Of a DNA stretch of 63,391 bases, positions 1 through 63,391 are shown piece by piece. The notes beneath the pieces were generated by a model. That model did not search any database. It saw only the letters and a list, made by a program, of their open reading frames with translations, and was not told the origin of the DNA. The position numbers and the translations under genes were made by a program. Position 1 is the stretch's first letter. Each line of letters begins with the position of its first letter. This DNA comes from Bacteroidota bacterium. GTDB taxonomy: Bacteria; Bacteroidota; Ignavibacteria; Palsa-1295. The stretch is from positions 1-63,391 of the forward strand of contig JAJPIQ010000054.1 of NCBI GenBank assembly GCA_021324685.1, read 5' to 3'.

Positions 1-728
1 GTGGCTGAAACCGGGGTGGCTTCGGACACCCGCTCTTTCCCTCGATAGGCGTACCAGACGACGAGATAGAGAACGCCGGTGATCCCGATCGTAAAAAAAT
101 TGAGCAGGATGAACAGCACTCGCAAATAGGCCGGCTCGATCTCGATCGCGCTCGAAATCCCGGCGAAGATGCCCGCAATGGATTTGCGCGAGGAGCGTTC
201 GGGAACGAATCGATCGCGCGGTTCCTGCGTCAGTACGACGGTGGACGGTCCCCTCCTGGGAATGATGAAGAAGAGCGCCAGCGTACAATAAAAAACGATC
301 GAAGCAATGCGGCTGAGCGATGTATCGATCCATGTGACGAAGGGGTGCATCAGATAGAACGCGCTACCCTCGGCCCGTGGAAGTTCGAGGACGGCCGCGA
401 AAACGAGCAGGACGATCGCGACGAGGTTCGGCGAAATCGCCGGCCGACGCCGGATGAGGCGCGAAAGAAGAATGTTCCCAAACGTTTCGAACCGCTCGGA
501 TGGAGGTTTATCGGTGTCCGCCGTATATTGCAGCCTCGCGGCAACGCGCTCTTCGTCCGGGATCGAAATAGCGAGCAGGAGGTACAGCAGGGCCACCAGC
601 GGCGATGCAAAAAAACCGGTAATAAAGAGCCATCGAACGACGGAGACCGGAACGCCATAATATTCCGCAAGTCCGAGTGCGACGCCGGAGATCATGCGGC
701 CGGATACAGGCCTGAGGAGGATCAGCAC
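1..728 (-). CDS. tandem PspC-domain membrane protein (3' end beyond window)
   Basis: The reverse frame is open from a GTG at 728 to the window edge, about 242 codons. It contains two PspC-like units. The first begins MISGVALGLAEYYGVP and is followed by hydrophobic helices. The second begins SIAGIFAGISSAIEIEPAYL and is followed by VLFILLNFFTIGITGVLYLV. Two or three further hydrophobic segments lie between them. PspC is an inner-membrane sensor or toxin-antitoxin-like component of envelope stress responses; duplicated PspC domains are seen in Bacteroidota. The GTG start overlaps the end of the upstream cyclo-ligase gene by 7 bases, suggesting translational coupling. An ATG at 695 is the alternative start. 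The true C-terminus is not visible. Confidence 0.75.
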   Translation of the reverse strand, partial: MLILLRPVSGRMISGVALGLAEYYGVPVSVVRWLFITGFFASPLVALLYLLLAISIPDEERVAARLQYTADTDKPPSERFETFGNILLSRLIRRRPAISPNLVAIVLLVFAAVLELPRAEGSAFYLMHPFVTWIDTSLSRIASIVFYCTLALFFIIPRRGPSTVVLTQEPRDRFVPERSSRKSIAGIFAGISSAIEIEPAYLRVLFILLNFFTIGITGVLYLVVWYAYRGKERVSEATPVSA

Positions 729-1324
729 GTTGGGTCGATACGAATAAATTCGCGTTCGGTTATGATAAGGTCCAGCGGTTCGTCGTGTGGTCGTAGGGGA
801 ATATGCTCGGCTTCCTGCACGGCGAATGCAAGACCAATGCGTTCCACCGAATCCGGAAGTTCGCGGAGGAATGCATCGTAAAATCCTTTTCCATATCCAA
901 GCCGTGTGCCGCGCCGGTCGAACGCCACCAGCGGGACGATCACGGCATTGAGCGATTCCAGCGACGCGGGCGTGCGATCGACCGGCTCTTCCAGCCCGAA
1001 ACGCCCTTTCGCAAGATTATCCAGGCCCTGAATTTCGGTATGGACCAGGACCTCAGCTCCTTGTTCCACAACGGGAACGACGACGCGCCAGCGATGTACT
1101 TCGAGCGCCGCCGTAATAAACGCGCGCGTTTCGACCTCCGAACGGAAACTGATGTAACAGTGAATGAAGGTGGCCCCGCGTTCAGCAAGATGGCGTTCGA
1201 GCCGCTGGATGATTTCCATGCTCGATGCATGCCGCAGCTCCGCCGGTAGTTCTTCGCGAAGCGCGATCTGCGAGCGGCGCAGCGCCTCGCGGATTTCGAG
1301 CAGGTCCTCCTCTATTCGTTGCAT
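722..1324 (-). CDS. 5-formyltetrahydrofolate cyclo-ligase
   Basis: This is a 200-residue protein of the usual length for the MTHFS/YgfA family, which converts 5-formyl-THF to 5,10-methenyl-THF using ATP in the cytoplasm. The family signature GYGKGFYDAFL is at residues 143-153, and the typical ending IPLRPHDEPLDLIITE follows at about 175-190. The N-terminal helix rich in Glu and Arg is also usual for the family. The downstream PspC gene overlaps its stop codon by 7 bases, so the two are probably cotranscribed. The family call is secure; the physiological link to PspC is unknown. Confidence 0.9.
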   Translation of the reverse strand: MQRIEEDLLEIREALRRSQIALREELPAELRHASSMEIIQRLERHLAERGATFIHCYISFRSEVETRAFITAALEVHRWRVVVPVVEQGAEVLVHTEIQGLDNLAKGRFGLEEPVDRTPASLESLNAVIVPLVAFDRRGTRLGYGKGFYDAFLRELPDSVERIGLAFAVQEAEHIPLRPHDEPLDLIITEREFIRIDPTC

Positions 1325-1363
1325 ACTATGGTCCCGCCGCGGTAAAAACGCGAAGGATATTAC

Positions 1364-3436
1364 TTAACGAATTTTGAGCACCTGAAGTGCTTCCGGAATT
1401 CCTCGGGAAGGGGCGAGACGAATCGTGAACATTCCCGACCCGCTCGCGAGCAGCGGGAGCGAAAATCGGTTCATCCCCTTTTCGATCAAAAACGATCCGC
1501 TCGATTGGACACCGCCGAGTGTATTCGAAACCGAATATTCGACGACATCGCGATCACTTCCTTCTATGAGCAGTTGGGCGTCATCGTTTATAGCGGGATT
1601 GCTCAGAACGCGGGCGCCCAGGATGATCGGCTTCGAAGAAAGCGCCTCGCGTAATTGTGCCGATCCACATGCCACGGCATTGTTAACATTCATAGAGTCA
1701 GAAACCCACTCGATGCAGCCCGCGCGTTCCGGCGATTCGACCGAAACATGGACCCACGCCGAATCTGATGTCGAAAGATATTTATCGACGCTCAACACGA
1801 GCAGTGAACTATCGCTGCTCGCCGGACCGCCACTCGGAGAAACAATCGTGACCGTATATCCTCCGGTTTCCGGTACGATAGAGACGATCGAATCGCCCGC
1901 AAGACCGGGTGCAAGCGAGATCGATGCCGGATCGACCGTTGCGAAGTCCGTATTGCTGACCGTAATGTGGGCCACGATCGTGTCGAGCTCGAATGCCTGG
2001 ACCGGCGCGCTCGTCATAATTTTAAACGTGCCTCGAGCGGAGTCCTGCTCGACCGAAACGACATTCGCCGATACGCTCGCCGGAAAGGAATGTAAAAACA
2101 CGGTATCCACGATCATGCTCTGACGGCCCCCCAGCACCGCAAGCAGCAGGGTATCGCTGCTCGCCCGGTCGGGATCGAAATGAACGATATACGATCGCGC
2201 ACGTCCGGAACGAATGGTGTCAGGGAACGAACGATCGGCCAGGAGAGCGATATTGGAATCGGTGAACTGCAGACCGGTGACGAGAACATCGGGGCCGCCT
2301 GTATTCGAGACCAGGATGGTATCGCTCGAAAGTGCGTTCGGCATAGCACACGAAAACTCGATATTTTGCGCCGTCCCGACCGAAAGCGGCACCGGGATCA
2401 CCGATACCGTAAGCTGGTCCTGACGGTAATTCGGCGAAGCTGACTGCGAGACCACATTCAACGTGGAGACATGGGAGGTCGTAAGGCCGGGATTCGCGCG
2501 AATGGTGATGGGCATTGTGGCTCCTGCCCGAATGACGAACGGCAATGGTTGTGGACCTACGATCGTGAAGTCATCGTCCGACGGATCGAGGCTGAGGTCC
2601 TCGACGACAAGATCGAGGCTCGAAGAATCGACGAGCAAGATCGTCGTGTCTCGCACTTCGCCGGCGTACATCGTTCCAAAGTCGACAGGAATGGGAGCCA
2701 CGCCAAATAATCCGAGGGCCACATTCCCCAGCAGGTCGCACGAGGGGGTGTTCAGCGTCGCGCCGATGGCAAGGAGCTGGGCGTCTTTGGCTCCCAGCAA
2801 TTGGAGGCCACGGAACGAAACATCGACCGCGATCGAATCGCCCGGCGCCAGGCGGAACGGAGTGGCGACACCGCTCACCGTCTGGGCTTCGAACGACGTA
2901 TCGCTCGCGACCATTTCCAGTCCGGCGACGATGGCCGTATCGGGCCCGTTCGAATAGAGTTCCACCGTGGTATCGAGCATCCCGCCGGGAGCAAGCGTCC
3001 CAAAGTCGATCGAAGAAAGCGACCACGACAGGTTCGTCCCCTCCCCACCCATGCCGGTCACGGGGATGGTGACCGTTCCATCGCTGGTCTCTACGATAAG
3101 TTCCGAGGAACGAATCCCAATCGATTTCGGACTGAATTGCAGGATGATCTGGGTATGGATCGGCGCACTGGCCGAGACCACGAGTGGAGTGCTCGGCGCC
3201 AGGATACTGAAATCCCCGGCATCGGGAGCGCCGAAACTGAATTGGTCGATCTCGATATCGACGTTCGAGGTATCCCAGACGTTCAGGACGAGGTCTTTCG
3301 AAGCCCCCGGCACGACCATGCCGAAGTCGAGGCTCGTCGAATCGAAGGCAAGCCGAACGTTCCCCCGCGCGCTCGGCACACCGAGGGCGCTCAGGGCACA
3401 CACAACCGATAACAACAGGAACGTCCGTTTATTCAT
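1364..3436 (-). CDS. secreted choice-of-anchor-D protein with T9SS-like C-terminus
   Basis: This 690-residue protein has a signal peptide (residues 1-25, hydrophobic core FLLLSVVCALSALGV). Ig-like repeats follow, each opening with a similar phrase: LDFGMVVPGASKDLVLNV near 37, IDFGTLAPGGMLDTTVEL near 143 and VDFGTMYAGEVRDTTILL near 253. These match the choice-of-anchor D / HYDIN-ASH type of beta-sandwich. A different, cohesin-like stretch follows at about 460-580. The last ~85 residues begin VLSNPAINDDAQLLIEG and have the layout of a type IX secretion sorting domain. It is probably a cell-surface or secreted structural protein. The specific ligand cannot be read from the sequence. Confidence 0.8.
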   Translation of the reverse strand: MNKRTFLLLSVVCALSALGVPSARGNVRLAFDSTSLDFGMVVPGASKDLVLNVWDTSNVDIEIDQFSFGAPDAGDFSILAPSTPLVVSASAPIHTQIILQFSPKSIGIRSSELIVETSDGTVTIPVTGMGGEGTNLSWSLSSIDFGTLAPGGMLDTTVELYSNGPDTAIVAGLEMVASDTSFEAQTVSGVATPFRLAPGDSIAVDVSFRGLQLLGAKDAQLLAIGATLNTPSCDLLGNVALGLFGVAPIPVDFGTMYAGEVRDTTILLVDSSSLDLVVEDLSLDPSDDDFTIVGPQPLPFVIRAGATMPITIRANPGLTTSHVSTLNVVSQSASPNYRQDQLTVSVIPVPLSVGTAQNIEFSCAMPNALSSDTILVSNTGGPDVLVTGLQFTDSNIALLADRSFPDTIRSGRARSYIVHFDPDRASSDTLLLAVLGGRQSMIVDTVFLHSFPASVSANVVSVEQDSARGTFKIMTSAPVQAFELDTIVAHITVSNTDFATVDPASISLAPGLAGDSIVSIVPETGGYTVTIVSPSGGPASSDSSLLVLSVDKYLSTSDSAWVHVSVESPERAGCIEWVSDSMNVNNAVACGSAQLREALSSKPIILGARVLSNPAINDDAQLLIEGSDRDVVEYSVSNTLGGVQSSGSFLIEKGMNRFSLPLLASGSGMFTIRLAPSRGIPEALQVLKIR

Positions 3437-3534
3437 AAAAGACTACCCTACATAGACACCGGAAGGGGTCAGAACGTCACACAAAATTGTCGTATCGGTC
3501 AAATCTTTTCGGCCTGCTGGTGTTATTAGCTAAC

Positions 3535-4272
3535 ATGAAAATTCCTGTTCTGTGCCTTGTGATCGCGGCAGTATGCATAGGTCTTTCGCTCGACTCCTGC
3601 ACCAAAACCGTCGTCGAGACGAAAATCGTTACCGATACTCTTCGAGATACGACGCAGGGAATGGCGCTCGTTCGGTTCGTTTCGCTCTTTCCGGACACGA
3701 TTGCGGGCCCATTGTATTTGTCGGCCACTCCGGACCGCAATTCCTCACTCTTTACAACGGTGAGTACGTCGTGCGGAAACCAGTATATTCCGATCCGGCC
3801 CGATACCTCGCTTAAATGCTACGTGACGAACTCCAGTAATACCGGATTTCTCGATTCGGTAACGATCCCGCCGTTGGGACAGACGCTGAACACGTATGCC
3901 CTCTTTTTTAACAGCGGGCTGCGATATCGAAGAACGATCGACTCCGCGAAGTTAACGCCGCCGCCGCCCGGATATGCCTACGTTCGCCTGATCAATGGGA
4001 ATCAAAGCATTGGCGACTCGCAACTCGATACCAGCGCAACCATTGAAGGCTCGCTGTTTATCAGTCCGGTCGGTTTCAGCGAAGCAAGCGCTTATGTGCT
4101 GGTGAAGGCCGGAAGACCCTACACGGTGATCCTTCGCGAACAGGATAATTCCGAAGTCCTTAACACCACGCCCCAGACCTTTACGGACGGTGCATATTAC
4201 ACCGCCCAGGCAACCGGGTATCTCGATTCGAACGGCATGACACATTTTCATCTCGCGATCAACGAAGAATAA
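3535..4272 (+). CDS. DUF4397-like lipoprotein
   Basis: Starting at the ATG at 3535 gives about 245 residues with a clear lipoprotein-type leader, MKIPVLCLVIAAVCIGLSLDSC. The residues before the cysteine (LDS) are an imperfect lipobox. An upstream ATG at 3487 would add 16 residues and weaken the leader, so it was not chosen. The body has segments such as ALVRFVSLFPDT and GYAYVRLINGNQ that resemble the duplicated beta-rich DUF4397 fold of Bacteroidota surface lipoproteins. It is likely in the outer membrane or periplasm. It precedes the LolC/E-like permease by about 40 bases, so the two may be cotranscribed. The family call is moderate; the function is unknown. Confidence 0.7.
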   Translation: MKIPVLCLVIAAVCIGLSLDSCTKTVVETKIVTDTLRDTTQGMALVRFVSLFPDTIAGPLYLSATPDRNSSLFTTVSTSCGNQYIPIRPDTSLKCYVTNSSNTGFLDSVTIPPLGQTLNTYALFFNSGLRYRRTIDSAKLTPPPPGYAYVRLINGNQSIGDSQLDTSATIEGSLFISPVGFSEASAYVLVKAGRPYTVILREQDNSEVLNTTPQTFTDGAYYTAQATGYLDSNGMTHFHLAINEE

Positions 4273-4297
4273 AATCGCGATCAACGAAAAATAAAAC
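4254..4297 (+). repeat. 22-bp tandem duplication across a stop codon
   Basis: Two adjacent 22-base units (4254-4275 and 4276-4297) differ at two positions. The first unit contains the last codons and TAA of the lipoprotein gene. The second lies in the spacer before the LolC/E-like gene. The period is not a multiple of three, so it is not a protein repeat. Confidence 0.85.
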
Positions 4298-4301
4298 TCT
4301 G

Positions 4302-4306
4302 TAAGG
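4302..4306 (+). promoter_or_regulatory. Shine-Dalgarno-like TAAGG before a putative AUC start
   Basis: TAAGG at 4302-4306 lies seven bases upstream of ATC at 4314. The same TAA is also the last in-frame stop before the permease gene, so translation of its conserved N-terminus must begin downstream of this point. Confidence 0.5.
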
Positions 4307-4313
4307 TTCCACC

Positions 4314-5573
4314 ATCGGTATCTCTCGATTCATAGCGACCCGGTACCTCCTTTCAAGCCGAAGCGAACGCGAGACAGCGGACCACGGCTCGGAGCGGCGA
4401 TTTATTTCCGGAATCATGATGATCGCGGCCGGCGGCATCATGCTGGGAACCGCTGCGCTCGTCATCACGCTGGCCATTCTGAGCGGATTCGAAAAGACGC
4501 TGACGGGAAACGTGCTCGGCTTTACGTCGAATGTCGAAATCTCCTCCTATGGCAACCACCCGCTCCCCGATTTTCCGGGCACCAGCCGGTACCTGTTGCG
4601 CAAAGTTCCTGAGATCGTTCAAATGACTCCGTTCGTCGAGCGGGAGGCCATCCTTCGTTCGCCGCGCGGGGTCGCAGGCGTTGTGATCCGCGGGATCCCG
4701 CCGAAGGACGCGTCCGTCCTGGCCATGAAAAAGATCGTGAGCGGGCATTCGCTCGCTTCCGCCACACTCGACTCGATCGACCCAATCGTTCTCAGCAGCG
4801 GTTTAGCGAAACAACTTTCCACGACGCCCGGAAAGATCATTGCGGCCATCCGTTTTAATGAGCGGCTCCGCTCGCGGGAAGATATCCTCGCAAACCTGCA
4901 CCGCTTTCGGGTCGTGGGAACCTATGCCACGGGGATGTCGCAGTACGACGATATGCTCGCCTACACCACGCTCCCGGCCGCGCAGGCCTTCAATGGGTTT
5001 AGTCTCACTCAGGTAAGTGGATATGATATTCGAACTCCCACACTGGAATCCTCCACCCCTGTTGCGGCGAAGATCAATCGCATCCTGCGATATCCATACG
5101 TCGCAAGGAGTGTCTATGAAGTATATCCGACGATCTTTGCCTGGATCGACCTGCAAAAAAAGCCGATACCCATTATCCTTGGGCTGATCGTCCTTGTGGC
5201 GGCCTTTAACATCGTTTCGACCCTGCTGCTGATGGTCATCGAGAAAACACGATCGATCGGGATCTTAAAGTCGCTCGGGGCGAGCCGGGGTGGGATCGCG
5301 CGAATCTTTATTACGCAGGGCATGACGATCGCGGTGGTGGGAACGCTCTTAGGCGACCTCCTCGGCTTTATTCTCTGCACACTGGAATCCCAATTCCATT
5401 TCTTTAAGCTGCGTTCGGACATTTATTTCATGACCTCGGTCCCGGTTTCGATCGAATGGCAGCATTATGTGATCGTTTCGGGGATCGCACTGGTACTGGC
5501 GCTCAGCGCAACGCTGATCCCCGCTCGGATTGCCGCGAAAATGCAGCCGTTGCATGCGCTTAGTTTTGCATGA
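4314..5573 (+). CDS. LolC/LolE (FtsX-type) ABC transporter permease, putative AUC start
   Basis: The protein has the LolC/E layout: a short cytoplasmic N-terminus, TM1 (about 35-58), a periplasmic MacB-like domain of about 210 residues, then three TMs in the FtsX domain (about 280-305, 328-350, 380-405). In Gram-negatives LolCDE extracts lipoproteins from the inner membrane. The first ATG is at 4416, but the family-typical sequence SRFIATRYLL lies upstream in the same frame. Between the in-frame stop at 4302 and 4416 there is no ATG, GTG, TTG or CTG. ATC at 4314 has a suitably spaced TAAGG, giving 419 residues. The 3' end overlaps the Nudix gene by 4 bases. The ATPase partner LolD is not in the window. 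Confidence 0.8.
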   Translation: MGISRFIATRYLLSSRSERETADHGSERRFISGIMMIAAGGIMLGTAALVITLAILSGFEKTLTGNVLGFTSNVEISSYGNHPLPDFPGTSRYLLRKVPEIVQMTPFVEREAILRSPRGVAGVVIRGIPPKDASVLAMKKIVSGHSLASATLDSIDPIVLSSGLAKQLSTTPGKIIAAIRFNERLRSREDILANLHRFRVVGTYATGMSQYDDMLAYTTLPAAQAFNGFSLTQVSGYDIRTPTLESSTPVAAKINRILRYPYVARSVYEVYPTIFAWIDLQKKPIPIILGLIVLVAAFNIVSTLLLMVIEKTRSIGILKSLGASRGGIARIFITQGMTIAVVGTLLGDLLGFILCTLESQFHFFKLRSDIYFMTSVPVSIEWQHYVIVSGIALVLALSATLIPARIAAKMQPLHALSFA

Positions 5574-5971
5574 GGCCGATCGCCGTCGCCGTAGGACTGC
5601 TCCTCGAGCATGGCTGTGTACTGATGGGCGAGCGGCGCGCAGAAAAGATCTATCCGCTCCATTGGGAATTTCCTGGCGGCAAGTTAGAGCCCGGTGAAAC
5701 GCGCGCACAAGCTCTTCGGCGGGAACTGAAGGAAGAACTGGGCATCGAGATCCTGCAGGCCGAGGAATGGTTCTCAGAAACGGCCACCTATTCGAACGGC
5801 GTCACCTACGATATTGCCTATTTTCTCGTGCGATCGTGGGACGGCGCACTCGAGAACCGGGAGTTCGAACGCGTGCGATGGGTCTCACAACAGGAACTTC
5901 CCACGCTCCTGCACTTGTCCGGCAACAAACGCATTCTCGATCGTTTGCTCAGCGAAGGAATTCCTCAATGA
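5570..5971 (+). CDS. mutT: MutT-like Nudix hydrolase (8-oxo-dGTP diphosphatase candidate)
   Basis: This 133-residue protein has a complete Nudix box: G37, E43, R51, E52, E55 and E56 in GKLEPGETRAQALRREL-KEELG. The preceding HWEFPGGK is typical of MutT, which hydrolyses 8-oxo-dGTP to the monophosphate and keeps oxidised guanine out of DNA. The length matches E. coli MutT (about 130). It starts in an ATGA overlap with the permease stop and ends in an ATGA overlap with the MutY-like gene. Its position next to two further oxidised-base repair genes supports the MutT role over other Nudix specificities, but the substrate is inferred. Confidence 0.85.
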   Translation: MRPIAVAVGLLLEHGCVLMGERRAEKIYPLHWEFPGGKLEPGETRAQALRRELKEELGIEILQAEEWFSETATYSNGVTYDIAYFLVRSWDGALENREFERVRWVSQQELPTLLHLSGNKRILDRLLSEGIPQ

Positions 5972-6936
5972 TCCACGCCGCGACACAAAAACGGTTTGCG
6001 CGGGTCGTTGCGCTCCTACTCGAATGGCATCGGAAGAACCGGCGGAGCTTTATCTGGCGAGGTCTAAAGCGAACTCCTTACGTCGTGCTCGTAAGCGAGT
6101 TCATGCTCCAGCAAACCGGGACGACGCAGGTCGAGAACCATCTTCCGAAATTCTTAAAAACATTTCCGACCGTTAAACGGCTTGCCGAAGCGCCCCGGGG
6201 CGAGGTCATCGCGGCCTGGCAGGGACTTGGCTATAATCGTCGCGCCATTCATCTTCATCGCGCCGCTCAGGCCATCGCCCATCGAGGGAGGTTCCCAAAG
6301 ACCGCCCAGGATTTACAGGCGTTGCCGGGGATCGGGCGTTATACCGCGAGTGCCGTGCTGGCCTTTGCGCACAATGCGGATACGGCGGTCGTCGATGTCA
6401 ATATCGAACGGGTACTCTCGCGTATATGGAAACGAATGCCGGACGTTTCTGCAACGCTTCCGATCCGCGCGATCTACGATCTCGATGCCGCGATCCTTCC
6501 CGCCGGCCGTTCGAGCATGTGGCATGAAGCACTGATGGACCTTGGCGCGACCATCTGCACAAAGAAAGCCCCGATCTGTGGGGAGTGCCCGGTATCGAAG
6601 CATTGCGCGTCCGCGCATCGAATGGCGCGTCCGCCACGAGAACCTACCCGTTCCGAAAGACGATATTTTGGAGAGCCGCGCCGCATCTGGCGCGGAAGAG
6701 TGCTCCGTGTCATCGCGCAAAACCGCTCCCAGACTAAAAACCGCTCCCAGACTAAAAACCGCTCCCAGACCAAAAACCGCTCTCAGACAAAGATCGAAAT
6801 TGCAAACGAACTTCAAAATCAATTTGGAAAAGGCGGCGCTGAATTCAGGGACTTTCTGGACGCGATATTGAGATTATTACTCGAGGAGGGATTCATCGAG
6901 TCCGGGAAAGGAGGTTTTTCCCTTGCCGAGCAATAA
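5968..6936 (+). CDS. mutY: MutY-like A/G-specific adenine DNA glycosylase, short C-terminus
   Basis: The product has 322 residues in the HhH-GPD superfamily. It has the catalytic Glu in SEFMLQQT (E44), the hairpin ALPGIGRYTASA (118-128), the conserved Asp in VVDVNIERVL (D143) and a 4Fe-4S loop C197-x6-C204-x2-C207-x5-C213. MutY removes adenine paired with 8-oxoguanine. Deviations: the usual LQQTQ is LQQTG, GLGYY is GLGYN, and the Nudix-like C-terminal domain that reads 8-oxoG is absent. In its place are an Arg-rich segment, four 6-residue repeats and a short helical tail. The start at 5968 overlaps the Nudix stop by 4 bases. The exact substrate (OG:A or mismatch T/U, as in Mig) is therefore open. 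Confidence 0.85.
   Translation: MIHAATQKRFARVVALLLEWHRKNRRSFIWRGLKRTPYVVLVSEFMLQQTGTTQVENHLPKFLKTFPTVKRLAEAPRGEVIAAWQGLGYNRRAIHLHRAAQAIAHRGRFPKTAQDLQALPGIGRYTASAVLAFAHNADTAVVDVNIERVLSRIWKRMPDVSATLPIRAIYDLDAAILPAGRSSMWHEALMDLGATICTKKAPICGECPVSKHCASAHRMARPPREPTRSERRYFGEPRRIWRGRVLRVIAQNRSQTKNRSQTKNRSQTKNRSQTKIEIANELQNQFGKGGAEFRDFLDAILRLLLEEGFIESGKGGFSLAEQ
6721..6792 (+). repeat. 4 x 18-bp in-frame minisatellite inside mutY
   Basis: Four tandem 18-base units (6721-6738, 6739-6756, 6757-6774, 6775-6792) encode NRSQTK four times, residues 252-275. The first two units are identical; the third has one change and the fourth is more diverged. The repeat sits between the glycosylase core and the C-terminal helix, where a linker would lie. 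Confidence 0.95.
6907..6915 (+). promoter_or_regulatory. strong Shine-Dalgarno AAAGGAGGT deciding a TTG start
   Basis: AAAGGAGGT lies inside the end of mutY, seven bases before TTG at 6923. It is a near-perfect anti-16S complement, unusually strong for this window. It explains how the downstream gene is translated from TTG while overlapping mutY by 14 bases. Confidence 0.85.
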
Positions 6937-7555
6937 ATTACCGGAACCGTGGCATTCGGTCCATGAGGAACGAAAAGTGGCTATTCGCGAACGGCTTGGC
7001 GATTTCGCCGACGTTCCACCTTCGGACTATTTTTATGAACTGGCGTTCTGCATTCTCACTCCGCAGTCCAGTGCCGCGAATGCGGACGCGACCGTCCAGG
7101 AACTCATTCGGGACCGATTTTTCGAATTAGGATTCGATCCGACCGCCTATCTGCGCGATCCACGCCACTATATTCGGTTTCATAATACGAAGTCGAAACG
7201 GCTCCTGAGGATCCGTGAACATTTTTCGGAGCTGGTCCCTGTATTAACGAATAACGAGTTGGCATCGGCAGAAAAACGTGAATTCGTACTTCAGGCGGTC
7301 CAGGGCCTGGGAATGAAAGAAGCCTCACATTTTCTGCGCAATATCGGCGTCCGCGGCCTCGCCATTCTGGACCGGCATATTCTAAAACACCTCGTACGGC
7401 TTCGTGTTATTCGCGCGGTCCCCACAAGCCTAACCAAACATCGGTATCTGGAGATCGAACGAAAATGGAAGAAATTCGCGAACGCCATCGGCATTTCGAT
7501 CGATGAACTCGACCTGCTCTTCTGGAGCATGGAGACGGGCGAGATCCGAAAGTAA
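6923..7555 (+). CDS. Ogg2-type 8-oxoguanine N-glycosylase/DNA lyase
   Basis: The 210-residue product has the signature of the archaeal-type Ogg2 family: GLGMKEASHFLRNIG (128-142, catalytic Lys K132) followed by LAILDRHILKHL (147-158, Asp D150). Ogg2 excises 8-oxoguanine opposite cytosine and nicks the strand, the job MutM does in many bacteria. The length is normal for Ogg2 (about 200-210). It begins at TTG with the AAAGGAGGT ribosome site and overlaps mutY by 14 bases. Together with the preceding Nudix and MutY-like genes it completes a GO-type set. It converges with the radical SAM gene, with a single base between the two stop codons. Confidence 0.85.
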   Translation: MPSNKLPEPWHSVHEERKVAIRERLGDFADVPPSDYFYELAFCILTPQSSAANADATVQELIRDRFFELGFDPTAYLRDPRHYIRFHNTKSKRLLRIREHFSELVPVLTNNELASAEKREFVLQAVQGLGMKEASHFLRNIGVRGLAILDRHILKHLVRLRVIRAVPTSLTKHRYLEIERKWKKFANAIGISIDELDLLFWSMETGEIRK

Positions 7556-7556
7556 G

Positions 7557-8567
7557 TTACCGGGTGAAGGGGGTCACTCGATTGCTGAAATCGGGCCGGT
7601 AATAGTCCTGGCTCTCGAACTCCTGCGCCCAGCCCGATTCGAACCCGAATTCATCGAGTAGTTCGAGAACTTTATCGTACTCCCGTTCGCGAACGCGGCG
7701 GTTGAGTAGCTGCAGCGATTCGAATTTGTCGGCTTGTTCGTTTGTGACCTTATTCGTCGGGTAGTACTGGGACATTACCGAAAGCGTGACGCGGTTCGAA
7801 AGATGGTTTGCAATGAATTCGAGCGTTTCCCGGCTGCCGGCCAGATCGTTGGGCAGTACAAGGTGCCGAACGATCAGTCCGCGCTTCACGAGGCCGTCCT
7901 CACCGATCGTGAGTCCATCGCCCATTTGCCGATACATTTCGAGCAGCGCGGCGCGCGAATGACGAACGTATTCCTTAACGCCGGAATACCGATATCCCAT
8001 TTCGTCTTCGGCATATTTGATGTCGGGCAGGTAAACATCGACGATCCCCTCGAGCAATTTCAGGACCTCGACCGAATCGTAGGCATTGGTGTTATAAATG
8101 ATAGGAACGTGCAGCCCGCGTTTACACGCCTCGAAAATGGCTTCGACCATTTGTGGAACGAAATGCGTGGGAGAAACGAAGCCCAGCGCATGGCAGCCGT
8201 GCACGTCCTGTAATTCGAGCATCATTTCGACCAGCCGTGAGATCGTTACTTCATTTTTTCGTTCTTCTTTCCACCGCTGGCTGATCTCATAGTTCTGGCA
8301 ATAGCTGCATTTCAGGTTACAGTTCCCAAAGAAAATATTCCCCACGCCATTCGTACCGACGAGCGCCGGCTCCTCGCCAAAATGGGGACAATAGGAGGAT
8401 ACGATCGGCAGCCGGGCAGAATAACACCGCGAGATCTCCCCTTCGAGGCGATTGACCTGGCAATCGAGCGGGCAAATATCGCACGAAGCGAGCATTCGAT
8501 GGAGCGTTTCCACCCTCCGCGCAAGCTCCCCGGAATGAAAAAGATCGAGATATCGAGGCAATTCCAT
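7557..8567 (-). CDS. radical SAM protein, PflA/AmmeMemoRadiSam-like
   Basis: The 336-residue product has the radical SAM motif C83-x3-C87-x2-C90 in NCNLKCSYCQNYEIS, giving a 4Fe-4S cluster that cleaves S-adenosylmethionine. The context around it and IFFGNCNLKC resembles proteins annotated as putative pyruvate-formate-lyase activating enzymes (PflX group). An N-terminal Cys-rich stretch (C29, C32, C36, C48, C60) may bind a further metal or cluster. The central domain retains TIM-barrel-like segments such as VDVYLPDIKYA. No glycyl radical enzyme lies nearby, so the substrate is unknown. It appears to be monocistronic. Confidence 0.8.
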   Translation of the reverse strand: MELPRYLDLFHSGELARRVETLHRMLASCDICPLDCQVNRLEGEISRCYSARLPIVSSYCPHFGEEPALVGTNGVGNIFFGNCNLKCSYCQNYEISQRWKEERKNEVTISRLVEMMLELQDVHGCHALGFVSPTHFVPQMVEAIFEACKRGLHVPIIYNTNAYDSVEVLKLLEGIVDVYLPDIKYAEDEMGYRYSGVKEYVRHSRAALLEMYRQMGDGLTIGEDGLVKRGLIVRHLVLPNDLAGSRETLEFIANHLSNRVTLSVMSQYYPTNKVTNEQADKFESLQLLNRRVREREYDKVLELLDEFGFESGWAQEFESQDYYRPDFSNRVTPFTR

Positions 8568-8676
8568 AGTTCGGGACTTATAGGGCGGGAATAAATGAGA
8601 ATGTTCCTCACGTTTTCATTGCGTTCATTCACGAATTTCTACGGTCATTGATCGATATTTACTCATTGTCACGGAC

Positions 8677-9150
8677 ATGCAATACTGGCTTCTAAAATCC
8701 GACGCAGAATCTTACTCGTTTGACGATTTAAAGCGCGATAAAACGACGGCCTGGACCGGCGTGCGCAATTACACCGCGCGTAATTTCATGCGGGACCAGA
8801 TGAAGCCCGGCGATCTCGCATTCTTTTATCACTCGAACATGGGCGGCAGTTCGACCGGCGCTCGACCCGGCATTGTGGGAATCTGCGAGATTGCCAGTGC
8901 ACCGATTCCCGATGAGACGGCGCTCGATCCGAAGGACAGCCATTACGACCCGAAATCCACTCCGGCGAATCCCATCTGGATGTGTGTGGAAGTAAAATAC
9001 AGGAAGCACCTGAAGAAACCCATTTCGATCGACGAACTTCGCCAGACGAAAGGCCTTGAAAAAATGGTCATTCTTCAAAAAGGCTCCCGTCTTTCGATCA
9101 CGCCCGTGACCGAACAAGAGTGGAAGACCATTCAGAGCCTGGACTCGTGA
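8677..9150 (+). CDS. EVE-domain protein
   Basis: The 157-residue product is a single EVE domain, the PUA-like fold of human thymocyte nuclear protein 1. It begins MQYWLLKSDAESYSFDDL and has the signature WTGVRNYTARNFMRDQMKPG followed by AFFYHSN. EVE proteins bind modified bases in DNA or RNA, and bacterial members are either housekeeping or fused to restriction effectors. Here it stands alone with no restriction partner in view. It converges with rluD; a weak 8-base inverted repeat (9157-9164 with 9183-9190) lies at the junction and overlaps the end of rluD. Confidence 0.88.
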   Translation: MQYWLLKSDAESYSFDDLKRDKTTAWTGVRNYTARNFMRDQMKPGDLAFFYHSNMGGSSTGARPGIVGICEIASAPIPDETALDPKDSHYDPKSTPANPIWMCVEVKYRKHLKKPISIDELRQTKGLEKMVILQKGSRLSITPVTEQEWKTIQSLDS

Positions 9151-9172
9151 AGGATTTTGAGTGATAAGAAAT

Positions 9173-10225
9173 CTATCTCAATTCACTCAACGACGTTAAC
9201 ACCTTCTGCATGTCCTCCGGCAGCGGGACGGACCACTCCATTAGTTCCCCCGTCCGCGGATGGCGCAGCCGCAGGGTCCTGGCGTGAAGCGCCTGGCGTG
9301 GAAACTCATCGAGGAGATGCTCGATCTTCGATTTCCATTGCGGAATGTCCTGCCGCATGACGTTCATCGTGCGTCCGCCATAGGTCGCATCGCCAAAGAC
9401 GGGATGTCCGACATGCTGCATGTGCACACGGATCTGGTGCGTGCGGCCGGTCTCGAGGCGTAATTCGACGAGCGAAAATCCGGAATGCTCTTCCAGGACC
9501 GCATAGTCCGTGATCGCGATCTTACCTCCGCCGCCATCTTTTTCCTTCAGGTAGAGCGGCGCTTCATTGATCACGGCAAATCGTTTTCGATCCCGAGGAT
9601 GGCGTCCGATGAGCGTTTCGATCCGGCCCGCGCGGTCCTTGAATCGGCCCCAGACGATCGCCTGGTACATACGCTGGGCCGAATGATGGAAGAATTGCCT
9701 GGCAAGATTTCGGTGCGCTTCTTCGGTCTTCGCGACGACGAGCAGGCCGGAAGTATCTTTATCGAGCCGGTGAACGATGCCGGGACGCTCCGAATCGGAA
9801 TCCCGCAACGGGAACTGTTTAATATGGTGCAGCAGCGCGTTGACCAGCGTCCCGGTGCGCGAGCCATGCGCCGGATGGACGACCATGCCGGGGGGTTTAT
9901 TGATCACAAGCAGCGATTCATCCTCGAAGACAATATCGAGCGGAATGTCCTCCGCTTCGGCACGGACCGGCGGCGGGCGCGGGATCGTGATCTGGAACAG
10001 ATCGCCGCCATGGATTTTGTACGAAGGACGGTCGAGGGGTTTTCCGTTTAAGAGGACCGCGCCGGCTGCAATCGCGTGCTGGACCCTGGAGCGAGAACTG
10101 TTCGCGATCATTCGGGCAAGATACTGATCGGCGCGTTCCGGCCGCTCCCCTCGCGCGACCTGGATTTCAAGAATTCGTTCCGACCGTACCTCGCGCTCCT
10201 CTCCGGAAGATTCCGGCGGCGTCAT
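9173..10225 (-). CDS. rluD: ribosomal large subunit pseudouridine synthase, RluD family
   Basis: The 350-residue product has an N-terminal S4 domain (about 19-85, with RADQYLARMI) and the RluA-family catalytic motif HRLDKDTSGLL (152-162) with the active Asp D155. The ending ETGRTHQIRVHMQHVGHPV is also characteristic. RluD converts uridines of 23S rRNA helix 69 to pseudouridine; the paralogues RluA and RluC cannot be fully excluded, but the S4 domain and its place after lspA favour RluD. Its ATG overlaps the lspA stop by 4 bases. Confidence 0.9.
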   Translation of the reverse strand: MTPPESSGEEREVRSERILEIQVARGERPERADQYLARMIANSSRSRVQHAIAAGAVLLNGKPLDRPSYKIHGGDLFQITIPRPPPVRAEAEDIPLDIVFEDESLLVINKPPGMVVHPAHGSRTGTLVNALLHHIKQFPLRDSDSERPGIVHRLDKDTSGLLVVAKTEEAHRNLARQFFHHSAQRMYQAIVWGRFKDRAGRIETLIGRHPRDRKRFAVINEAPLYLKEKDGGGGKIAITDYAVLEEHSGFSLVELRLETGRTHQIRVHMQHVGHPVFGDATYGGRTMNVMRQDIPQWKSKIEHLLDEFPRQALHARTLRLRHPRTGELMEWSVPLPEDMQKVLTSLSELR

Positions 10226-10902
10226 GAAGGTAATGCGATATGCTCTTCGGAGGCTTCGGCACTCTCGATCGCGCCCGGCTCCGCTGGCTGCACCTGTTTA
10301 TGCCGCATGAGGAGGATCACGAGCAGCGCAACGCCGATCGTCACACACGAATCCGCCACATTGAAGACGGGAAACATATTGCGGTGAATGCCGAAATCGA
10401 TAAAATCGACCACCCTGCCGTAGAAGAGCGGCTGTTCGTGGAACAGGACCCCGTAAAACACGCGGTCTATGAGGTTCCCGACCGCCCCTCCCAGAATGAG
10501 GGCGAGCGCAATGCGCTCGCCAATGCTCAGGCGATAGAGATTCCGCTTGAGGTAAACGAGAATAGCGACGGAGGCGACGATCGAAAAAAGAGCGAAGACG
10601 ACTTTAAATCCCGGGATATTAATTCCAAACGCGATCCCGGGATTTTCGATATAGGTAATGCGAAAAACATCGTCGATCAACGGCAGCGAATGCCCATAAG
10701 GAATTCCATCGAAGGGCAGCCAATGCCACGGCGAACCCTTGACCATCATCTTCGTGGTCTGATCGAAGAGAACGACGATTACGGTAATCCAGAGAACGGC
10801 CATGAAAAAGTGCTTACGTCCAGAGCGCAAACATGCGGAAGAACTTTGTATCGAGCGTAAAAATTCTGAATAGGACCGAACGGGACCTGAGTGTAATTGC
10901 AC
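10222..10902 (-). CDS. lspA: lipoprotein signal peptidase (signal peptidase II)
   Basis: The product is an inner-membrane aspartyl protease that cleaves prolipoprotein signal peptides. It has four hydrophobic segments. The catalytic aspartates are in GRVVDFIDF and in FNVADS, with GGAVGNLIDR upstream, all diagnostic of LspA. The open frame gives 226 residues from 10902, which is longer than usual (about 165). TTG at 10830 or ATG at 10803 would give a more typical N-terminus just before LWITVIVVLFDQTTK. The tail after TM4 is acidic. The stop overlaps rluD. The several lipoproteins in this window are plausible substrates. Confidence 0.9.
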   Translation of the reverse strand: MQLHSGPVRSYSEFLRSIQSSSACLRSGRKHFFMAVLWITVIVVLFDQTTKMMVKGSPWHWLPFDGIPYGHSLPLIDDVFRITYIENPGIAFGINIPGFKVVFALFSIVASVAILVYLKRNLYRLSIGERIALALILGGAVGNLIDRVFYGVLFHEQPLFYGRVVDFIDFGIHRNMFPVFNVADSCVTIGVALLVILLMRHKQVQPAEPGAIESAEASEEHIALPS

Positions 10903-10929
10903 ATCAGGCGTTCGGGCATCTCAGTGCTT

Positions 10930-11868
10930 TCAATCGAGATTCATCGGCTGTTCTTCGACGTCATGGAAACCGCCGCCGTTACTGACCTTACGGACCTGCG
11001 TGCGGTTCTTGCAGTCGACATGTTTTTGTGTGATCGGCACTGCCTGTAAGCGCTGTTTTTCGATCAGGCCTCCGCAGACAACGCAGATGCCGTAGGTCCC
11101 GCGATCGATTCGCTCGAGTGCTTCTTCGAGCTTTTTCAAATAATCGCTGGTGCGCTGGGCATGGAGGAACGTCTTTTCGCGCTCGATCGCGTCCGTTCCC
11201 TGTTCGGCCGTATGGAGGGAATAGGTCTGGTTATCGGCTTCGAATTCGCCGGAGGTATCGAGGATATTCTGGCTGAGAATATCGAATTCTTCTCGCGCTT
11301 CGAGCTGCTGTTCGGTGAGCAGCTTTCGAAACATTTCGAGGTCCTTCCGGCCATAGCGTTCTTTGGCCGAAGCAAGAATTTCGGCATCGTCCGCTCGGAG
11401 CCGCATGGCAGGCGCCGATTTCGTGGCGGGTTGTACAATTCCCCCGCCGGGCGCAACTTCTTTGGTAGTACCGTTCGAGTTGGTTGGCATCGTAAAATTT
11501 TTCGAGATCTTCTTAGATGAAGTGGGTGTGTTCGTTGGAGTCTTTTCTTTTCCGCGAGTCGCAGTCCGGATCGCAACCGCCGACGCTGCTGCAATGACGG
11601 CCCCGGAAGCGCCTATGGCAATCTTCGAACCAACGCTCGGCTTTTTTGCCGCGGACGTCGATTTTTTCAAGGGAGGTTTTGCACTTGCTTTCACCGTGGC
11701 AGACGTTCCAGCCCTTGCGGCAGCGACCTTCTTTGCCGCTTTTTGTCCGACTTTCGATTTTGGCTGCGGACGTGCCGATGAACTGCCTTTGCTGGCCGGC
11801 TTCGAAGCCTTTGCAGGGCGTTTTGGGCTATTTTTCGAAGAGGATTTTCCTTTTTTTATTTTCGCCAT
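10930..11868 (-). CDS. TraR/DksA-type zinc finger protein with Lys/Ala-rich N-terminus
   Basis: The 312-residue product has two parts. Residues 1-130 are rich in Lys, Ala, Ser and Pro, histone-H1-like, with a short hydrophobic stretch IAIGASGAVIAAASAVAI near 85-100. Residues 170-300 form a DksA/TraR domain: a coiled coil, then YGICVVCGGLIEKQRL and QKHVDCKNR. The usual second Cys pair is changed to His-x2-Cys, so zinc would be held by three Cys and one His. DksA-family proteins bind RNA polymerase in the secondary channel. The gene lies between ileS and lspA, a frequent arrangement in this part of the bacterial tree. The role of the basic tail is unknown. Confidence 0.85.
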   Translation of the reverse strand: MAKIKKGKSSSKNSPKRPAKASKPASKGSSSARPQPKSKVGQKAAKKVAAARAGTSATVKASAKPPLKKSTSAAKKPSVGSKIAIGASGAVIAAASAVAIRTATRGKEKTPTNTPTSSKKISKNFTMPTNSNGTTKEVAPGGGIVQPATKSAPAMRLRADDAEILASAKERYGRKDLEMFRKLLTEQQLEAREEFDILSQNILDTSGEFEADNQTYSLHTAEQGTDAIEREKTFLHAQRTSDYLKKLEEALERIDRGTYGICVVCGGLIEKQRLQAVPITQKHVDCKNRTQVRKVSNGGGFHDVEEQPMNLD

Positions 11869-11978
11869 AGATACTATGTGACTTCCGGTTTAGACATTTC
11901 CACCCCAATAGCTGGCAGAAGGAAATTTTTAGAAACGGATGAGTCAAAACAACCCCATGACGGAAAGAATCCGAAAAA

Positions 11979-15219
<3,241 letters not shown>

Positions 15220-15248
<29 letters not shown>

Positions 15249-16158
15249 GGCTTATGAATTGTTTTACGGTCGCCGGGTGCACTTTGATATGTTTTCGGCG
15301 TTCGGCAAAGAACGCCGGAATCCCCTCCAAGAATCCGGTGAGGCAGGCACGCAGGGTATGCGTCCGCCACGCGCGCTTCAACATCCACAAGCTTAAGTGC
15401 ACCACGTACTTCCCCCAACCATAGGGGAATGGCAAAATCAGTCCGGCGAATTGTCCAACGCTTTTTGCGTCCAGGTGTACCCGGTGCGCGGTCGGAACGT
15501 CGATCGTGGCCGAACCATAATGACGGACCGCGACGGCCGGCGAGTACCAGCATTCCCATCCGGTCTCGAGCAGCCGCCAGGCGATTGGGAACTCATCCCA
15601 GCTGTAAAAAAACGAATTGACGAAATATTCTCCGTCCGCAAAGCGGGCTTCCTCCATCGCCGTTCGGCGGAAGCAAACCGCACAACTTGCGAATTGGGCC
15701 GACCGAAATTCGCGGCCCCGAGCGCGCTCCGGATTTGCCTGGTACATCCACAGGTTCAGCGTTTTTGGGTCGTTCGCATTGACGACCGTAAACCCGATCG
15801 CCCCGGCCCCGGGATGCTTCTCAAATTCCGCGGCAACTTTTTTCAGGTCGTCGCTCCGCTGGAAGGTCGCATCGTCATCGATGATAAAGCAGAGCGCCCC
15901 GCTGGCGTTTTGCAGCAGAAGGTTGCGGCCGAGGCAGGACCCGAGATTCGTTCCATTGTACCGCGCCGTCACGCGGGGATCGGCAGCCGAAAGCTGTTCG
16001 AGATAATCGACCGTCCCATCGCTGGAACCGTTATCGCCGATCAGGACCTCGAGATCGGCATAATCCTGGAGCAGGATCGAATCGACGCACTCCCGGAGAT
16101 ACGCGGCGCGGTTTCGCGTAATAATAATAATGCTAATGCGCGGATCTGGCATTGGCAA
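15220..16158 (-). CDS. family 2 glycosyltransferase
   Basis: The 312-residue product begins with a GT-A fold: ISIIIITRNRAAYLRECV, then LEVLIGDNGSSDGT and the acidic metal site FIIDDDATF (DDD near residue 93). It has no convincing transmembrane segment until weakly hydrophobic stretches near the C-terminus. GT2 enzymes transfer sugars from nucleotide donors, usually to polysaccharide or protein acceptors. It sits inside the conserved divIVA-ileS cluster, where a glycosyltransferase is unexpected, and its 3' end overlaps ileS. The donor and acceptor are unknown. Confidence 0.85.
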
Positions 16159-16184
16159 TCAGGGGGCGAGAATAAAAGGGGCGA

Positions 16185-16688
16185 TCAATAATTCGAGATC
16201 GACGAGTTGACATCGATGCCGCTCGTCGATGCCGCCGCGGAGTCCTGCTCGACGGAACGAATGAAGGAGCTAAACCCCTCCATGGCGGCGCGCATTCGCA
16301 TGATCATCGACTGATATTCGGTGCGGGCGCGCAATATCTCGTTCTCGATCCGGTTTTGTTCGCTTCGGGCGTCGTTCAGGAGTTTTGTCCGCTCGATCTG
16401 GCTGTCGCGCAGAATAAGTTCCGATTCCCGCTTTGCCTGGTCCTGCATCGTTACCGCGGTCTGCTGCGCGGCCGCCAGGGTCCGTTCGATCGTTTGCTCG
16501 AGCGACGTATAATGCTCGAGTCGTTCGAGCGCGGTTTTCAATCGATCTTCTAACTCTTTTTTCTCGATTGTCATGGTTCCCATTTCGGTCGAGACCCGGT
16601 CCAGAAATGCCTGGACCTCTTCGGGATCTGCCCCGCGCATTTTCTGGGTGAACTCTTTCTTTTTGATTTCCAGCGGACTAAGTGGCAT
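16185..16688 (-). CDS. divIVA: DivIVA-domain coiled-coil protein
   Basis: The 167-residue product begins with the DivIVA N-terminal motif: SPLEIKKKEFTQKMRGADPE followed by EVQAFLDRV (residues 4-32). A long coiled coil rich in Glu, Arg and Gln follows to about residue 150. DivIVA-family proteins bind negatively curved membrane and organise septum or pole processes. Its neighbour yggS is a classic partner in the division cluster of Gram-positives. The short Ser-rich C-terminal tail is not conserved in the family. Confidence 0.88.
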   Translation of the reverse strand: MPLSPLEIKKKEFTQKMRGADPEEVQAFLDRVSTEMGTMTIEKKELEDRLKTALERLEHYTSLEQTIERTLAAAQQTAVTMQDQAKRESELILRDSQIERTKLLNDARSEQNRIENEILRARTEYQSMIMRMRAAMEGFSSFIRSVEQDSAAASTSGIDVNSSISNY

Positions 16689-16752
16689 AGCGATTTGGTA
16701 TAGGGTAACGGCCAGAAGTACCGGTCGTTGTCATGAACACTGGCTTCTTCTC

Positions 16753-17439
16753 TCACTCGTTACGGAAGAGGGCACTTCCAATTCGAACGATCGTCGCACC
16801 TTCTTCGATAGCGATTTCAAAATCGTTCGACATGCCCATTGACAACTCCTTAAAGCTCTTTCGCTCGGGGTGGCGTTCCCGAATTTTGTCGCGAAGTTCT
16901 CGCAGCATTCGAAACTGCGGACGCGTCCGCTCCGGATCTTCTTCGAAGGAGGCCATTCCCATGAGGCCGGTGACGGTCACGTTCGGGGATGTTTCCGAAA
17001 TTTGGAGGGCCAATGCTTCTGCTTCGTCCGGGGCTATTCCCTGCTTTTGCGCTTCACGACTAATGTTCACTTCTATCAGAACATTGATCGGTCGGCTACC
17101 CGCACGTTTCGATAGTTCCCTCGCCGTCTCCATGGAATCGATCGAGTGTACCGATTCAATAAAGGGGGCGATGTACTTCGCTTTGTTCGTTTGGAGATGC
17201 CCGATAAAATGCCAGCGAATATCGCTCGGCAGGGCATCCTTCTTCTTTAATAGTTCTTGCACGCGGTTCTCGGCGAAATCGCAAACGCCGGAATCGTACA
17301 ATTCCTTAATGGCTTCAATCGACTGCGTTTTGGTCACCGGCAAAAGCAAAACATTCGAGTCCCGGTGAGCTTCGAGACAAAGCTTCCGAATCCGATCCAA
17401 AATGTGTTCATAATTCTGAATTACTCGCACGAAGCCCAC
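16753..17439 (-). CDS. yggS: YggS-family pyridoxal phosphate homeostasis protein
   Basis: The 228-residue product has the PLPBP/YggS hallmarks: the PLP lysine in LLPVTKTQS (K37), FAENRVQELL, WHFIGHLQTNK and the C-terminal SMGMSNDFEIAIEEGAT followed by VRIGSALF. The family carries PLP without known catalysis and buffers vitamin B6 and amino acid pools. It probably heads the yggS-divIVA-GT2-ileS-dksA-lspA-rluD operon. The length is normal. Confidence 0.93.
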   Translation of the reverse strand: MGFVRVIQNYEHILDRIRKLCLEAHRDSNVLLLPVTKTQSIEAIKELYDSGVCDFAENRVQELLKKKDALPSDIRWHFIGHLQTNKAKYIAPFIESVHSIDSMETARELSKRAGSRPINVLIEVNISREAQKQGIAPDEAEALALQISETSPNVTVTGLMGMASFEEDPERTRPQFRMLRELRDKIRERHPERKSFKELSMGMSNDFEIAIEEGATIVRIGSALFRNE

Positions 17440-17596
17440 AATAACACGCTGTCACATTGGAACGTTGAAGGTGCGACAAGAACACTGCTATTCTTCAGAC
17501 TGACCATTCGTTAGGCTGAAGGCGACATATTTCGAATGAATCCTGACGTGTTCCGACTCGTAAACACTAAATCCTGAACCTTTCAAACTTCAACCT

Positions 17597-18133
17597 ATGA
17601 CTTCTCGATTCATCCTTTCCACGGTTGTGGGCTCGTTCCTGCTTTCGATCTGGGGGTGCGCGGCGTCGAAGAGCGACCTTCCGGTCGTGAATTCAGTCGA
17701 TATTCACAAGTACCTTGGCCCGTGGTACGAGATCATGCGGCTCCCCAATAGCTTCGAATCGGGACTTACGTGTGTCATGGCGGAATACTCGCTCAAGCCC
17801 AATGGCGATATTCAGGTGACAAACTCCGGGCACAAGATCGGTGAAACTGCGACGGTGAAGACGGCAACCGGCACGGCCTGGATCCCCGATCCCGCAGAAC
17901 CGGCTAAACTAAAAGTTCGATTCTTCTGGCCGTTCTCTGGTAACTATTGGGTCCTCGCGCTCGACTCGGACTACCGCTATGCGATGGTCGGCGATCCGTC
18001 CCGCGAATATCTATGGATACTCAGCCGAGAAAAAACGCTTCCGGCGGAGACCCTGCATGCACTGTTGTCACAGGCAAAAGCCCAGGGCTTTGACACTGCA
18101 CGTCTTGTCCAGACGGGACAGGACTGTTCGTAA
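17597..18133 (+). CDS. blc: Blc-type lipocalin lipoprotein
   Basis: The 178-residue product has a lipoprotein leader ending SIWGC (Cys at about residue 21). The lipocalin start motif is YLGPWYEIMRLPNSFE (38-53), and later segments such as YRYAMVGDPSREYLWILSR match Blc. Bacterial lipocalins are outer-membrane anchored and bind fatty acids or lysophospholipids under envelope stress. The gene is monocistronic and converges with atpG, five bases separating the stops. The lipobox residue at -2 is Trp, which is unusual but tolerated. Confidence 0.9.
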   Translation: MTSRFILSTVVGSFLLSIWGCAASKSDLPVVNSVDIHKYLGPWYEIMRLPNSFESGLTCVMAEYSLKPNGDIQVTNSGHKIGETATVKTATGTAWIPDPAEPAKLKVRFFWPFSGNYWVLALDSDYRYAMVGDPSREYLWILSREKTLPAETLHALLSQAKAQGFDTARLVQTGQDCS

Positions 18134-18138
18134 ATCCT

Positions 18139-19038
18139 TTATCCTTTCGCGAGGGCCTCGGCGCCGCCCACGATCTCGAGGATTTCCTTCGTGATCGCGG
18201 CCTGCCGCGCTTTGTTGAACGAAAGCTGGAGCGCGCCGACAAGGTCTTTCGCATTTCGCGTGGCCGAGTCCATCGCCGTCATGCGAGCGCCTTGTTCTGC
18301 GGCATTCGACTCCAGCATCGCGCGCCACAGCATGGTCTCCAGGTGGCGCGGAACAAGGACGTTCAGGATCGAAACCGGGTCCGGCTCGTAGATATAATCG
18401 CGTTCCGGAATTTTTCCTTCCACAAAACCCGAAGGATCGAGCACCGGCAGTAACCGTTCTGCAACAGGCTTTTGAGAAACGACGGACCGAAACTCATTGT
18501 AAATGATCTCGATGCGGTCGGCCTCCGCGCGATTATAGAGGTTCGTTAAAAAAAGCGTGATCGACCGGGCGGTATCGAACTCGAGCTTCGAGAAAATTCC
18601 CGGGTATTTCCCGGCGACCGTGTAGCCGCGCTTCGTAAAATAATCGGTCGCACGTCGTCCCAGGGTCACGATCGACAGCCGACCGGAAGCTTTATGCTGG
18701 GCGAACTCATCGCGAATTCGCGATTCGGCGAATTTCAGCAAGTTCGAATTGAACGCTCCGGCAAGGCCGCGATCGCTCGTGACGACCGCAAGAATAACCC
18801 GCTCGTTCTGGTCCTGCGGGCGGCCAAAAAGCAGCGGTGAACGGGCATTCTCGAGCGCAGCCGATTGCAGCAAATCCTTCAGCAGCCCTTCGAGCGCACG
18901 TGCATACGGTCGTGCGGCATTGATCGAGTCCTGCGCGCGGCGAAGCTTTGCCGCCGCGACCATCTTCATCGCCTGCGTGATCTTTGCCGTCGACCGCACA
19001 CCGACGATGCGGCGGCGGATTTCTCTTAATGTAGCCAT
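18139..19038 (-). CDS. atpG: F-type ATP synthase gamma subunit
   Basis: The 299-residue product is the central rotor stalk. The N-terminal helix begins MATLREIRRRIVGVRSTAKI followed by TQAMKMVAAAKLRRAQ. The C-terminal helix has RMTAMDSATRNAKDLVGAL, the conserved end that turns inside the alpha/beta hexamer. It is the last gene of the atp cluster here and is separated from atpA by the GWxTD-type gene. Confidence 0.95.
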   Translation of the reverse strand: MATLREIRRRIVGVRSTAKITQAMKMVAAAKLRRAQDSINAARPYARALEGLLKDLLQSAALENARSPLLFGRPQDQNERVILAVVTSDRGLAGAFNSNLLKFAESRIRDEFAQHKASGRLSIVTLGRRATDYFTKRGYTVAGKYPGIFSKLEFDTARSITLFLTNLYNRAEADRIEIIYNEFRSVVSQKPVAERLLPVLDPSGFVEGKIPERDYIYEPDPVSILNVLVPRHLETMLWRAMLESNAAEQGARMTAMDSATRNAKDLVGALQLSFNKARQAAITKEILEIVGGAEALAKG

Positions 19039-19072
19039 TTTTTTCTAACTTGCTCGAAGCCTTATGTATCCC

Positions 19073-20245
19073 TTACTGGAAGCCTTGAATGAAGGCCAAC
19101 ATGTCTTCCGGCAGATCGGTAGGAACCCCTTCCGTCGGTTCGCCCGCCACGTTTGAATAGATCTCCCGAAACTCGCCATGGCCCTCGAAGGTGCCGGTCG
19201 CAGATATTTGCGAATGCACGAACAGAAATATCGCGGTCCGGTATCCTTTCACACGGTCCTGATCGACCCATAAGGTATATCGGCGTTGCGAACCCATCGA
19301 GGTCGAGTTTGCGGCCTCGATTCGATCGGGTTGGCCATACAACAGGAGCACCCGTCCCATGTCGGTCGCGACCCCCATTCGGCGAGGCGTTCCATAACGT
19401 TCATTCGCTAGTTCTATGCGCCGCATGTATTCCTGCCTCGCCTCGTTCATTGGCGAGCCCGTGATATTCCGTTTTGCCCAAAAGCGGTTCAGCCATACCT
19501 CGATGTCATGCTCGGACTCCGTCCGATCGAGGTCTTCCAATTCCTGCGACGTTGCAATATAACGAAGCGCAGCCCGCAGGGAATCTTTCGGCGTGGGCGC
19601 GGCCGCGTCCTCCCGTAACAGGTCGATAAAAAATCCAAGTTCGATCCCTGCCCAGGCCTCGAAGCGCTCGCTTCCGAATGGAATTCTTCGAAGTTCGGTA
19701 GAAAACCGGTATTCCATGGGCGCCGAACGCCCGGCCAGCGCCAGTCGAATACCCGTTGAAAAAGAATTACTGTCCGCACCGTTATCGACAAGCAATAGTT
19801 CCGCATCGCCATAGACGCCGGACGAGAGGTCCTCGGATTCGCGGATCGGAAATCGAAATCCAACGGCAATGGCTTTTGTCGAAGGATCGGAAAAGCCCCA
19901 GTGAAAGCCTGCGGTAAAATCGAGGCTCTGGTTTCGAGCGAAAAAGTCGGCATTTGCCGTGGGCTGCAGCGATGCTGAAGTTCCCAACGCGTAATATCCA
20001 ATTCCACCCGTAAGCGCCACATCGATCGTTCGGCCGAACGGCAGTGAAGCCGGAGGCACATGGAGCGCCGGAAACGTTACCTTATTCGTGGAATCCACTT
20101 TTACTGAGTCGACTCTTGTCGAGCCGACTCTTGTCGAGTCGGCCTTTTGCGCCCTGGCCGTTTCCGCTCGGAGGGCAATCATTTGACAAAGAACAAATAC
20201 GAAGAACGAGGCTCGGCGATATGGCATTGGTAAGGCGAAGATCAA
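19073..20245 (-). CDS. GWxTD-type domain exported protein inside the atp cluster
   Basis: The 390-residue product has a signal peptide (about 1-30) and a Val/Asp/Ser/Thr repeat segment near 35-52. A beta-rich stretch (about 60-220) follows, with alternating patterns that could be an outer-membrane or periplasmic domain. The C-terminal 150 residues match the GWxTD domain: IEVWLNRFWAKRNITGSP, then MGVATDMGRVLLLYGQPDRIE. The name-giving motif is GVATD rather than GWxTD. The domain is common in Bacteroidota, Chlorobi and Acidobacteria but has no known function. The gene lies between atpA and atpG, with 34 and 46 bases on either side. Confidence 0.75.
   Translation of the reverse strand: MIFALPMPYRRASFFVFVLCQMIALRAETARAQKADSTRVGSTRVDSVKVDSTNKVTFPALHVPPASLPFGRTIDVALTGGIGYYALGTSASLQPTANADFFARNQSLDFTAGFHWGFSDPSTKAIAVGFRFPIRESEDLSSGVYGDAELLLVDNGADSNSFSTGIRLALAGRSAPMEYRFSTELRRIPFGSERFEAWAGIELGFFIDLLREDAAAPTPKDSLRAALRYIATSQELEDLDRTESEHDIEVWLNRFWAKRNITGSPMNEARQEYMRRIELANERYGTPRRMGVATDMGRVLLLYGQPDRIEAANSTSMGSQRRYTLWVDQDRVKGYRTAIFLFVHSQISATGTFEGHGEFREIYSNVAGEPTEGVPTDLPEDMLAFIQGFQ
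20111..20140 (-). repeat. 2 x 15-bp tandem repeat in the GWxTD-type gene
   Basis: Units 20111-20125 and 20126-20140 differ by one base. In the reverse frame they encode the Val-x-Ser-Thr-Arg-like repeat after the signal peptide; flanking bases extend the pattern imperfectly. Confidence 0.8.
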
Positions 20246-20291
20246 TTACCTGACCAGAACACCTGAACCTTCAAAACGGCGCACTCCGAAG

Positions 20292-21836
20292 CTATGCTTT
20301 GAAGTTCGCCGCAAAATCGCCAATGACTTTCTTAAGCTGTTCGACGATCTCCGGCGTCAGTTCCTTCTTGTCCGCGATCGCCGCAAGTAGATCGGCATTG
20401 CGCAGACGCATCGACTCCAGGAGTCCCAATTCGAATGGGCGCACCTGTTCGACCGGAATGGCATCGAGATAACCGTTCGTTCCGACAAAAATAGAAATAA
20501 CTTCCTCCTCGACCGGCATCGGCTGGTACTGCCCCTGCTTCAGGAGTTCGACGAGGCGTTGGCCGCGGCGAAGAAGCTGTTGCGTCGATTTATCCAAATC
20601 GCTTCCGAATTTTGCAAACGCTTCGAGTTCCCGATACTGCGCCAGATCAAGTCGGAGGGTTCCCGCGACCTTTTTCATGGCTTTGATCTGGGCATTTCCG
20701 CCGACGCGTGAAACGGATATACCGACGTTGATCGCCGGTCGAACGCCGGCATTGAAGAGGTTCGGCTCGAGATAGATCTGGCCGTCCGTGATGGAAATAA
20801 CATTCGTCGGAATATACGCCGAAACGTCGCCGGCCTGCGTCTCGATCACCGGCAATGCCGTGAGCGATCCGCCGCCTAACTCCTTATTGAGCTTCGAAGC
20901 GCGCTCCAAAAGGCGGGAGTGAAGATAAAATACATCGCCGGGATATGCCTCGCGTCCCGGTGGTCGGCGAAGCAGCAGCGAAACTTCGCGGTACGCCGCC
21001 GCCTGTTTCGAAAGATCGTCATAGACCACGAGCGCATGACGACCCGAGTCGCGGAAATGCTCGCCCAGGGTTGCTCCGGCATACGGCGCAATAAACTGAA
21101 GCGGGGCCGGGTTGGAAGCCGTTGCCGCAATGATCGTCGTAAAGCCCATCGCGCCCTGCTCTTCGAGCTTCGTTTTTACTGCCGCGACCGTCGAAGCCTT
21201 TTGGCCAATGGCGACATAAATACAATAGACGGGATTGATTCCGCGCGCCGCGGCCTCCGGAGTGTGTGTATAACGCTGGTTGATGATCGTATCGATAGCG
21301 ACCGCGGTCTTACCCGTCTGGCGATCGCCGATAATGAGCTCGCGCTGGCCGCGGCCGATCGGGATCATGCCGTCGATAGCCTTGATGCCGGTCTGGAGCG
21401 GCTCTTTCACGGGCTGCCGCTGCATGACGCCTAACGCTTTACGCTCGATCGGGAGGAACTTATCGGTCTTGATCTCCGGACCGCCATCGATCGGAATTCC
21501 GAGCGGATTGATGACGCGGCCAAGCATCGCATCGGTCACCGGCATCGAAGCAATACGGCCCGTACGCCGAACGGTATCGCCTTCCTTGACGAGCGTTTCA
21601 TCGCCAAAGAGAACGGCGCCGACGTTATCTTCTTCCAGGTTCAGCGCCATTCCATAGACGCCATTCGGGAATTCGAGCAGTTCGCTCGCCATGACTTTTT
21701 CGAGTCCATAGACGCGCGCAACGCCGTCGCCGACCATAAGGACGGTCCCGACTTCATACAGATCGACTTCCTTTTCGAATCCCGAAAGCTGCTGCCGCAA
21801 AATGGCGCTTACTTCATCCGGACGTACTGCTGACAT
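20292..21836 (-). CDS. atpA: F-type ATP synthase alpha subunit
   Basis: The 514-residue product has the alpha-type Walker A GDRQTGKT (170-177), the segment [17 protein letters not shown] and the later [20 protein letters not shown] typical of alpha. It starts [20 protein letters not shown]. Alpha forms the non-catalytic nucleotide sites of F1. Its length is normal. The beta subunit gene atpD is not in this window, so the F1 genes are split. Confidence 0.97.
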
Positions 21837-21887
21837 AGTGCAAATGTTAAGGTTTGAATCTCAATGATGAAAAGCCGCAGCCCTGCA

Positions 21888-22730
21888 TCATTTTTTTTCG
21901 TTTAATTTTTTACGCGACGGTTGTGAACTTTTTTTCTTCGCCGGTTCGAGGGCCAGAAAGCGGTACCTGATACTGCGCTTTGGATCGCCGCGATCGAGCG
22001 CGATAAGCTCCGTGGTGACCACAAACGTTCCATTTTCCGCCGGCGGAATGCCGCGAAACACCATTTTCACGATCCCGACCCCGGGCACGAAGTATTTCGA
22101 CATTTCGCCGAACCCGGCAGGCGTTCGGACCACCAGCGATCGTTCGAAACTCCCATACGGCACCGAAACCGGTTCGGCCGTCGCGATCACCGTCGTTCGA
22201 ATGGTATCGGAACTTACGTCCTTCCACCAGGCCCCGGTCTTCAGCGGGTTCACGAGCAGAACGTGATTCAGATCGCTCGTGATCGAATGATTGAAAACGG
22301 TCATGACGACCGAATCGTCCACATAATACTCGACCGGCCGAAGTTTTATGCTATCGCCCGAATGATACGGCATCGAGGACTCGCACTCGAGCACCGGCAG
22401 CCCCTGGATGGTACGGTTCGAATCGGACACGATCTTCTCGTAGCTATACGTCGTGTCCGATCGAAGGACTTTGTTCGTGTCATCGAGCACCTGCGAGATG
22501 GTCCGGAGCGTCCACTGGGCCCCGACATTCGGCGGAAAAAAATAAAATCCGACGGAATTCGAATCGAGATTACACGTCGGACGAAACGTCTCCTGAGGGA
22601 CAAGGCTCAGCCGCATTTCCGGCTTTTTCTTTTTTTGAGGCTTTGCGGTCTGCGCCTGAGTCAAAGTCGGAACCATCGCAGCCATTGCGACGAATAGGAA
22701 AACCGTCGATCTCCGATTTCCAATGAACAA
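21888..22730 (-). CDS. exported protein of unknown function between atpH and atpA
   Basis: The 280-residue product has a signal peptide (VFLFVAMAAMVPTLTQAQ, cleavage near 27) and a Lys-rich mature N-terminus. The middle is beta-rich, with FYFFPPNVGAQWTLR and KYFVPGVGIVKMVFRG. The latter pattern recurs in secreted Bacteroidota proteins that end up in the periplasm. The C-terminus is very basic (KKKSSQPSRKKLNEKK). It lies 6 bases downstream of atpH and 51 bases before atpA, so it must be cotranscribed with the ATP synthase. I do not recognise the family and infer no function. Confidence 0.7.
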   Translation of the reverse strand: MFIGNRRSTVFLFVAMAAMVPTLTQAQTAKPQKKKKPEMRLSLVPQETFRPTCNLDSNSVGFYFFPPNVGAQWTLRTISQVLDDTNKVLRSDTTYSYEKIVSDSNRTIQGLPVLECESSMPYHSGDSIKLRPVEYYVDDSVVMTVFNHSITSDLNHVLLVNPLKTGAWWKDVSSDTIRTTVIATAEPVSVPYGSFERSLVVRTPAGFGEMSKYFVPGVGIVKMVFRGIPPAENGTFVVTTELIALDRGDPKRSIRYRFLALEPAKKKSSQPSRKKLNEKK

Positions 22731-22735
22731 GTCGC

Positions 22736-23290
22736 TTAATTTAAAATGGGCGTTCCGCCCTCTAAGAATTGCTCGCGAAGTAATTCGAGCTGATGACGCA
22801 GGCTTGCATCGACCATGGCATCGCCCATACGTGCGACAAACCCTCCGCGAAGGCTCGGATCGATGGTAAACTCGGCATGGATCCGCTTGCCGGTCATCCG
22901 TTCGAGTTTGGCTTCCAGTTCCATTCGCTCTTTTTCGGTCAGCGGCGAGGCGCTTTGAATTTTGGCGCGAAGGATATTTCGTTTTGCGTCGAGCATGGCA
23001 AGGAACTCTTCCGCCGTTGCAAATAAATATTCGGAACGGCCTTTCTCGATGAGCAGCGCGATGAACTTCATCGTCAGATCGCTCGAACGTTTCGCAAATA
23101 CTTCCGAAAGGATGTTCCGCTTTTGGTCCGGTGCAATAATGGGACTCGTGAGCACCAACCGCAATTCGCGGGAACCGCGGAGCGTCTGCTCGATATCGCG
23201 AAAATCCTCGGCAATTTTATCGAGGAGTTTCATCTCTTCGGCGAGACCCATCAACGCATGTGCATACCGAACGGCGACTCTGGGGTTCAT
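22736..23290 (-). CDS. atpH: F-type ATP synthase delta subunit
   Basis: The 184-residue product is the OSCP/delta peripheral-stalk subunit. It begins MNPRVAVRYAHALMGLAEE, the family's AxRYAxAL signature, and ends with the conserved region ERMTGKRIHAEFTIDPSLRG followed by GFVARMGD. It lies directly after atpF with a one-base gap, the usual order. Confidence 0.95.
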   Translation of the reverse strand: MNPRVAVRYAHALMGLAEEMKLLDKIAEDFRDIEQTLRGSRELRLVLTSPIIAPDQKRNILSEVFAKRSSDLTMKFIALLIEKGRSEYLFATAEEFLAMLDAKRNILRAKIQSASPLTEKERMELEAKLERMTGKRIHAEFTIDPSLRGGFVARMGDAMVDASLRHQLELLREQFLEGGTPILN

Positions 23291-23291
23291 A

Positions 23292-23786
23292 TTATACTCC
23301 GGCGACCGGCGTTAATTCCGAGATCATCTTGCTCACGACCTTCCGGTGGCGCTCTTCGTTCATGTTCTCATCGAGTAATTTCGAAGTCGCCTGGATCGCG
23401 AGGTCCGATACTTCTTCTCGAAGCTGAACGAGCGCGCGCTGCGTATCGCGTTCGATCTCCGCGCGCGCCTGGCGAAGCAAATGCTCGGCTTCGGCTTTCG
23501 CTTTTTCGACGAGGTCGCGCCGCATCTGCTCGGCATATTGCCGGCCTTCGCGGAGCGCCTTCTGGACTTCTTCTTCCGCCCTGGCGCGCTCTTCCCTGTT
23601 TTGCGCCATCAGCCGCTCTGAATCGGCACGCACCTGTTCCGCGCGCGAAAGAGAATCGGCAATCGCCTGCTCCCGCGCTTTGAGCGACGCAATAAGCGGC
23701 TTCCATGCTACTTTTGCCAGAATGACAAGCAGCAGCACGAAAATGATAAAGGTCCAAATGATCAGACCTGGATTAATGGATAGCAT
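23292..23786 (-). CDS. atpF: F-type ATP synthase b subunit
   Basis: The 164-residue product has one N-terminal membrane helix (LIIWTFIIFVLLLVILAKVAW, roughly 8-28) and then a long charged coiled coil (about 40-150) rich in Ala, Glu, Arg and Gln, the peripheral stator stalk. The ATG is preceded by the 9-base-periodic spacer described separately. Confidence 0.94.
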   Translation of the reverse strand: MLSINPGLIIWTFIIFVLLLVILAKVAWKPLIASLKAREQAIADSLSRAEQVRADSERLMAQNREERARAEEEVQKALREGRQYAEQMRRDLVEKAKAEAEHLLRQARAEIERDTQRALVQLREEVSDLAIQATSKLLDENMNEERHRKVVSKMISELTPVAGV

Positions 23787-23791
23787 GACGG

Positions 23792-23845
23792 GATTACGCT
23801 GATTACGCTGATTTCGCCGATGATGTTGATTACCCCGATCGATAA
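23792..23845. repeat. degenerate 9-bp GAT-periodic repeat between atpE and atpF
   Basis: On the plus strand six successive 9-base words all begin GAT: GATTACGCT, GATTACGCT, GATTTCGCC, GATGATGTT, GATTACCCC, GATCGATAA. On the coding (minus) strand this is the leader of atpF. It is not translated in either neighbour. Confidence 0.75.
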
Positions 23846-23904
23846 ATCGGCATAATGCGATGAGCCATCTTAATTGCCCATCCTAAAATCAGCGAAATCC
23901 AGTT

Positions 23905-24138
23905 TTACTTCGTTGCTAAAATAATGCAGATAACGAGCGCGAAGAGCGCGATACCTTCGATGAGCGCCGCACCGATGATCATCGTCGTGCGAAGACCGCC
24001 GGCCATTTCCGGCTGACGCGCCTGCGATTCGATCGCCGAAGCGACGAGCTTGCCGATGCCCTGTCCTGCGCCAAGCACGGCAATGCCCGCTCCGATACCC
24101 GCGCCCAAAAATGCCATTCCTACTTCTGCTGGATTCAT
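23905..24138 (-). CDS. atpE: F-type ATP synthase c subunit, proton-type
   Basis: The 77-residue hairpin proteolipid has two membrane helices joined by the ARQPE loop (SQARQPEMAGG) and the ion-binding Glu in GAALIEGIALFAL. Aligned by the loop with the Na+ ring of Ilyobacter, the Na+-ligand Gln position is Ile, and the residue after the ion-binding Glu is Gly rather than Ser/Thr. This favours H+ coupling. The gene starts MNPAEVGMAFLGAGIGAG. Confidence 0.95.
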   Translation of the reverse strand: MNPAEVGMAFLGAGIGAGIAVLGAGQGIGKLVASAIESQARQPEMAGGLRTTMIIGAALIEGIALFALVICIILATK

Positions 24139-24245
24139 GTCTCTGTTTTCTTTTTTGAGTTATGAGTTACGTTTGAAATCTAAAAACTTTTTTCGTCCTG
24201 CTGCCGTACCGTCTCCGCCGATTTGCCATTCCACGCCGTCTCGCC

Positions 24246-25385
24246 TTACCATCCATGTCCGGTGGCGGCAAGATGATCGCCATCGGGGACGTGGGGCAGG
24301 TCGTTATCGTGCACATGTTCGTCGTGCGCCGAGTGGACCATCATGCCGATAAAGAGTGCGGAAAGGATCGTAAAAATGTAGGCTTGCAGTGTCGCAACAA
24401 AAATCTCGAGGAGATAGACGAAGATCGCAAACGGAACCGTCACAAACGCGCCGACGATAATCGAGTGGAACAACAGCGCAAGACAGATGAGCGAGACAAT
24501 GATGATATGGCCCGCGGTCATATTCGCAAAAAGACGGATGCAGAGCGCGAACGGCTTCGTGAAGATCCCCATGAACTCGATGGGAACCATGATCAGGAGC
24601 AGGAACGCCTTCATGAAAACCGAAAGGTCCATTTCGTGAAGGCCGGCCGTGAGGTGGAGCAGGAACGTCTTAATTCCCATCGTCCAGATCCCGACCACTT
24701 GTGTGATGAGGAACGTGCTGACCGCGAGGGCCGCCGTGATCTCGATAGAACTGGTCGGCGTATGCGCCCAGGGCAGCAGTCCCGTCAGGTTCGCAAATAA
24801 AATAAAGAAAAAGATCGTCAGGAAGAATGGCAGCAGACGCGAACCGAATGGCTCTGCCACGTTCGGAGCGACGACATCGTCGCGGACAAAGACGATGAGT
24901 ACTTCGAAGAGATTTCGAATTCCGGATGGGATCAGCGTCTTCTTTGCCTTCGATGCCGCGATCGTAGCAAAAATGGCAAGCAGGAGGCCCGCAAATCCGA
25001 GGAAGAAAAGATTCGACGTGACCGACAGGTCGAGGCCAATAGGCTTGTGATCGAGCCGGACCACGGAGCCTTTTTCTGCAAGGGGCGAAGTTTCGATCGT
25101 GTGCTCAGGATCGAATTTCGGATCGGTATTCGTCGAATAGATCCCCGACTCCTTTAGCGATTCCGCACTTGCATAATAATGGAACGAACCATGGTCGACA
25201 AAAATGTATGGCAATGGAATTTCGCCAAACGGCATGACGTCGACCACATGATGATTGCCGAGCGTCTTAAATCCCTCGCTGAAGAAATTTGTCTTTGCTT
25301 CTGGTGCAGCCGCTACGGGCGCAGTGGGTGCAGCCGCTTGCGAAGCGGTGCCGGTAGCTTGAGCCAATGTGGTATCTGCTGCCAT
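24246..25385 (-). CDS. atpB: F-type ATP synthase a subunit with long N-terminal extension
   Basis: The 379-residue product has the stator helix motif CIRLFANMTAGHIIIVSL with the essential Arg, and five or six membrane helices between about 120 and 350. The first 120 residues are a soluble extension, Ala/Pro-rich to residue 32, then a charged segment with VVDVMPFGEIPLPYIFVDHG. Long N-termini occur in Bacteroidota AtpB. The C-terminus is His/Asp-rich. Its ATG overlaps the stop of the AtpI-like gene by one base (TAATG). Confidence 0.93.
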   Translation of the reverse strand: MAADTTLAQATGTASQAAAPTAPVAAAPEAKTNFFSEGFKTLGNHHVVDVMPFGEIPLPYIFVDHGSFHYYASAESLKESGIYSTNTDPKFDPEHTIETSPLAEKGSVVRLDHKPIGLDLSVTSNLFFLGFAGLLLAIFATIAASKAKKTLIPSGIRNLFEVLIVFVRDDVVAPNVAEPFGSRLLPFFLTIFFFILFANLTGLLPWAHTPTSSIEITAALAVSTFLITQVVGIWTMGIKTFLLHLTAGLHEMDLSVFMKAFLLLIMVPIEFMGIFTKPFALCIRLFANMTAGHIIIVSLICLALLFHSIIVGAFVTVPFAIFVYLLEIFVATLQAYIFTILSALFIGMMVHSAHDEHVHDNDLPHVPDGDHLAATGHGW

Positions 25386-25909
25386 TACTGTCCGAGCAAT
25401 TTCCCTTTATTGTGGACGTATGCGATCTCGATCGCGAGATACGAAAAATAGGTGATCAGCAGGCCCATGATAACGCCGCCCGCGTTCATCTTCAAGATCA
25501 GGTAGCCAACGCAAAACGCGATCAGCAGATTGAACATTCGAAGCATAATGCTCATCACCGCGACCGTCATAAACAGCATCGTCGGCTGCTCGAAGGCCCA
25601 TTCCGTTACCAGAAAGCTTACAAAACTCGTTGCGACCGGGACGGCCATTCCAAAGTAGTAGGCCTTCATAAAAGCGCCCGTCGCGAAAAAATACATGGCG
25701 ATCGAACTTGCGAAGAGTAATCCCCCGGTCAGGAGGAAAAACGACCGGATAAAATAGCGGCTCGCCTCCTGGGAAAGAAGGAGATCGGCAACATTTTTAG
25801 GGGCGAGATCGGCGACGTTTCTGGCGGCGACGGATTTAGAGGAAACGGGTGGCAAAGCTACCGCGCTCACTGCGCGATGTTCAACTCTGGAGACGTTGTT
25901 CGAAGTCAA
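25385..25909 (-). CDS. AtpI-like four-helix membrane protein
   Basis: The 174-residue product has a disordered N-terminus with the repeated phrase NVADL (about 31-44). Four hydrophobic segments follow, from FIRSFFLLTGGLLFASSIAM to VIMGLLITYFSYLAIEIAYV. Position directly upstream of atpB and the four-helix layout suggest the AtpI role, which assists c-ring assembly or Mg uptake in other bacteria. Sequence similarity is too weak to be certain. The start may be internal, since the first 45 residues are low-complexity. Confidence 0.6.
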   Translation of the reverse strand: MTSNNVSRVEHRAVSAVALPPVSSKSVAARNVADLAPKNVADLLLSQEASRYFIRSFFLLTGGLLFASSIAMYFFATGAFMKAYYFGMAVPVATSFVSFLVTEWAFEQPTMLFMTVAVMSIMLRMFNLLIAFCVGYLILKMNAGGVIMGLLITYFSYLAIEIAYVHNKGKLLGQ

Positions 25910-26225
25910 ATTTCGTAGCCCGTTCGAAAAAATTCTGGACAGGATCGTTATTTCCCGGCCTGATACGAAAAATTTACCTTTTTGTTACTTTTGAGCAATA
26001 ATTCATTCCGGAAACTTTCGATACTGTCACTCCCGAGAACTTCCAATTCTGTCATTTCCCAGGACTTCCCCGCTTGTCTCCAGTCTTCTTTACTCAAAAA
26101 TTCGTTTGCCCACTGAACGTCCGATTTTCACAAGTCTGGCCTCTGCTGCCGTGTCTCTGATTTCTTCGAAATCAAGGCTCTTCCGAAAGCGGTCCTCCCT
26201 GCGGGCGGCGCGCTCCAAATGCTTT
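25910..26225. other. intergenic 316 bp between the AtpI-like and AtpZ-like genes
   Basis: No normal-length gene is visible. On the minus strand a 42-codon basic frame runs from TTG (26218) to TAA (26090), including SLDFEEIRDTAAEARLVKIG, without a ribosome site. On the plus strand two roughly 21-base words (about 26024 and 26051) beginning CTGTCA form an imperfect repeat. Neither is convincing enough to call. Confidence 0.4.
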
Positions 26226-26498
26226 TTATTTCGGTTTCGTTTCAGAATTTTTTTGAAGACGAAGGACGGTCACAATAAAGTATGTAAGGCTCGAAATAGC
26301 GCCAAAAGTCGAAAGAATAGCAGTCCATAACGGCGTTGTCTTAAAGTGATGGTCGAGCCAGTATCCCGCGCCGACAAAAATCAGGATCGTAAGGACTAAT
26401 TGAATACCGAGCGTAAGGTAGGGCCCAGTTTCCTGAAGCGCCTTTTGCTGCTCGGCCATCTCTCGCTGTGCGCGCGTTTTTAGATCTTCAGGGGTCAT
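26226..26498 (-). CDS. atpZ: AtpZ/AtpI-type small membrane protein
   Basis: The 90-residue product has a charged N-terminal helix (KTRAQREMAEQQKALQ) and two membrane helices: YLTLGIQLVLTILIFVGAGY with WLDHHF following it, and LWTAILSTFGAISSLTYFIV. The WLDHHF phrase after TM1 is typical of the AtpZ/AtpI (DUF4213-like) family at the head of Bacteroidota atp operons. A Mg/Ca channel or assembly role has been proposed for the family. Confidence 0.8.
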   Translation of the reverse strand: MTPEDLKTRAQREMAEQQKALQETGPYLTLGIQLVLTILIFVGAGYWLDHHFKTTPLWTAILSTFGAISSLTYFIVTVLRLQKNSETKPK

Positions 26499-26620
26499 GG
26501 GCTTTTAAGGGGCGGCCGATCACAGAACTGCCGTGAGTTCTTTATGTGGGTTATACGAATGGTCGTATCATATGCGAAACACTGAGGCAATCTTTTTCCA
26601 TCGTCTTTTTTAATACTTTT

Positions 26621-28009
26621 TCACGTCCTCACCACTACCGGGACATGCACTTGTACCGGTTCCAGGCCGCCTTTGCGGAAGGCATGGACGCGGTCTGGGG
26701 AGTGGAGTTCGAGTCCCGATTTCACGCGCGGTTCGAATTCTTCCCGGAATCGTTCCAATGTGAAGGCCACCGGCCAGGCCGCCGCTTCACCCAGGGCACA
26801 GATCGTCCGTCCTTCGATATTGCGCGCAATATCATGGAGCAAGTCGATATCGCCTTCGCGGGCCAAGCCTTGTTCGAACCGGCGGAGCATCTTGAGCATC
26901 CATCCGGTTCCCTCCCGGCACGGGGTACATTGGCCGCAGGACTCGTGCCAGTAGAATTTTGTGATGCGCGTTAGAATTTTTACGATATCGGTGTCCTCGT
27001 CCATCACCATAATGCCACCGGTCCCGATCGCGGAACCGACTTCGACGAGGTGGTTGGCGTCCATGAGTACGCCTTCGAGTTTATCTCCACGCAGGGGCGG
27101 CATCGAGGAACCGCCGGGGATCACCATTTTGATCTTCTTGCCGCCGGGAACTCCGCCCGCGTGCTTGTTAATAATATCGAGCAGGGGAAGGCCCGTCGGG
27201 AGTTCGTACACCCCGGGTTTATTGACGTGACCGCTCACGCCGAACAAAAGCGTTCCCGGCTGCTTCGGATCGCCGATCTTCGAATAGGCTTCGGCGCCCA
27301 TCTTCATGATCACCGGGACGTTCGCCACGGTCTCGATATTATTGATCGTCGTCGGCATTTTCCAGAGGCCCTGATTGGCCGGGAACGGCGGCTTGAATCG
27401 CGGATAGCCGCGCTTGCCTTCGAGCGAGTCCATCATTGCGGTTTCCTCGCCCACGATATAGGCTCCCGCGCCTTTGTGCACGGTAAGATCGACCGCGTAT
27501 TCGACCCCGTCGCCGCTCGGCTTGAAGGTCTGCTTCATCTTTTCACCGATGAAGCCCTTGGCGTACGCATCGGCGACCGCCTGCTCGACCATCCTGACCC
27601 AATGCGCATACTCGCCACGGATGTAGATGTACGCATGATCGATCTGCATGGCATAGCATCCGATGAGGATACCCTCGATCATCTGGTGCGGATTGAATTC
27701 GAAAATCTGTCGGTCTTTAAAAGACCCCGGTTCGGACTCATCGCCATTGATCAGAAAATATTTTTTCTTATCGGTTGCGGTCCGGTCGCGTTGCAGCGTT
27801 TTGGGCATGAAGCTCCATTTCATTCCCGTCGGGAAGGCCGCGCCGCCGCGTCCGCGCAGTCCGGATTTTTTTACTTCGTCGATGACGGCCGCCGGCGACA
27901 TCGAATACGCTTTGCGCATGGCCTCGCCATAGCCGCCGTTCTTGACGTAGGTGTCGATATTCCGCAGATTGGCAATATCGGGCAGGATCAGTTTCGGATA
28001 GTCAGGCAT
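26621..28009 (-). CDS. nuoF: NADH-quinone oxidoreductase subunit F
   Basis: The 462-residue product is the flavin-containing NADH dehydrogenase module subunit. It has the FMN/NADH glycine motif GLRGRGGAAFPTGMKW (50-65) and NGDESEPGSFKDRQ. The C-terminal 4Fe-4S (N3) ligands are ESCGQCTPCREGTGW and, further on, TICALGEAAAW. It catalyses hydride transfer from NADH to FMN. NuoE lies 35 bases upstream; NuoG and the membrane arm are absent here. The closest relatives could also be diaphorase subunits of hydrogenases or formate dehydrogenases. Confidence 0.93.
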   Translation of the reverse strand: MPDYPKLILPDIANLRNIDTYVKNGGYGEAMRKAYSMSPAAVIDEVKKSGLRGRGGAAFPTGMKWSFMPKTLQRDRTATDKKKYFLINGDESEPGSFKDRQIFEFNPHQMIEGILIGCYAMQIDHAYIYIRGEYAHWVRMVEQAVADAYAKGFIGEKMKQTFKPSGDGVEYAVDLTVHKGAGAYIVGEETAMMDSLEGKRGYPRFKPPFPANQGLWKMPTTINNIETVANVPVIMKMGAEAYSKIGDPKQPGTLLFGVSGHVNKPGVYELPTGLPLLDIINKHAGGVPGGKKIKMVIPGGSSMPPLRGDKLEGVLMDANHLVEVGSAIGTGGIMVMDEDTDIVKILTRITKFYWHESCGQCTPCREGTGWMLKMLRRFEQGLAREGDIDLLHDIARNIEGRTICALGEAAAWPVAFTLERFREEFEPRVKSGLELHSPDRVHAFRKGGLEPVQVHVPVVVRT

Positions 28010-28044
28010 GAAAAAATCTCTCGCAAATAATCTATCGCAAAAAT

Positions 28045-28584
28045 TTATCGGTTCGACGCTTCACTCAGCTCCGGCATTTGCTGGACGAACTTCGGTGTGG
28101 GAATTTCGCCTTTGGCCAGGATCGTATCGATCACTTCGTTGGCCTCTGTGGGCGATGTTTTTTCGAAGAAGGTCTCATTGACCGCCATCATCGGTGCGCC
28201 GCCGCAGGCCCCCATGCACTCGACCTCCTCGATCGAGAACGTGCCGTCTGGCGTGCGTTCGAGGTTCGCCACGCCGAGCCGCGCTTTCATTGCATCCAGG
28301 ATTTTTTCGCCGCCGCAGAGCATGCAGCTCACGTTCGTACAGACCTGAACATGGAACTTCCCCATCGGCTTTTCGAAGAACATCGTATAAAAACTGACGA
28401 CGCCTTCGACGTGGCTTTTCGGGACCTGGCAGATCGCTGCGGCCTCTTCCATTGCATCGGAATCGATCCAGCCGCGCTTATCCTGAATGCGCCAAAGGAC
28501 GGGCAGGAGTGTCGCCGCGGGTTCGGGATACCGTTTTTGAAGTTCGCTGATTTCCTGAAGCTCTGTGTCGGAAAAAATTGGCAT
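28045..28584 (-). CDS. nuoE: NADH-quinone oxidoreductase subunit E
   Basis: The 179-residue product is a thioredoxin-like 2Fe-2S protein. Ligands are C82 and C87 (VCTNVSC) and C123 and C127 (VECMGACGGAP), spaced as in the N1a cluster. The N-terminal helical part, with PVLWRIQDKRGWI, is standard. It partners NuoF, which follows 35 bases downstream in the same direction; the pair then runs toward the atp cluster. Confidence 0.94.
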   Translation of the reverse strand: MPIFSDTELQEISELQKRYPEPAATLLPVLWRIQDKRGWIDSDAMEEAAAICQVPKSHVEGVVSFYTMFFEKPMGKFHVQVCTNVSCMLCGGEKILDAMKARLGVANLERTPDGTFSIEEVECMGACGGAPMMAVNETFFEKTSPTEANEVIDTILAKGEIPTPKFVQQMPELSEASNR

Positions 28585-28689
28585 AATATCTAAACAGGAG
28601 TTTTCGTGGAGTGGCTCCCCTGTCCACCCCGTTGTTTGCGGGATATCAATTCGCGTAATTTTATAGAGCGATCTACGAAGGTCTTGACT

Positions 28690-29265
28690 TCAGGGCCGGA
28701 CCCTATCGAAGCTTATATTATTAAGAAGGATCCTCCAGATCTCAAGGTTAGACCGGCCGCCGGTGAACACTACGAAAAGTGTATCGTTTTTCGAAACAGA
28801 AAGTGTATCCGTCAACCGGTACTCCTCCCAGTTAGTGTCGCCGCAATGTACGCGTACAATGTTCCCAATCGTATTACCATTTCGTTCAAGAAATGAATTT
28901 CCAAATCCTCGCCGAGACAACTTAGCCCAAAACGTTAGCACGTAAATACCACTTTTCAAATTCGTGAACGAGTGAACCAGTGTTGACGTCGTCGCCCATC
29001 CCGGAATAAGACAGATCGACCATCTCGCGATGGAGCCGGGAGGAGCGTCGACAAAATACTGTGGGGCCGAATCGGATTTTGAAGCTGCGGTATACTTCCA
29101 TGAATCTAACCATGGACTTCCGCTACTATCGAAAATAAAACCGCGGATAATACTCGAATCTACTATAGGACTGGCATTCGAATTTACTGTTAACGGATTG
29201 GCATAATTCACCACCATCAAAAAAGAAGCTGTACCAAAAAAAATAAATTTCATTGGATACTCCAT
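28690..29265 (-). CDS. small secreted protein, possible carbohydrate-binding fold
   Basis: The product has 191 residues from 29265; the ATG at 29253 gives a cleaner signal peptide (MKFIFFGTASFLMVVNYA). The mature part is beta-rich with aromatic residues, for example IYVLTFWAKLSRRGFGNSFL and WEEYRLTDTLSVSKNDTLFV, the style of a jelly-roll carbohydrate-binding module. No catalytic motif is visible. Its codon use is AT-richer than the flanking nuo genes, suggesting later acquisition. No family is recognised with confidence. Confidence 0.6.
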   Translation of the reverse strand: MEYPMKFIFFGTASFLMVVNYANPLTVNSNASPIVDSSIIRGFIFDSSGSPWLDSWKYTAASKSDSAPQYFVDAPPGSIARWSICLIPGWATTSTLVHSFTNLKSGIYVLTFWAKLSRRGFGNSFLERNGNTIGNIVRVHCGDTNWEEYRLTDTLSVSKNDTLFVVFTGGRSNLEIWRILLNNISFDRVRP

Positions 29266-29363
29266 TTTCTGAAGTGTACCCCTTCGGTTCCGTAGAATTA
29301 AAAAGTAAAGCGATATTGTGAAGGCCTACTTCCCCCGCATTAAATCATAAACTCAGTATTGAA

Positions 29364-29687
29364 TTATAACTGCGTTCCACTAAACGCTTCAGGCATCCAT
29401 TCCTTTGCTCCGAATTTTAGCAAATAGGAATGTAGTTTTTGACCGTCTATCAAGGAGAACTTTCGTCTCAATTTCGATTCTGAAGTATAGATCCCCTGCG
29501 GAGTGATATCCAGAAGGGATGCCGCCTCATTGCTATCGCATTCCATTAAAATCAATGCACATAGCTTAATTTCACGCAACGTTAAATTGGGGTGGTTCGA
29601 GCTAAGTAGGGTAAAGAAATTGGGGTACATTAGCATAACCTTCGATTTAAAATCAATCCAAGATTCAAGATCATTGAGGGAGCGCAT
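29364..29687 (-). CDS. orphan LuxR-like helix-turn-helix protein
   Basis: The 107-residue product matches only the C-terminal DNA-binding part of large Bacteroidota regulators. It contains HPNLTLREIKLCALILMECD, followed by NEAASLLDITPQGIYTSESK and LRRKFSL. In those proteins the same block follows a coiled coil and a sensor or propeller domain. Here no sensor region precedes it and the ATG lies 10 residues before the homologous block, so it is either a stand-alone small regulator or a decayed remnant. It sits between the small secreted protein and a divergent tail-fibre-like gene. Confidence 0.6.
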   Translation of the reverse strand: MRSLNDLESWIDFKSKVMLMYPNFFTLLSSNHPNLTLREIKLCALILMECDSNEAASLLDITPQGIYTSESKLRRKFSLIDGQKLHSYLLKFGAKEWMPEAFSGTQL

Positions 29688-29839
29688 GGCAAAACCGAGC
29701 TATATAAATAGACGAACAAAACGTACCTAAAAGACTAACAAAACTTTCCAATGCATTAAATTCGAAAAACTCATAGAATGTTCCGTGACGGTTTGGAAGA
29801 TTTCGAAAGATTTAAACAGGAAAAAAGAGAATTAATCGA

Positions 29840-29871
29840 TTGACAAGATAGACTCTAAAAAACTATTTTTG
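29840..29871 (+). promoter_or_regulatory. Bacteroidota-type promoter TTGACA-N18-TATTTTTG
   Basis: TTG at 29840-29842 (within TTGACA) is separated by 21 bases from TATTTTTG at 29864-29871, matching the -33/-7 pattern TTG-N19/21-TAnnTTTG used by Bacteroidota sigma factor. The ATG of the tail-fibre-like gene is 67 bases downstream. Confidence 0.6.
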
Positions 29872-29938
29872 CATCGAATTTGAGACGCAAAAAATGATTT
29901 TAGGTCGTCTCACTTTCTTCACTTTTACTTTCAAAAAA

Positions 29939-31333
29939 ATGAAAACTCGAACCGTCGTACGTCGAACCCTATTTCCGGCAGCGTTATGCGGATATGCAAT
30001 CCTGAGCTGCGTAGTTACTGCACGAGTTTACGCCCAAGCAAACACGAATCCCTGGCCAGCAACCGGGAAAGTCGGTATTGGCACAAATATTCCCACCGCC
30101 CAGGGTCCCGATGATCTTCTTCACATCAGAGGAGTAGATTGGACACCCGTTCCCGATCCCGCTTACAACCATCCCGCGTTGCGAATTTCTCTTACGCCTT
30201 ATACATCGTCCGCACCCGACCCGTACGGTGCTGCATATCATTTCGGTCAGCTGGCAATGGAGAATAACGAAACCTATTATTCGTCGATCGCACAAAAGTT
30301 CGACATGATTCTTCGAGCCGACCTGTCAGCTCACGATCTTATTCTTAGCACGGGGTATAATGGTTTTGACGCATCGAACGGGCTGTTCGATCTTACACCG
30401 GGAGCGATACGATTCACCACGACCCCTCAGGGGCCGCCCCTGCCCGGAGGTCCGGATTTCGAACGGATGACCATCATGGGGAACGGAAACGTTGGGATTT
30501 CCACCTCGAACCCGAGCGAACGATTAGACGTCAACGGTAATATTCGTTTGGAAGGAGATGACGGCGGCGGGCGTCCGGGACGGTCCATTTTTACGAGCAG
30601 TCCGACTCAAAAGTTGAATCTTTATTCGAACGGCTGGTATTCGAACAGCCGGGACTGGATCGAAATGTTCGGAGGGTTCGACCCATCCCGCCTCGGCGAG
30701 CTTTCCCTTAGTGGAACATATGTGACCATGTTCAGCGGTAACGATGGGACTGGCAATTGGGGTAGCGGAATGGAAATCGCTCTCAAGATCGCGTCGAACC
30801 ATAATGTCGGAATTGGGACCAACTATTCGACGGGCGATGAAAGCTATAGCCCGTCGACGCGATTAGAAGTCAATGGCGGTTTGGCCGTTGGGACCAACCT
30901 GGGAACCACCGGTTTTGAAGAGTTCCGAGTTATTCCGGCGTCGAGCACTACGACCGACGATGGAAAAGTTGTCGTCGGAGGATGGGCTCATTCCGGAACG
31001 CTACCCACGCCCACCACGACCCAGGGAATTAAGCTTCTGGTCAATGGTACCGAAGTTGCCTATGAGTACTACGCCAATACGACATGGTCGGACGATGTGT
31101 TTTTACCTGGGTACCGTCTTGTACCGCTGGATAGCGTAAAAGAAATGATCCATGAGGTGGGGCACCTTCCCGGAGTTCCCTCGGACGCGGAAGTAAAAAG
31201 TCATGGTGTAGCTCTGGCGAGCACCGAATCTATTCTATTGCGCAAAATTGAAGAATTGACTCTTTATATCATTCAATTAAAGGAACAGGATGCCGCTTTG
31301 GAAACCAGGGTTAGCCAACTCGAATCGAAATAG
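29939..31333 (+). CDS. secreted tail-fibre-like protein
   Basis: From the ATG at 29939 the product has 464 residues with a signal peptide ending near ARVYAQANT. The middle holds the recurrent phrases GKVGIGTN, GNVGISTSNPSERLDVNG and HNVGIGTNY, the hallmark of Bacteroidota beta-helical, tail-fibre-like surface proteins. The last 90 residues read FLPGYRLVPLDSVKEMIHE and GHLPGVPSDAEV, then a coiled coil with IEELTLYIIQLKEQDAALE. This resembles a shortened chaperone end of such fibres. It is probably trimeric and cell-surface exposed. The upstream ATG at 29894 would spoil the leader. Confidence 0.8.
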   Translation: MKTRTVVRRTLFPAALCGYAILSCVVTARVYAQANTNPWPATGKVGIGTNIPTAQGPDDLLHIRGVDWTPVPDPAYNHPALRISLTPYTSSAPDPYGAAYHFGQLAMENNETYYSSIAQKFDMILRADLSAHDLILSTGYNGFDASNGLFDLTPGAIRFTTTPQGPPLPGGPDFERMTIMGNGNVGISTSNPSERLDVNGNIRLEGDDGGGRPGRSIFTSSPTQKLNLYSNGWYSNSRDWIEMFGGFDPSRLGELSLSGTYVTMFSGNDGTGNWGSGMEIALKIASNHNVGIGTNYSTGDESYSPSTRLEVNGGLAVGTNLGTTGFEEFRVIPASSTTTDDGKVVVGGWAHSGTLPTPTTTQGIKLLVNGTEVAYEYYANTTWSDDVFLPGYRLVPLDSVKEMIHEVGHLPGVPSDAEVKSHGVALASTESILLRKIEELTLYIIQLKEQDAALETRVSQLESK

Positions 31334-31360
31334 TTACGATACTAAACCACAGAGGCGATC

Positions 31361-33397
31361 ATGAAGAATTTCCTTTTTACCGCATTCGTGCTTTTACTGC
31401 TCGCGAATCAGGAGGCCATGGGGCAGTGGCAGCATCCGTGGACGATGGCGTATCGTAAGTCCGTTGCGATCGGTAGTCCATCGCGAAAGAGCGATAGCTC
31501 GAGACATGTGACTGCACTACCCTCTGCAACAAGAGGTAAAGGTGCTCAAATTTTGTCGATTACAAATACCACGGACGTATTGCTCCAGAATTCGACGACA
31601 AATACGATGTCCGAGAATTCTGTAGCAATACAGCCCTCGGATCTAGCAAAAGATCTGAATTCCAATAATTCGATTCCGGGCGCAACGACAGAAGGTGCAA
31701 ATGACGATGAGTCCACAGACGGTGGCATGAGCTGGACCGTGAAGGATAATGGAACGGGGGAAGACAATGGTGGAGACCCGTCCGTCGCCATTGATAATGA
31801 CGGAAAATATTTTGTCGATTTCATCGATGATAATAATGGACAAAGTATCGCGGTCTCTACCGATGCTGGCTCCACGTGGACGACACACGTTATTGCAACA
31901 ACGAGCGTGCTATTGGATAAGCCAGACCTTACCGTTGATAATAGCACGAACAGTTCATACAATACGAGACTGTATTGCGGATGGACCGATTTCGGATCCT
32001 CTCAACAGCCAATCGAAGTCTCATTTTCTACCGATCATGGTTCAAACTGGAGTACTCCGACCAACATAAGTTCAGCTTTGAGTTCAAGTTTTTCACTTCA
32101 TCAGGGCGTAAGTCTTAGGACTGGCCCCAATGGAGAGGTTTATGCTGCCTGGGCGCTATACCCGACGGGCGGCAGCCTGACAGAAGCCGGAATCGGTTTC
32201 TCGAAATCCACTGATGGTGGCTCTACCTGGTCCGATGCAACCAAGATTTTCAGCATCAACGGTGATAGGGTAGCCGGGCTTCAGCATAAAACAATGCGAA
32301 TGAATAGCTTTCCTTCCATGGGCGTCAACAGACAAAATGGAGATATTTATATTGTCTGGACCGAATTCCTCGCGGCTACATCGGAAACCGATGTCATGTT
32401 TCGAAAGTCGACAGACGGAGGGTCAACCTGGTCGAATGCCGTACGAGTCAATAACGATAATACTCATAATGACGAATGGTTTCCCTGGATCGCATGCGAT
32501 CCAATATCGGGGGCCATCGCGGTCGTATTCTACGATTCCCGCAATTTTACGGGGAATGATCGCGCAGAAACGTTTGTGGCGGTTTCTTTCGACGAAGGTG
32601 CAACGTGGGGAGATCAAAACGTTGTCAGCGACGGTAATTGGAGTGGAGATGCGACGACCAATCCGATATTTGCCGGTGGCTACGCCGGGGATTATATCGG
32701 TATCGATGTGAACTTTTGTCGAGCGATTCCAATATGGACCGAAGTCTTGGATGCCCCGAATACAGACGAACTTCATACGAAGTCGTCTGAATTCGATGTC
32801 GATTGCCCGACCGATTTGAATTTGTGCAATGCAGACATCTTCGATAAGGCCATGTATAGTGTTTCTCAAACGCTCAGTGTCGCCGGCAGCGGTTGTACGT
32901 ATACGGTAGAGCACAATGCCCACGCCATCATGACGGCGGGCGGCGGAACTGCTGGACTGATTAAATTGGAAAATGGGTTCCATGCTGTGAGCGGATCAAA
33001 GTTCCATGCTTACATTGTCAGTGACTGCAGTCAATTTTGTGAGATGGCATCAGAGTTTTCCTCACACAATATTGCCAAACAGAATCCGCCCACGATTACA
33101 CCTTCTGCAACTATTTTCATTCAAAATCAGAAGGCAAAAATTGTAAACTCTATGAATTTCCCCAATCCTTTTAAAAACTCTACAGAAATCGAGTACTATC
33201 TTCCAACGAATACGCCGGTAAAACTGGTCATCTATGATATCATGGGAAATGAGGTTCGCGTCTTAACAGATGAGAATCAGTCGAGCGGCAATCACTCGAT
33301 CATATTTGATGCCAGCTCTCTTCCGAGTGGAACTTATTTTTACCGACTCCAAACGGCAGAAGGAGTTGTCTCGCAGAGTATGCAGCTGATGAAGTAA
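31361..33397 (+). CDS. secreted BNR-repeat (sialidase-like) protein with T9SS sorting domain
   Basis: The 678-residue product has a signal peptide (FLFTAFVLLLLANQEAMG). Asp-box/BNR repeats follow: STDGGMSWT, STDAGSTWT, STDHGSNWS, STDGGSTWS (twice) and DEGATWGD, spread over about residues 115-425, a six-bladed propeller layout. A second region (about 480-590) is Cys-bearing. The C-terminus NFPNPFKNSTEIEYYL ... GTYFYRLQTAEG is a textbook type A T9SS sorting signal, so it is exported and probably anchored on the surface. No sialidase active-site Arg triad could be assigned by eye, so catalysis is uncertain. Confidence 0.85.
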   Translation: MKNFLFTAFVLLLLANQEAMGQWQHPWTMAYRKSVAIGSPSRKSDSSRHVTALPSATRGKGAQILSITNTTDVLLQNSTTNTMSENSVAIQPSDLAKDLNSNNSIPGATTEGANDDESTDGGMSWTVKDNGTGEDNGGDPSVAIDNDGKYFVDFIDDNNGQSIAVSTDAGSTWTTHVIATTSVLLDKPDLTVDNSTNSSYNTRLYCGWTDFGSSQQPIEVSFSTDHGSNWSTPTNISSALSSSFSLHQGVSLRTGPNGEVYAAWALYPTGGSLTEAGIGFSKSTDGGSTWSDATKIFSINGDRVAGLQHKTMRMNSFPSMGVNRQNGDIYIVWTEFLAATSETDVMFRKSTDGGSTWSNAVRVNNDNTHNDEWFPWIACDPISGAIAVVFYDSRNFTGNDRAETFVAVSFDEGATWGDQNVVSDGNWSGDATTNPIFAGGYAGDYIGIDVNFCRAIPIWTEVLDAPNTDELHTKSSEFDVDCPTDLNLCNADIFDKAMYSVSQTLSVAGSGCTYTVEHNAHAIMTAGGGTAGLIKLENGFHAVSGSKFHAYIVSDCSQFCEMASEFSSHNIAKQNPPTITPSATIFIQNQKAKIVNSMNFPNPFKNSTEIEYYLPTNTPVKLVIYDIMGNEVRVLTDENQSSGNHSIIFDASSLPSGTYFYRLQTAEGVVSQSMQLMK

Positions 33398-33416
33398 TTT
33401 TTTAGATATCTTGAAC

Positions 33417-33443
33417 GGTGCGTTCCCTTTCCGGGAACGCACC
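33417..33443. terminator. bidirectional hairpin between convergent genes
   Basis: A perfect 11-base stem (33417-33427 with 33433-33443) encloses a 5-base loop, GGTGCGTTCCC-TTTCC-GGGAACGCACC. It lies between the BNR gene stop and the esterase stop. A T-rich run precedes it on the plus strand (33399-33404), serving the minus transcript. Confidence 0.75.
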
Positions 33444-33447
33444 TGGT

Positions 33448-35154
33448 TTATCGAGTGACAACGGCTTTTTCTACCGAACAGCCCCCATTCTCGTCACGCA
33501 GTTCGATCCAATAATGGCCACTGCAAAAATCCCCCAGCGGAATCGGAATGTCGTGAAGGCCGGGACCGAGCATGGCAGACTGTTGAGTACATAACACTCC
33601 CAGATCATCTAAAAGATCGAACGTGAGATTTTCACTCTTCGTCGCGAACACGTAGCAGTGCAACTCATTCATACTCGGATTCAGGACAACACGTTGGACC
33701 ATAAATTCCTTCACACTCGCCATGGAGCGAGAGGCCGGATCGACCGGCAATTCCGAAAACGCCGTCCCGAAAATCGTATCTCCCGTTATCGGATCGATTT
33801 CAGCCAGCGGAGCACGGTCGGCTTCGGAAGTCGCATCGTACGTAATCTTCCAATCGTGCCCCAATGAAATCGAATCGTTTTTAAGGCCGATGAGAATTCT
33901 TGAAGGATCGCGTGGCGATATTTTCACCCAAACGTCAGACGTATCGAACGCCGTACCGTCTTCCGACACCGTAAAATATTGCACCGATCGCAGCAGTGAA
34001 ACCGGAACCGACTTTCCGCTCCTGGTCCAACCGATGGAAAAACAATAGCTCCCCTTGATATTTTCATCGCCGATAGAATCGAGCATTGCGATCGTATCTG
34101 GCAAGAGCGGCGGATACAGGCCGGAATCGATCCCATATTGCCTGGAAAGAATGGCGGCGGCAAACATCCGACCCACTGCCCACATCGTGGGCGAACTATA
34201 GTGAAGGCCATCTTCCACACTGCGGCCTAAAGCGGTGCCCACCATCGTAGAAGGAGAAAGCCTGCGCTCTGCCTCTCGAACTGCCGGCCAGCCTGCGATG
34301 GCCGCGCCGTCCATTCCACCTATTTGTAAATGAAAAATTGGGAAGGAATCTGAAAGGTCGGTATGGAAGCCGCTCATTAAACTAGCAAACGCGATACGAT
34401 ACGTATCCGGATCTGCAAGGTACATTCCATCGGACTCCCCTTGGATCCAACACAAGGCTTCGAGTTCACCCCCGGCGTGAAAAAACCTTCGTACGGCGTT
34501 TCCATACACTGAGCTATCTTGCGGGACGATCGGATTTCTGATCCATTGACCACCGATTGAGTTCTTTATTGTTAGCGCGCTGGAGGACTCTGCCGCATTG
34601 ACAATACCGATCGGCAACGAATCCCCCAGGGATCGATACAACTGGTTCGCCATGACGATCCACGGACCTCCTCCAAAGCGGCCCGTCGGTTCGTGGGCCG
34701 GTTGCCAGGTGGTATCGGTCTTCAGCATGCGGATATCGCCATCGGGGGTAACGACCATGTCATACGTAAATCCTTCCGCATTGGACTGACCGGCGATGCC
34801 GATAACATGACCGGGGGTCAGCCCAGGAATAGTTCCCCCTGTGTCCCCTGGCGATACTCCTGTTCTCCAGTACAACGCATAGTCGCGCAGCGATTTGGGG
34901 ACCGTTATCAGAGTATCGACGACTCCGTTCGATATTGCGACCGGGACCCACCCGACGAGTGGGCTCGTGGTGTCAATATCGGAACTCAGCTTAATGCTGA
35001 AATTTTGGTACCCCGAGATCGTCAGGTGCAAGCGCAGATCGGCATGGCCGCCCTGGACCTGCAAAATTCCTCGTGGCAGTGGCGAAGTAAAAACGACCTG
35101 CGCGCAGGCCACGCGAGGGACCATAAACGCGAGCAGTATTAATAATTGCTTCAC
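33448..35154 (-). CDS. secreted SASA-type esterase, sialate O-acetylesterase-like
   Basis: The 568-residue product starts at GTG with a signal peptide (LLILLAFMVPRVACA). The SGNH/SASA signature is GIAGQSNAEGF (nucleophile Ser), with CWIQGESDG and, further on, EDGLHYS for the His. This fold removes acetyl groups from sialic acid or xylan. The last 85 residues (VVLNPSMNELHCYVFATKSE onward) resemble a T9SS-type C-terminal domain. The gene is coupled to valS by a GTGA overlap, an odd pairing of a secreted esterase with a synthetase. Confidence 0.82.
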   Translation of the reverse strand: MKQLLILLAFMVPRVACAQVVFTSPLPRGILQVQGGHADLRLHLTISGYQNFSIKLSSDIDTTSPLVGWVPVAISNGVVDTLITVPKSLRDYALYWRTGVSPGDTGGTIPGLTPGHVIGIAGQSNAEGFTYDMVVTPDGDIRMLKTDTTWQPAHEPTGRFGGGPWIVMANQLYRSLGDSLPIGIVNAAESSSALTIKNSIGGQWIRNPIVPQDSSVYGNAVRRFFHAGGELEALCWIQGESDGMYLADPDTYRIAFASLMSGFHTDLSDSFPIFHLQIGGMDGAAIAGWPAVREAERRLSPSTMVGTALGRSVEDGLHYSSPTMWAVGRMFAAAILSRQYGIDSGLYPPLLPDTIAMLDSIGDENIKGSYCFSIGWTRSGKSVPVSLLRSVQYFTVSEDGTAFDTSDVWVKISPRDPSRILIGLKNDSISLGHDWKITYDATSEADRAPLAEIDPITGDTIFGTAFSELPVDPASRSMASVKEFMVQRVVLNPSMNELHCYVFATKSENLTFDLLDDLGVLCTQQSAMLGPGLHDIPIPLGDFCSGHYWIELRDENGGCSVEKAVVTR

Positions 35155-38033
35155 ACTAATTCGACAATACTCGCTCGCAATTGCTCCGCCTGCGAACGAT
35201 AGCTCGCCTGCTTTTCCCGCTCTTTCTCGATCACATTCTGCGGCGCACGGCTGACAAAGCTTTCGTTCGCAAGTTTGGCGGCGACCTGATCGATCTGTGC
35301 AAGCACACGGTCCAATTCCTTTTGCAGGCGTTCGCGTTCCCTGGAGAGCTCTACTTCGGAACGCTTTTCAATCTTCACGAAAATGTGGGTCCGTACACGA
35401 ATCTCGCTGGCATATTCGCGAGAAGAATAGTCCGCCGTATTCGCTTCGAGCCGAAGGGAAGAAGCATTCCCAAGACGTTCCAATATGGGTCGGGACGATT
35501 CCAGGAGGTTCAAAATTCGCTCGGAACGATCGCGCGCCTGAATCACGATCTCCGCTTCTTTCGAAGGCGCAAGCTTTAACGTGGAACGGACAAGCCGGAT
35601 CGCCTCGACCGTATCCTGAAGCACCGCAAATTCTTCTTCCGCTATATCGTCGATCTTGCCTTCGTCCGGCGTAATATAATCGTCTCTTCCGATAAGAACG
35701 TCCTCGGGCTCGCCGGTGAGGGCATGCCATAGTTCCTCGGTCACGAACGGCATGATCGGGTGCAGCATCCGGAGGATTCCTTCGAGGATTTCGACGGCCA
35801 GCGGTGTCGAGGCAGGCTGGACTTTCACGATCTCGAGATACCAATCGCAGTAATCTCGCCAGATAAAATCATAGAGCGTTTTGGTGACGTCATTGATCTC
35901 ATAGCGCGCAAAGGCATCGCGAATATCGCGGGCGCAGCGATTAGCGCGGGACAAAATCCATTTATCTGCCAGCGTCGCATTGTGAGTGGCGAGTGTAGAG
36001 TGGCGAGTGAACGAGCGATCCTCCGCCGCGCCTTCTTGCCTTTTGTTCGCCACTCGCCGTACGCCACTCGCCACTAATTCGCGCTCGCCGCTCGCCATTA
36101 ATTCGGTATCTTCTCTCTCGAACTCGGTTTTCGGATGGGTCGTCTTATACTCATCCCGTTTCATCAGGACGAAGCGAGTGGCGTTCCATAGCTTATTCGC
36201 AAAATTGCGGCCGAATTCGCACGATTCTTCCCCGAAGCGAATATCCTGCCCGAGAGGAGCGAGATAAAGGATCGTGAAGCGGAGCGCATCCGTGCCATAT
36301 TTCGCCATCAGGTCGATCGGATCGGGGGAATTGCCGAGCGATTTCGACATCTTCCTTCCCTGCAGATCGCGAATGATATTGTGAAAATATACTTCTCGAA
36401 ACGGAATACGATCTTTTAGCTCCACACGCGGCGAACCGTCCTTGAGGGGGATGGACGGCATGAATTCGATCCCGGCCATGATCATGCGCGCCACCCAGAA
36501 GAAAATGATCTCGAATCCGGTGACCAGCAGCGAGGTCGGATAAAATTCCACCAGGTCGGCATTCCACTCCGGCCAACCGAACGTCGCAAACGGCCACAGC
36601 CACGACGAAAACCAGGTATCGAGCACATCCGGATCTTGCTCCAGCGGACCGTTGTAGCCAGCTGCGCTCGCTTTTTCCCGTGCCTCCGTTTCGTTTCGAG
36701 CGACGAAGTACTCGCCGGTCTCGGCATACCATGCAGGAATCCGGTGCCCCCACCACAACTGGCGCGAAATACACCAGTCGCGGATATTGGTCATCCAATG
36801 CCGATAGGTATTGATCCACCGCTCCGGATAAAACTTGATTGTTCCATCTTCCACGACCTGCAGGGCCGGCTCCGCCAGTGGTTTCATCGTCACGAACCAC
36901 TGATCGGAAAGGAACGGCTCGACCATTTCTCCGCCACGCTCCGAATATCCGACCGAATGCGTATACTTCTCGATCTTCTCGACAAGCCCGAGCAACTGCA
37001 TCTCTTCGACGACTCGTTTGCGCGCATCGAATCGTTCCAGCCCTTCGAAGCGCCCGCCGTTTTCGTTGATGACGGCCCGTGTATCCATCACATTGATCTG
37101 CGGAAGATGATGGCGCAGGCCAATTTCGAAATCGTTCGGATCGTGAGCGGGTGTGATCTTTACGCACCCGGTCCCGAATTCTTTATCGACATAGTCGTCC
37201 GCAATAATGGGAATTTCCCGATCCATCAAAGGCAATATGAGTGTGCGCCCAACGAGATGTCGGTATCGGTCATCGTTCGGATTCACGGCGACAGCCACAT
37301 CCCCCAGCATCGTCTCCGGCCGCGTGGTGGCAATGGTCAGATATTCCGGTGTGCTCCCTCTCGAGCCAACGATCGGGTATTTGAAGTAATAAAGATTTCC
37401 TTCGGTCTCCTTGTGGATCACTTCTTCGTCCGACAATGCCGATTGGGCGAGCGGCGACCAATTGATAATTCGCTTGCCGCGATAGATCAATCCTTTTTCA
37501 TGCAACCGTACGAAGCACTCGATGACCGCTTCGTAGTATTTCGGGTCCATGGTGAACCGCGTTCGGCGCCAGTCGCACGAACATCCGAGCGCGCGCATTT
37601 GCTGGATAATAATTCCACCGTATTTTTCTTTCCATTCCCAGACGCGTTCCAGGAATTTTTCGCGTCCGAGATCGTGCCGCGTCAGTCCTTCTGCGCGCAT
37701 TTCGCGCTCGATCTTGGTTTGTGTCGCAATGCCGGCATGATCGGTCCCCGGCATCCACAGTGCTTCGTGCCCGAGCATGCGGTGATAACGGGTATAAACG
37801 TCCTGGATCGTAAAGGTGAAAGCATGGCCGACATGCAAAATACCGGTCACATTCGGCGGGGGGATCGCAATGACGAACGGAGGCTTATCGAGCGCGCGGC
37901 GACCGGTTGCGTCCTGCGCATTCTCTTCCGGACGGTTGGCGTCGAACAAATGATCCTTTTCCCAGGTATCGTACCACCGTTTTTCAACAGCGGCCGGCGC
38001 GTACGCTTTGGCTAATGGCTCTGGCATATTCAA
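35151..38033 (-). CDS. valS: valyl-tRNA synthetase
   Basis: The 960-residue class Ia enzyme has HIGH as HVGH in NVTGILHVGHAFTF (61-74), KMSKS in GRKMSKSLGNSPDPIDL and the ValRS C-terminal coiled coil (REKQASYRSQAEQLRAS). The editing domain with the Thr-rich IATTRPETMLGDVAVAVN is intact. Between RFVLMKRDEYK and LADKWILSR there are about 30 more residues than in E. coli, Ser/Arg-rich and encoded by a palindromic repeat region. The 3' end overlaps the esterase gene by 4 bases. Confidence 0.95.
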   Translation of the reverse strand: MNMPEPLAKAYAPAAVEKRWYDTWEKDHLFDANRPEENAQDATGRRALDKPPFVIAIPPPNVTGILHVGHAFTFTIQDVYTRYHRMLGHEALWMPGTDHAGIATQTKIEREMRAEGLTRHDLGREKFLERVWEWKEKYGGIIIQQMRALGCSCDWRRTRFTMDPKYYEAVIECFVRLHEKGLIYRGKRIINWSPLAQSALSDEEVIHKETEGNLYYFKYPIVGSRGSTPEYLTIATTRPETMLGDVAVAVNPNDDRYRHLVGRTLILPLMDREIPIIADDYVDKEFGTGCVKITPAHDPNDFEIGLRHHLPQINVMDTRAVINENGGRFEGLERFDARKRVVEEMQLLGLVEKIEKYTHSVGYSERGGEMVEPFLSDQWFVTMKPLAEPALQVVEDGTIKFYPERWINTYRHWMTNIRDWCISRQLWWGHRIPAWYAETGEYFVARNETEAREKASAAGYNGPLEQDPDVLDTWFSSWLWPFATFGWPEWNADLVEFYPTSLLVTGFEIIFFWVARMIMAGIEFMPSIPLKDGSPRVELKDRIPFREVYFHNIIRDLQGRKMSKSLGNSPDPIDLMAKYGTDALRFTILYLAPLGQDIRFGEESCEFGRNFANKLWNATRFVLMKRDEYKTTHPKTEFEREDTELMASGERELVASGVRRVANKRQEGAAEDRSFTRHSTLATHNATLADKWILSRANRCARDIRDAFARYEINDVTKTLYDFIWRDYCDWYLEIVKVQPASTPLAVEILEGILRMLHPIMPFVTEELWHALTGEPEDVLIGRDDYITPDEGKIDDIAEEEFAVLQDTVEAIRLVRSTLKLAPSKEAEIVIQARDRSERILNLLESSRPILERLGNASSLRLEANTADYSSREYASEIRVRTHIFVKIEKRSEVELSRERERLQKELDRVLAQIDQVAAKLANESFVSRAPQNVIEKEREKQASYRSQAEQLRASIVELV
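35982..36097. repeat. palindromic repeat cluster inserted in valS
   Basis: Copies of AGTGGCGAGTG lie near 35984 and 35999. Their complements CGCCACTCGCC lie near 36048 and 36062, followed by a degraded copy near 36083. The two groups face each other across about 35 bases and could form a stem. All lie inside the reading frame of valS without breaking it. Confidence 0.7.
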
Positions 38034-38072
38034 TTGAAAAGAGAAGAACGCAGCCGGATTTCGCCGCGTGCC

Positions 38073-38648
38073 TTAGAGCTCATTTCCGCTGTCGGTTCGA
38101 CCCGTTTGAGAGACTTTCACCACATGCCGCAATCGTTTTTTTGCTGTTTGATGCCGGGCGTCCCTGGCCCGCAAGGCAATAAAGAACGGAGTGTTATCGA
38201 TAAAGCGATCGATCGGCTTCAAGAGAATTAAAAGTAAAAGCGAGAGCAGACTTACGGCGATCGCAGTCACGACGAAACCGGAGCCGGCCGTAATTCCAAG
38301 TCCTGCCGTGAGAAAAATGGTGGAAGCCGTCGTGATACCGGCGACCTTATTGCCGCGCCGCAGGATCACTCCTGCACCGAGGAATCCAATGCCTGTCACG
38401 ATCTGAGCCGAAATACGGTCGGGCGAACCGTTGTACATCGATGCCGTTTCGATGGAAACGATCGTGATAATGCAGCAGCTGATCGCTACGACGATACAGG
38501 TGCGGAGTCCGGCCGATTTCCCGTATATTTGGTTCTCAATCCCGATGATGCCTCCGGAGGCTATCGCAGCGATGAGGCGCGGACCATAATGTGCAAGCAA
38601 CCCGAGGAAATCCTGAAGACGTTCGTTGGTATTCGGTTCGAAGGGCAT
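38073..38648 (-). CDS. MgtC/SapB family membrane protein
   Basis: The 191-residue product has five hydrophobic segments and the MgtC signature. It contains IASGGIIGIENQIYGKSAGL followed by RTCIVVA, then DRISAQIVTGIGFLGAGVIL. MgtC proteins modulate Mg2+ stress survival and, in pathogens, the ATP synthase; the general role is inner-membrane. The C-terminal soluble domain of classic MgtC is absent, as in many SapB-like members. It lies 40 bases after the start of valS on the same strand. Confidence 0.88.
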   Translation of the reverse strand: MPFEPNTNERLQDFLGLLAHYGPRLIAAIASGGIIGIENQIYGKSAGLRTCIVVAISCCIITIVSIETASMYNGSPDRISAQIVTGIGFLGAGVILRRGNKVAGITTASTIFLTAGLGITAGSGFVVTAIAVSLLSLLLLILLKPIDRFIDNTPFFIALRARDARHQTAKKRLRHVVKVSQTGRTDSGNEL

Positions 38649-38653
38649 CGTAA

Positions 38654-39841
38654 TTAAGAATGAATGAGACTCGAAAGCATGGCTTCGAATTTTTTATTCC
38701 AAATCGTTTGGCTAAAGTGATCGACCATGCGCTCGCGTGCAGAAGTTCCCATTGTATGCTGCAGCGCGGAACTCGAAGCGATCGCATCCATACGGTCCGC
38801 GATCGTATCTGGATCGTCCGGAACAAAGAATCCATCAATTCCGTCCTCCAGGAATGTTTCGGGCCCACCACAGCGCGTGGAAATGACCGGTAGCCCGCAG
38901 GCCATCGCCTCCATGGCGGCAATACCTAATCCCTCCTGCGTGCTCGTCACCAATAAGACCGTCGATGAACGATACAATTCGATCAGGTCGGGCTCCGAGA
39001 TCTCCGAAATATGCTCGATCGCAAAGTTCCAGCGCCGGGAGGTTGCGAACTCCGAAGAAACGATCGTCGCTGTAACATTAAGGGCCGGCTTCCGACTTGC
39101 CAGTGCCTCACAGGCCTCTAAAAACAAGTTCACTCTTTTTCGTGGGTCATTCGCACGGCCGACGAATAAGAACCGCGTGCGATCTTCACGGCGAAGGGTC
39201 GGACTGAACGTTGCTGTATCTATGGGATAAGGCCAAACTTCGACTTCTTTTTTAGCGATTTGGGAGACATGCTTCTTCGCGTCCTCACTCACCGCGAGAA
39301 TCCGTTCGGCCCGATGGAGAACGCGTGACTCCATCTCCATGACCGTTGGCAACGCCCTCCGTTCAAGCCAGCTCGAAAGTCCATGCGATCGGTCGAGACG
39401 TTCTTTGCGGTCTTCCGAAACCGTCGAAGAAACCCATGCCGCAAATTCCTTTTCAGTCTCCACCAGGGGAAATCCGGTATGAGCGGAACCCGTGACAAGA
39501 ATAAACGCATCGAATGGTTCGAACGCACGACGCCACAGGGCATTCGAGCGAAGTCGATTCGGTTCCCACTCGGGGAACCATGCGCCGAGCGCGCGAGCGG
39601 GCATCCGTTCGAACGACAAGATCTTTTTCCGGACCCAGAGATTGAGCTCTCCCCTCCATAAGTTCATGGAAGAGACATGGAGTTCCGGGTGTGCTGCGAA
39701 GCGGCCATAATATAACAGTTCCGGGCTCAGGCCGCATGCCTCCGCGCGCTGGAACATATATGCGGCGAGCCGCAAAACGCCCCCTCTCTGGCTGGGGTCC
39801 TGGGTTACGATCGCGAGACGCTTGTTCTGAGCGAGTGCCAC
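38654..39841 (-). CDS. family 4 glycosyltransferase
   Basis: The 395-residue product has two Rossmann-like halves (GT-B). The N-terminal LAIVTQDPSQRGGVLRLA and the C-terminal FLFVGRANDPRKRVNLFLEA mark the donor-binding half. VTSTQEGLGIAAMEAMACGL with PVISTRCGGPETFLEDG is the conserved E-x7-E region of GT4 enzymes that use nucleotide sugars. It is cytoplasmic. The acceptor is unknown. It precedes the MgtC-like gene by 5 bases. Confidence 0.85.
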   Translation of the reverse strand: MALAQNKRLAIVTQDPSQRGGVLRLAAYMFQRAEACGLSPELLYYGRFAAHPELHVSSMNLWRGELNLWVRKKILSFERMPARALGAWFPEWEPNRLRSNALWRRAFEPFDAFILVTGSAHTGFPLVETEKEFAAWVSSTVSEDRKERLDRSHGLSSWLERRALPTVMEMESRVLHRAERILAVSEDAKKHVSQIAKKEVEVWPYPIDTATFSPTLRREDRTRFLFVGRANDPRKRVNLFLEACEALASRKPALNVTATIVSSEFATSRRWNFAIEHISEISEPDLIELYRSSTVLLVTSTQEGLGIAAMEAMACGLPVISTRCGGPETFLEDGIDGFFVPDDPDTIADRMDAIASSSALQHTMGTSARERMVDHFSQTIWNKKFEAMLSSLIHS

Positions 39842-39924
39842 GAAGCTCTAACCTAAAGAAAAAAGAAATCTCTCCCCGGCTACTTCGACTCACAGGGCAT
39901 GCGCTTTGCACAAGCATCCGATCT

Positions 39925-40737
39925 ATGACTCCCGTGCGAACGCTTACGGAACGGCGAAAAGCAAATCTTCTCGAGCAGGGCATCGGAAAAAACAGCTTGC
40001 ACGCAAGCGGTCCCAAACCCTCGGGGCCGGTCTTTGCTGGATTTACGAAAGGAGGTGCGCCAGTCCAGAACAATGCTTTAGGAACTTCTTTAATTCTCGC
40101 CGGGACTGCGACGGCTCTTCTGGCCCTAACACAAAAATCAGCACCGAGAAAAACTGGCATGCTTTCGCTCGGCGCGAGCGCCGCGATCTACGGCCTTCGT
40201 CGTTTTCTTATAAAGCACGACGGTATGACGATCCGCGAAACCGGCCTAGAAAATCCGAATGCGACGATCCAGCATCTCCAGGGAATGAAATTCGAATTCG
40301 AAGTCGTGGTTCGTCGTCCCGCTCGTGAATTATTTTCGTTTTGGCGCCGCACCGCAAACCTTGCACGGATCTTTCAAAGAGTAGAATACGTGCGTTCGAT
40401 CACGGCGTTTCGTGCTTTGCTCTTTCTTCGGCCTTCACTTACGAAAAGAATAATCTGCGAGATCGAAATTTACCGGGAGCGCCCGGACGAACTCATCTCC
40501 TGGCGCACATCGAACTCCGCATCGCCACGGGTTGCAGCATCCGTCGAATTTCATACTCTGGGCCGATCGAAAACAAGAGTCGTTTTTATGATTACCGTTG
40601 CTCCGATATCACTTGCCGTCGCATTGCGCTTGCTCGGATTTCCTTCCTATATGGAGCATGAACTGCATCTGTTCCGAACGCGAGCGGAGCGCGGCCAATA
40701 TCTTCATACACAGGCCGGAAAAATGTCGATCGCATAG
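39925..40737 (+). CDS. SRPBCC (START-like) domain protein
   Basis: From ATG at 39925 (chosen because the longer frame overlaps the divergent glycosyltransferase) the product has 270 residues. The first half has a hydrophobic patch (LGTSLILAGTATALLALT) and LSLGASAAIYGLRRFLI. The second half is a START/SRPBCC fold: EFEVVVRRPARELFSFWRRT, then LARIFQRVEYVRSI and RVVFMITVAPISLAVALRL. Such proteins bind hydrophobic ligands and are often fused to membrane helices in Bacteroidota and Proteobacteria (polyketide cyclase/dehydrase group). The ligand is unknown. Confidence 0.75.
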   Translation: MTPVRTLTERRKANLLEQGIGKNSLHASGPKPSGPVFAGFTKGGAPVQNNALGTSLILAGTATALLALTQKSAPRKTGMLSLGASAAIYGLRRFLIKHDGMTIRETGLENPNATIQHLQGMKFEFEVVVRRPARELFSFWRRTANLARIFQRVEYVRSITAFRALLFLRPSLTKRIICEIEIYRERPDELISWRTSNSASPRVAASVEFHTLGRSKTRVVFMITVAPISLAVALRLLGFPSYMEHELHLFRTRAERGQYLHTQAGKMSIA

Positions 40738-40938
40738 CAGAAAATGCTTTCCAGATTCCATTTTATGTCTTATTTTATTCCATTTTGCACTCGGCTCAGG
40801 CATAATGCTTGCAAGAGACGCGGCGTAGCGCAATTGTAACGTAAGCGCTCATCCATGCGGAGCGTAAAGCGAACGTGACTGCAGCAATGACGAATTTTCT
40901 ACTATCCATCATTTCTTAGGTTCAACACAACAACGACT

Positions 40939-41163
40939 ATGGCACAAAATCAACAAAATAACGGATCTTCTCAAAACAGTAACCGCTCGATCAATCCGAA
41001 CCAGAATTCTTCCAAGTCCGGATCGCAGCAAAACACTTCGAAGAGCGGCAACCAAAGCTCGAACCAGAGCGGAAATCCGGGTTCCAGCCGTACACAGGGC
41101 GGTTCTCAATCGAATGTGAATAATCCGCGGCAGGGATCGTCACAATCGAACAGCAACCGCTAA
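40939..41163 (+). CDS. Gln/Asn/Ser-rich low-complexity small protein
   Basis: The 74-residue product is almost wholly Gln, Asn, Ser, Gly, Lys and Arg (MAQNQQNNGSSQNSNRSINP onward), hydrophilic and disordered, with no signal peptide. The composition resembles hydrophilins and desiccation-related proteins. It is 33 bases upstream of the KGG gene. The family is unknown, but the frame is well separated and starts at a clean ATG. Confidence 0.65.
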   Translation: MAQNQQNNGSSQNSNRSINPNQNSSKSGSQQNTSKSGNQSSNQSGNPGSSRTQGGSQSNVNNPRQGSSQSNSNR

Positions 41164-41196
41164 ACTCGGCTTATCTCATCATCGAAGGAACAGAAG

Positions 41197-41625
41197 ATGG
41201 CACAAACGAGTAAACGCGGATTCGCTTCCATGGACGGCGAAAAACAACGGATTATCGCCTCGAAAGGCGGAAAAGCCGCACACGCCAAGGGGACGGCCCA
41301 TGAATGGAGTTCGGACGAAGCCCGGGCTGCCGGCAGAAAAGGCGGCGAAAGCCGCGGGAGCCGAAATAGAGCCTATGCCTTGCCCACGGCCTACACGATG
41401 GCCGAAAGCGGCAATCCTGTGCTCGATCAGGCGCTCGCATCGAATTTCCTGACCAACGCGGGAAGTTCACTCCGCAATACCGGCAATTATCCGTTGAATT
41501 CGGCAACACCAAATTTACCGGTTGCGAATCTTCCGACGACGAACGTCTATCGTACCGCAGGGATCGATCCTAACACGCTGGGGCATAACGCAGAGACCAA
41601 ACAGGCCTCGTCGCAATCTGTGTAA
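41197..41625 (+). CDS. KGG-repeat stress protein (YciG/GsiB-like)
   Basis: The 142-residue product begins with two KGG motifs: GFASMDGEKQRIIASKGGKA and AGRKGGESRGSRN. These match the stress-induced bacterial acidophilic repeat family that includes E. coli YciG and B. subtilis GsiB. The remaining 90 residues are a less conserved Ala/Asn/Pro-rich tail. In E. coli yciG lies with the ferritin-like yciF and yciE; here a YciF-like gene follows after 358 bases, supporting a stress role. Confidence 0.85.
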   Translation: MAQTSKRGFASMDGEKQRIIASKGGKAAHAKGTAHEWSSDEARAAGRKGGESRGSRNRAYALPTAYTMAESGNPVLDQALASNFLTNAGSSLRNTGNYPLNSATPNLPVANLPTTNVYRTAGIDPNTLGHNAETKQASSQSV

Positions 41626-41630
41626 CAGCA

Positions 41631-41801
41631 ATGACGAAGAATCCTCCAGATCCCGAAAAGCGGCAAGAAGATCGCCGTACACCCAAACGAAACGATTCCC
41701 CAAAGGGCCGGCCATCCGGGCCGGTCCTTCGAGGAGTCCGTTCGCTTTCGACTCCGCCGGGGGAACCATATAATGACATTGGGCTCCGACGCAAAAAATA
41801 A
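41631..41801 (+). CDS. short basic Pro-rich ORF after the KGG gene
   Basis: A 56-codon frame starts at ATG 41631, five bases after the KGG stop, and ends with TAA at 41799-41801, at the first base of the terminator hairpin. The product is Pro/Arg/Lys/Asp-rich (MTKNPPDPEKRQEDRRTPKR) with no hydrophobic segment. Its tight fit between the upstream stop and the terminator argues that it is a real last gene of the unit. No similarity is recognised and there is no strong ribosome site. Confidence 0.5.
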   Translation: MTKNPPDPEKRQEDRRTPKRNDSPKGRPSGPVLRGVRSLSTPPGEPYNDIGLRRKK

Positions 41802-41829
41802 AAGTCTGCTTCCGGGCAGACTTTTTTTT
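41801..41829 (+). terminator. Rho-independent terminator of the KGG unit
   Basis: A 9-base stem (41801-41809 with 41816-41824, AAAGTCTGC / GCAGACTTT) with a 6-base loop runs into a T tract ending at 41829. Confidence 0.9.
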
Positions 41830-41983
41830 GCGTCTTTTTTTACGTTTATTTATTTCTCATTTTTTAATTTTCGATCCTCTCTTCACGGCGTGTCCTTTGC
41901 TCCTTTCGCGCACGTTATAAAATTTCAAAAAGGCAAGAGAAAAACTCTGCCATTCCATCATCGTTTTTTCGTAGGAGTCATTC

Positions 41984-42550
41984 ATGCCAAAACTCAATAC
42001 TTTGCAGGACATCTATATCGAAGAGTTGCGCGACCTTTATAACATGGAAACGCAGCTTACAAAAGCATTGCCGCGCATTTCGAAAGCCGTATCGAATTCC
42101 GAACTACGCCAGGCAATGGAAAATCATCTTCAGGAAACCGAGAATCAGGTCGATCGGCTCGAACAGGTCTTCGAGATGGCTGGCCAGAAGGTCCGTGGTA
42201 AAAAATGCACGGCCATGGAAGGAATTCTTGAAGAGGCCCGCGAGCTGATTTCGATGGACATCAACGACAATGCACTCGATGCCGCAATTATCGGCGCAGC
42301 GCAAAAGGTCGAGCATTACGAGATCGCCAGTTATGGCACCGTACGCACCTGGGCGCGCCAGCTCGGTTTTAACGACCAGGCCGACCTGCTCGAAGAGACC
42401 CTTGAAGAAGAAAAAGCCGCCAACGAGAAGCTGAATCAGATCGCGATGGAGATCGTGAACGAGGAAGCCGAACAAGGGGAGTCCAACTTCGAGATGGCGT
42501 CCGATGGCTTCGACAGCCACCGCTCACGTAACGGCCGCAGCAAGAAATAA
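41984..42550 (+). CDS. yciF: YciF-like ferritin-fold protein (DUF892)
   Basis: The 188-residue product is a DUF892 four-helix bundle: TLQDIYIEELRDLYNMETQL, then HLQETENQVDRLEQVFEMAG and KVEHYEIASYGTVRTWARQL. The Glu and His residues resemble a dinuclear iron site. Members respond to osmotic or general stress. A good ribosome site (TAGGAG) lies 11 bases upstream. It follows the KGG terminator, so it is a separate transcript. Confidence 0.9.
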   Translation: MPKLNTLQDIYIEELRDLYNMETQLTKALPRISKAVSNSELRQAMENHLQETENQVDRLEQVFEMAGQKVRGKKCTAMEGILEEARELISMDINDNALDAAIIGAAQKVEHYEIASYGTVRTWARQLGFNDQADLLEETLEEEKAANEKLNQIAMEIVNEEAEQGESNFEMASDGFDSHRSRNGRSKK

Positions 42551-42561
42551 TGCTCCGTGTT

Positions 42562-42603
42562 AGTTCTGAGTCCTACGTTGATGTAAACTTAGGACTCAGA
42601 ACT
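42562..42603. terminator. 14-bp inverted repeat between yciF and the SLOG gene
   Basis: AGTTCTGAGTCCTA (42562-42575) and its exact complement (42590-42603) surround a 14-base loop. It sits between two convergent genes and has no U tract. It is probably a bidirectional terminator or a mobile-element footprint. Confidence 0.6.
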
Positions 42604-42639
42604 GCAATTGGAACTATAGTATTACCTCTCGGAGTCGTC

Positions 42640-44526
42640 CTAGGCTCCTTTGGGCATTTCGAGCGGTCGATCGCGGTGTGTCAGTATCCAATCTCCGTTT
42701 TCGGCCAGAGCTTCCCTGCCGAGTTCAGCCACAAAATTCTGCGCCTCTTTCAATTTCCCTTTTTCAATCAGTTTTTCGAGGTGCATTTTTGCCCGATGAT
42801 AAAATCCACTCATGCGGTCATATTGCTTGGTGTGCTCCGCGAGAGCGTTCTTTTGTAAATACGAATGGATCAGTGCCGCACTGACGGGCAGCATCGCAAT
42901 GCAAAGGACGAGATAAAGATTTTGCTGTGGTAAAAAAAGTTGAATTCCCGCCAAAAGCAATGTGGTCCCAAAAAGGAATGTGATAAAGCGTTCGTTGCGA
43001 TGAAGTTGCTCTTCGTCCCGGTGTGCGGCACGGCCGAAATAGGTCGCCTGGTCATCGACCCAATATTTTTGCACCAGTTTCAACCGTCCTAAAATTCCTT
43101 CCTCGGTGGTCCATATCTCGTTCGTTTCCGGCTCCGGACAAGTTTCGGTCATGCAGCTCCGGACCGCATGTCGGATCCAGTCTAGCTCGCTTTTTTGCTT
43201 GCGCATGTAATAATCGGCGGCGGAATCGGAAAGTCCGGCCAGTTTCCAGAAAAACTGGACTCTCAAGCCTTCGGCAAGTGCTCGATAATCGAGATATTTC
43301 GTCTGGTACCCTCGCCGGTTCGCCCACGCATACGAAGCCCCAGCGAGCAAAAACATGCTGAGATATAACGCGATCATGACCGGCTGCACGATCGGTCCGG
43401 AATACAACTCATAAAACAACGCCGCGAAAAAGACAAACCAGAGTAATACTTTTGCGGTCGCGAAAGTACGCTTTTGAAACCGTTGCGAAAGCACGTCCGC
43501 AATCGCATAAAAGTCGAGCGCTTCCTTCAGCGAAGCTGGCATTGACGAATGAACTGCTTTCGGAAATACATATTCCCTGCTTTTTTCGAAGTGCCCGCTC
43601 AGCTCAGCCGCATATTTTACGGCGTCCTCGTTAAAGCCTTCCATGCGCTTATAAATATCGCGATACGCCTGCTCGGCTTCGGGCATCGATTCGAAACCCT
43701 CGGGATACATTCGAATAATTTCGAACGGATTATCAGGCCGTTCCGCCGATTCACGGGGCGTTACGATCTGAAAGACCGGCCCGCTGTCCGGAGCGTCGAG
43801 CTCGCTGTGCGGCGGGGCATATGGCTCGGGGACTCCTTCCAGTTTATACCGCACAATTTGCGATGTTCCTCCGATTTTATCGAGCGGAATGCCGTCCCAC
43901 ATTGCAATCAGAATGGAGCAATGGGAGGCGATGTATGCGCCGGCTCGAGCGTACTGCCGCTCACGAGGTGTCGCGTGTTCTAAAATATCGTCAAATGTAT
44001 TTTCAAGCTCCGGCTGCTCGAGCGGGACCTCGAACCAGTGCTCCGATTTTCCGAGCAACTCCCGGAATTCGACGGTCGAAGCCTCATCGAAATCCATTTC
44101 ATAGAGCTCGCGGGGCATCGGAAGAACGCTGATCAGTCGCATTCCAGCGTCCAGAGCGGCCCAGGCGCAGAGACGATCGGCACCGTCCGCGAGGGCAGAA
44201 AGAAGAATAAAAGAGGTCGAAGGATAGAGCTTTTTCAAGGCTTCGAACTCCTCGCGAAGCACGCGCTCCAAATGCGGCACATCGTCCGGGACCAGGTCCC
44301 GATGCCCGGCAATGCCCAGAATGATGGGAAGCGGACCGACGTGGCGCTGCTTTTTGCCCGTGTGCGCAGCGCCGAGTTCCCGTTCGATAAACTCCTCGAC
44401 TACGCTTTCGCTCGTCGATGCTATAATTCGATTGCCTGCAACGGACGCCGATATGGTCTCTGTTCTTTCCAAAAGAATTGCTTTTTGTTTGCGCGCTTGC
44501 TGAAGTTCATGACCCATAATGATCAA
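42640..44526 (-). CDS. SLOG-like domain fused to four-helix SLATT-like membrane region
   Basis: The 628-residue product has an N-terminal nucleotide-binding SLOG-like Rossmann domain (about 66-225): ILGIAGHRDL, LSALADGADRLCAWAAL, SILIAMWDG and GGTSQIV. A mixed linker follows (about 230-350). Two membrane pairs are at about 358-402 and 513-556, separated by cytosolic helices; the end reads EALAENGDWILTHRDRPLE. Burroughs and colleagues (2015) proposed that SLOG and SLATT domains sense nucleotide signals and form pores in conflict systems. No nucleotidyltransferase or partner lies beside it. It converges with the YciF-like gene. Start: M1 or M4 (44517). The fold calls are by eye and the defence role is inferred. 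Confidence 0.65.
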   Translation of the reverse strand: MIIMGHELQQARKQKAILLERTETISASVAGNRIIASTSESVVEEFIERELGAAHTGKKQRHVGPLPIILGIAGHRDLVPDDVPHLERVLREEFEALKKLYPSTSFILLSALADGADRLCAWAALDAGMRLISVLPMPRELYEMDFDEASTVEFRELLGKSEHWFEVPLEQPELENTFDDILEHATPRERQYARAGAYIASHCSILIAMWDGIPLDKIGGTSQIVRYKLEGVPEPYAPPHSELDAPDSGPVFQIVTPRESAERPDNPFEIIRMYPEGFESMPEAEQAYRDIYKRMEGFNEDAVKYAAELSGHFEKSREYVFPKAVHSSMPASLKEALDFYAIADVLSQRFQKRTFATAKVLLWFVFFAALFYELYSGPIVQPVMIALYLSMFLLAGASYAWANRRGYQTKYLDYRALAEGLRVQFFWKLAGLSDSAADYYMRKQKSELDWIRHAVRSCMTETCPEPETNEIWTTEEGILGRLKLVQKYWVDDQATYFGRAAHRDEEQLHRNERFITFLFGTTLLLAGIQLFLPQQNLYLVLCIAMLPVSAALIHSYLQKNALAEHTKQYDRMSGFYHRAKMHLEKLIEKGKLKEAQNFVAELGREALAENGDWILTHRDRPLEMPKGA

Positions 44527-44829
44527 GCCGTTTCCAGCACTTCTTCACAGCCTGTTTATGAACGACCCGATAAGAGCTTTTTTAAAGTGATGTGGCGGAA
44601 TGGAATTGCAAAGAGCATTTTAAAAACACTTCAAAAAATTCTGAAACGTAATGATTCCCCAGCCCATTTTGCTTGAATAAAGTTACTTTTGCCAGCCCAC
44701 CAGGCCATCAACCCTTGCAAAAATAATGAATTCAGAAGAGGGATGGACATAACTCAATACTTTTTCCCTGCGTATCGATCGAACTCTTTCCAAACGCAGA
44801 ATCGATGAAATTTATAGTTTCCAAAAAAA
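44527..44829. other. intergenic 303 bp upstream of the SLOG gene
   Basis: No gene is visible on either strand. The stretch looks AT-rich and presumably carries the SLOG gene promoter on the minus strand, but no TAnnTTTG element with a -33 partner was found. Its right edge carries the tandem duplication at 44819-44858. Confidence 0.5.
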
Positions 44830-44858
44830 TTATCGCTTTCCCAAAAAGTTTATCGCTT
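44819..44858 (-). repeat. 20-bp tandem duplication across a stop codon
   Basis: Units 44819-44838 and 44839-44858 differ at three positions. On the minus strand each contains AAGCGATAA; the first in transcription order lies in the coding sequence, and the second supplies the real TAA of the flavoprotein gene. Confidence 0.75.
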
Positions 44859-46101
44859 CCTCACCAGCGACCCAGCCGGTCGAATACGCGGCCTGGAGAT
44901 TGTACCCGCCGATCTCTCCCGCAACGTCCAGCATTTCGCCGGCAAAGAACAGTCCCGGATGAATACGAGACATCATCGTCTTAGGATCGACCTCCGAAAG
45001 TTCCACTCCGCCGGAGGTTACCTCGCCGCGCTCGATCGGGACCTCTGCCACCGGACCGAATGAGAACCGGGCAAGGGTCGTCGCTAATCGAATTCGTTCT
45101 TCGCGCCGAAGGGCATTCCATCGGCGGTCGCCGGGGACCTCGGCCTGGGCGATCACGATAGGAACGAACCGGTTGGGCAGAACTTCCTCGAGCCATGTTG
45201 AAACTTGTTGCTGAGGCCGCGTTCGCGCTTCCGCTACAAGGCGCTCGCCAAGAATATCTTCGGGTTGCCCTAACAGGTTTACTTCCACAGAAATCGAACC
45301 TGTTTCCATCTGGATCGCCGCACGATTACTGATCCCGAGCACGGCCGGCCCCGAGAGTCCGCGATGGGTGATGAGCATATCGCCGTGTTCCGATGCTACA
45401 GCTTTGCCCTCTTTTATAATAAAGATCTCGGCATTCCTGAGCGCAATTCCTACCAGCGACTCGTGCGGGGTTTGACGCAAGTAGATCGGCGCGAGTGCCG
45501 CGCGAACGGGAACGATCGTGTGGCCGAGCGCCTGTGCATAGCGAATGCCATCTCCCGTCGTGCCGGTCTTCGAATAGCTCATGCCACCGGTGGCGAGGAT
45601 AAGAGCACGAGCGAGCAACTGTTTTCCTCGCACGGTAAGCTTCCAGCCGTCCGGAGTCCGTTCTATTGCTTCGACCGGGGATGCGGTGTGAAGCATCACG
45701 GACTCCGCTTCGAGTTCCTGTTCGAAGGCGGTGAGGACATCGCCGGCTCTCGCGGAGTCTGGAAAGACACGCCCATTCTCGCGAGCATGGACCGTCACAT
45801 TACGGCGCGCCAGGAGCGCGATCACGTCCTCATTAGTATAGCGGTATAGTGCCGAACGCAAAAAATGCTGTTCTTTCTTCGGTCGGAACCCTTCCTTCAG
45901 CAATTCCGCGACAGGGCCCGCATGCGTAATATTGCATTTGCCTCCGCCGGAGATCAGGATCTTGATTCCGATCCGAGGATTTCGTTCGAAAAGATGAACC
46001 TCGATGGGCGCCGCTCCGAGTTCTGCGATCTTTCGGCGGGCCGCAAGCGCGGCAAAAATCCCTCCCGCACCGCCGCCCACAATGCAAATCGAATCGCTCA
46101 T
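44830..46101 (-). CDS. BaiN/RdsA-family NAD(P)/FAD-dependent oxidoreductase
   Basis: The 423-residue product begins with the FAD dinucleotide motif ICIVGGGAGGIFAALAA and has the HI0933 family phrase KILISGGGKCNITH (about 47-60), plus ALILATGGMSYSKTG and, near the end, EVTSGGVELSEVDPKTMMSR with FFAGEMLDVAGEIGGYNLQA. The family contains flavoproteins of unclear substrate, including bile-acid BaiN in gut bacteria. It is cytoplasmic, of normal length, and apparently monocistronic. Confidence 0.9.
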   Translation of the reverse strand: MSDSICIVGGGAGGIFAALAARRKIAELGAAPIEVHLFERNPRIGIKILISGGGKCNITHAGPVAELLKEGFRPKKEQHFLRSALYRYTNEDVIALLARRNVTVHARENGRVFPDSARAGDVLTAFEQELEAESVMLHTASPVEAIERTPDGWKLTVRGKQLLARALILATGGMSYSKTGTTGDGIRYAQALGHTIVPVRAALAPIYLRQTPHESLVGIALRNAEIFIIKEGKAVASEHGDMLITHRGLSGPAVLGISNRAAIQMETGSISVEVNLLGQPEDILGERLVAEARTRPQQQVSTWLEEVLPNRFVPIVIAQAEVPGDRRWNALRREERIRLATTLARFSFGPVAEVPIERGEVTSGGVELSEVDPKTMMSRIHPGLFFAGEMLDVAGEIGGYNLQAAYSTGWVAGEEAINFLGKR

Positions 46102-46226
46102 GGCGCGTCAGAAGCCGAGCCGGCCTCAAACAGTTCGAGCCTTCGTGCATTGCATCGAATCATTGCGCACATTTTCATAATACGCGATCGATATACCATA
46201 TTAAAAGAGACGATTTTTTTATTGCT

Positions 46227-46234
46227 TATATTTG
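46227..46234 (+). promoter_or_regulatory. -7 element TATATTTG upstream of a lipoprotein gene
   Basis: TATATTTG matches TAnnTTTG exactly, 32 bases before the ATG at 46267. No clean -33 TTG was found at the right spacing, so support is partial. Confidence 0.45.
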
Positions 46235-46266
46235 CAGTGTGTATTCAAGGAACTTGTGTTGACAAA

Positions 46267-46776
46267 ATGAAATACGTTCTCCTTTTTTCGATCGGGTCTT
46301 TAACCATCTTCAGTACGTTTTTGGCGGGTTGTATGTCAGCCGTTGCTACTTCCGAGGGCAATTGCGGGGTGAACCAGGAAGTGAAGGCTTCCAAAACGCT
46401 GACGATTAATAACGACGAAATTTTGTTACAGACCGGCGCGGTCGCGAGTGGCACATCGTCGTGTCCGGCAAGTTTTCACCTGTTCTGGAACTGGGCAAAT
46501 TCGAACCGGGCCTTTCAGGATAGTACGATGCCACCGCTTGTGGACCTTCCACATTCGTTTCATGTCAATTCGGATAACTTAAGTTACCCCGGCGACACTC
46601 CCGCACCCACCCGCACGAAGAATGGATATTATTCCTGGTCTATCGAATTCGAAGATCATAACAATAGCGATACTGCCGCATCGAATTTTTATATCAAAAC
46701 CTATTTGGGATCGAACGCTGCCGCCGATTCTGTCTCTGTGTCCGCGCGTGTGGACTACTATAATTTTAATAAATAG
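46267..46776 (+). CDS. small lipoprotein of unknown function
   Basis: From ATG 46267 the product has 169 residues with a good lipoprotein leader ending FLAGC (Cys at 22). The mature part is beta-rich with several aromatic residues (ASFHLFWNWANSNRAFQD, GYYSWSIEFEDHNNSDTAAS) and ends DYYNFNK. The longer frame to 45865 overlaps the opposite flavoprotein and was not used. No family is recognised. Confidence 0.65.
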   Translation: MKYVLLFSIGSLTIFSTFLAGCMSAVATSEGNCGVNQEVKASKTLTINNDEILLQTGAVASGTSSCPASFHLFWNWANSNRAFQDSTMPPLVDLPHSFHVNSDNLSYPGDTPAPTRTKNGYYSWSIEFEDHNNSDTAASNFYIKTYLGSNAAADSVSVSARVDYYNFNK

Positions 46777-46815
46777 AACATCATAGCTATTTCCGAGTCT
46801 GTTTCCCGAATTTGC

Positions 46816-47313
46816 TTACAATGCCTTGCATAAGATCACACTCCGATGCCGGACGTCCGGCCATTGCTGAAATTGGGCAAACGTAAAACCGCGCTTTTCG
46901 TAGTATGCAATAAGGTCGCGCGCGTGTTCGGCAGTATCTAATGCAAGCATGGAGGCCCCGCCCTGTTTTGCGCGTTGTTCCACCAATTCGATCAATTTCG
47001 TCCCGATACCGGTGCGCTGCCGGTCGGGCCGCACGGCAAACTGCCCGAACCACCACGCCGTTCGGTATTGTGCGCATCGATGATCGGGAACCGCTTTGTA
47101 GAGCGAGATCGTAGCGATCATCCGATCGCCTTCCAGCCCGAGATAGGTGAGATACGCGCGGCGGATTCGTTCCTGCGTATGGGCTTCGGTCTGCGTGGCC
47201 GCAAAAAAGTGGACGCCGCGCTCGATCATGGGCGAGTACGCGGCATGCAAAAGGTCCGTCAACTCTGGAATCGAATCCTCCGAAAGAAGTTCCCTGATCA
47301 GAATATCGCTCAT
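46816..47313 (-). CDS. GNAT family N-acetyltransferase
   Basis: From ATG 47313 the product has 165 residues with the GNAT acetyl-CoA motif QFAVRPDRQRTGIGTKLIEL (V-x-x-x-x-R-x-x-G-I-G) and the C-terminal ARDLIAYYEKRGFTFAQF. The start was chosen from SDILIRELLSEDSIPEL, the normal N-terminus of the fold; the longer frame has no domain signal. The substrate is unknown. It lies 43 bases downstream of the DUF4139 gene on the same strand. Confidence 0.85.
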   Translation of the reverse strand: MSDILIRELLSEDSIPELTDLLHAAYSPMIERGVHFFAATQTEAHTQERIRRAYLTYLGLEGDRMIATISLYKAVPDHRCAQYRTAWWFGQFAVRPDRQRTGIGTKLIELVEQRAKQGGASMLALDTAEHARDLIAYYEKRGFTFAQFQQWPDVRHRSVILCKAL

Positions 47314-47356
47314 GGCCGGGAAAGAACAGATCGCAGGAGCATTCGTGCAAAAACGA

Positions 47357-48775
47357 TTACCACCGATGCTGGACGGTATAGGTGACGGTCTGCTCGCTTC
47401 GAGCTTTGACGGGAACATGAAAGACGATCTGGGAAGCGTTCTTCGTATCGTAGCCCATTGAATGCTGCGTGATCTCCCACCCGGAACCCAAATCTTCAAT
47501 GGCATCGATCGTCACGTCTTCGTCCTTGTGGTTTTTCAGTGTAATGCGAACGGTCTCCTCGCTGGCGCGGTCCCCCAGGCTCCGGGAGGACACGACTTCC
47601 CGGTCTCCGACAAGATCGAATGCATTGCCGACGTGGAGCGTGATCTTTTCGTCGCGCGGAGTGTGTTCGATCCGGTCCTCTCCGACGAATTCCAGCGCGC
47701 CGTCCTTATCGCGCTTCATAACTCGGACCACTCCCATGGGCAGCGGGATCCCCAGATGGTTCGCCTCCGAATTTTCGAAGCCAATCGTCACCGCAACCTC
47801 CTTGCCGCCTCCGCCTTCGTAGGTATAATGTTTTTCAGCGCCGACGCCATTGGCGGTCAGGAGCGAAATCTGTTTTACTTCGTCGTTATTCAGGTTCGTC
47901 TGCCGGCCCAAATCGTAGACGTGATATTCGAACATCCCGTGTTCCTCGAACTGCGGCTTTGCGACTTCCGCCCGGAGCGTACCACCCCCAAAGAACTGCG
48001 GCTGCACTTCGGTCACACGGTGGAGGGCGCCGGCAATGAGTTTCAGGTTTGCGTCCGGGAACGAAGCGCCGCTATTGTTTTCAATACTCACCCATCCGGA
48101 GAGTTCGAGCGTTTTTTCATCGTTCGAAAGCGCAGCGATATATTCAGCATGCCAGGTCATGCCGCCCGTCTGGTAGAGGATTTCAAGCGGTTCGTCATTC
48201 AAGTTCCGCGAAGCATCGAACTGCCAGACGAGGGTCGGTTTCGTGATAAGCCCGCCCGAGAGTTCGGGAACGCTCATGGTGTAACGCGAAAGGTTGGGCA
48301 GCATTACAATGCCCGTCGGCGTCGAGAGCGTAAGTTTATTCCCTTCGACCGCCAGCAGCGTACCCTCGATCTTCGTTCCCTTGTCGTCGATGACCGCGAT
48401 CGTCTTATCGATATATTTCGAGAGTAGCTTTTCCTGACTGACAAGATCGTACTCGTAGTTTTGTTCGAGCACGTCGAGGTCCTTCGGATGGTCGAGGTCG
48501 GTGATCTTTACCGTCGTCGGGTCGATCCGGGTCGGAACGTCTTCCAGCCGCACTGTGCTCTTGCCTTCGTGCACGGTAAATCGGCGAACTTCGCGGACAA
48601 CGCCGAGATCGTTATTGTAGATCGTGATGGCGACCGATGTTCGCTCGCCATCTTTTTTATCATTCGGTGGAACGGGATCCTTTTGTTGAGCATGAACGGC
48701 TGAGCTGAAAAGCGCAGCAATAGCGATCAGGACTCCAGGAATAATAGCGGAGAGACTTAAACGACAGGTCTTCAT
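47357..48775 (-). CDS. exported DUF4139-domain protein
   Basis: The 472-residue product has a signal peptide (LSAIIPGVLIAIAALFSSAV). The DUF4139 body starts with AITIYNNDLGVVREVRRFTV and has TWHAEYIAALSNDEKTLELS followed by GWVSIENNSGASFPDA. DUF4139 proteins are periplasmic or surface, sometimes called mucoidy-inhibitor-like, and lack a known activity. The last 100 residues (DVTIDAIEDLGSGWEITQHS) form a second Ig-like module. It is followed by a GNAT gene. Confidence 0.82.
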   Translation of the reverse strand: MKTCRLSLSAIIPGVLIAIAALFSSAVHAQQKDPVPPNDKKDGERTSVAITIYNNDLGVVREVRRFTVHEGKSTVRLEDVPTRIDPTTVKITDLDHPKDLDVLEQNYEYDLVSQEKLLSKYIDKTIAVIDDKGTKIEGTLLAVEGNKLTLSTPTGIVMLPNLSRYTMSVPELSGGLITKPTLVWQFDASRNLNDEPLEILYQTGGMTWHAEYIAALSNDEKTLELSGWVSIENNSGASFPDANLKLIAGALHRVTEVQPQFFGGGTLRAEVAKPQFEEHGMFEYHVYDLGRQTNLNNDEVKQISLLTANGVGAEKHYTYEGGGGKEVAVTIGFENSEANHLGIPLPMGVVRVMKRDKDGALEFVGEDRIEHTPRDEKITLHVGNAFDLVGDREVVSSRSLGDRASEETVRITLKNHKDEDVTIDAIEDLGSGWEITQHSMGYDTKNASQIVFHVPVKARSEQTVTYTVQHRW

Positions 48776-48951
48776 AAAGATGAGTGAGCAGTATAAAGCT
48801 GAGTAAGCGATGTTTTTCTTTCGGGACGGATGAGCGCCTCAAATGTTTCTTTGCTCCTCTGCCCGCACCGAAAAGTCGGATTCAACCGAAAGGCCGATTC
48901 ATCCGAAGGCCTATTCATAATGGTATGCTTCTTGTGACAACCGTATTCATT

Positions 48952-49101
48952 ATGCTTTGGACAATCATTGCGATTCTTTTAGTACTTTGGGTGCTCGGTA
49001 TTGCGACACACATTGCCGGCGGGTTGATTCATCTGCTGCTCGTGCTTGCCGTGATCCTGGTGCTCGTTCGACTCATCACAGGCCGCCGGCCGATCGTATA
49101 A
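48952..49101 (+). CDS. small lmo0937-family membrane protein, copy 1
   Basis: The 49-residue product MLWTIIAILLVLWVLGIATH... has two membrane segments and the family's closing GRRPI. The start at 48952 was chosen because it aligns with the MLW start of the second copy; ATG 48925 would add nine residues. The family is found in stress-regulated loci of many bacteria, function unknown. Confidence 0.8.
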   Translation: MLWTIIAILLVLWVLGIATHIAGGLIHLLLVLAVILVLVRLITGRRPIV

Positions 49102-49113
49102 ATATGCGCATTG

Positions 49114-49157
49114 CGCTATCACATTTTGTGATAGCGTTCTGTCGTGATAGCGTTCTG
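49114..49157 (+). repeat. hairpin plus 14-bp direct repeat between paralogues
   Basis: CGCTATCAC (49114-49122) pairs with GTGATAGCG (49128-49136) around a 5-base loop. The 14-mer GTGATAGCGTTCTG then occurs twice (49128-49141 and 49144-49157). It separates the two lmo0937-type genes. Confidence 0.8.
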
Positions 49158-49190
49158 CGGTAGGCTTCTTACATCTATTACCAAAAGCGT

Positions 49191-49337
49191 ATGCTTTGGG
49201 CTATTTTAGTATTACTCATCATCGCGTGGCTGCTTGGCTACACGGTCTGGAATATCGGGGTCATCATTCATGTCCTCTTTATTCTTGCGATCATCGCGGT
49301 GCTGGTCCGTATCATCCAGGGCCGGCGGCCGATATGA
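49191..49337 (+). CDS. small lmo0937-family membrane protein, copy 2
   Basis: A 48-residue product, MLWAILVLLIIAWLLGYTVW..., has two hydrophobic helices and ends IIQGRRPI, aligning without gaps to copy 1 (same MLW start, same RRPI end). It begins 90 bases after the first copy stops. A tandem duplication with divergence is the simplest origin. Confidence 0.82.
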   Translation: MLWAILVLLIIAWLLGYTVWNIGVIIHVLFILAIIAVLVRIIQGRRPI

Positions 49338-49340
49338 CGA

Positions 49341-49394
49341 GTGTGGGCTAAAGCGCCTGCTTCCGTTGGTCGAAGCAGGCGCTTCAACCCACAC
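49341..49394. repeat. REP-like long hairpin
   Basis: A 13-base stem (AAGCGCCTGCTTC 49351-49363 with 49372-49384) is capped by an 8-base loop. An outer 7-base stem (GTGTGGG 49341-49347 with CCCACAC 49388-49394) is separated from it by a 3-base internal loop. There is no U tract. Confidence 0.7.
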
Positions 49395-49966
49395 CTCACC
49401 TCTATTCTGAAATTCCACTATGTGGCCTTACCGTCCCGGTATTTGGCCTTACTCCTGCTATTCAGCGCTTCATTATCGATACTTTTTGGCCTCCCTATCG
49501 TTGTTATATCGCTCTTTTTGACTTCATTATCACTCTGTTTTTAGGTCAAAAATTTTTCCCTGTCTTGATTTTACGTCCCTCTGTTGCTATATTTGTAGCG
49601 CCACAAGCATCAAAACGGCCACTTCCGGAACCCGGGAGCTCTATTTTCTTTGCGAATTGGCCATAAAATACGGGAAGATTCTTGCACTTTTTGGAGTTAA
49701 GTGGTGCTCCTGCGGCTTTGGCGGGGGGCCTCTCGCGCCTTCCCAGCGTTCACGTGGCCGATGGAACGACTGCTTATCCTGCTTTTGAATTGAAATCGAC
49801 GACACGTTTCTCCGGGCTCGGCTGCGCCTCGGCGGCACTTTGCCGGACCTCTGTTTCCTGCGAAATCAGGGCACAAAATATTACCCTTTCTTCGCCGTTA
49901 CCTTTTCGGACCTCGCGGTTCATCGAATCAGAGAGGCGTATCTATTTATTTTTTTAAGGTTTTGTA
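49395..49966. other. 572-bp leader region of the polysaccharide locus
   Basis: No gene is supported on either strand. The promoter candidate at 49565-49595 lies inside, leaving an apparent leader of about 370 bases before the ATG at 49967. No recognised riboswitch was identified by eye. Confidence 0.5.
49565..49595 (+). promoter_or_regulatory. Bacteroidota-type promoter TTG-N20-TATATTTG
   Basis: TTG at 49565-49567 and TATATTTG at 49588-49595 are spaced by 20 bases, matching the Bacteroidota -33/-7 consensus. The predicted start is near 49602, giving a long untranslated leader for the glycosyltransferase operon. Confidence 0.6.
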
Positions 49967-51325
49967 ATGTCACGAGGTCCAGTAAACGGTAACCCTTCGA
50001 GTCTTCACCCCACAAGCGGAAGCCATGTGGCTCCGCGGGCCGCGCGCAAGCCGCGCGTGCTCTTTCTTTCGTACCGATTCCCCTACCCCCTTATCGGTGG
50101 CGATCGCATCAAGGCGTACTACCTTATTCGGCATCTTTCGCGTGTGGCAGAGGTCGACCTGATCTCGCTGGACGAAGCCCGCACGGCAACGCCACAGACC
50201 ATTCCGGAACTCGAAGCCTTCGCAAATGTCCATTTACTTCCCTTCGATAAACGCCGCGCCGCCCTTCGCGTGGCCGGTTCGATCGTGACAGAACGCCCGA
50301 TCGAATTCGCCTATTACGACGATGCCGGAATGCAGCAGGCGGTCGATCGTGCGCTCGCCTCGAAGGACTACGACCTCATCGTCTGCTTTTTTTTAAGGAC
50401 GGCAAAGTTCGTCCGGACGCATACGGAAACGCCAAAGCTCCTGGTCGCCGAGGATGCGCGTGTCATCCTGGAAGAGCGCGCGAGCGAACGGTTTACGATT
50501 TTCAAAAGCCCGGGCGATCACGTTCAATACGCCATTCGAAAGATCGACGCCGCACGGCTGAAAGACTACGAGCCGCGCGCTATGGGCGAAGGCTTCGACA
50601 AGATTACATTCGTCTCGAAAGTGGACGAACGCCGCATCCGCGCCGCCGATCCCGACCTTCCGACCGCGATCCTTTCGAACGGCGTGGCGCTCGACGAGTT
50701 CGAGTTCTATGGCGGCGAGCGGGAAGACAAACTGATCTTCTTCGGGCATCTGGGAACGTACCACAACATTCAGATGGCGCGTCGGCTGCTCAAAAATATT
50801 TATCCAAAGATCCGGGAAGTTTCTCCGCGGACACGCCTCGTCGTCGCCGGGAAATCGCCGGGAAAACAACTTCGGCGCCTCATCGAGCGGACGCCGGGTG
50901 CGGAACTGCATGCCGATGTCAAAAATATCATTCCCTTCCTTCATAGCGCGAAAGTCCTGGTGCACGCGCAGACCGTCGGTGCCGGCATCCAGAATAAATT
51001 GCTGGAAGCAATGGCCGTCGGGACGCCGATCGTAACGACGCCCGTCGGCGCCAGCGGGATCGAAGGCATGGAAGACAACGTCCATGCCCTCATCCGCACG
51101 AGCGATCAGGAAATTATAGAAGCGACGCTTTCTCTGCTCAAGAACGATGAGAAGGCACTGCGCCTCGCACGTAATGCACGAGAACTCGTCGAACAGCAAT
51201 ATACCTGGGAGCATGTGTTCCAAACGTTCGATCGAATTATCGAAGAATGCGTGCCGGGATTCTTCGGACCTTCGCAAGAATCCAGCCGATTGCACCCCGA
51301 ACCGCTCCGTACCGTAAAGAGCTAA
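49967..51325 (+). CDS. family 4 glycosyltransferase (polysaccharide locus)
   Basis: The 452-residue GT-B enzyme has RVLFLSYRFPYPLIGGDRIK at the start of the N-terminal fold. The C-terminal half has DKLIFFGHLGTYHNIQMARR, RLVVAGKSPGKQLRRLI and LLEAMAVGTPIVTTPVGASG, the donor-binding E-x7-E region. The overall style resembles TIGR03087-type sugar transferases of exosortase/EPS loci. It ends TAATG with the next gene, so the two are coupled. Confidence 0.87.
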   Translation: MSRGPVNGNPSSLHPTSGSHVAPRAARKPRVLFLSYRFPYPLIGGDRIKAYYLIRHLSRVAEVDLISLDEARTATPQTIPELEAFANVHLLPFDKRRAALRVAGSIVTERPIEFAYYDDAGMQQAVDRALASKDYDLIVCFFLRTAKFVRTHTETPKLLVAEDARVILEERASERFTIFKSPGDHVQYAIRKIDAARLKDYEPRAMGEGFDKITFVSKVDERRIRAADPDLPTAILSNGVALDEFEFYGGEREDKLIFFGHLGTYHNIQMARRLLKNIYPKIREVSPRTRLVVAGKSPGKQLRRLIERTPGAELHADVKNIIPFLHSAKVLVHAQTVGAGIQNKLLEAMAVGTPIVTTPVGASGIEGMEDNVHALIRTSDQEIIEATLSLLKNDEKALRLARNARELVEQQYTWEHVFQTFDRIIEECVPGFFGPSQESSRLHPEPLRTVKS

Positions 51326-52866
51326 TGCCGAACTTCGAGCGAAATACGTCGGAATCGATCACTCCCTCCCGCGTGGCGGCGGGCGGTGTTCCGATCGGCG
51401 CTTCCGGCTTCAACCATCGGCGGACGGCCAGCGCGGCATTCCTCAACTTCCTTCAGTTCGTTACGGACCTCGTGCTGCTCAACGTGACCTATCACGTGAT
51501 GCTGCTCGTCCGCTTTGGCGCGTTCTTCGCCCAAAGCCCCGAACGCCTGCGCGGCGCACCCTGGTCGATCTATGCCGAGCTGGAAATCTTTATGAACGTC
51601 TTCTGGGCGGCGCTGGCGGTCATGATGCGTGTGTACCGACGCCCTGCGTCCGCGCATGAAACGAACGGTTATTCCACGCTCGAAGAAATTCGTTCCGTTG
51701 GCCGCGCCGGGATCCTGCTCTCGGGAAGTTTATTGCTCGTGATTGTTGCACAAGGCGGTTACGATTTTTATTCGCGGCTCTTTCTCGCCTATTTGCTGCC
51801 CGCGATCCCGCTCGTCCTCATTGGCATGCGCATCGTTTCGCAATCGGCACGCGCGACCGTACGGCAGCAAAAATCGCCGAGAAAAAATATTCTTGTGATC
51901 GGCGCCGGAAGTTTTGGGGAGCGATTTTATGAGACCGTCCGCCGCGAACCGGCCTATGGCTATCGCGTGCTCGGCTTTTTAGATGACGATCGAACGGCCA
52001 GCGGCGTGCCGTCGATGGTACTCGGAACTCTTCGCGATCTGGACCGCGTCGCGAGCCGTGAGACCGTCGATGAAGTCGTCATCGCGCTGCCGGATGCCCC
52101 CGACGAGACGATTGCGAAGCTCGTCACCGAATGCGAAAACCGCTGCATTCGGGTCGCATTGCTTCCTACACCGGACGACCTTGCCTATGGTCCGCTTGCG
52201 TCGCGCACGATCGAACGCGTCGGCGAATTTTCGCTCGTGCGCATGCGCGAAGCGCCGCTCGACGTATGGTCCAACCGTGTGATCAAACGGGCGTTCGACA
52301 TCGCATTCAGCCTGGTCGTGCTGCTCCTCATTTTCCCGGTCGTCCTGGCCATAAGCGCGATCTTTATCAAATTAAGTTCTCGCGGGCCGATCTTTTTCAA
52401 ACAAGCCCGCACCGGTGAGGACGGTCGGACCTTCACCTGCTTTAAGTTCCGTACGATGCGCGAGGACGCCTTTGCCGCCCATACGGTGCAAGCATCCCGC
52501 AACGATCCCCGCCTGACGGCCTTCGGCCGCCTGCTGCGACGCACGAGCATGGACGAACTGCCACAGTTTTGGAATGTACTAAAAGGCGAGATGTCCGTCG
52601 TCGGTCCGCGGCCGCACATGCTTAAGCACACCGAAGATTACCGCAAGATCATCGCCCAATATATGGTGCGGCATTTTGTAAAACCGGGGCTCACCGGCTG
52701 GGCGCAGGTAAACGGCTGGCGTGGCGGGACCCGAACTCCGGAAGCGATGCAGCGCCGCATCGAGCACGATCTTTATTACATCGAGAACTGGTCCTTTCTG
52801 TTCGATCTCACGATCGTTGCCCGCACCGTCCTCTGCGTATTACGTGGCGATAAGAACGCGTATTGA
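51325..52866 (+). CDS. polyprenyl-phosphate glycosylphosphotransferase (WcaJ/EpsL-like)
   Basis: From ATG 51325 the product has 513 residues: four or five N-terminal membrane helices (about 40-175), a CoA-binding-3 domain with VIGAGSFGERFYETVRREP, and the C-terminal bacterial sugar transferase domain. The latter contains DELPQFWNVLKGEMSVVGPR and FVKPGLTGWAQVNG. It transfers a hexose-1-phosphate to undecaprenyl phosphate, the priming step of exopolysaccharide repeat synthesis. The start codon overlaps the stop of the preceding gene by one base. Confidence 0.92.
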   Translation: MPNFERNTSESITPSRVAAGGVPIGASGFNHRRTASAAFLNFLQFVTDLVLLNVTYHVMLLVRFGAFFAQSPERLRGAPWSIYAELEIFMNVFWAALAVMMRVYRRPASAHETNGYSTLEEIRSVGRAGILLSGSLLLVIVAQGGYDFYSRLFLAYLLPAIPLVLIGMRIVSQSARATVRQQKSPRKNILVIGAGSFGERFYETVRREPAYGYRVLGFLDDDRTASGVPSMVLGTLRDLDRVASRETVDEVVIALPDAPDETIAKLVTECENRCIRVALLPTPDDLAYGPLASRTIERVGEFSLVRMREAPLDVWSNRVIKRAFDIAFSLVVLLLIFPVVLAISAIFIKLSSRGPIFFKQARTGEDGRTFTCFKFRTMREDAFAAHTVQASRNDPRLTAFGRLLRRTSMDELPQFWNVLKGEMSVVGPRPHMLKHTEDYRKIIAQYMVRHFVKPGLTGWAQVNGWRGGTRTPEAMQRRIEHDLYYIENWSFLFDLTIVARTVLCVLRGDKNAY

Positions 52867-52894
52867 AACGCGGGGCCAAGAACGCGTATCGAAA
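52852..52894 (+). repeat. direct duplication over a stop codon
   Basis: AAGAACGCGTATTGAAA (52852-52868, with the real TGA) recurs as AAGAACGCGTATCGAAA (52878-52894), period 26. The copy lies in the spacer. Confidence 0.85.
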
Positions 52895-52916
52895 AATCGG
52901 AATTAAGATTGAAGGC

Positions 52917-52940
52917 TTAAGAGTTATGATGAACTCTTAA
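52917..52940 (+). terminator. hairpin after the sugar transferase gene
   Basis: TTAAGAGTT (52917-52925) pairs with AACTCTTAA (52932-52940) across a 6-base loop; a T-rich run starts 8 bases later. It is a weak Rho-independent terminator. Confidence 0.5.
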
Positions 52941-52955
52941 ACGTTATCTTTTTTC

Positions 52956-54002
52956 TTGGAAACCTATTCTGTTGGTATTGTGGGCGCGACCGGCGCCGTC
53001 GGCACGGAAATGCTTCGCGTGCTCGAAACGCGCGCTTTCCCGGTTCGGGAACTTCATCTTTTTGCCAGCGATCGCTCCGCCGGGAAACAACTGTCTTTCT
53101 GCGGGCGTACGATCGCGCTCGAACGCCTCACGCGAGAGTCGTTTCAAGGACTTGACCTTGCGCTCTTCAGTGCCGGCAGCGAGATCAGCAAACAGTGGCG
53201 CTCCGCCGCCGAAGAGGCTGGCTGCATAATCATCGATAACTCGAGTGCATTTCGAATGGAATCCGGCGTTCCGCTTGTCATTCCAGAAATCAACGCCACC
53301 GACCTTCGCTCGCACCACGGTGTCATCGCCGTTCCGAACTGCTCGACGATCATAATGCTCATGGCGGTCGCACCGCTCATGACATTCGGGAAAATCAAGC
53401 GTATCGTTGTCTCGACGTATCAGGCGGTGAGCGGCGCCGGAGCGAAAGCCATGCAGGAACTCGAACGACAGGTCCATGACTACCTGCTCGGCCGGCCGTC
53501 TGAAGGTTCCGTATTTCCCCACCCCATTGCCTTCAATCTCTTTTGCCATAATTCCGCCGTGAATGAAGCCGGGTATAATGGTGAAGAATGGAAAATGATC
53601 CAGGAGACGAAAAAGATTTTGCACGACGAACGTATGCAGGTGACCGCCACGTGCGTCCGCGTTCCTGTTTTTCGCGCACACTCCGAGAGCATTAACATCG
53701 AGTTCGAAGGAGCGCGGCCCTCGCTCGATGCGGCGCGCACCGCCCTTGGTGAGTTCCCAGGCGTTCGCGTAATGGACGACCGCAACGGTAATCATTTCCC
53801 GATGCCGAACGAGGCCAGCGGCATCTTCGACGTGCTCGTCGGCCACCTTCGGCATGATGTCAGCAATCCTCATGCGATCGATCTCTTCGCGAGCGGAGAC
53901 CAGCTCTTAAAAGGTGCCGCGCTCGATGCGGTCCAGATCGCCGAAAGCCTGATTGCACAGGGTCTGCTGCAGGCAAAATACGAAACAGCGCTCTCGTCTT
54001 AA
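52956..54002 (+). CDS. asd: aspartate-semialdehyde dehydrogenase
   Basis: The 348-residue enzyme reduces aspartyl-phosphate to the semialdehyde for Lys, Thr and Met synthesis and for meso-diaminopimelate. The NADP motif is VGIVGATGAVGTEMLRVL, and the catalytic Cys is in VIAVPNCSTI. QAVSGAGAKAMQEL is also diagnostic. Translation begins at TTG (52956), since no ATG precedes the Rossmann strand in frame. Confidence 0.94.
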   Translation: METYSVGIVGATGAVGTEMLRVLETRAFPVRELHLFASDRSAGKQLSFCGRTIALERLTRESFQGLDLALFSAGSEISKQWRSAAEEAGCIIIDNSSAFRMESGVPLVIPEINATDLRSHHGVIAVPNCSTIIMLMAVAPLMTFGKIKRIVVSTYQAVSGAGAKAMQELERQVHDYLLGRPSEGSVFPHPIAFNLFCHNSAVNEAGYNGEEWKMIQETKKILHDERMQVTATCVRVPVFRAHSESINIEFEGARPSLDAARTALGEFPGVRVMDDRNGNHFPMPNEASGIFDVLVGHLRHDVSNPHAIDLFASGDQLLKGAALDAVQIAESLIAQGLLQAKYETALSS

Positions 54003-54056
54003 CGTCCACGATACGGACCGTGGCACCCGTCCGGCCCTTGCCGAATTTCAATCCCA

Positions 54057-55355
54057 ATGCCGGAACCTGCACTTCCCATACTACGTCCGCAAGCCGAAAA
54101 ATTCCAGAGGCTTTCGGTACGGAATGACCGTCGCAATTTCCGGCTCGGCATCACGAATGGAGTGCTCTATGGCTTGGGAACGTATTTCGTTTCGCACTCG
54201 ACCGTCATTCCCAGCTTTTTTTCGCATCTCACCCACTCGAGCGCCCTGATCGGCTTCGTTTCGCAGTTCGAGACGATCGGCTGGTATTTACCCCAGTTCG
54301 TGGCGGCCTCGTTCGTCGTTCACCTGCCGAAAAAGTTACCGTTGTACCGGGTCGGCTGGTGGATTCGGGGGTTCGCCTTGTTCGCGCTGGCCGGAGTTAC
54401 GCTCATGCAGCCCTCTGCGGGACTGCTCCTTGCTTTCAGCATTTTCTTTTATGCGCTCTTTGCCGGCGGGGCGGGATTGAGCGGAGTGGTTTTTCTCGAG
54501 TTGGTAGCAAAAACGATCCCGGAGCGGCGGCGCGGTCGATTCTTCGGCCTGCGGCTTTCGCTCGCTTCGCTCCTTTCCATCACGGTGGGCGCGGCGACGA
54601 TCTCGATCTTTTTAAAAGGATCTCCTTTCCCCAAAAATTTTGGGATCGTGTTTCTCGTCGGCGCTGCGATCGTAACGATTGGGCTCGGTTTTATGGCCGC
54701 GATGCGGGAACCACGATCCAAAAGCGTTCCCGATGAGCGGACGCTGCGCGAGCACATGCGCGAAGGATGGAGCATCTATCGAACAGACCCCCGTTTTGCC
54801 AAATATCTGCATACCCGCCTGGTCCTCGGCACGTGGACGATCGGAGTCCCGTTCCTGGTCCTGTTCGCCCACCGGAAGCTCGGATTCCAGACCAGCGATC
54901 TTGGGATCTTCATCGCCGCCGATTGCACGGGCATCCTCCTTGGGAATTTTCTTTGGGAATACCTGACCGACCGGAAGAGCGCCAAAGCCTGTCTCGAAAC
55001 GGCGACGTTGTTTGCGGTCCTGCTTCCGTTTGTTGTCCTCTTGTACGTCTTCTTTCCGCTGCCACGGCTCGGATATGCGATCGTGTTCGCGCTTGCGGCC
55101 GCCGTCGATGCCGGAACGACGATCGGTGGAATGACCTACCTGATCGAACTTAGCCCCACGCACGATCGCGCGACCTATATCGGCCTTTTCAACTCCATGA
55201 TGGCGCTCCCGTGCTTTCTCGCGGCGGTCGCGGGCGCATTGCTCGACCTGGCCGGATTCGGTCTGCTTTACGCGATCCTTTTTGCGCTCGCAATCGTCGC
55301 CCTGATGATGATGCGCCGCCTGGAACGGGTACCGGCGGCGGCCCCTACGCGGTAA
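54057..55355 (+). CDS. major facilitator superfamily transporter
   Basis: The 432-residue product has about twelve hydrophobic segments with cytoplasmic basic loops such as AKTIPERRRGRFFGLRLSLA between TM4 and TM5 and a long central loop. A substrate signature is not recognisable. It ends 35 bases before the HemX-like gene and could be read into the haem operon; a porphyrin or iron-related role would then be possible, but that is a guess. Confidence 0.8.
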   Translation: MPEPALPILRPQAEKFQRLSVRNDRRNFRLGITNGVLYGLGTYFVSHSTVIPSFFSHLTHSSALIGFVSQFETIGWYLPQFVAASFVVHLPKKLPLYRVGWWIRGFALFALAGVTLMQPSAGLLLAFSIFFYALFAGGAGLSGVVFLELVAKTIPERRRGRFFGLRLSLASLLSITVGAATISIFLKGSPFPKNFGIVFLVGAAIVTIGLGFMAAMREPRSKSVPDERTLREHMREGWSIYRTDPRFAKYLHTRLVLGTWTIGVPFLVLFAHRKLGFQTSDLGIFIAADCTGILLGNFLWEYLTDRKSAKACLETATLFAVLLPFVVLLYVFFPLPRLGYAIVFALAAAVDAGTTIGGMTYLIELSPTHDRATYIGLFNSMMALPCFLAAVAGALLDLAGFGLLYAILFALAIVALMMMRRLERVPAAAPTR

Positions 55356-55390
55356 CGTTTTTTGTACTCCGGCTGTTTTCGGTCTTCAGC

Positions 55391-56245
55391 ATGGAAGCTC
55401 TCGTCACGACGCTCCGGGTCCTCCTGCCCGCCGTCTATGCGGGCCTCACGCTGTATTTTGCCCGGACGTTTTTTCGCACCGTCAGCCAAACCGAACGATT
55501 GAAGTATGCCGTCCCGGCGGCCTACCTCGTGCTGGCGCTCCACGCGGTCTATATCGGGACCTACACGGCAGTTTACCATCACGACCTGGTCGCGACGGTC
55601 TATGAGCTTTTTTCCCTGTTAGCGTTTACGCTCTTTGCGGTGTACGTCTTTGCCGAGCTGCGTACATCGCGGGAAACGTCGGGAACCGGTTTCTTCGTAA
55701 CGGCCGTCTCCTTTCTGCTGCAGCTCGTTTCCTCGATAACGATTTCCGGCGAGACGATCGTCGAAACGCGGACGATCCTCCGGGACCCGATCTTCAATCT
55801 TCACGTGACGACCTCGATCTTCGGTTATGCCGCGCTCATGCTCGCGGCGATCTATGGCAGCCTCTATCTTCTACTCTATCGCGCCATTCGTAGGAACGAA
55901 TTTGGCGCGATCTTCGAACATATTCCGAGCCTCGAACGATTGGAGCGATACGGACTTCGGGCAACGGCCTTTGGATTCATCTTCCTTACGTTTTCGATCG
56001 CACTGGGAGCCGTGCTCTATACCCGCATTCCGCTCGGCGTAAGCACGGCACAGTTCCTGACCGACCCCAAGGTGTTGATGACCCTCCTCGTCTGGCTTCT
56101 CTTCGGCGTGACGCTGCTCGTCCGCAAGGTCGTTCACCTGGAAGGCCGCCGGCTCGTCCTTTTCTGGATGTCCGGCTTTGCACTCACGATCCTTTCGATG
56201 ACGATTGTGAATTGGATCGGCACTTCGTTCCATAGTTTTCTTTGA
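55391..56245 (+). CDS. hemX: HemX/CcsA-like cytochrome c assembly membrane protein
   Basis: From ATG 55391 the product has 284 residues and eight hydrophobic segments. It resembles the CcsA/HemX group: FNLHVTTSIFGYAALMLAAI holds a conserved His, and FGVTLLVRKVVHLEGRR gives another His late in the chain. In Bacillus and many Bacteroidota hemX sits immediately before hemA and modulates or exports haem. Here hemA follows after 18 bases. The WWD haem-binding motif of full CcsA is not visible. Confidence 0.82.
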   Translation: MEALVTTLRVLLPAVYAGLTLYFARTFFRTVSQTERLKYAVPAAYLVLALHAVYIGTYTAVYHHDLVATVYELFSLLAFTLFAVYVFAELRTSRETSGTGFFVTAVSFLLQLVSSITISGETIVETRTILRDPIFNLHVTTSIFGYAALMLAAIYGSLYLLLYRAIRRNEFGAIFEHIPSLERLERYGLRATAFGFIFLTFSIALGAVLYTRIPLGVSTAQFLTDPKVLMTLLVWLLFGVTLLVRKVVHLEGRRLVLFWMSGFALTILSMTIVNWIGTSFHSFL

Positions 56246-56263
56246 CCTTCCCTCCACGACTCG

Positions 56264-57565
56264 ATGCCGCACTCCCTGATTGCCGTTAGCATTTCCCACC
56301 AGCGTGCGCCGGTGGAAGTACGCGAGCAACTGGAACTTTCAGAAGCCGAACGGACGGCGGTGCTGGGGGAACTTCGCGAACTGGGTGCCGAAGCGCTCGT
56401 ACTTTCGACCTGCAATCGGACCGAAATCTATGCCGGACTGAACGAATCGGATTCGCTCGAAAGCGACCGTCTGGTCCATGCCGTACTCGATCGGAAACGT
56501 GTTTCGCGCGAGACCTTCGCACCCTATTTCGAGCACTACACGGCGTCGAGTGCCATCCGGCAACTCTTTCGCGTGACGGCCGGGATCGATTCGCAGATCC
56601 TGGGCGATCAGCAAATTTTTGCGCAGGTCAAGGAAGCGTTTCGGAAAAGCCAGGAAACGGAAGCCTCCGGAGCGTTCCTGGGCAAGCTCGCGCAGGCAGC
56701 GTTTCGCGTTGGGAAACGGGTCATTTCCGAAACGTCGCTCTTCGAAGGTGCGGCAACGGTGTCCTATGCCGCGGTGGAATTCGCTCGAAAAATTTACGAT
56801 GACCTTCGATTTCGGCATGTGCTCGTGATCGGGGCCGGCGAAACCGGAGAACTCACCGCGAAGCATTTTGCCGAACGCCATGCCGGACGCATCACGGTCG
56901 CCAACCGCAGTCCGGAACGCGCGCGGGAACTTGCGGATCGCGTCCGCTTGCAGGCACCGGAGATCCCGATCGAAACGATCTCGCTCGCCGCGCTCGATGA
57001 CGTGCTTCCGCTCGCCGATATTATCGTTTCGGCGACCTCCGCGCCGGATTACGTCCTCACCGAACCGGCCTTGAAAGCGGCGATGGCAAAGCGGACGTCA
57101 TCTTCCCCTCTTGTGATGATCGATATCGCCGTTCCGCGAGACATCGATCCGGCCGTCGGTTCGCTTTCGAACGTATTCCTGAAGGACATCGACGATCTTC
57201 GCACGATCGTGGACCGCAACACCGAACGCCGGCGCTTAGAAGTTCCCAAGGCCGAAGCCATCATCGAAGAAGAGATCGAACGCTTCCTCTCCGGCATTGC
57301 CCGGCTCGAAGCGGGACCGACCATCAAAGAATTGCGCGACCGGTTCGAGGCCGTTCGCAAAGAAGAGCTCGACCGAAATCGGCACAAACTCGATGAACGC
57401 TCGTTCGCGCTCGTCGAAGAAATGTCGCGCCGTATGATGAACCGGCTGCTGCACCAACCGACCGTATCACTCAAGGAAGTGAACGGTGCGGACCGTGACC
57501 CGGACGCGCTTTCGCGAATCGCACTCGCCCGCGAACTCTTCGGGCTCGATAAGGACGAACACTAA
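56264..57565 (+). CDS. hemA: glutamyl-tRNA reductase
   Basis: The 433-residue enzyme reduces glutamyl-tRNA to glutamate-1-semialdehyde, the first committed step of C5-pathway tetrapyrroles. The catalytic Cys is C50 in LVLSTCNRTEIYA; the NADP segment VLVIGAGETGELTAKHF and the C-terminal dimerisation helices are present. The length is normal. hemC follows 8 bases later. Confidence 0.96.
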   Translation: MPHSLIAVSISHQRAPVEVREQLELSEAERTAVLGELRELGAEALVLSTCNRTEIYAGLNESDSLESDRLVHAVLDRKRVSRETFAPYFEHYTASSAIRQLFRVTAGIDSQILGDQQIFAQVKEAFRKSQETEASGAFLGKLAQAAFRVGKRVISETSLFEGAATVSYAAVEFARKIYDDLRFRHVLVIGAGETGELTAKHFAERHAGRITVANRSPERARELADRVRLQAPEIPIETISLAALDDVLPLADIIVSATSAPDYVLTEPALKAAMAKRTSSSPLVMIDIAVPRDIDPAVGSLSNVFLKDIDDLRTIVDRNTERRRLEVPKAEAIIEEEIERFLSGIARLEAGPTIKELRDRFEAVRKEELDRNRHKLDERSFALVEEMSRRMMNRLLHQPTVSLKEVNGADRDPDALSRIALARELFGLDKDEH

Positions 57566-57573
57566 ATTTAGCT

Positions 57574-58563
57574 GTGACGAAACAACGACTGATTATCGGT
57601 TCCCGTGGAAGCGACCTCGCCCTCTGGCAGGCGCATCACGTTGAAGCCCTGCTGAAACAACAGTTCCCGTCGCTCGAAGTAACGATCGAGATCATTCATA
57701 CGACGGGCGATAAAAACCTGGCCGACTCCCTTTCGGAGATCGGCGGCAAGGGGGTCTTTACGAAAGAGATCGAGCAGGCCCTGCTCGACCGGACGATCGA
57801 TATTGCCGTCCACAGCCTCAAAGACCTTCCGACGGTCCTTCCCGATGGCCTCCGGCTCGGCGCGGTTCCCATGCGTGCGAGTGTGCAGGATGTTTTTTTA
57901 TCGAGGGATAAGAATACCACCTTGCTGGACCTTCCGGACGGCGCTTCGGTCGCGACCGGCAGCCTGCGCCGAAAAGCTCAGTTGCTCGCAAAGCGGCCCG
58001 ACTTTCGAATTGTCGATATTCGCGGCAATGTGCCGACGCGGATTCGAAAGCTGATGGAATCGAACTGGGACGGCATGGTGCTTGCGAAGGCGGGCCTGGA
58101 GCGGCTCGACCTAATGGAGCATGTTGTACACGAAATTTCGATGGAATGGGTCCTTCCGGCCGTAGGGCAAGGCGCGCTCGGCATCGAATGCCGATCGGAC
58201 GACCGGGACACACTCACTTTGCTCGAAGGACTGGAACACCCCTTCACGCGCGCGGCCGTTACGGCCGAACGCGCACTGCTGGCCTCATTAGGCGGAGGAT
58301 GTCAGGTGCCGATCGGGGCCTACGGAAAAATTATCGGAGGGACATTGGAGCTTTCCGCGTGCGTTGCTGCGCTGGACGGGACGTCGATCGTCCGTGGCGT
58401 TCATACCGGGACGCCGAAAGAGCCGGAACGGATCGGGAATGAACTTGCGCAAACGCTGATCGCTATGGGCGGGAAGGAATTACTCGAAGATGGATCTCGG
58501 GATGCTTCCGGTTTTTGGACAGCTTCGGATGCGCTCGGGTCCGACCCCAATCCGGAGGCCTAA
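57574..58563 (+). CDS. hemC: porphobilinogen deaminase (hydroxymethylbilane synthase)
   Basis: The 329-residue product starts at GTG. It has IIGSRGSDLALWQAHHV, the catalytic Asp in SLKDLPTV (D84), TGSLRRKAQL and the dipyrromethane-cofactor Cys C243 in GGGCQVPIGAYG. It joins four porphobilinogens. Its TAA overlaps the hemD ATG by one base. hemB (PBG synthase) and hemL are not in the window. Confidence 0.96.
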   Translation: MTKQRLIIGSRGSDLALWQAHHVEALLKQQFPSLEVTIEIIHTTGDKNLADSLSEIGGKGVFTKEIEQALLDRTIDIAVHSLKDLPTVLPDGLRLGAVPMRASVQDVFLSRDKNTTLLDLPDGASVATGSLRRKAQLLAKRPDFRIVDIRGNVPTRIRKLMESNWDGMVLAKAGLERLDLMEHVVHEISMEWVLPAVGQGALGIECRSDDRDTLTLLEGLEHPFTRAAVTAERALLASLGGGCQVPIGAYGKIIGGTLELSACVAALDGTSIVRGVHTGTPKEPERIGNELAQTLIAMGGKELLEDGSRDASGFWTASDALGSDPNPEA

Positions 58564-59351
58564 TGCCGAACGTGCTGCTCACGCGCCCTCGGATTCGTTC
58601 TTCGGAGCAGGACGAACTCCATCGGCTGCTCACATCGGTCCGCATTACGGTCCATGAGCTGCCGATGATCTCGTTCGAGTTTCCGAAGGACCTCCGCGCG
58701 GTCGATCGTGCGCTTACCGGCGCGGCGGAAGGCGCGTTCTCGAGCATCATTCTTTCCAGCCCTACCTCCGTCCATTTTTTTGCGGAACGCGCGAACGAAC
58801 TCGGAATTTTAGAAGCGATCCGGCTCCACGCGCGCTTTGGCGCCGTGGGAATGGCAACGGCAAAGGAACTTTCACGCTTCTCGATCGAAGCCGGGCTACC
58901 CGTGCCGCTCCATGGCGGCGCGCATGAACTCGCCGCATCCTTCCAGACAAGTGCGCTCGAAGGCAAAGCGGTGCTCCTGCTGCAATCGCAGATCGGGCTC
59001 GACGTACTCGAACACGCGCTCACGGAAATGGGAGCGCATCCGGTACGTGTTACGCTTTATCATACGGAAGGGCCCACGCTCGGCGATGCGGCGCGCCTGC
59101 TGACCATGCTGGAGTCTGGCCCGCGGCCCGATGTGATCGCATTTTTTTCGCCATCGGCCGTCCAATATTTTGTTCGGACCCTTGCGGAAATGGCGAGTGG
59201 AATGTTACGTGAACTTCCGGCGCTGGCAACCATCGGGGAAACAACGGCCAAAGCAGTCGAGGAAGCACTGCACCGCCGGCCCGAGATCGTCGCGCGAAAG
59301 TCCGACCAGGCCAGTTTGGCAGAGGACATTATACGTTATCTACAATTGTGA
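58563..59351 (+). CDS. hemD: uroporphyrinogen-III synthase
   Basis: The 262-residue product is the fast-evolving HemD fold: start MPNVLLTRPRIRSSEQ, the segment SSIILSSPTSVHFFAERAN and, near the end, DVIAFFSPSAVQYFVRTLAE and ATIGETTAKAVEEA. It cyclises hydroxymethylbilane with D-ring inversion. Position between hemC and hemE makes the call firm despite low conservation. It overlaps hemE by 4 bases (GTGA). Confidence 0.9.
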   Translation: MPNVLLTRPRIRSSEQDELHRLLTSVRITVHELPMISFEFPKDLRAVDRALTGAAEGAFSSIILSSPTSVHFFAERANELGILEAIRLHARFGAVGMATAKELSRFSIEAGLPVPLHGGAHELAASFQTSALEGKAVLLLQSQIGLDVLEHALTEMGAHPVRVTLYHTEGPTLGDAARLLTMLESGPRPDVIAFFSPSAVQYFVRTLAEMASGMLRELPALATIGETTAKAVEEALHRRPEIVARKSDQASLAEDIIRYLQL

Positions 59352-60430
59352 GTGAATTAAAAAAATCGGTTGAATTAAAAAACGATCTTCTCGTCCGAGC
59401 GGCACGTATGGAACCGGTCGAGCGGGCGCCCGTCTGGTTCATGCGGCAGGCCGGACGCTACCTGCCGGAGTACCGCGCGATACGAGCGAAACATTCGTTC
59501 CTCGAAATGGTCCGGACGCCGGAACTCGCCGCCGAGGTGACCATTCAACCGGTCGATCTCGTCGGAGTCGATGCGGCGATCATTTTTTCGGATATTCTCG
59601 TCGTTCCGGAAGCGATGGGCATGGAACTGACGATCGAAGAGGGCCGCGGTCCCCGCTTTTCGGACCCCGTTCGGCTCTATAAACAGATCAAGGCGCTCAC
59701 CGATGCGAACATTGTCCAAAAGCTTTCTTATGTCACCGAGGCAATAAAGGTCACAAAAGAAAAACTGAATGGCCGCGTCCCGCTCATCGGATTTTCCGGC
59801 GCGCCATGGACCCTCTTTGCCTATATGGTCGAGGGCGAAGGCTCGAAGGATTTCCATCATGCCAAGCAGATGCTCTTTACCCGTTCGGAAGATGCACACC
59901 TTTTGCTTCGCAAACTCACCGACGCCGTTGCGCAATACCTGATCGCCCAGATCGAAGCCGGAGCGGATATCGTCCAGATCTTCGATACGTGGGCCGGCAT
60001 CCTTACACCGCACGATTTTCACGAGTTTTCGCTCGAATATATCGGCGAGATCATTCGGATCGTGAAGAACGAAACGCACCACGATGCCCCGATCGTCGTC
60101 TTTTGCAAAGGCGCGAACCATTCGCTTTCGGAGATCGCTGCGACCGGCTGCGATGTGATCGGGCTCGACTGGACCGTCGATCTTTCCGAAGCGAAGGCGC
60201 TCCTGGGCAATAGCATCGCACTCCAAGGGAACTTAGACCCGGCCGTGCTGTACGCGACGGAGGCGGTCATCGCAGAAAAAGTAGATGCGATCGCGCGGAG
60301 TATGGGCGGCCCTCGCGGTCATATCTTCAATCTCGGGCACGGCATTACGCCGGACGTCGATCCGGAAAACGCGCGCGCGTTCGTGCGCGCCGCAAAACAG
60401 GCCTATCGGAAAGAGACGGCCCACGCATGA
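59348..60430 (+). CDS. hemE: uroporphyrinogen decarboxylase
   Basis: The 360-residue product starts at GTG. It has the signature VWFMRQAGRYLPEYRAIR (29-46, with the essential Arg pair) and FSDILVVPEAMGM containing the catalytic Asp. GFSGAPWTLFAYMVEG is also characteristic. It removes four acetate carboxyls to make coproporphyrinogen III. Coupled at both ends by 4-base overlaps. Confidence 0.96.
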   Translation: MSELKKSVELKNDLLVRAARMEPVERAPVWFMRQAGRYLPEYRAIRAKHSFLEMVRTPELAAEVTIQPVDLVGVDAAIIFSDILVVPEAMGMELTIEEGRGPRFSDPVRLYKQIKALTDANIVQKLSYVTEAIKVTKEKLNGRVPLIGFSGAPWTLFAYMVEGEGSKDFHHAKQMLFTRSEDAHLLLRKLTDAVAQYLIAQIEAGADIVQIFDTWAGILTPHDFHEFSLEYIGEIIRIVKNETHHDAPIVVFCKGANHSLSEIAATGCDVIGLDWTVDLSEAKALLGNSIALQGNLDPAVLYATEAVIAEKVDAIARSMGGPRGHIFNLGHGITPDVDPENARAFVRAAKQAYRKETAHA

Positions 60431-61332
60431 GCATGGTCGAAGTTCAATACTCCCTTCGAACGCGCGCCGAAGAACTTTTTCGAGCGGTGCAAAATGAAAT
60501 TTGCTCGACGCTCGAAATTCTGGACGGCGCCGAAACATTCTTTCAGGAGACCTGGCACCGCCCGGGCGGCGGCGGAGGGCGCACGCGCATCCTGACCGAT
60601 GGCGCCGTCTTCGAAAAAGCGGGCGTGAACTTTTCCGCCGTCCATGGCGAAGCGCCCGAATCGACGGCGGATAAACACGTCTCCTTTTTTGCGACCGGTA
60701 TTTCGCTGGTGCTCCATCCGCGCTCGCCAAAAATTCCGACCGTCCATGCGAACTTCCGCTATTTCGAGCAATCGGACCGCGAAGCGTGGTTCGGCGGCGG
60801 CGCCGACCTTACGCCCTATTATCTCGACGAAGAAGATGCGTTCCATTTCCACCGGACGCTCAAGATCGCCTGCGATAAGCACGACCTGACCTATTATCCC
60901 CGATTTAAAAAATGGTGCGACGAGTATTTTTATATCAAGCACCGGGAAGAGACGCGCGGCATCGGCGGGATCTTTTTCGACCATCTTTCCGGTACCACCG
61001 CGCGGGAGCGGGAACAGTTATTCGCCTTCGTGCAGGACGCCGCCCATGCGTTCCTTCCGGCCTACGTTCCCATCGTTGAAAAACACCGGAACGAACCCTT
61101 CACCGAAGAGGAAAAACGCTGGCAGCTCCTCCGCCGCGGGCGTTACGTGGAGTTCAACCTGATCTACGACCGTGGCACCCGCTTCGGCCTCGAAACCAAC
61201 GGCCGCATCGAGAGCATCCTCATGAGCCTGCCCGCCGTCGCCCGCTGGGAGTACGACGTCCACCCCGCCCCCGGCTCGCCCGAAGCCGATCTCGAAGCCG
61301 TCCTACGCGAACCAAGAGAATGGGCGGTGTAA
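60427..61332 (+). CDS. hemF: oxygen-dependent coproporphyrinogen III oxidase
   Basis: The 301-residue enzyme decarboxylates two propionates with O2, giving protoporphyrinogen IX. Diagnostic segments are WHRPGGGGGRTRIL, AWFGGGADLTPYYLDEEDAF with HFHRTL, and GIGGIFFDHLSG. The O2 requirement supports an aerobic host; anaerobic HemN/HemZ and the final HemG/HemY and HemH steps are not here. The gene ends the operon; the next gene is convergent. Confidence 0.96.
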   Translation: MSMVEVQYSLRTRAEELFRAVQNEICSTLEILDGAETFFQETWHRPGGGGGRTRILTDGAVFEKAGVNFSAVHGEAPESTADKHVSFFATGISLVLHPRSPKIPTVHANFRYFEQSDREAWFGGGADLTPYYLDEEDAFHFHRTLKIACDKHDLTYYPRFKKWCDEYFYIKHREETRGIGGIFFDHLSGTTAREREQLFAFVQDAAHAFLPAYVPIVEKHRNEPFTEEEKRWQLLRRGRYVEFNLIYDRGTRFGLETNGRIESILMSLPAVARWEYDVHPAPGSPEADLEAVLREPREWAV

Positions 61333-61382
61333 GACGGAATATCCCCAACTTATCGAGCGCGTAAAAAAGGTTTTGTATATGA

Positions 61383-61778
61383 TTATTTAATGGTTACATC
61401 ATACGCAAATTGGGCAATTGCAACTAAGGGCAGCGAAAGACCACAATATAGACCCAAATAGGTCTTTGGTATTATCCCACTTAGTAAAAGTGCGGAACTC
61501 AGAATTAAGATACCAAGCCCCGCACCGGCCAAGGAATAACCGAGGGAACCCTCTCTTAAATCTAATAACTCAGAAGAAAAATAAATTGCGCGCGCGTAGA
61601 GGTTATTTAAAAGCGCATGCCAAAGTTCAACGCGAGTGACTTTTCTCCATTCACAGACGGTATCAGATACATTCCCTGGTCCGAGTTGTGATCTTTTGGA
61701 CGCGGATGCAAAAAGATATTGTACCACAACGAGGTGATTGCTGCGGGAACCACGCCAAGCGCGAGATACTCCGGCCAA
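61383..61778 (-). CDS. possible small membrane protein (doubtful start)
   Basis: The last 75 codons of this frame, downstream of the neighbouring gene's stop at 61607, encode two strong hydrophobic helices (SLAGAGLGILILSSALLLSG and CGLSLPLVAIAQFAYD). The upstream half overlaps the neighbour and looks like a shadow, and no ATG, GTG or TTG is well placed after the neighbour ends. It may be a real small gene with an unusual start, or chance hydrophobicity. Confidence 0.3.
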   Translation of the reverse strand: MAGVSRAWRGSRSNHLVVVQYLFASASKRSQLGPGNVSDTVCEWRKVTRVELWHALLNNLYARAIYFSSELLDLREGSLGYSLAGAGLGILILSSALLLSGIIPKTYLGLYCGLSLPLVAIAQFAYDVTIK

Positions 61779-62218
61779 TAAAACTTATTCAGATTCAAAA
61801 CATGAGTGAACCCGTATGATGCACCGTATACAGCGATGGAAGTCACCTGAGATAGGAAACCAATCCAGACAGTATTCCAAGCGTTGGCGTCACACCCCGA
61901 CGTCCAATTTGCTATAGGGGCCAAAGACAGCATGTATAACAGGAGCGTTGGTGCGATTAGAGCAGCAGAGGCATTTTGCTGTGGAAGAGTATCGTCGAAA
62001 ATAACTCGGGAACTTTCATATTCGAGGACGCCTACAACTAGAGATGAAGTTGCAATCTCAAGCGGAATCGAAGGTTGGCAATTGCAGGCAGTATCGGACG
62101 CTCGTTTTACGGAATCAGACGATGGCGAAGCTGCAAAAGCGATCGAATGAAAAACAGTGAACGACCCCAGCAGGAGGAAGATCAAGGCCGTCGCTCGCAG
62201 TGCCATTCGAGAATGCAT
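61607..62218 (-). CDS. exported or membrane protein of unknown function
   Basis: The 203-residue product has a signal peptide (IFLLLGSFTVFHSIAFAA). Three moderately hydrophobic stretches follow, such as LIAPTLLLYMLSLAPI and YLALGVVPAAITSLWYNIFL. The C-terminus LALNFGMRF ends in Phe with alternating hydrophobic residues, as in an outer-membrane beta-signal. The gene is alone and convergent with hemF. No family is recognised. Confidence 0.6.
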   Translation of the reverse strand: MHSRMALRATALIFLLLGSFTVFHSIAFAASPSSDSVKRASDTACNCQPSIPLEIATSSLVVGVLEYESSRVIFDDTLPQQNASAALIAPTLLLYMLSLAPIANWTSGCDANAWNTVWIGFLSQVTSIAVYGASYGFTHVLNLNKFYWPEYLALGVVPAAITSLWYNIFLHPRPKDHNSDQGMYLIPSVNGEKSLALNFGMRF

Positions 62219-62802
62219 CGAACTTCAATTTACGACGCAAGGCTTTCGGTTAAATGAAATCATCTGTTTGCCGGACTTCAGCACCCAGCCTTGCAATAGT
62301 GTCGCGTGCCGGGAAGCGCTGCTTCCCGGCCATGGAAGCAGCGCTTCCATGCACACAAAAACAATTAGATTGGTTATGCAGGAAAGGATCATCGGTTTTA
62401 ACTCCTCCCAAAAGCGACCCTGATGCAATCAACATATTGCACAATTCAAAGAGTGAGTATGCTCAATAACTTTTGATGGTGCATTGCAACCCTGATCATT
62501 TCATCTTCGCCTTCGCGTATACAATACGGCGGGGTGTAGATGGTGGAATTAACCTTTTATTTTAATTCGTGCGTTGATAACCATCACGAGCCGCTCCTGG
62601 AAAAACATGCGTAACGGCGAGATAAAATCCTCGTTTCATCGGAACCGCCCTGAGGCAGCCTGAGTTTTGACCCGCCGAGAACAGTGCCGGGAGAGTGCCG
62701 AGAAAAGGTCTTAAGATTAAGATACGCACTTAGCACAATTACACCAGGCACTGAGCAGTATTAACAAAGCGCTGAGCGCTTAATACTTAGCACCGACAAC
62801 CA
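62219..62802. other. intergenic 584 bp between the exported protein gene and tRNA-Leu
   Basis: No protein gene is supported. The stretch contains the REP-like hairpin at 62306-62354. Just before the tRNA it also holds a crowded block (62755-62788) in which AGTATTAA and an interrupted AATACT flank two copies of AGCGCT, forming an imperfect palindrome. The tRNA promoter must lie here but no clear element was found. Confidence 0.5.
62306..62354. repeat. REP-like hairpin, second copy of the family
   Basis: GGAAGCGCTGCTTCC (62312-62326) pairs with GGAAGCAGCGCTTCC (62334-62348) over 15 bases with a 7-base loop; outer GTGC (62306-62309) pairs with GCAC (62351-62354). The stem core GAAGCAG-CGCTT is close to that of the hairpin at 49341 (GAAGCAGGCGCTT). 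Confidence 0.7.
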
Positions 62803-62884
62803 GCGGGAGTGGCGAAATTGGCAGACGCACTACTTTGAGGTGGTAGCGCCGCGAGGCATGGGGGTTCAAGTCCCCCCTCCCGCA
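62803..62884 (+). tRNA. tRNA-Leu (anticodon GAG)
   Basis: An 82-base cloverleaf: acceptor GCGGGAG (62803-62809) pairs with CTCCCGC (62877-62883), discriminator A at 62884. The anticodon stem CTACT/GGTAG encloses the 7-base loop TTGAGGT, so the anticodon is GAG, reading CUC and CUU. The T arm is GGGGG-TTCAAGT-CCCCC. A medium-length variable arm (GCC...GGC) fits a class II leucine tRNA. The CCA end is not encoded. Confidence 0.95.
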
Positions 62885-62908
62885 CAGACACCAGGTAACG
62901 ACAAGAAT

Positions 62909-62948
62909 GAAGTACGAATTATCGGATAATTCGTACTTCTTTTTTTTT
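62909..62948 (+). terminator. strong Rho-independent terminator after tRNA-Leu
   Basis: GAAGTACGAATT (62909-62920) pairs with AATTCGTACTTC (62928-62939) over 12 bases around a 7-base loop, followed by a run of nine or more T. It lies 25 bases after the tRNA and also faces the 3' end of the DinB-like gene. Confidence 0.95.
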
Positions 62949-62983
62949 CTGCTATCGGATGTTCGGAGTTATCGGGTTTGCCG

Positions 62984-63391
62984 CTATCTGGTCTTTGGAA
63001 TAGATAGTGTTTTCCATTCGGCCGCTTTTCGGTGCTTGCCGATATAGACGATCTGTCCCGTATGATACGCAAAATGGCCGAGTGCCCGGAGCAGCGCTTC
63101 CATGACCGTATGGGACTCTCCCCGGATAAATACTTCCCGCCCTAAATCGCCTTCATCGAGCGGCCGTACGGCGGCAAAAACGCATTCCCAGCCTTCGCTC
63201 CACATTCGTTTCAGGTCCGGCAGCCGAAGTTCGTGTTCGATGAATTCCTCGTCCCGGTCCCGCGTCGGTTTTTCGCCATCGGTGGTGAGGAAATCGGTGA
63301 ACCGGGAGAGCATATTCCCGTGAAGGTGCTGTACGATAATGGCGATGGAATTCGATTCCGGATCGGGGACCCAATGGACGTCCTCGTCGGA
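62984..63391 (-). CDS. DinB-fold protein, DUF1572-like (5' end beyond window)
   Basis: The reverse frame is open from the window edge to 62984, 135 codons. It reads DEDVHWVPDPESNSIAIIVQ then HLHGNMLSRFTDFLTTDG, and ends HFAYHTGQIVYIGKHRKA. The His triad (QHLHGN and HxxYHxGQ) is the metal site of the DinB/YfiT fold. DUF1572 proteins are small, cytoplasmic and of unknown function, perhaps thiol-S-transferase-like. The N-terminus is outside the window. Confidence 0.85.
   Translation of the reverse strand, partial: SDEDVHWVPDPESNSIAIIVQHLHGNMLSRFTDFLTTDGEKPTRDRDEEFIEHELRLPDLKRMWSEGWECVFAAVRPLDEGDLGREVFIRGESHTVMEALLRALGHFAYHTGQIVYIGKHRKAAEWKTLSIPKTR

Follow-up and report, generated by a model that had tools for sequence, protein, structure and literature searches.

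The 628-aa protein encoded on the minus strand at 42640-44526 of the window (the whole stretch of DNA analyzed here, 63,391 nucleotides long) joins a predicted SLOG domain to two different SLATT-like membrane hairpins, and we favor, with moderate confidence, the reading that it is a SLOG-gated membrane effector controlled by TIR-type NAD-cleaving enzymes. The features on which this reading draws are as follows.

42640 to 44526, minus strand: whole gene, for a putative SLOG - SLATT_3-like - SLATT_1-like membrane protein of 628 aa (ORF, motifs, full-length homologues)
44335 to 44526, minus strand: N-terminal extension, residues 1-64, with ESVVEEFIER (alignment, start region)
43756 to 44331, minus strand: predicted SLOG (Rossmann-like) domain, residues 66-257 (AlphaFold model, YpsA fold match, 24-row SLOG alignment)
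43237 to 43536, minus strand: first putative membrane hairpin module, residues 331-430, SLATT_3-like, with segments at ~354-372 and ~379-397, then LDYRALAEGLRVQFFW (Pfam/NCBIfam match below cut-off, model, hydrophobicity)
42763 to 43104, minus strand: second putative membrane hairpin module, residues 475-588, SLATT_1-like, with segments at ~514-532 and ~537-555 and very long helices (Pfam/NCBIfam match below cut-off, model, hydrophobicity)
42646 to 42714, minus strand: C-terminal tail, residues 605-627, EALxENGDWxLxHRxRPLEVPKG, almost unchanged across the close family (alignment)

The host assembly is a draft of 3.47 Mb in 89 contigs. The reading frame opens with TTG, with an ATG three codons downstream, and runs on the minus strand, which the original prediction had left out; the motifs it listed are all present, with GIAGHRDL at residue 71, ADGADRL at 113, IAMWDG at 207, GGTSQIV at 219, and the ending EALAENGDWILTHR. 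Alignment places the start of the conserved part near residue 65. Within the extension that precedes it, ESVVEEFIER is conserved in the same genus only, as ESVxEEFxER, and because the motif is kept within the genus, translation must start upstream of it. Full-length homologues with 40-62% identity occur in every genome of the window's family and further afield, which at the sequence level confirms the ORF as far beyond chance. Compared with a congener, the window gene differs by 0.29, 0.22, and 0.67 at codon positions 1, 2, and 3, a pattern that shows that purifying selection acts on it.

An AlphaFold model of the full protein, built from five sequences, had a mean pLDDT of 78.5 and a pTM of 0.79. 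The best structural match of its N-terminal domain was YpsA (DUF1273, PDB 2nx2; Z 15.8, rmsd 2.4 Å over 158 aligned residues) at 12-13% identity, with further fold matches to DprA, ShosA, a Moco carrier, LOG, and PpnN, those to DprA, ShosA, and LOG at Z 10-12. The SLOG-like, Rossmann-type domain that had been read from motifs is thus borne out, and the predicted structure confirms membership of the SLOG superfamily; the sequence of the whole protein gave no match in the PDB. YpsA is the closest solved fold but is a stand-alone, soluble protein. The pocket loops of the domain are GxxGHR (71-76), AxGADR (113-118), LPMP (135-138), WDG (210-212), and GGT (219-221). In an alignment of 24 SLOG rows, which takes in fused and stand-alone domains, GxxGH, AxGxD, P, WDG, and GGT are conserved and are placed after strands by the secondary structure of the model, and G17, H18, G58, D60, W153, D154, G155, and G162-T164 are invariant or nearly so. 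In other SLOG folds, it is in such post-strand loops that the nucleotide sits.

Four hydrophobic segments, arranged as two pairs, lie in the C-terminal half. The first pair falls within a match to SLATT_3 (residues 339-421; E 1.5e-4 in Pfam and 1e-5 in NCBIfam) and the second within a match to SLATT_1 (residues ~490-591; E 1.7e-3 and 3e-3, respectively); these matches are below the curated cut-offs and agree both with the hydrophobic segments and with the best SLATT-type matches of relatives (SLATT_1 at 8.5e-6 and DUF4231, the annotation of a plasmid homologue, at 4.3e-7). Long helices appear in the model of the full protein and in that of the hairpin part alone, and the predicted architecture is SLATT-like, with two transmembrane helices per module plus long cytosolic helices. 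The proposed combination of SLOG with a SLATT-like membrane module is supported, with the profile matches of the protein itself below cut-off. The internal duplication that had been proposed was rejected: each hairpin matches a SLATT family of its own, and hhalign of hairpin 1 against hairpin 2 detected no similarity, so that they are better read as a tandem of different modules. When the hairpin part was modeled alone and compared with the PDB, only weak and unrelated long-helix and ABC-transporter matches were returned, none of them convincing; among viral models, several weak structural matches are SLATT proteins of giant viruses. Profile searches of the protein gave no match to SIR2, macro, or caspase domains. 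The sub-cut-off SLATT matches and the hairpin part without a solved-structure match both count against the effector reading.

The link to TIR-type enzymes comes from the relatives. Among the 12 loci besides the main copies of the window's family (genus g17 counted once, and the second copy in G010, a family member, included), nine have, at a distance of up to 5 kb, a gene for a TIR or TIR-like DUF4062 protein, where 0.28 would be expected (P ~2e-14), and when three loci with the same neighbor are merged the count is 7 of 10 (P ~4e-11); the expectation uses TIR_2 and DUF4062 matches per genome at a flat gene density, and the P values are a guide only, treating as independent the loci that the searches returned. 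DUF4062 is described as a TIR-like NADase in phage defense, in some cases in operons with other enzymes, in a 2026 preprint (PMC13174449) whose main text is silent on both SLOG and SLATT.

The linked genes encode TIR, TIR-DUF4062-TIR, or DUF4062-STAND-TPR proteins. A ThsB-like TIR gene follows the SLOG-SLATT gene in G285, and in G236 a TIR-NB-ARC-TPR gene precedes it and a RelA/SpoT-LSDAT-RyR gene comes after it. Downstream of the g17 copies and of the second G010 copy lies a DUF4062-STAND-TPR gene, with a gap of ~20 bases in G010. One distant genus has a 445-aa TIR-DUF4062-TIR gene in three genomes (G327, G442, where the effector is broken, and G445, where the enzyme frame is interrupted), a DUF4062-STAND gene in G457, in G427 TIR genes two positions away, and STAND-RyR genes in G457 and G483. 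On Caballeronia plasmids, a SLOG-DUF4231 protein is followed by TIR and WD40 genes. Some details of these loci may be recorded here: the RelA/SpoT protein at L062:10666-13218, which adjoins SLOG-SLATT and TIR genes, carries LSDAT (a TRPM-type SLOG) and RyR; the 445-aa chains at L109:6169-7506 and L111:6023-7360 adjoin the SLOG-SLATT gene and combine TIR and DUF4062 matches with a second, weaker TIR match; and at L109 the next gene encodes a 1406-aa nSTAND1 protein.

Stand-alone relatives of the SLOG domain keep similar company. SLOG occurs alone in TIR-caspase gene runs on plasmids of five lineages (Agrobacterium, Methylorubrum, Bacillus subtilis, and two Rhizobium species), and in Novosphingobium a TIR gene, an unnamed gene, and a SLOG gene follow one another. 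A metagenome contig from a viral collection (L082:1485-6588) has TIR-WD40, patatin-like, and SLOG genes, with domains read from sequence and the TIR supported by further analysis. Near three plasmid copies, two from Streptomyces and one from Cyanobacterium (L086, L087, and L088), no annotated TIR was found, and the link to TIR is therefore strong but not universal. Plasmid loci L040, L041, L042, L083, and L084 resemble type IV Thoeris TIR-caspase operons with a third, stand-alone SLOG gene and sometimes a second TIR gene. Sugar-export genes lie alongside in L082, which resembles a bacterial chromosome. A phage origin of the window gene was considered and rejected: phage records gave no match, and viral contigs yielded a single SLOG relative, which adjoins bacterial sugar-pathway and TIR-WD40 genes.

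Within the window's family the picture is different. The gene is present in 13 of 13 genomes and is inherited vertically, with a tree that tracks genera; elsewhere, full-length copies are sporadic, with four further genomes in the class sample and six of the distant genus in the phylum sample. In the tree, the second G010 copy groups with the g17 copies, all of which adjoin DUF4062 genes, and the distant-genus and divergent TIR-linked copies fall in the other main branch, where three branches are long and their exact position is uncertain. A congener copy at G006:C246:9034-10860 contains in-frame stops, one of them in the conserved part, and may be a pseudogene or an assembly error.

Around the window copy are genes for DUF892 (YciE), a KGG stress-motif protein, MgtC-type, glycosyltransferase, HI0933-like flavoprotein, GNAT acetyltransferase, and DUF4139 proteins. 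Defence models gave no match among ten neighbors, and the neighborhood has no TIR or DUF4062 gene; the seven TIR_2 and two DUF4062 matches of the genome are all on other contigs. Most family copies likewise have housekeeping neighbors. This core, vertical, housekeeping setting, unlike that of typical defense genes, together with the missing TIR/DUF4062 neighbor, speaks against the effector reading at the window copy. The suggested tie to conflict systems is supported for the relatives, whose linkage to TIR, DUF4062, STAND, and RyR genes is strong; a purely housekeeping context, named in the original prediction as grounds for abandoning that tie, is what most copies of the family show and what the wider family does not. 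The earlier observation that no synthase lies next door is likewise right for the window copy and wrong for the wider family.

It is possible, though in our judgment unlikely, that the window's family has domesticated the protein for housekeeping: once a TIR-linked effector, it would now sense a metabolic nucleotide at the membrane (AMP, ADP-ribose, or a related compound), perhaps as a regulated channel with ties to carbon or NAD metabolism. Universal presence with a genus-tracking tree would fit, as would the housekeeping and stress-type neighbors in the window, where no defense genes adjoin. So would the arrangement in genera g2 and g3 and at the main g5 copy, where the gene lies directly 3' of a class I fructose-1,6-bisphosphatase (FBPase) gene, named from its sequence, whose stop overlaps, abuts, or lies at most about a dozen bases from the SLOG-SLATT start in five genomes of the three genera (L049, L050, L052, L054, and L055). 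However, the FBPase arrangement goes back to a single ancestral event, and in the window's own genus, where four congeners have an OmpH/Skp-like gene upstream, no FBPase adjoins the gene. The window gene also changes faster than ValS, YciE, and FBPase by codon-position comparison, which weighs against a settled housekeeping role where ValS and FBPase are concerned; the congener G004 has a DUF4062-STAND gene ~1 kb upstream on the same strand; and the SLOG and hairpin residues are common to the TIR-linked relatives.

A composite of the two readings, which we offer speculatively and hold to be doubtful, is that a TIR-signal-gated SLOG-SLATT effector became fixed as a core gene, was uncoupled from its enzyme, and was paired with FBPase in three genera; it might now be a nucleotide-gated membrane switch that couples carbon metabolism to NAD or energy state, or else a common executioner for many TIR and DUF4062 sensors encoded elsewhere.

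It is improbable that the SLOG domain is instead a membrane-tethered enzyme, a nucleotide hydrolase or nucleosidase, with the hairpins as anchor or oligomerization platform rather than pore. LOG and PpnN enzymes are found among SLOG folds, and GHR, GADR, WDG, and GGT are strongly conserved, largely in stand-alone versions too. Yet the catalytic Glu of the LOG motif PGGxGTxxE (position T+3) is present in 0 of the 24 SLOG rows, and a sensor therefore fits better than a LOG-type enzyme; we dropped the LOG-type phosphoribohydrolase reading on this ground. Two separate SLATT-like modules also exceed the needs of a simple anchor, and the best fold match points the same way: to our knowledge, YpsA has no established enzyme activity. 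Least probable is the self-contained effector first proposed, which would need no partner enzyme and sense a nucleotide of the host or phage directly, for although no synthase gene lies beside the window copy and most family copies, TIR-type enzymes adjoin the relatives' genes far above chance and every genome of the family has TIR-like DUF4062 enzymes.

Under the effector reading that we prefer, a TIR or TIR-like (DUF4062) enzyme would make an ADP-ribose-type nucleotide, which the cytosolic SLOG domain would bind; binding would alter the packing or oligomerization of the two SLATT-like hairpins, which would then permeabilize the inner membrane and halt growth in an infected or stressed cell. 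Because relatives have a TIR-type enzyme next door, an NAD-derived product of such an enzyme is the more likely ligand. Outside the window's family, most relatives have the putative enzyme gene adjoining that of the candidate effector; within the family, the candidate effector gene is fixed on the chromosome, with the enzymes encoded elsewhere, which suggests control in trans. DUF4062 is found in 13 of 13 genomes of the family against 31 of 281 others of the class, a difference that shared descent makes supportive and not decisive. The window copy could act in immunity in trans or have a domesticated function.

SLOG-SLATT proteins are reportedly part of the nucleotide-centered conflict systems set out by Burroughs et al. 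in 2015, in association with TIR, RyR, and STAND genes. The protein described here shares with those the SLOG sensor, the SLATT two-transmembrane effector, and the gene association; unlike them, it has two different SLATT-like modules in tandem, and the window copy is partnerless and a core gene in its family. The pairing of effector and nucleotide-signal enzyme by which such systems are recognized is found at the nine linked loci and not at the window copy.

In Thoeris systems, a single operon encodes both the TIR protein and the nucleotide-binding effector (PMC12847820). The protein shares with type I Thoeris, which has a SIR2-SLOG ThsA and a TIR ThsB, a SLOG domain as the probable receptor for an ADPR derivative that a TIR makes, and relatives have an adjacent TIR; the protein has no SIR2, however, its effector half consists of membrane hairpins, and the window copy has no TIR beside it. 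Type II (transmembrane-macro ThsA, responding to His-ADPR) likewise places a membrane effector under a TIR product (PMC12847820), as proposed here, but has a macro domain in place of SLOG and a different membrane module. Type IV (TIR plus caspase-like protease, with N7-cADPR) resembles the plasmid TIR-caspase operons in which the stand-alone SLOG relatives occur, whereas the SLOG domain here is fused to membrane hairpins and a caspase is absent. A TIR gene (ThsB) at the same locus is found in several relatives and not at the window copy, whose product is none of the named ThsA types; our best reading is that the protein is close to Thoeris in logic and outside its named types. In DRT10, a SLATT protein is required for phage defense, with a predicted pore activity, and its partner is a reverse transcriptase with cDNA and not a TIR-type enzyme; the parts of that report available to us do not mention SLOG (PMC12632851).

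TIR and DUF4062 enzymes may thus have in this protein a testable membrane-effector arm, in which a SLOG receptor like that of type I Thoeris would drive a membrane module like that of type II, and natural enzyme-effector pairs are available in G327, in G457, and with the second G010 copy. It also raises the question of how a defense-type effector becomes a core gene, adjoining a gluconeogenic enzyme in some genera. A separate observation concerns the congener G004, in which about ten TIR genes lie in tandem (G004:C5:8454-25004) and TIR_2 matches number 25 genome-wide.
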